Of a stretch of 14,258 nucleotides of DNA, positions 1-14,258 are shown piece after piece (position 1 is the first letter of the stretch; every line of letters begins with the position of its first letter). The notes under the pieces were generated by a model that saw nothing but the letters and a program-made list of their open reading frames with translations, had not been told where the DNA came from and did no database searches. A program made the position numbers and the translations under genes. The stretch lies in assembly GCA_040757115.1 (NCBI GenBank), contig JBFLYA010000094.1:1-14258 (forward strand), in the 5' to 3' direction. The DNA is from a bacterium (GTDB lineage: Bacteria > UBA9089 > CG2-30-40-21 > SBAY01).

Positions 1-104
1 TAATAGTCAAGAGTTTTTTATCTATCACTATAAGATTTTGACCCTACCAAAGACTTTCACTTTGTAACTTGTTCTAACTTATTAAAATATAAGAAGTTTC
101 TTTC

Positions 105-146
105 CTAAGGATACCAAAATTTTACCCAAAATATCCATTTTTGCAT
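105..146 (-). other. possible 13-residue Trp-rich mini-ORF
   Basis: Read on the minus strand, an ATG at 146 opens a 13-codon frame, MQKWIFWVKFWYP, that ends in TAG. Three Trp, two Phe and one Tyr in 13 residues is striking in such AT-rich DNA and recalls leader peptides that sense aromatic amino acids. Against this, the nearest AGG lies about 13 nt upstream of the ATG, so the ribosome site is poor. The weak hairpins that follow (for example CTTAT/ATAAG near 81-96) have no clear U-run. The gene it would control lies outside the window. The remainder of 1-170 shows no gene and no convincing terminator. Confidence 0.15.
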
Positions 147-170
147 GAACTTGGGTTAAGCCTAATTTCT

Positions 171-950
171 CTAATCGGAGACTAATTTTGTTATATCCTT
201 AAGAATCACATTGGGTTTAAAGATGCCATTTGCTTGTTGGGCCTCCTCGAATGTAGTAACACCTGTAAGAACTAAAACTGTTCGCGCCCCTATGCGATTC
301 CCTGCCAAGATATCAGTTTGCAAAGTGTCACCTACCAATATCACTTCACCAGTGTCTTTTCTACCATTCAATATCAATTCTAATGTAAAAATTTCCGGTT
401 TGCCCAGTATAATTGGTGAACAACCTGTGGCAGATTGTATTGCAGATACTAAAGTCCCTGCCCCTGGCAAAAAGAGGTTTTCTTTAGGAGATAGAAAATC
501 ATTATTAGTGGCAATAAAATTTGCACCCGAAAGAATTAATTGTTGGGCACTCACTAATTTTTTATAGTTAAATGTCTTATCTAATCCTACTATTACATAA
601 TCAACCTTTTTTTTACAATCTGAATTCTCAATGATTTCGACACAAACATTTTTTAATTCCTCTTTAAGTCCCTTTCCACCGATTACAAAAGCGCTTGTAT
701 TTAAAATGTTATTTCGCTCAAAGTAAATCGCAGTAGCATATGCAGCGGTCATGATCTCTTCAATAACACATTGAACGCCCATTCTTTTTAGAAAAGCTAC
801 ATAACCTTCTCTTGTCTTCGAGGTATCATTAGTTAGAAAGAATAGATTATGTCCTCTTTCCCTTAGAATTTTTAATGTCTCTGGGGCCCCGTCAATTACC
901 TTTTTACCACGATAAATAACCCCATCTAAATCAAAGATATATATTGCCAT
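171..950 (-). CDS. HAD superfamily IIA phosphatase (NagD / p-nitrophenylphosphatase-like)
   Basis: A 259-residue cytosolic Mg-dependent phosphohydrolase of the HAD-IIA group, full length for that family. All four HAD motifs are visible: motif I DLDGV with nucleophile Asp7 and acid Asp9; motif II LTN with Thr40 and Asn41; motif III Lys184 in LGKPE; motif IV GDTLQTD with Asp208 and Asp213. The C2-type cap between motifs II and III fits NagD and phosphoglycolate or pyridoxal phosphatases. The ATG at 950 is preferred because AAGGGA lies just upstream. A TTG five codons earlier directly abuts the IlvD stop and has no such site. Only 15 nt separate it from IlvD, so it is co-transcribed and is the last operon gene before the window edge. 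The substrate cannot be read from sequence. A pathway role in removing a phosphate is inference, and a housekeeping or metabolite-repair phosphatase is the alternative. Confidence 0.88.
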   Translation of the reverse strand: MAIYIFDLDGVIYRGKKVIDGAPETLKILRERGHNLFFLTNDTSKTREGYVAFLKRMGVQCVIEEIMTAAYATAIYFERNNILNTSAFVIGGKGLKEELKNVCVEIIENSDCKKKVDYVIVGLDKTFNYKKLVSAQQLILSGANFIATNNDFLSPKENLFLPGAGTLVSAIQSATGCSPIILGKPEIFTLELILNGRKDTGEVILVGDTLQTDILAGNRIGARTVLVLTGVTTFEEAQQANGIFKPNVILKDITKLVSD

Positions 951-965
951 AATTCCCTTGAACAA

Positions 966-2645
966 TTAAAGTGAGCATAGAGTAGCTCCTTCTGATGTTT
1001 TCTGCACATTCCTTTTATAGACTGATAAGAAACCTCTTCTTATCCTCATTTTCGGTCTATAATTCTTAAGCCTCTCTCTAATTATGGATTCCTCCACTTC
1101 AAGGTTAATGCTTTTATTTCTTATGTCTATCTTTATCATATCACCGTTCTTGATGATTCCTATAGCACCTTTTTCTGCTGCCTCGGGACAAATATGTCCT
1201 ATTGCCAGGCCTTTCGTAGCGCCGGAAAATCTCCCGTCGGTTACAACCGCCATGTGCTGATCAAATCCCTTGGCACATAAAGCAGCGGTAACCCCTAACA
1301 TCTCTCTCATGCCAGGCCCACCTTTTGGTCCCTCATTTCTGACAACCACCACTTCTTTCCTGGGTTCTTTTAAGGTATAAAGATATCTTACAGCTTCCTC
1401 TTCAGATTCAAAAACTTTTGCCTTTGCTTTAAAAATCAGCATACTTTCACTGACCGCACTCTTTTTTACAACAGCGCCACATTCTGCTATATTCCCTTTA
1501 AGCACAACAATTCCACCATCTTTTGTAATAAGGTCATCTATGTTCCTTATCACTCTTCTATTTTTGATTTCGGCTTTTTTTATATGGGAATCGATGGTTA
1601 TACCATCTACTGTCATAACCCCTTTGTTAACTAACGGGCCAAGTGCCTTTAAAATCGCCGGGACCCCGCCAGCCCTTTCCAAATTACTCAAAGTATATAC
1701 ACCACTTGGCGTTAATGAGCAGAGATATGGAGTATTTTCACTCAATTTATCAAAATCCTCCAAATCAATACTAATGCCGTTTTCTTTTGCTATTGCTGTC
1801 AGGTGCAAAATCGCATTCGTGGAACCTCCAGTAGATAAAATAACTCTTATAGAATTTTCTATAGATTCTTTTTTTACTATTTTCTTTGGGGTAATATTTC
1901 TCTTCAGCAGATACATGATTTTGCTTCCACTTTCAAAAGCATATTTCAGCCGTCTTTTACTCGTTGCAAGTGGCGTGCTACCTCCTGACAAGATCATTCC
2001 CATCGCTTCTGCCGCTAATGCCATCGTATTAGCTGTAGCCATGTGTGAACATGACCCCGGGGCAGGACATACAGACTTCTCAAATACCTTTAATTCTTCC
2101 TTTGTAATTTCTTTATTAAAATAACGCCAAGCCATTTCATATGCATCTCCACTGCAAAGATTTCTTTTCTCACCAAAAACCCCTGCTTTCATTGGACCGC
2201 CATTTAGTAAAATGGCAGGGATATCGAGTCTCATTGCTGCCATCAACATTCCTGGGATAGCCTTATCACAAGAGGCGACCATAACCATTGCGTCGAAACC
2301 GTGGGCACGGATCATAATCTCTACACTTGCAGCTATAACCTCTCTGCTTGGTAAGGAATACCTCATACCATTATGCATCATCGCGATCCCATCACATATT
2401 CCAATAGTATTAAATTCAAGAGGAGTTCCTCCTAAATCGATAATTCCTTTCTTTATGAATTTGGCTAACCTTCTTAAATGGACATGACCAGGGTTGACTT
2501 CGCTCCATGAGTTGGCTATAGCTATTAAAGGCCTTCTAATTTGATCTTCAGTTAAACCTGTTGCCATTAATAAGGCTCTATGAGCAACTCGTTCTATCCC
2601 TCCAAATACTGCGTCGCTGTTTTTTTTATAATTCTTTACTCTCAT
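966..2645 (-). CDS. ilvD: IlvD/Edd family dehydratase (dihydroxy-acid dehydratase-like)
   Basis: A 559-residue Fe-S dehydratase, normal length for dihydroxy-acid dehydratase, which converts 2,3-dihydroxy-3-methyl acids to 2-keto acids in Val/Ile/Leu synthesis. Hallmarks are in order: NSWSEVNPGHVHL near residue 45, NTIGICDGIAM near 80, Cys126 in SCDK, Cys199 in GSCSHM, and the DGRFSG loop with the probable catalytic Ser474. Position 53 is Gly in PGHVH, as in E. coli IlvD. Classical [2Fe-2S] members carry a PC motif there. The ATG at 2645 is favoured over a GTG three codons upstream because AGGGTG sits 6-9 nt before it. It follows the cyclase gene by 48 nt. No ilvB, ilvN, ilvC or leu genes are nearby, and its companions are an aminotransferase, dehydrogenase and cyclase. 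It may therefore act on a related dihydroxy or sugar acid in this pathway. Family assignment is firm; the substrate and the symbol are less so. Confidence 0.9.
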   Translation of the reverse strand: MRVKNYKKNSDAVFGGIERVAHRALLMATGLTEDQIRRPLIAIANSWSEVNPGHVHLRRLAKFIKKGIIDLGGTPLEFNTIGICDGIAMMHNGMRYSLPSREVIAASVEIMIRAHGFDAMVMVASCDKAIPGMLMAAMRLDIPAILLNGGPMKAGVFGEKRNLCSGDAYEMAWRYFNKEITKEELKVFEKSVCPAPGSCSHMATANTMALAAEAMGMILSGGSTPLATSKRRLKYAFESGSKIMYLLKRNITPKKIVKKESIENSIRVILSTGGSTNAILHLTAIAKENGISIDLEDFDKLSENTPYLCSLTPSGVYTLSNLERAGGVPAILKALGPLVNKGVMTVDGITIDSHIKKAEIKNRRVIRNIDDLITKDGGIVVLKGNIAECGAVVKKSAVSESMLIFKAKAKVFESEEEAVRYLYTLKEPRKEVVVVRNEGPKGGPGMREMLGVTAALCAKGFDQHMAVVTDGRFSGATKGLAIGHICPEAAEKGAIGIIKNGDMIKIDIRNKSINLEVEESIIRERLKNYRPKMRIRRGFLSVYKRNVQKTSEGATLCSL

Positions 2646-2693
2646 TTTCTTCACCCTAATTCATCCGTTAATTACCTGGAATAGATCCGTGAT

Positions 2694-3353
2694 CTACCTC
2701 GTATCACCTAAAATAACGCACGGAGTTCCATCCAGACCGATAAAGAGAGGATAAACATGTACGGTATGTATCTTTTCGATGTAATAGGATAATCTCATAT
2801 CTTCAATGATATATATAGGCGCTTTACTATCACGGGCAAGCAATATTTCATGGACTCTGTGGTTTTCCTCAGGGTAAAGGGAACTCCCTATGGAGATCGT
2901 ATCTATTCCGACAGATTTCAAAGCAGGAAAGGTTTTCTTTAAGTACTGTGCAGCATCCTCCGATATGCCTGGATTCTTCTTAATGTACTTTTCTGGATCT
3001 GAAAATCGATGTTCACCAAATCCTGTTCTGATCAAAAGTAGGTCGCATTTTTTGATTTCACTTTCATATCTCTTCAAATGCTTTCTTTCAATGATTTGTC
3101 TCTCTTTTACAGTAATATCAAGAAAGGCAACTTCATAGTAGGAGAATTCTTCAATGGCTTCTTTGGTATCTCGTTCTTCATATACATGGAGAGGATAATC
3201 AATATGGGTTCCTGTATGGGTGTTCAGCGTTAAACCATAAATGTTCTTTCTATCTCCCTTTTGTATACTGCGAACTGTATGTATAGATAGTCTTTTCAGT
3301 GAGGGATATACAGGCGTATTTTTATATATCGGATAAGAAAGTTTTACGAGCAT
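2694..3353 (-). CDS. cyclase family protein (kynurenine formamidase-like metal hydrolase)
   Basis: A 219-residue protein of the cyclase/KynB superfamily (Pfam Cyclase). The family includes bacterial kynurenine formamidase, isatin hydrolase and polyketide-cyclase-like enzymes, and binds Zn or Mn through an HxGTHxDxPxH motif. That motif is intact: His46, Thr49, His50, Asp52 and His56 in THTGTHIDYPLH. Further family features are the LLIRTG strand near 105-112, GIDTISIG near 150, the HxxLL helix with His168, and a C-terminal PL-x-GLDG-x-P segment. The start overlaps the aminotransferase end by 10 nt and has AAGGA seven bases upstream, so translational coupling is likely. An amide- or lactone-opening (or closing) step in the operon's pathway is inferred. 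Tryptophan catabolism is possible, but no tryptophan dioxygenase or kynureninase is seen. Confidence 0.82.
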   Translation of the reverse strand: MLVKLSYPIYKNTPVYPSLKRLSIHTVRSIQKGDRKNIYGLTLNTHTGTHIDYPLHVYEERDTKEAIEEFSYYEVAFLDITVKERQIIERKHLKRYESEIKKCDLLLIRTGFGEHRFSDPEKYIKKNPGISEDAAQYLKKTFPALKSVGIDTISIGSSLYPEENHRVHEILLARDSKAPIYIIEDMRLSYYIEKIHTVHVYPLFIGLDGTPCVILGDTR

Positions 3354-4522
3354 GACTCTGTCCTTTTCTTCATAAAAGCCTCAAACCTGTTCATTGTCTC
3401 ATTGAGATACTTTTCTTCTAACAAGAAACTCATTCGAAAATACCCTTCTCCCTTTTCTCCAAATGCATTTCCTGGAACGACCACAATTCCTGCTTCTTTA
3501 AGCAGAACTTGTGAAAATTCCCTTGACGAGGAAAATCCCATAGGTACTTTTGCCCAAATATAAAACCCTCCTTCACTTTCAAAAAAATCAATCCCCATTC
3601 GTCTTAACCTATCATTTACCAGATTCCTTCGTTTGTTATATATATCCAGATGTTTCTCTATGTAGTCATCACATCTCAATAGTACTTCGGCGCCAGCATA
3701 CTGAATTGGTAAAAATATTCCGTCATCGATATATGCTTTGACCCTTTGGAGTCCTAATATTATCTCTTGATTCCCGACAATAAATCCTAATCTCCATCCA
3801 GTCATACTATAGCTTTTGGAAAGTGAATGGAACTCTACACAAAATTCTTTTGTATCATTGAATTGTAAGGGAGATATCCTTTCTCTTACAAATGTAATTT
3901 CCGAATAAACATTATCATAGCAGATGATAAGATTATGCTCTCTCGCAAATTCTAAACAGGTTTCCAATCGATCTTTCCGTATTAAAGCACCTGTGGGATT
4001 ATGAGGATAATTAAGAATCATTAATTTTGCTTTTCTGGCGACATCATGAGGAATGTCTTCTGGACATGGTTGAAAGTGTTTATCAAGTGGCATCAGATAC
4101 TGCTGTCCACCCGATAGAATAACTCCTGCATGGTACATCGGATGAGCTATCTCTGGTAGAATTACAATTTCATCTTCTTCAACTAATATTATCATAAGAT
4201 GTATGATACCTTCTTTCGAACCAAGTAAAGGGGTTATTTCACTCTGAGGATCAAGTATTATATTGAATCTTTTGTGATACCACTGTGCGATTGCCTCTCT
4301 TAAGAGCAAAAGCCCATTGCCGAGAGCATAGCGATGATTCTCTTTAATTTCAACCTGTTCTTGCAACTTCCTTACTGCTTCCTCAGGTGCTGCAAAATCA
4401 GGATCACCCAATGATAGATCATAGGTTGGAATTTTCATAATTTCCATTGTACTCTTCTGATTTTTTAATTCGATGAAGGGATATTCTTGCAATCTGTCAT
4501 AACGTCTGTTGAATTTTATCAT
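3344..4522 (-). CDS. class I/II PLP-dependent aminotransferase
   Basis: A 392-residue fold-type I aminotransferase, full length, resembling the aspartate / LL-diaminopimelate aminotransferase-like group. Visible landmarks: SLGDPDF near residue 37 in the substrate-entry loop, RYALGNGLLLLREAIA near 64-79, NYPHNPTG with Asn175, CYDNVYSEI with Asp203 and Tyr206 (pyridine ring contacts), SLSKSYSMTGWRLGF with the Schiff-base Lys236, and Arg363 in YFRMSF for the substrate carboxylate. AGGAG lies nine bases upstream of the ATG, and 24 nt separate it from the dehydrogenase. It overlaps the downstream cyclase by 10 nt. It should interconvert a keto acid and an amino acid, or aminate an aldehyde or ketone made by the neighbouring dehydrogenase. 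The amino-acid-type transporters upstream suggest an amino-acid-like substrate or product. The exact substrate is unknown. Confidence 0.9.
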   Translation of the reverse strand: MIKFNRRYDRLQEYPFIELKNQKSTMEIMKIPTYDLSLGDPDFAAPEEAVRKLQEQVEIKENHRYALGNGLLLLREAIAQWYHKRFNIILDPQSEITPLLGSKEGIIHLMIILVEEDEIVILPEIAHPMYHAGVILSGGQQYLMPLDKHFQPCPEDIPHDVARKAKLMILNYPHNPTGALIRKDRLETCLEFAREHNLIICYDNVYSEITFVRERISPLQFNDTKEFCVEFHSLSKSYSMTGWRLGFIVGNQEIILGLQRVKAYIDDGIFLPIQYAGAEVLLRCDDYIEKHLDIYNKRRNLVNDRLRRMGIDFFESEGGFYIWAKVPMGFSSSREFSQVLLKEAGIVVVPGNAFGEKGEGYFRMSFLLEEKYLNETMNRFEAFMKKRTESCS

Positions 4523-4546
4523 GATACCTTTCTCCTTTATAATTCA

Positions 4547-6094
4547 TTAGCATATTCCGAAAATACGTTCTTTGTCTCTGATTTTTTTTACCGCGTATTT
4601 ATATTTTTTTTGAATATGCTTATCTACCCACTCATATAAATCCTTATCATCCCTCTTTCCCCACCCCATCCTCACATTGTATGGTTTAATAAAATGATAA
4701 TTGTTTAAGATATCTGCAAGTAATCCCTCAATCAATCGGATTTCCTTTAAATCATTGGTGAATGAGCTTTTCTTAGTAGCCATTTTTAAAATATCCAAAA
4801 GTATTTTTTCTCTTATCATCGCGATTCCCGAGAAATCCTGTTTCCCTCTCAATATCATCAGAAGTTGCTCATCATTGATTTTGAGATTAAGAGGACCATT
4901 AATTATTTTTGATTTTTCGGTCTCAATGATATCCATGTAGCTACACAGATTCATTTCACTCTCTTGTAAAACAATTGGGAGATTGGCCCTTCTTAAAAAG
5001 AACTTAATGAAGTTTTCAATATAATCAATAACTTTATTTATTAGTTCACCTTGTTCATTAGTAGTCGTAGGAATGTGAAAAATTTCGCTTAACCTTTGTA
5101 GCTTCTGGACGGCACTCGTGGATTCTTGCACTAAGAAACGAAGGGTGCTGGGGAGTAATATGGCAACCATGTTCCCATGCATTATTTTGTATTTGTTGCA
5201 AAGATGCACTAAACTGTGTGCGAGTCCTAATCCACCCTTTTCATATGTAACATTAAAGTTAGAAATTGCATGAAGATAGCCTGCGATACTTAACTCCCAC
5301 AAAATATTTTCATTTATGTTTCCTTCTAAGTACGATGGCAAATTTTTATCAAAGAGTCTGATGGCTTCCAACGACAAAAGGTCATTGAATGTATTTGAAT
5401 TGGGGTTCACGAATGTTTCTATTGACTGGCAAAATCCATCAAGTCCGGTTATGGTTGCCTGCCTTACAGAGACTGACGAGAGAAAAAGAGGGTCAATGAG
5501 CACAAAAGGGACTTTTAGTCCTCTAACACTTGTCTTAATATCACCATTACCAATATATACAGCACAATCATTTCCCTCAGATCCTGAGCTCACAATGGTC
5601 GGCACAGCAATCATCTGTATTCTCTTTTCACTATTGAATGGTTGTTTATCTATTAAATAGTCTTCAATCTCACCCTCTTGAAGAGCAAGAGATGCTGTAC
5701 ACTTAGCCACGTCGATAACCGTTCCTCCACCTAACGCAATCAAGACATCCACCGCCTCTCTGCATATTATATCAGTGAGTTCTTTTATTGCAGTAATTGA
5801 AGGTTCTTGAATTTTATTAAAGTAAATAAACTTATTATTTAAATTATTAAGTGATCTTCTGATCATTGGTAAATATGTATTTGAGAAATGAATATCTTTA
5901 TATGTTGCAATAAGAATAGATTTTGCTGTCTTAATCTCAGGAATAATATCAGCCATACGCAATAGAATATTATTTCCGATGAATGCTCTTCCCAAAAATC
6001 GGACGTGTTTCTTTATTTCCTCCGTGAAAAGTATTTCTCCTGTTACCGAATCAATATCAAACAGTGATTTAAACCCATTTACTAAATCTTTCAT
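4547..6094 (-). CDS. iron-containing alcohol dehydrogenase family protein, atypical and extended
   Basis: A 515-residue member of the Fe-ADH / dehydroquinate-synthase-like superfamily, about 120 residues longer than usual. The NAD(P)-binding ALGGGTVIDVAK motif is near residues 120-131, followed by VPTIVSSGSE near 164-173. Expected metal ligands are Asp219 in TGLDGFCQ and His293 and His306 in GLAHSLVHLCNKYKIMHG, with His297 as the extra conserved His. The position that is normally the second ligand (His in TGxDAxxH) is Gln223. Roughly the last 90 residues, after the usual family end, form a basic helical-looking extension of unknown function. The ATG at 6094 has AAGGA eight bases upstream. A GTG at 6145 would add 17 residues and overlap the LysE gene by 17 nt, but has no good SD. 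It probably reduces or oxidises an aldehyde, alcohol or polyol intermediate; a changed or lost metal is possible. Confidence 0.8.
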   Translation of the reverse strand: MKDLVNGFKSLFDIDSVTGEILFTEEIKKHVRFLGRAFIGNNILLRMADIIPEIKTAKSILIATYKDIHFSNTYLPMIRRSLNNLNNKFIYFNKIQEPSITAIKELTDIICREAVDVLIALGGGTVIDVAKCTASLALQEGEIEDYLIDKQPFNSEKRIQMIAVPTIVSSGSEGNDCAVYIGNGDIKTSVRGLKVPFVLIDPLFLSSVSVRQATITGLDGFCQSIETFVNPNSNTFNDLLSLEAIRLFDKNLPSYLEGNINENILWELSIAGYLHAISNFNVTYEKGGLGLAHSLVHLCNKYKIMHGNMVAILLPSTLRFLVQESTSAVQKLQRLSEIFHIPTTTNEQGELINKVIDYIENFIKFFLRRANLPIVLQESEMNLCSYMDIIETEKSKIINGPLNLKINDEQLLMILRGKQDFSGIAMIREKILLDILKMATKKSSFTNDLKEIRLIEGLLADILNNYHFIKPYNVRMGWGKRDDKDLYEWVDKHIQKKYKYAVKKIRDKERIFGIC

Positions 6095-6128
6095 CCTTTT
6101 TTTCCTTGGTATATTTACTCTGTTTACT

Positions 6129-6788
6129 TTAGATTGCACCTTCACTCTTTAGAAGTTTGTGAAGTGATTCTATAAAGAATATGATGCTAAAAATAATTAA
6201 TATCACCGATAAAATGATAACCAGAACTTTATATTTCTTTTGGATAATTCTGCTGAATTTGTCTTTTGTAATCAAATACACAATTGTTCCAAATATGGAG
6301 AACAGAGCACTCAGAAAACCTAGCTCAAAGGATACTACATATCCTTGTCCCCTTTGTTTTAACTCCCACAGGGTCTTCAGACCTATTGTGCTCGTCCACA
6401 CGACGGCATAGGGGTTAAAAATAGTGATGTAAAAACCCTTCCACATTGTGCTTTCAAAAGACTTTTTTTCGTCTGAATTGTTGAACGGATACTTTGATTT
6501 TCTAATCCCTTCCATTCCTATAAGGAGCAACAGGACCGAACTGACGAAACCTAACGAAATTATAAAATGTTTGTTTCCTATATTTTGGATACCCAGCGTT
6601 AAAATAATTCCCATTATAATGATTGCACCTGTTGTACCTACTATGAATTTGATTCCTGATCTTCTTCCTTTGTGAATTGTTTCAGCTACTAACAGTGCCA
6701 TATGGGGACCCGGCATTAGAAATATGGGTGCCCCCAGGAGATACCCTTTTATATAAACTATAATTAATGCCTTATATGATATTTCCAT
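6129..6788 (-). CDS. LysE family amino-acid exporter
   Basis: A 219-residue inner-membrane protein with about six hydrophobic segments, the size and layout of LysE/RhtB/ArgO exporters. The family's first-segment motif is present as PGPH (residues 26-29), followed by the basic loop HKGRRSGIKFIVGTTGA. The FNPYAVVW motif occurs near residue 126, after a hydrophilic loop of about 90-115. This family exports amino acids or small amino-acid-like metabolites. The ATG at 6788 is chosen; a TTG five codons earlier is possible, and neither has a strong SD. It overlaps the end of the tandem Lrp-like gene by 17 nt, so translation is probably coupled. Its position next to an Lrp-like protein mirrors known LysE/regulator pairs. 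Export of the operon's product, or relief from a toxic amino acid, is inferred. Confidence 0.82.
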   Translation of the reverse strand: MEISYKALIIVYIKGYLLGAPIFLMPGPHMALLVAETIHKGRRSGIKFIVGTTGAIIIMGIILTLGIQNIGNKHFIISLGFVSSVLLLLIGMEGIRKSKYPFNNSDEKKSFESTMWKGFYITIFNPYAVVWTSTIGLKTLWELKQRGQGYVVSFELGFLSALFSIFGTIVYLITKDKFSRIIQKKYKVLVIILSVILIIFSIIFFIESLHKLLKSEGAI

Positions 6789-7968
6789 TTGCAACAGTTC
6801 CAATATGGTTCCATGGAAAATGTCGAGGTGGCATTTGATTGTCCTTTATCCTCTCAGAAATATCCACCGTATTGAATTTATATATCCACTTTACCTTCAC
6901 AATATCGATGCGCATATGATTGGGATATAATGAAAAAATATTTTTCTCAATATAGTCAAGCAATATACTTTCATTGCGGGTGTGTGCTGCCAGCACAAAA
7001 TTATAATTGTTGCCTTCTAAAGATACAACTACGCAAAACAAGTCTAGGTTCAATAAATGTGTTTTGATTTTTTTCTGCACTTCCTCCGAAACAAAATCAC
7101 ATATTTTAATGTAAAGTTGAAACCGTTCGGTACCACTCTCGTCCTTTATAATCACTGTAGGACTAATTATCTTCTTTTTTATAAGTAAATACAATAATAC
7201 TTTTACCCTCAGTTTTGATAAGTTGGTCTCTTTCGATAGGCGGTGTACAGATGGTATAGGATTATTGCCAAGTGCCTCTATTAATTTTTTTTCATTCTCA
7301 CTCAAGTGATAAGTCTTGCATCTTTTTTTGTAGTATTCTATTTTCCTATGTGATAATTTAGGCGGGTCATAGCTTCTTATAAAAAGACTATCTCCCGTAT
7401 CATTCTCGCTGAAGTAATAACGTACTGCCCCATGATATTTAGGAGAATCAAACCTTCCTGCCTCTTTAAATATCATATCCACTCTGTCATATATAATTTT
7501 CTCAACAAGAGAACTTTCTTTTAGCAAACAGAATATAGGATTCTCCTCAATTGGCTCATTGTGTCCAAATATTCCCACACTAAGTTGAAATTGACTATAA
7601 TTTTCATAGACATAGAGTGTTAGATGACTCTCAGATAATCTCTTTATTAACTGTACTATCGCTGTTTTCTCATTTTCAGTGGAAACATCCTTTATGATGA
7701 TTAATGTTGCATAGATTTGATAGGGAAGGACATTCCAATTAATATGCACAATCGGCAAAAGATATCGTTTCTGAAATAGGTTCTTTATACGCTGTTTTGT
7801 CTCAGAGATATTCAAACCTATCTTTTTCGACAGTTTCTCAGGCCTTATGTAAAGGCATGATTTTAGATGTATGGCAATATCAACATCCTTCTTATCTAAA
7901 TTTATCCAAAGTAAGTTATCCTGTATTGTAATATTAACATCCTTCTTATCTAAAAATAAGTCATCCAT
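6772..7968 (-). CDS. tandem Lrp/AsnC-like protein (two HTH-RAM halves)
   Basis: A 398-residue soluble protein that appears to hold two Lrp/AsnC-like units, where the family norm is one of about 150 residues. Unit 1: a winged-HTH-like segment, about 25-70, starting LDKKDVDIAIHL and running through KLSKKIGLNISETKQRIKNL, then an alternating strand/helix region to about 170 like a RAM ligand domain. Unit 2: a second HTH-like segment, about 222-272 (LSENEKKLIEAL, SVHRLSKETNLSKLRVKVLLYLL), then another RAM-like region to about 375. The first 20 residues look like a duplicated copy of the start of unit 1. The ATG at 7968 has AAGGA six bases upstream. It lies between two amino-acid-type transporters, so sensing an amino acid and regulating this operon is plausible. 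Siroheme decarboxylases (AhbA/B) also use this fold, but I see no heme genes. The assignment rests on pattern, not on a diagnostic residue. Confidence 0.62.
   Translation of the reverse strand: MDDLFLDKKDVNITIQDNLLWINLDKKDVDIAIHLKSCLYIRPEKLSKKIGLNISETKQRIKNLFQKRYLLPIVHINWNVLPYQIYATLIIIKDVSTENEKTAIVQLIKRLSESHLTLYVYENYSQFQLSVGIFGHNEPIEENPIFCLLKESSLVEKIIYDRVDMIFKEAGRFDSPKYHGAVRYYFSENDTGDSLFIRSYDPPKLSHRKIEYYKKRCKTYHLSENEKKLIEALGNNPIPSVHRLSKETNLSKLRVKVLLYLLIKKKIISPTVIIKDESGTERFQLYIKICDFVSEEVQKKIKTHLLNLDLFCVVVSLEGNNYNFVLAAHTRNESILLDYIEKNIFSLYPNHMRIDIVKVKWIYKFNTVDISERIKDNQMPPRHFPWNHIGTVANGNII
7882..7954 (-). repeat. in-frame 54-nt-period duplication in the Lrp-like gene
   Basis: The 19-base string aacatccttcttatctaaa occurs exactly at 7882-7900 and again at 7936-7954. 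The similarity extends left with one mismatch through a shared aatat. The 54-nt period is 18 codons, so the protein carries LDKKDVNITIQ followed by LDKKDVDIAIH. The second copy is where an Lrp-type HTH would normally begin, so the first is probably an added N-terminal copy. Confidence 0.8.
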
Positions 7969-7984
7969 ATTATATCCTTATATC

Positions 7985-9415
7985 TTATTGATGGGGTCTA
8001 CTGCGATTAATGGTCCGGCATTTTCTATACATCTCAATATAATAAAACAGCCATCCTATACCCATAACTGCAGTCCAGAAGGCTGCCATTTTAATGACTG
8101 TATAATATAATCCAATAAGTATTATGAGATAAACCAGCATACTAATTACTCCCATTATACGCATAAGTTTTAATATATTTCTTGTGTTCTTAGGAAATAT
8201 GTTACTCAACTCCTCTTCCCTTATCTTGAAAGGCATATAGCTAGTCACCAGCAGACCAAAACTATATGAGAAATTGGCATAAAAACCCAAGACAGGATTA
8301 GTAATAAATATTAATATAAGGAAGGCAATAGTATATACAATAACAAGTTGTACCACTGGGGTGGAAAATGTTCGAGATACGTAAGTCAGCCCTTTTACTT
8401 TATTGAAAAAGCCATCTATTGATACTGCATACCCGTGCCTTGCAGAGCGGAATCCTAACATGAACATATTATCGAAGACAGCAACAAACAAGAGGAATGT
8501 AATAAATGCATATACTGATGCCGGCATATAGATTGAGAGAGCATCAATAGCGGTGAAATCTTTGTTTATCCCGACTTTGATATATATATATTGCCAAGGA
8601 ACCGCATTATAAAGAACATAACTGACTATGATATAGAAAATAGTGGCAAGGGTTAATGCAATGATGATTACTTTCCAAATCTTTCTCCTTACTTCAGTAT
8701 GTATTTCTGCTCCAGCATTCTGAGTGAATGTAACACCTCCGTAGCTAAACATCAGGATAGCTATTCCCATCAAAAGTCCCTTCCAGGTAATCGGAGGATA
8801 ATTTGAATTTTCGAGGATTTTTATAAGTGATTCCTGACTTTCTATTGTGCTAAGGAAGTCGTTATAATTATGCCCGATAGCATAATAGGTAAATAAAAGT
8901 AGCAAAACAAGTGTTATTCCTGAAGTAATCAGAGTTGCTTTTCCCTCCATTCCCGTATAATTTACGAAGAAACTTATTCCCATCAGAATTGTTGAGACAA
9001 CCAGTAAATTATCAATGATGAAGTTTGAAAGTTCAAGAAATCCCATAAGTTTGAACAACTGGGCTAAAATGACCGTGCCTGTGATTGCAGCGCCCTGTAA
9101 CTGCATAGGAATTACAAACCAATATCCCCATGTGTTAATAGCTCCCCAGAAGGGGCTTACCTTTCGTGTCAAATAAGTATAGTCTCCTCCATAGCTCGGC
9201 CAAATTGATGATGAAACTCCCGCAATAAATGCTGAAAAAAATGCAGGGATGGCACCAATTATAAGTGCCAAATATACAAAATTCCCTATAGTTTCTTTCT
9301 GTAATTTACCCAATACCTGAACAGAGATAATAAATATCCCCAGTCCAACACATACTGAAAAAGACATTGAGATTAATTCAAGAAAACTATACTTTGGGGT
9401 TTTAATATCACTCAT
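7985..9415 (-). CDS. APC superfamily amino acid permease
   Basis: A 476-residue inner-membrane transporter with about 12 predicted membrane segments, typical of the amino acid-polyamine-organocation superfamily. The first segment contains GLGIF (compare the family's GxGIF substrate-backbone site). PSYGGDYTYLTRKVSPFWG near residue 75 matches the conserved loop after segment 2, and SYGGVTFTQNAGAEI near 223 resembles the segment 6 region. AGGAG lies seven bases upstream of the ATG, and the gene sits 27 nt after the ligase and 16 nt before the tandem Lrp-like gene. It likely imports, or exchanges, an amino acid or related amine. Together with the LysE exporter two genes on, it brackets the presumed sensor. 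Whether it brings in a precursor or exchanges the product cannot be decided here. Confidence 0.87.
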   Translation of the reverse strand: MSDIKTPKYSFLELISMSFSVCVGLGIFIISVQVLGKLQKETIGNFVYLALIIGAIPAFFSAFIAGVSSSIWPSYGGDYTYLTRKVSPFWGAINTWGYWFVIPMQLQGAAITGTVILAQLFKLMGFLELSNFIIDNLLVVSTILMGISFFVNYTGMEGKATLITSGITLVLLLLFTYYAIGHNYNDFLSTIESQESLIKILENSNYPPITWKGLLMGIAILMFSYGGVTFTQNAGAEIHTEVRRKIWKVIIIALTLATIFYIIVSYVLYNAVPWQYIYIKVGINKDFTAIDALSIYMPASVYAFITFLLFVAVFDNMFMLGFRSARHGYAVSIDGFFNKVKGLTYVSRTFSTPVVQLVIVYTIAFLILIFITNPVLGFYANFSYSFGLLVTSYMPFKIREEELSNIFPKNTRNILKLMRIMGVISMLVYLIILIGLYYTVIKMAAFWTAVMGIGWLFYYIEMYRKCRTINRSRPHQ

Positions 9416-9442
9416 ATGGACACTCCTTTTCTCTGGAAGTTA

Positions 9443-10870
9443 TCATTCCTTTTGTTTCTTCCTTAAGTCTACAATTCTGTTTCCTTTTAATGACCCTTCT
9501 ATTATATCGGTAGATATGTCATCCTTATCTTTTACGATTACTTCTGGAGTTATTTCTGTCAATGATTTGACTTCATTTTTAATATTTCTGATTAGTTCGT
9601 TATGATCTTTTTCTTTACTCGCTATTTCAATCAACAATTTATCTAATGAATAAATATCCTTTTCGTTCTGTTTTGTAATGACAATTCGAAATTCTTGCAA
9701 ATAGCTTGTTGAATTAAGAAAATCTAATAAAGAATTCAAATTTATTGTAGTCCCTTTGATTTTCGTAATATTGAGTGATCTACAATATTCATCACTTCTT
9801 CCCAATGGCCCAAGAATTCGAGGGAGCGTTAATTCGCAGTGAGGACATTTTCTATATGATATCCCTCCTTCTGCTTGATCCCCGATTAAATAGCGTAGTA
9901 AGATAGTTCCATGACCATCGAGATGAGTAAAAGCTATGTCCCCCCCTTTTTCCCATCCTATATTTTTTCCTGTTTTAGGGTCGACACATTCCCAAAAAAT
10001 AACCTCAGGATTAGCATGGTAGCCGCTATATGGCGCACATTCCATTGCGACTAGCTTAGTTTCCACTACGCCATAACCATCCCTCACACATTTTTTCTCT
10101 TTTCCACCAAGTTGTTCCACCATTTCCTCTATTTTCTGTCTTAAGCCATCAGATAATCTTTCCCCCCCAGTGATAATTCCCTTTAACTGCTTGAATTTTA
10201 CTCCTTGTTCTAAAGCTTTAGAAAGGAAGTAATTTATATAACTAGTTGTGCCGGCCAACCAGTTACATTCAAATTTCTCTGAAAGTTCTATTTGGCGTTT
10301 AGTCCCCAGAACAGATCCTGTGTGCACGCCGGTAAGACCCATCTCTTCAGTAGCAAAATATACAATCCAGAAGGCAAGATGAGGTGCATAGGGAAACAAT
10401 GAAATAAATTTATCTTCTAAGGAAACACCGGCGATCTGGGCATTCTTTGCATAAATCTGCTTGAATATTGTCAGATCATACTTCGTAAAAAAAATTGGTG
10501 TTGAATTACTGGTCCTTCCAGATGTTGCAGTAAAAAAGGAGGGACGATATTTAGATTGAAGAAGGGATTTCACCTTTGTTTTCCCCATGAGTATCCATTT
10601 TATCTTTGTTGGAAAATGGAGGCTCGATTTTATTGTTTTTTCTGAAGGTTGGAGAATAAAAGATCTTGGGGAATTAATAAGATCCTCTTTTGTCGTAAAG
10701 GGAAGCATTTCAAGATCATTTATAGATCGTATACTGTAAGGATTTATTTTCATTTTTTTGAACATTTCCTTATAGAACGGATGAAAATGAACAATTTTAT
10801 TTTGGACCATATCTTGCAGTTTATAATTCTGTAACCTAATTACTTCTTCTTTAGATTTAAATTTGTACAT
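9443..10870 (-). CDS. PaaK-like adenylate-forming ligase (phenylacetate-CoA ligase / F390 synthetase family)
   Basis: A 475-residue ATP-dependent acid-activating enzyme. It aligns by motif with phenylacetate-CoA ligase: an N-terminal helical region ending FHPFYKEMF near 29-37, ATP-loop equivalent FFTATSGRTSNSTP near 112-125, GGERLS near 235-240, DGYGVVET near 264-271, ECxxxxGxH near 277-285, CPHC near 342-345, the hinge GRSDEY near 357-362, and a C-terminal SLKGNRIVDLRK with the probable catalytic lysine. The usual SSGTTGKP loop is altered. Cys278, His285, Cys342 and Cys345 could form a structural metal site. It overlaps the chorismate-enzyme gene by 31 nt, so coupling is likely. It probably adenylates an aromatic or other carboxylate, perhaps salicylate or a derivative, and passes it to CoA or an amine. 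The acceptor is unknown, and no carrier protein is nearby. Confidence 0.82.
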   Translation of the reverse strand: MYKFKSKEEVIRLQNYKLQDMVQNKIVHFHPFYKEMFKKMKINPYSIRSINDLEMLPFTTKEDLINSPRSFILQPSEKTIKSSLHFPTKIKWILMGKTKVKSLLQSKYRPSFFTATSGRTSNSTPIFFTKYDLTIFKQIYAKNAQIAGVSLEDKFISLFPYAPHLAFWIVYFATEEMGLTGVHTGSVLGTKRQIELSEKFECNWLAGTTSYINYFLSKALEQGVKFKQLKGIITGGERLSDGLRQKIEEMVEQLGGKEKKCVRDGYGVVETKLVAMECAPYSGYHANPEVIFWECVDPKTGKNIGWEKGGDIAFTHLDGHGTILLRYLIGDQAEGGISYRKCPHCELTLPRILGPLGRSDEYCRSLNITKIKGTTINLNSLLDFLNSTSYLQEFRIVITKQNEKDIYSLDKLLIEIASKEKDHNELIRNIKNEVKSLTEITPEVIVKDKDDISTDIIEGSLKGNRIVDLRKKQKE

Positions 10871-12177
10871 TGCCTTTGCTCTCTCGAAGTTATGGCTCTT
10901 ATCATAGCAGCCATTTTGTATTTCGTCTCATTAAATTCATCCAACGGGTTGGAAGCACCTACAATGCCTGCACCGGACCTGATATAGTAATTGTTTGGAC
11001 TCTCTGAAAAAATGCATCTTATAGCAATAGGAAATTCACCTTGCCCTTCTGAATTAAAATATCCTACTACTCCAGCATACAAATCACGTGGAGTATCTTC
11101 TATTTTATTTATATACTTTATTGCAATGTCCTTTGGCACGCCTGAAACAGTAATAGCAGGGAAAAGTATTTGTAGTGCATCAAAAATATCTTTTCCTTTT
11201 TGATATATTCCTGAGATTTGCGAAAAAATATGTCTAACACTTTTATACTCCTTAATTTCCATGAATCGTTTCACATTTACTTTTTCGGGGACACAAAACA
11301 TTTTCATCTCTCTGTACGCAGCCATTACTGAAATTGCATGTTCGAATATTTCCTTTTCATTAGTAAGAAGTTCATTCCTAAGATGTAAATCCCTAATTGG
11401 ATTGGAACTCCTCTGTTTTGTGCCTGCAAGGACATTTGTAAAGACTTGTTTTGAATCAGATGACAATAATATTTCAGGACTGCAGCCGATTATTTTTATA
11501 TTTGAATATTCTAACAAGAAATTCGTTAATGAGTTATTAAACTGCTTATAATAAAAATATAGTTCTATAGGCTTTAATTGTATTTCAAAATGCCTTATTC
11601 GCGAAATGATTATCTTTTTTAAAATATTTTTTTCAATCAAATTTTGACAAGAGTATATTTTCCTGATAAAATCATCTTTTCCTTCCTCATCATTTATATC
11701 ACATTCAACAACTTTTACGATCTCCTGCTTTTCACGTGAACTATCCACTAGATAGTCGGCATAATATTCAGGATTGTCGCTTATTATTTGACAATAGTTA
11801 GTGTAGAAAAGCATCTGCACACCAGGCTGAATAAATTCTATTAACGGCAAAGTGTTGGTTTTCGTGTAATCGTAATAATATTTCGATAGATCAAAAGAAA
11901 TATATCCAAACAGTTTCAACTCATTACCTAATTTCTTTAGTATATGTCTAAATTCGCTGTAGGGAGATTCCGATGGCATTTCTTCTATTGTTATATCATA
12001 TCTTTTTAAGTGCCATTTATCATTTTGTAACTTTATTGTGTACGTCGGTATAGATCCTACGACAGACACATTATTATTCTCATAAATAAACGAATATTCT
12101 CCTCCTAATGAGTGTTCCTGCAATTTTTCATATGTTTTTATAGGGTCAAAGTACCCACCAATTGTAATCGTTTTCAT
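10840..12177 (-). CDS. chorismate-utilising enzyme, isochorismate/salicylate synthase type
   Basis: A 445-residue single-domain member of the TrpE/PabB/MenF superfamily, close in length to the salicylate synthases Irp9 and MbtI. Visible: Lys188 in KIIISR, where isochorismate/salicylate synthases place the lysine that activates water (ammonia-using anthranilate and ADC synthases usually have Gln); Glu235 in GCSPEILLS; AGTKQR at 251-256; Mg-site helix NEKEIFEH near 273-280; His316 in RHIFSQISG; AITVSGVPK at 341-349, like the ASG(I/V)PK loop of salicylate synthases; and GAGIVGASNPLDEFNET at 402-418. AGGA lies eight bases before the ATG. It should convert chorismate to isochorismate and possibly on to salicylate plus pyruvate. 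No separate isochorismate-pyruvate lyase, isochorismatase or menD is in the window. The distinction between isochorismate and salicylate synthase is inferred. Confidence 0.82.
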   Translation of the reverse strand: MKTITIGGYFDPIKTYEKLQEHSLGGEYSFIYENNNVSVVGSIPTYTIKLQNDKWHLKRYDITIEEMPSESPYSEFRHILKKLGNELKLFGYISFDLSKYYYDYTKTNTLPLIEFIQPGVQMLFYTNYCQIISDNPEYYADYLVDSSREKQEIVKVVECDINDEEGKDDFIRKIYSCQNLIEKNILKKIIISRIRHFEIQLKPIELYFYYKQFNNSLTNFLLEYSNIKIIGCSPEILLSSDSKQVFTNVLAGTKQRSSNPIRDLHLRNELLTNEKEIFEHAISVMAAYREMKMFCVPEKVNVKRFMEIKEYKSVRHIFSQISGIYQKGKDIFDALQILFPAITVSGVPKDIAIKYINKIEDTPRDLYAGVVGYFNSEGQGEFPIAIRCIFSESPNNYYIRSGAGIVGASNPLDEFNETKYKMAAMIRAITSREQRQCTNLNLKKK

Positions 12178-12212
12178 TATTATATTCCTTTACAGTTTGT
12201 TTCATTTTCTTT

Positions 12213-13112
12213 TCATTTAAACTTAATTAATCCAAGGATATAACTTCCATATAAAATTGTTGATGCAACGATATTTGTCGATAAAGTCTTCCATCCCATG
12301 AATGACGATGGGAATACCACAGTTTTAATCGCAGAGGGAAGACTAATTAACAGGCTTATAATCACTAATAATACATAATAAGGAGATAACCATTTTAGAT
12401 ATGCTGGTATTATTGCGATTAAATATCCTGCCGATAGAAAAAATACCCCGACCAGTGATGCTCTTTTTATACCAATGTTGACTGCAAAAGTATTAATGTT
12501 TAATTGCTTATCTGAGTCATAATCCTTAATACAACCAAATATATGCACACCTGTGTGATAGAAAATTGTTGATAAAATGATTAGGAGATGTAATTTCGTT
12601 ACATGATTTGCACCCAAACTGCCCATTAAATATGACGAGGATATGAGGCTCGCAAAAAAGAGGCTTCCCCATAATGACATAAACTTGAAATATTTATTAT
12701 AGATTTGAGTGAAAAAGCATATAGTAATAGCTACCACAAAACACCATATGTTTAAATAATAAGCAATAAAAAAGGATAGCAAATAAATTATTATCGTAAG
12801 TATCATAGATTCCTTAATACTTATTGCTCCCCGAGCAATTGGGAAGTTCTCTTTAATGGCACCAATATCATATGCACCGTCCTTTGCAATAGATATGGCC
12901 TTTCGGTCAATCTGCACATCCAAAATCTGATTAGTTACCATTCCACCCCACCATAGAAGTAAGATAACAATTGTGGACAGGAGAATTTTATTGAAGTCAT
13001 AATCTCCCATATCATGTATTCCTATCAGAGTTCCCGTGAGAGATGCTACCATTGGGTATGTTGAATACCTTATCCTTAGTAAATCTTTATAGACGTATAA
13101 TCTCCTCATCAT
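12213..13112 (-). CDS. UbiA family prenyltransferase
   Basis: A 299-residue integral membrane protein with about eight to nine membrane helices, the normal UbiA size. The first Asp-rich motif is intact as NQILDVQID (Asn61, Asp65, Asp69), for Mg-diphosphate binding. The second is KDYDSDKQLNINTFAV (Asp197, Asp199, Asp201), matching the DxxxD...xxTLAV pattern of UbiA and MenA. It should transfer a prenyl chain to an aromatic or other acceptor at the membrane. GAGGG lies six bases before the first of two adjacent ATGs. It follows the CBS gene by 61 nt and precedes the chorismate enzyme by 35 nt, which suggests a chorismate-derived acceptor. No other ubiquinone, menaquinone, heme or chlorophyll gene is visible, so a dedicated aromatic prenyltransferase is the working guess. 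Geranylgeranylglycerol-phosphate synthase-type or MenA roles are alternatives. Confidence 0.85.
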   Translation of the reverse strand: MMRRLYVYKDLLRIRYSTYPMVASLTGTLIGIHDMGDYDFNKILLSTIVILLLWWGGMVTNQILDVQIDRKAISIAKDGAYDIGAIKENFPIARGAISIKESMILTIIIYLLSFFIAYYLNIWCFVVAITICFFTQIYNKYFKFMSLWGSLFFASLISSSYLMGSLGANHVTKLHLLIILSTIFYHTGVHIFGCIKDYDSDKQLNINTFAVNIGIKRASLVGVFFLSAGYLIAIIPAYLKWLSPYYVLLVIISLLISLPSAIKTVVFPSSFMGWKTLSTNIVASTILYGSYILGLIKFK

Positions 13113-13173
13113 CTCTTTCCCTCTTCAATATAGTATGTCTCTATGTATCATTGCCTAATATTCCTGTTCTTGA

Positions 13174-13695
13174 TCATTGCTTCATTTTTCGTTTAATAAA
13201 GTCCTTAATCTTATGCCTCCAAGATGCTGTTGTGTCAGATTTTTGAGAACAGATTTTGCATTCCATACCATTAATTTCAACCCGAATTAGGGGCGTTCTT
13301 GCTATATTAAATAGGGCATTAAAAATGTCTTTTTGATAAAGCATCCCTGATAAGCAATCTTCTTCAACTACTGGAAAGTTATAAAGTCCTGTTTTTATAA
13401 CAAGGTCAACTACATCTATCAAACTCATTGTTGGTGTTACGGTGACAGGTTTTGTCATAAACTCTTCTACGAATATCTCATCAAGCCAGTAAGCAATCTC
13501 GTGTTTGCTTAAAGTGGTTGCAATAGACGGAAGAGCTCGCGCAATGTTTCCTCTTGTTACCACACCAACAAGTTTACCATTACTGGTGACCGGGAGTATC
13601 TTTATTTCTTGCATTTGAAATGTTCTTTCGGCTTCACGAATTGAAGTCTTTTTACTCACAGAGTTGCATTTACTCATAATTTCACTCACTATCAT
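13174..13695 (-). CDS. tandem CBS-domain protein
   Basis: A 173-residue soluble protein with two CBS domains forming one Bateman module. CBS1 is about 1-60 (SEIMSKCNSVSKKTSIREAE, LPVTSNGKLVGVVTRGNIARAL). CBS2 is about 77-135 (EEFMTKPVTVTPTMSLIDVV, FPVVEEDCLSGMLYQKDIFNAL). Such modules bind adenosyl compounds (AMP, ATP, SAM). The remaining 40 residues hold a CKIC pair near 148-151 and a very basic end (KIKDFIKRKMKQ). No catalytic domain is attached, so it is probably a regulator or partner protein. AAGG lies about nine bases upstream of the ATG. It is the first gene after the 108-nt gap that follows the AraC gene, and so the likely head of the operon. An energy- or SAM-sensing control role is inference. 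Confidence 0.85.
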   Translation of the reverse strand: MIVSEIMSKCNSVSKKTSIREAERTFQMQEIKILPVTSNGKLVGVVTRGNIARALPSIATTLSKHEIAYWLDEIFVEEFMTKPVTVTPTMSLIDVVDLVIKTGLYNFPVVEEDCLSGMLYQKDIFNALFNIARTPLIRVEINGMECKICSQKSDTTASWRHKIKDFIKRKMKQ

Positions 13696-13736
13696 AACGC
13701 AGCACCTTTAAGGGTTAGATAAATTTTATTACTCAT
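13692..13736 (-). other. possible 14-residue leader ORF coupled to the CBS gene
   Basis: On the minus strand AGGTG lies five bases before an ATG at 13736 (a second ATG lies directly upstream at 13739). The frame reads MSNKIYLTLKGAAL, and its TGA overlaps the CBS start in an ATGA arrangement. The composition is unremarkable, with no run of one amino acid. It could be a translation-coupling leader, or chance. The SD of the CBS gene lies inside it. Confidence 0.25.
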
Positions 13737-13766
13737 CATATCACCTAATTTGAATTTTAGCCTCCC

Positions 13767-13797
13767 ATTATAGATGTTGTTAATAAAAGCATTTCAC
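13767..13797 (-). promoter_or_regulatory. possible operon promoter upstream of the CBS gene
   Basis: Read on the minus strand, TATAAT at 13772-13767 is a perfect -10 hexamer. GTGAAA at 13797-13792 matches the -35 consensus at four of six positions, but the spacer is 19 nt, longer than ideal. It lies in the only sizeable gap (13696-13803) between AraC and the operon, which makes it the natural promoter site. The weak -35 would fit an activator-dependent promoter, for example one served by the adjacent AraC-type protein. That link is inferred. Confidence 0.35.
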
Positions 13798-13803
13798 TCG
13801 CAC

Positions 13804-14148
13804 CTATTTGTTCATCCTACGATATTCAATAGGTGAATATTTTACTCTTTCTTTAAATCTTCTAGTAAAACTGCTCCAGTGTGAATAACCAACTTCATAG
13901 GCTATCTGGTCGATTGTTAAATTAGTATTTTTTAATAACTTTTTTGCATATTCCATTTTTATTTCTATACACAAATGGTTGAAACTTTTACTATTATTTT
14001 TCTTAAATGTCCTGCTTAGATGTCTTAGACTTAATCCCACTTTATTGGCTATCTCGTATAACCTATACTTACCATTGCTTGTCTTAAGTAATTCTTTTGC
14101 CTTCTCTATTCGATTATCTAAATCTAATGGATATTTGCTACATAGCAT
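13804..14148 (-). CDS. stand-alone AraC-type DNA-binding protein
   Basis: A 114-residue protein consisting almost only of the AraC/XylS DNA-binding domain. First helix-turn-helix is about 29-52 (YRLYEIANKVGLSLRHLSRTFKKN); second is about 77-100 (LTIDQIAYEVGYSHWSSFTRRFKE), followed by the family signature ending SPIEYRR. Full AraC regulators are about 250-300 residues, so the sensor domain is absent. In-frame TAA at 14169-14167 shows no longer version exists here. The ATG at 14148 has AGGGTG nine bases upstream. GTG at 14160 is possible but lies directly against the AGG. It is transcribed toward the operon and 108 nt from it, so control of the operon is plausible. It may be a natural short regulator, or the 3' remnant of a gene cut by the repeat-bearing sequence upstream, since the start overlaps a repeat copy. 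Confidence 0.8.
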   Translation of the reverse strand: MLCSKYPLDLDNRIEKAKELLKTSNGKYRLYEIANKVGLSLRHLSRTFKKNNSKSFNHLCIEIKMEYAKKLLKNTNLTIDQIAYEVGYSHWSSFTRRFKERVKYSPIEYRRMNK

Positions 14149-14256
14149 AACATCGTGCACCCTATTTTAATACAAATTTATAGCAGGACATCGTGCACTC
14201 TCACCCCATGGGGTGAGCGAAATTCTAATCCTCAAAAATAGCAGGACATCGTGCAC
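14143..14256 (+). repeat. three direct copies of an 18-bp repeat
   Basis: Copies of tagcaggacatcgtgcac lie at 14181-14198 and 14239-14256, identical to each other. A variant with two changes (tagcataacatcgtgcac) lies at 14143-14160. Start-to-start distances are 38 and 58 bp, so they are not evenly spaced. Each copy ends in the palindrome gtgcac. The leftmost copy spans the start region of the AraC gene. Clustered subterminal repeats of this size occur at the ends of IS21-family elements, and repeated operators are the alternative. The window stops two bases after the last copy, so the array may continue. Confidence 0.8.
14200..14217. repeat. perfect 18-bp palindrome between repeat copies
   Basis: The sequence ctcacccca followed by its exact reverse complement tggggtgag forms an uninterrupted 18-bp palindrome one base after the second repeat copy. 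With no loop bases and no following T-run it is not a typical terminator. Its GC content is well above that of the surroundings. It could be a dimeric protein-binding site or part of a mobile-element end. Confidence 0.75.
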
Positions 14257-14258
14257 CT

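Follow-up and report, generated by a model that had tools for sequence, protein, structure and literature searches.

Gene content and layout of the locus

The stretch of DNA analysed here (the window, 14,258 bp) is one entire contig, C94 of genome G000, whose assembly comprises 4.3 Mb in 462 contigs and is 99.9% complete. Its minus strand carries twelve co-directional open reading frames between positions 171 and 13,695. In transcription order they encode a CBS-domain protein, a UbiA prenyltransferase, a chorismate enzyme, a PaaK-like ligase, an APC permease, a protein at first described as tandem Lrp-like, a LysE exporter, an Fe-ADH-like protein, an aminotransferase, a cyclase, an IlvD-family enzyme and a HAD phosphatase (Table 1). 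The gaps between neighbours, in the same order, are +61, +35, -31, +27, +16, -32, -17, +24, -10, +39 and 0 nt, and these coordinates (ORF list and start analysis; range -32 to +61 nt) bear out the initial annotation's picture of twelve close-packed minus-strand genes. Starts are uncertain in several genes, among them those for the LysE exporter and the HAD phosphatase (candidate ATG positions in Table 1) and that for the Fe-ADH-like protein, which perhaps begins at ATG 6094, preceded by a Shine-Dalgarno-like AAGGA. The packing predicts co-transcription of the twelve genes as one operon-like unit. A terminator scan of both strands of the window gave nine weak sites against 7.4 expected by chance, and Rfam found no RNA element there (the sole match, to a snoRNA with E 0.94, is a chance one). 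The first gene of the unit is apparently that for the CBS protein, and 170 non-coding bases lie at the opposite end of the contig, which is cut at both ends.

Table 1. Features of the window, with position, strand and supporting evidence
Feature	Coordinates	Strand	Evidence
HAD-IIA phosphatase (phosphoglycolate/p-nitrophenyl phosphatase-like), likely start ATG 950	171..965	-	Profiles; PH1952 1zjj 8e-47
IlvD paralogue (dihydroxy-acid dehydratase family)	966..2654	-	TIGR00110
Cyclase/kynurenine-formamidase-like metal hydrolase, HTGTHIDYPLH motif	2694..3353	-	PF04199 88 bits; PDB 8hmo, 1r61, 4cz1
Class I/II aminotransferase, LL-DAP/alanine aminotransferase-like	3344..4522	-	Profiles
Divergent Fe-ADH-fold protein, 532 aa	4547..6145	-	Pfam, alignment, predicted structure
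LysE-type amino-acid exporter, start perhaps ATG 6788	6129..6803	-	PF01810 57.8 bits
Orphan protein of winged-helix type, 398 aa, perhaps with two Lrp-like units	6772..7968	-	Sub-threshold profiles
APC-family amino-acid permease	7985..9415	-	PF13520 70 bits
PaaK-like adenylate-forming ligase, family marker FPYAPHLAFW	9443..10870	-	PaaK profiles, family profile
Salicylate/isochorismate synthase-like enzyme, general-base Lys188	10840..12177	-	Pfam/NCBIfam, solved structures, tree
UbiA prenyltransferase, NQxxDxxxD and DxxxD motifs; archaeal DGGGP synthase-like	12213..13112	-	Profiles, solved structure
Protein with two CBS domains, at the head of the unit	13174..13695	-	PF00571, two stretches
AraC-type DNA-binding domain only, 118 aa	13804..14160	-	Pfam; start codon inside element end
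Terminus of multicopy element	14136..14258		Three GTGCACGATGTCCTGCTAT-type repeats around CTCACCCCATGGGGTGAG palindrome

The terminal ~123 bases of the right end are shared with four further contigs of the same genome (C110, C121, C139 and C221), where they again lie at contig ends. Beyond a shared boundary, TGTAGCA, the sequences of the element-bearing contigs differ, and several contigs break at the element; this stretch is the end of a multicopy mobile element. The AraC-type gene is probably truncated: because its start codon comes from the element and it encodes a DNA-binding domain only, it probably represents a 3' gene fragment left by insertion.

Enzymes, transporters and candidate sensors

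Pfam and NCBIfam confirm the families initially assigned to the UbiA protein, the chorismate enzyme (Chorismate_bind), the two transporters (AA_permease_2 and LysE), the Fe-ADH-like protein (Fe-ADH), the aminotransferase (Aminotran_1_2), the cyclase (Cyclase), the IlvD protein and the phosphatase (HAD-IIA). The chorismate enzyme scores 227 bits against Chorismate_bind, and its best matches among solved structures are salicylate synthases, of the Irp9 type (3e-44) and MbtI (3e-37). A tree of 17 rows places it as sister to the four annotated salicylate synthases included (support 93/90, below the starred threshold, on a long branch) and separate from both TrpE/PabB and EntC/MenF. In the alignment its water-activating position, K188, is Lys also in EntC, MenF and the four salicylate synthases and Gln in TrpE/PabB; Lys188 and the eleven further active-site positions checked are all kept. 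The earlier call of an isochorismate/salicylate-type synthase is thereby supported at family level. Because the score of 248.4 bits lies under the curated salicylate synthase cut-off of TIGR03494 (325), the enzyme is labelled salicylate/isochorismate synthase-like and not a member; it appears to be a divergent sister of the salicylate synthases, with salicylate or isochorismate as its predicted product. TrpE (C27) and PabB (C332, with a PIKGT motif) are encoded by separate genes outside the contig. The ligase gene overlaps the chorismate enzyme gene by 31 nt, and in annotated records and plasmids a salicylate synthase and a neighbouring acyl ligase form a recurring pair. Another salicylate synthase cluster with a cyclase-family gene lies on a Staphylococcus saccharolyticus plasmid (L198, 3938-7209), where the synthase stands beside cyclase-family, cupin, SRPBCC and AMP-binding genes.

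For the PaaK-like protein every Pfam domain is under its cut-off. PaaK profiles do match it, and its family profile matches solved PaaK structures, which supports an adenylate-forming, PaaK-fold ligase, in line with the PaaK-like ligase first proposed. Its 92 bits stand against a cut-off of 646 for TIGR02155 (phenylacetate-CoA ligase), and salicylate may not be its substrate. The UbiA protein scores 95.6 bits (Pfam cut-off 34.2), and its Asp-rich motifs NQILDVQID and DYDSD are intact in translation. By profile comparison it is distant from MenA models; its sole clear solved relative is an archaeal DGGGP synthase, which is of the lipid type, so that the acceptor could equally well be lipid-like or aromatic. 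Compared with the archaeal homologue 6m31, the protein has a longer stretch past the first Asp-rich motif (KAISIAKDGAYDIGAIKENFPIARG).

The translations of the downstream enzymes retain the nucleophile Asp of the HAD protein, the HxGTHxDxPxH motif of the cyclase and the PLP Lys of the aminotransferase (within SLSKSYSMTGWR). The IlvD protein reaches 654 bits against the TIGR00110 cut-off of 618 and keeps the three Cys of the Fe-S motifs (C87, C129 and C202). A housekeeping IlvD encoded on contig C6 is 98.4% identical to that of the same-genus genome G001, whereas the window IlvD has 46-50% identity to every IlvD in the phylum, including ~50% to the C6 copy, and differs at 51 of the 218 positions invariant among them; it is therefore a distinct paralogue. 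The Fe-ADH-like protein carries ~110 additional C-terminal residues in the alignment, and of the metal-binding set D, H, H, H one member is altered, the first His being Gln, so that DxxxH reads DGFCQ. The fold is that of Fe-ADH: its predicted structure (pLDDT 69) matches 8zwd in Foldseek at 2e-20.

The orphan regulator was described initially as a tandem Lrp-like protein. Its winged-helix matches are all sub-threshold, with no Pfam domain over cut-off, and a search of 386 genomes gave a single relative, an ordinary Lrp/AsnC protein that matches the first half and not the second. The Lrp-like call is therefore weak, and two Lrp-like units are no more than possible; a direct comparison of the halves found no mutual similarity, and the fold prediction (pLDDT 33) is uninformative. 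At the start of the gene, a 33-nt direct repeat (7868-7954; 91%, 54-nt spacing) marks an in-frame 54-bp duplication of LDKKDV-type residues.

Occurrence in other genomes

The searched set includes 19 genomes of the phylum, from a collection that covers one genome per species, and the full gene set is carried by this genome alone among the 19, which makes the cluster an accessory island. Within the phylum, the PaaK-like ligase and a full-length Fe-ADH-like protein occur only here, as does the orphan regulator, apart from one weak match to an Lrp protein, and UbiA gives only matches of 1e-4 to 1e-10 in other genomes. In G001 no orthologue was found of UbiA, the PaaK-like ligase, the Fe-ADH-like protein, the orphan regulator, the chorismate enzyme, the APC permease, the cyclase or the window IlvD, and a concatenated IlvD-cyclase-permease query matched only its housekeeping IlvD. 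Either this genome acquired the cluster or its sister G001 lost it, and the difference is fairly recent given the 98.4% core-protein identity, although the G001 assembly is itself split into 770 contigs.

The PaaK-like family is broad: members that share 30-37% identity with the window's ligase occur in Woesearchaeota, Planctomycetota, Verrucomicrobiota, Bacillota and further groups. The named genome-wide search gave no matches with the PaaK-like protein alone as query; a nine-member alignment recovered 80 loci in unrelated neighbourhoods. Flanks of up to 10 kb around these best 80 loci held no recognisable further gene of the cluster in a comparable layout, apart from lone matches to the aminotransferase, the cyclase or Fe-ADH. 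Because one short peptide pattern served for the named scan and the searches cover one genome per species, a rare second copy of the cluster could be missed. In two Nanoarchaeota loci (L098, 10731-11462; L115, 11361-11984) a PaaK-like ligase gene is convergent with a cyclase-family gene; these were rejected as related clusters, the cyclase neighbours being convergent, distant and alone. A contig of genome G057 with three weak matches (UbiA-, PaaK- and Fe-ADH-like) was likewise rejected as a second cluster, its genes being unrelated and scattered. Plasmids yielded no relatives of the orphan regulator, two archaeal DGGGP synthase-like matches to UbiA and distant matches only to the Fe-ADH-like protein; scans of viral contigs found nothing.

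Conserved linkage, whose lack the initial annotation had named as refuting its proposal, was not found as far as searched, which counts against that proposal. The accessory distribution in the phylum fits joint gain or loss of one unit, although a single occurrence is compatible as well with genes that just came to lie adjacent. The same annotation placed the gene set outside the standard pathways, and the literature searched agrees, with no report of such a cluster or of UbiA, a salicylate synthase and a PaaK-like ligase together. The gene combination is real, tight and accessory, and apparently unreported.

Interpretation and comparison with known systems

Our preferred reading, which we hold tentatively and at rather less than even confidence, is an accessory metabolic operon of this single genome, with two enzymatic branches, transport and sensing. 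In the first branch, the salicylate/isochorismate synthase-like enzyme would convert chorismate to salicylate (or isochorismate), the PaaK-like ligase would activate the aryl acid to its AMP or CoA ester, and UbiA would prenylate an aromatic acceptor. In the second, the HAD phosphatase, the IlvD paralogue and the aminotransferase could act in the order phosphatase, dehydratase, aminotransferase, taking a (phospho)dihydroxy acid through a 2-oxo acid to a non-protein amino acid, which LysE would export; going by the chemistry of the families, one might guess at a four-carbon phospho-acid yielding a homoserine-like product. The cyclase-type hydrolase and the Fe-ADH-like protein may serve in tailoring, the APC permease and LysE exporter would move the amino-acid-like compound, with the CBS protein and the winged-helix orphan as its possible sensors. 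The substrates of all the enzymes are predictions, as is any joining of the branches in one product. The packing, the residues and grouping of the chorismate enzyme, the separate TrpE and PabB genes, the recurrence of synthase/ligase pairs, the IlvD paralogue and the absence from G001 support a two-branch operon. Against it stand the one occurrence, the lack of conserved linkage in the genomes searched, the widespread PaaK-like family in unrelated contexts, a ligase that may not act on salicylate, the changed Fe-ADH ligand and the lipid-type relative of UbiA.

A stronger version would make the locus one pathway free of NRPS and PKS, in which a PaaK-activated, possibly UbiA-prenylated salicylate-type acid is combined with a non-protein amino acid from the IlvD paralogue and aminotransferase, LysE serving as the exporter and the orphan regulator, with two units, as the sensor; this we consider unlikely. 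The initial annotation had gone in this direction with a shared product, perhaps a prenylated or amidated aromatic amino-acid-like compound. One such product is possible, its support being the adjacency of the genes in a single genome, and the one-compound reading is unproven because none of the other genomes searched carries the combination.

Almost as likely as the preferred reading is that two or more unrelated accessory functions lie side by side, sharing a transcript or a strand and not a product: UbiA, chorismate enzyme and ligase for aryl or lipid chemistry, and an amino-acid operon from permease to phosphatase for uptake, export and biosynthesis. The failure to find conserved linkage favours such a division, as do the position of both transporters and the regulator in the second half, with a natural break between ligase and permease, and the score of the window IlvD above a curated dihydroxy-acid dehydratase cut-off. 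The proposed break is, however, a 27-nt gap with a good ribosome-binding site, where the scan found no terminator-like site, and both halves include members absent from G001. Far less probable is a piece of a larger salicylate siderophore cluster with NRPS or PKS genes beyond the contig ends. Close salicylate synthases do adjoin ligases and NRPS/PKS genes, and both ends are cut, but NRPS or PKS modules, a carrier protein, TonB and a siderophore transporter are all absent within the 14-kb contig, the transporters present are amino-acid types, and the operon apparently starts at the CBS gene and has 170 non-coding bases at its end. A quinone-type pathway from chorismate through isochorismate to UbiA prenylation, like MenF/MenA, is about as improbable as the siderophore reading: isochorismate synthases adjoin UbiA in Bacteroidetes menaquinone loci (PMC5445326), but menaquinone is disfavoured because no MenD reaches the cut-off in the 99.9%-complete genome (best 58 bits against 244), MenB, MenC, MenE and MenH are absent from the contig, the UbiA protein has little likeness to MenA models and the chorismate enzyme groups with salicylate synthases and not MenF.

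Should the genes make up one pathway, an uncultured lineage would have a kind of natural-product route that mining by core enzymes (NRPS/PKS rules) may overlook, and aryl and amino-acid chemistry would have drawn in a PaaK-like ligase and an IlvD paralogue. Otherwise the locus is still an accessory operon of unusual make-up, several of whose proteins are divergent within their families.

Several known systems share parts of this arrangement. Pairs of an Irp9/MbtI-type salicylate synthase with an MbtA/YbtE-type or benzoate-CoA-ligase-type enzyme likewise join a Lys-base synthase to an adenylate-forming ligase, here with overlapping genes; the window ligase, however, is PaaK-like and not MbtA/DhbE-like, and in place of a carrier protein, NRPS or PKS the window has UbiA and amino-acid genes. 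Menaquinone loci with MenF and UbiA (MenA) also have an isochorismate-type enzyme adjoining UbiA, whereas the window lacks MenD, MenH, MenC, MenE and MenB and its UbiA resembles archaeal DGGGP synthase. Lrp-BrnFE is an example of an Lrp-controlled amino-acid export unit. The possible Lrp-like regulator beside a LysE-type exporter recalls units of this type, but the window regulator, an orphan in which two units are putative, lies amid biosynthetic genes. With valine/isoleucine biosynthesis the window shares an IlvD family enzyme that has its Fe-S cysteines and exceeds the TIGR00110 cut-off; here, in contrast, that enzyme is a ~50% paralogue with 51 of 218 invariant positions changed, and the housekeeping copy lies elsewhere.
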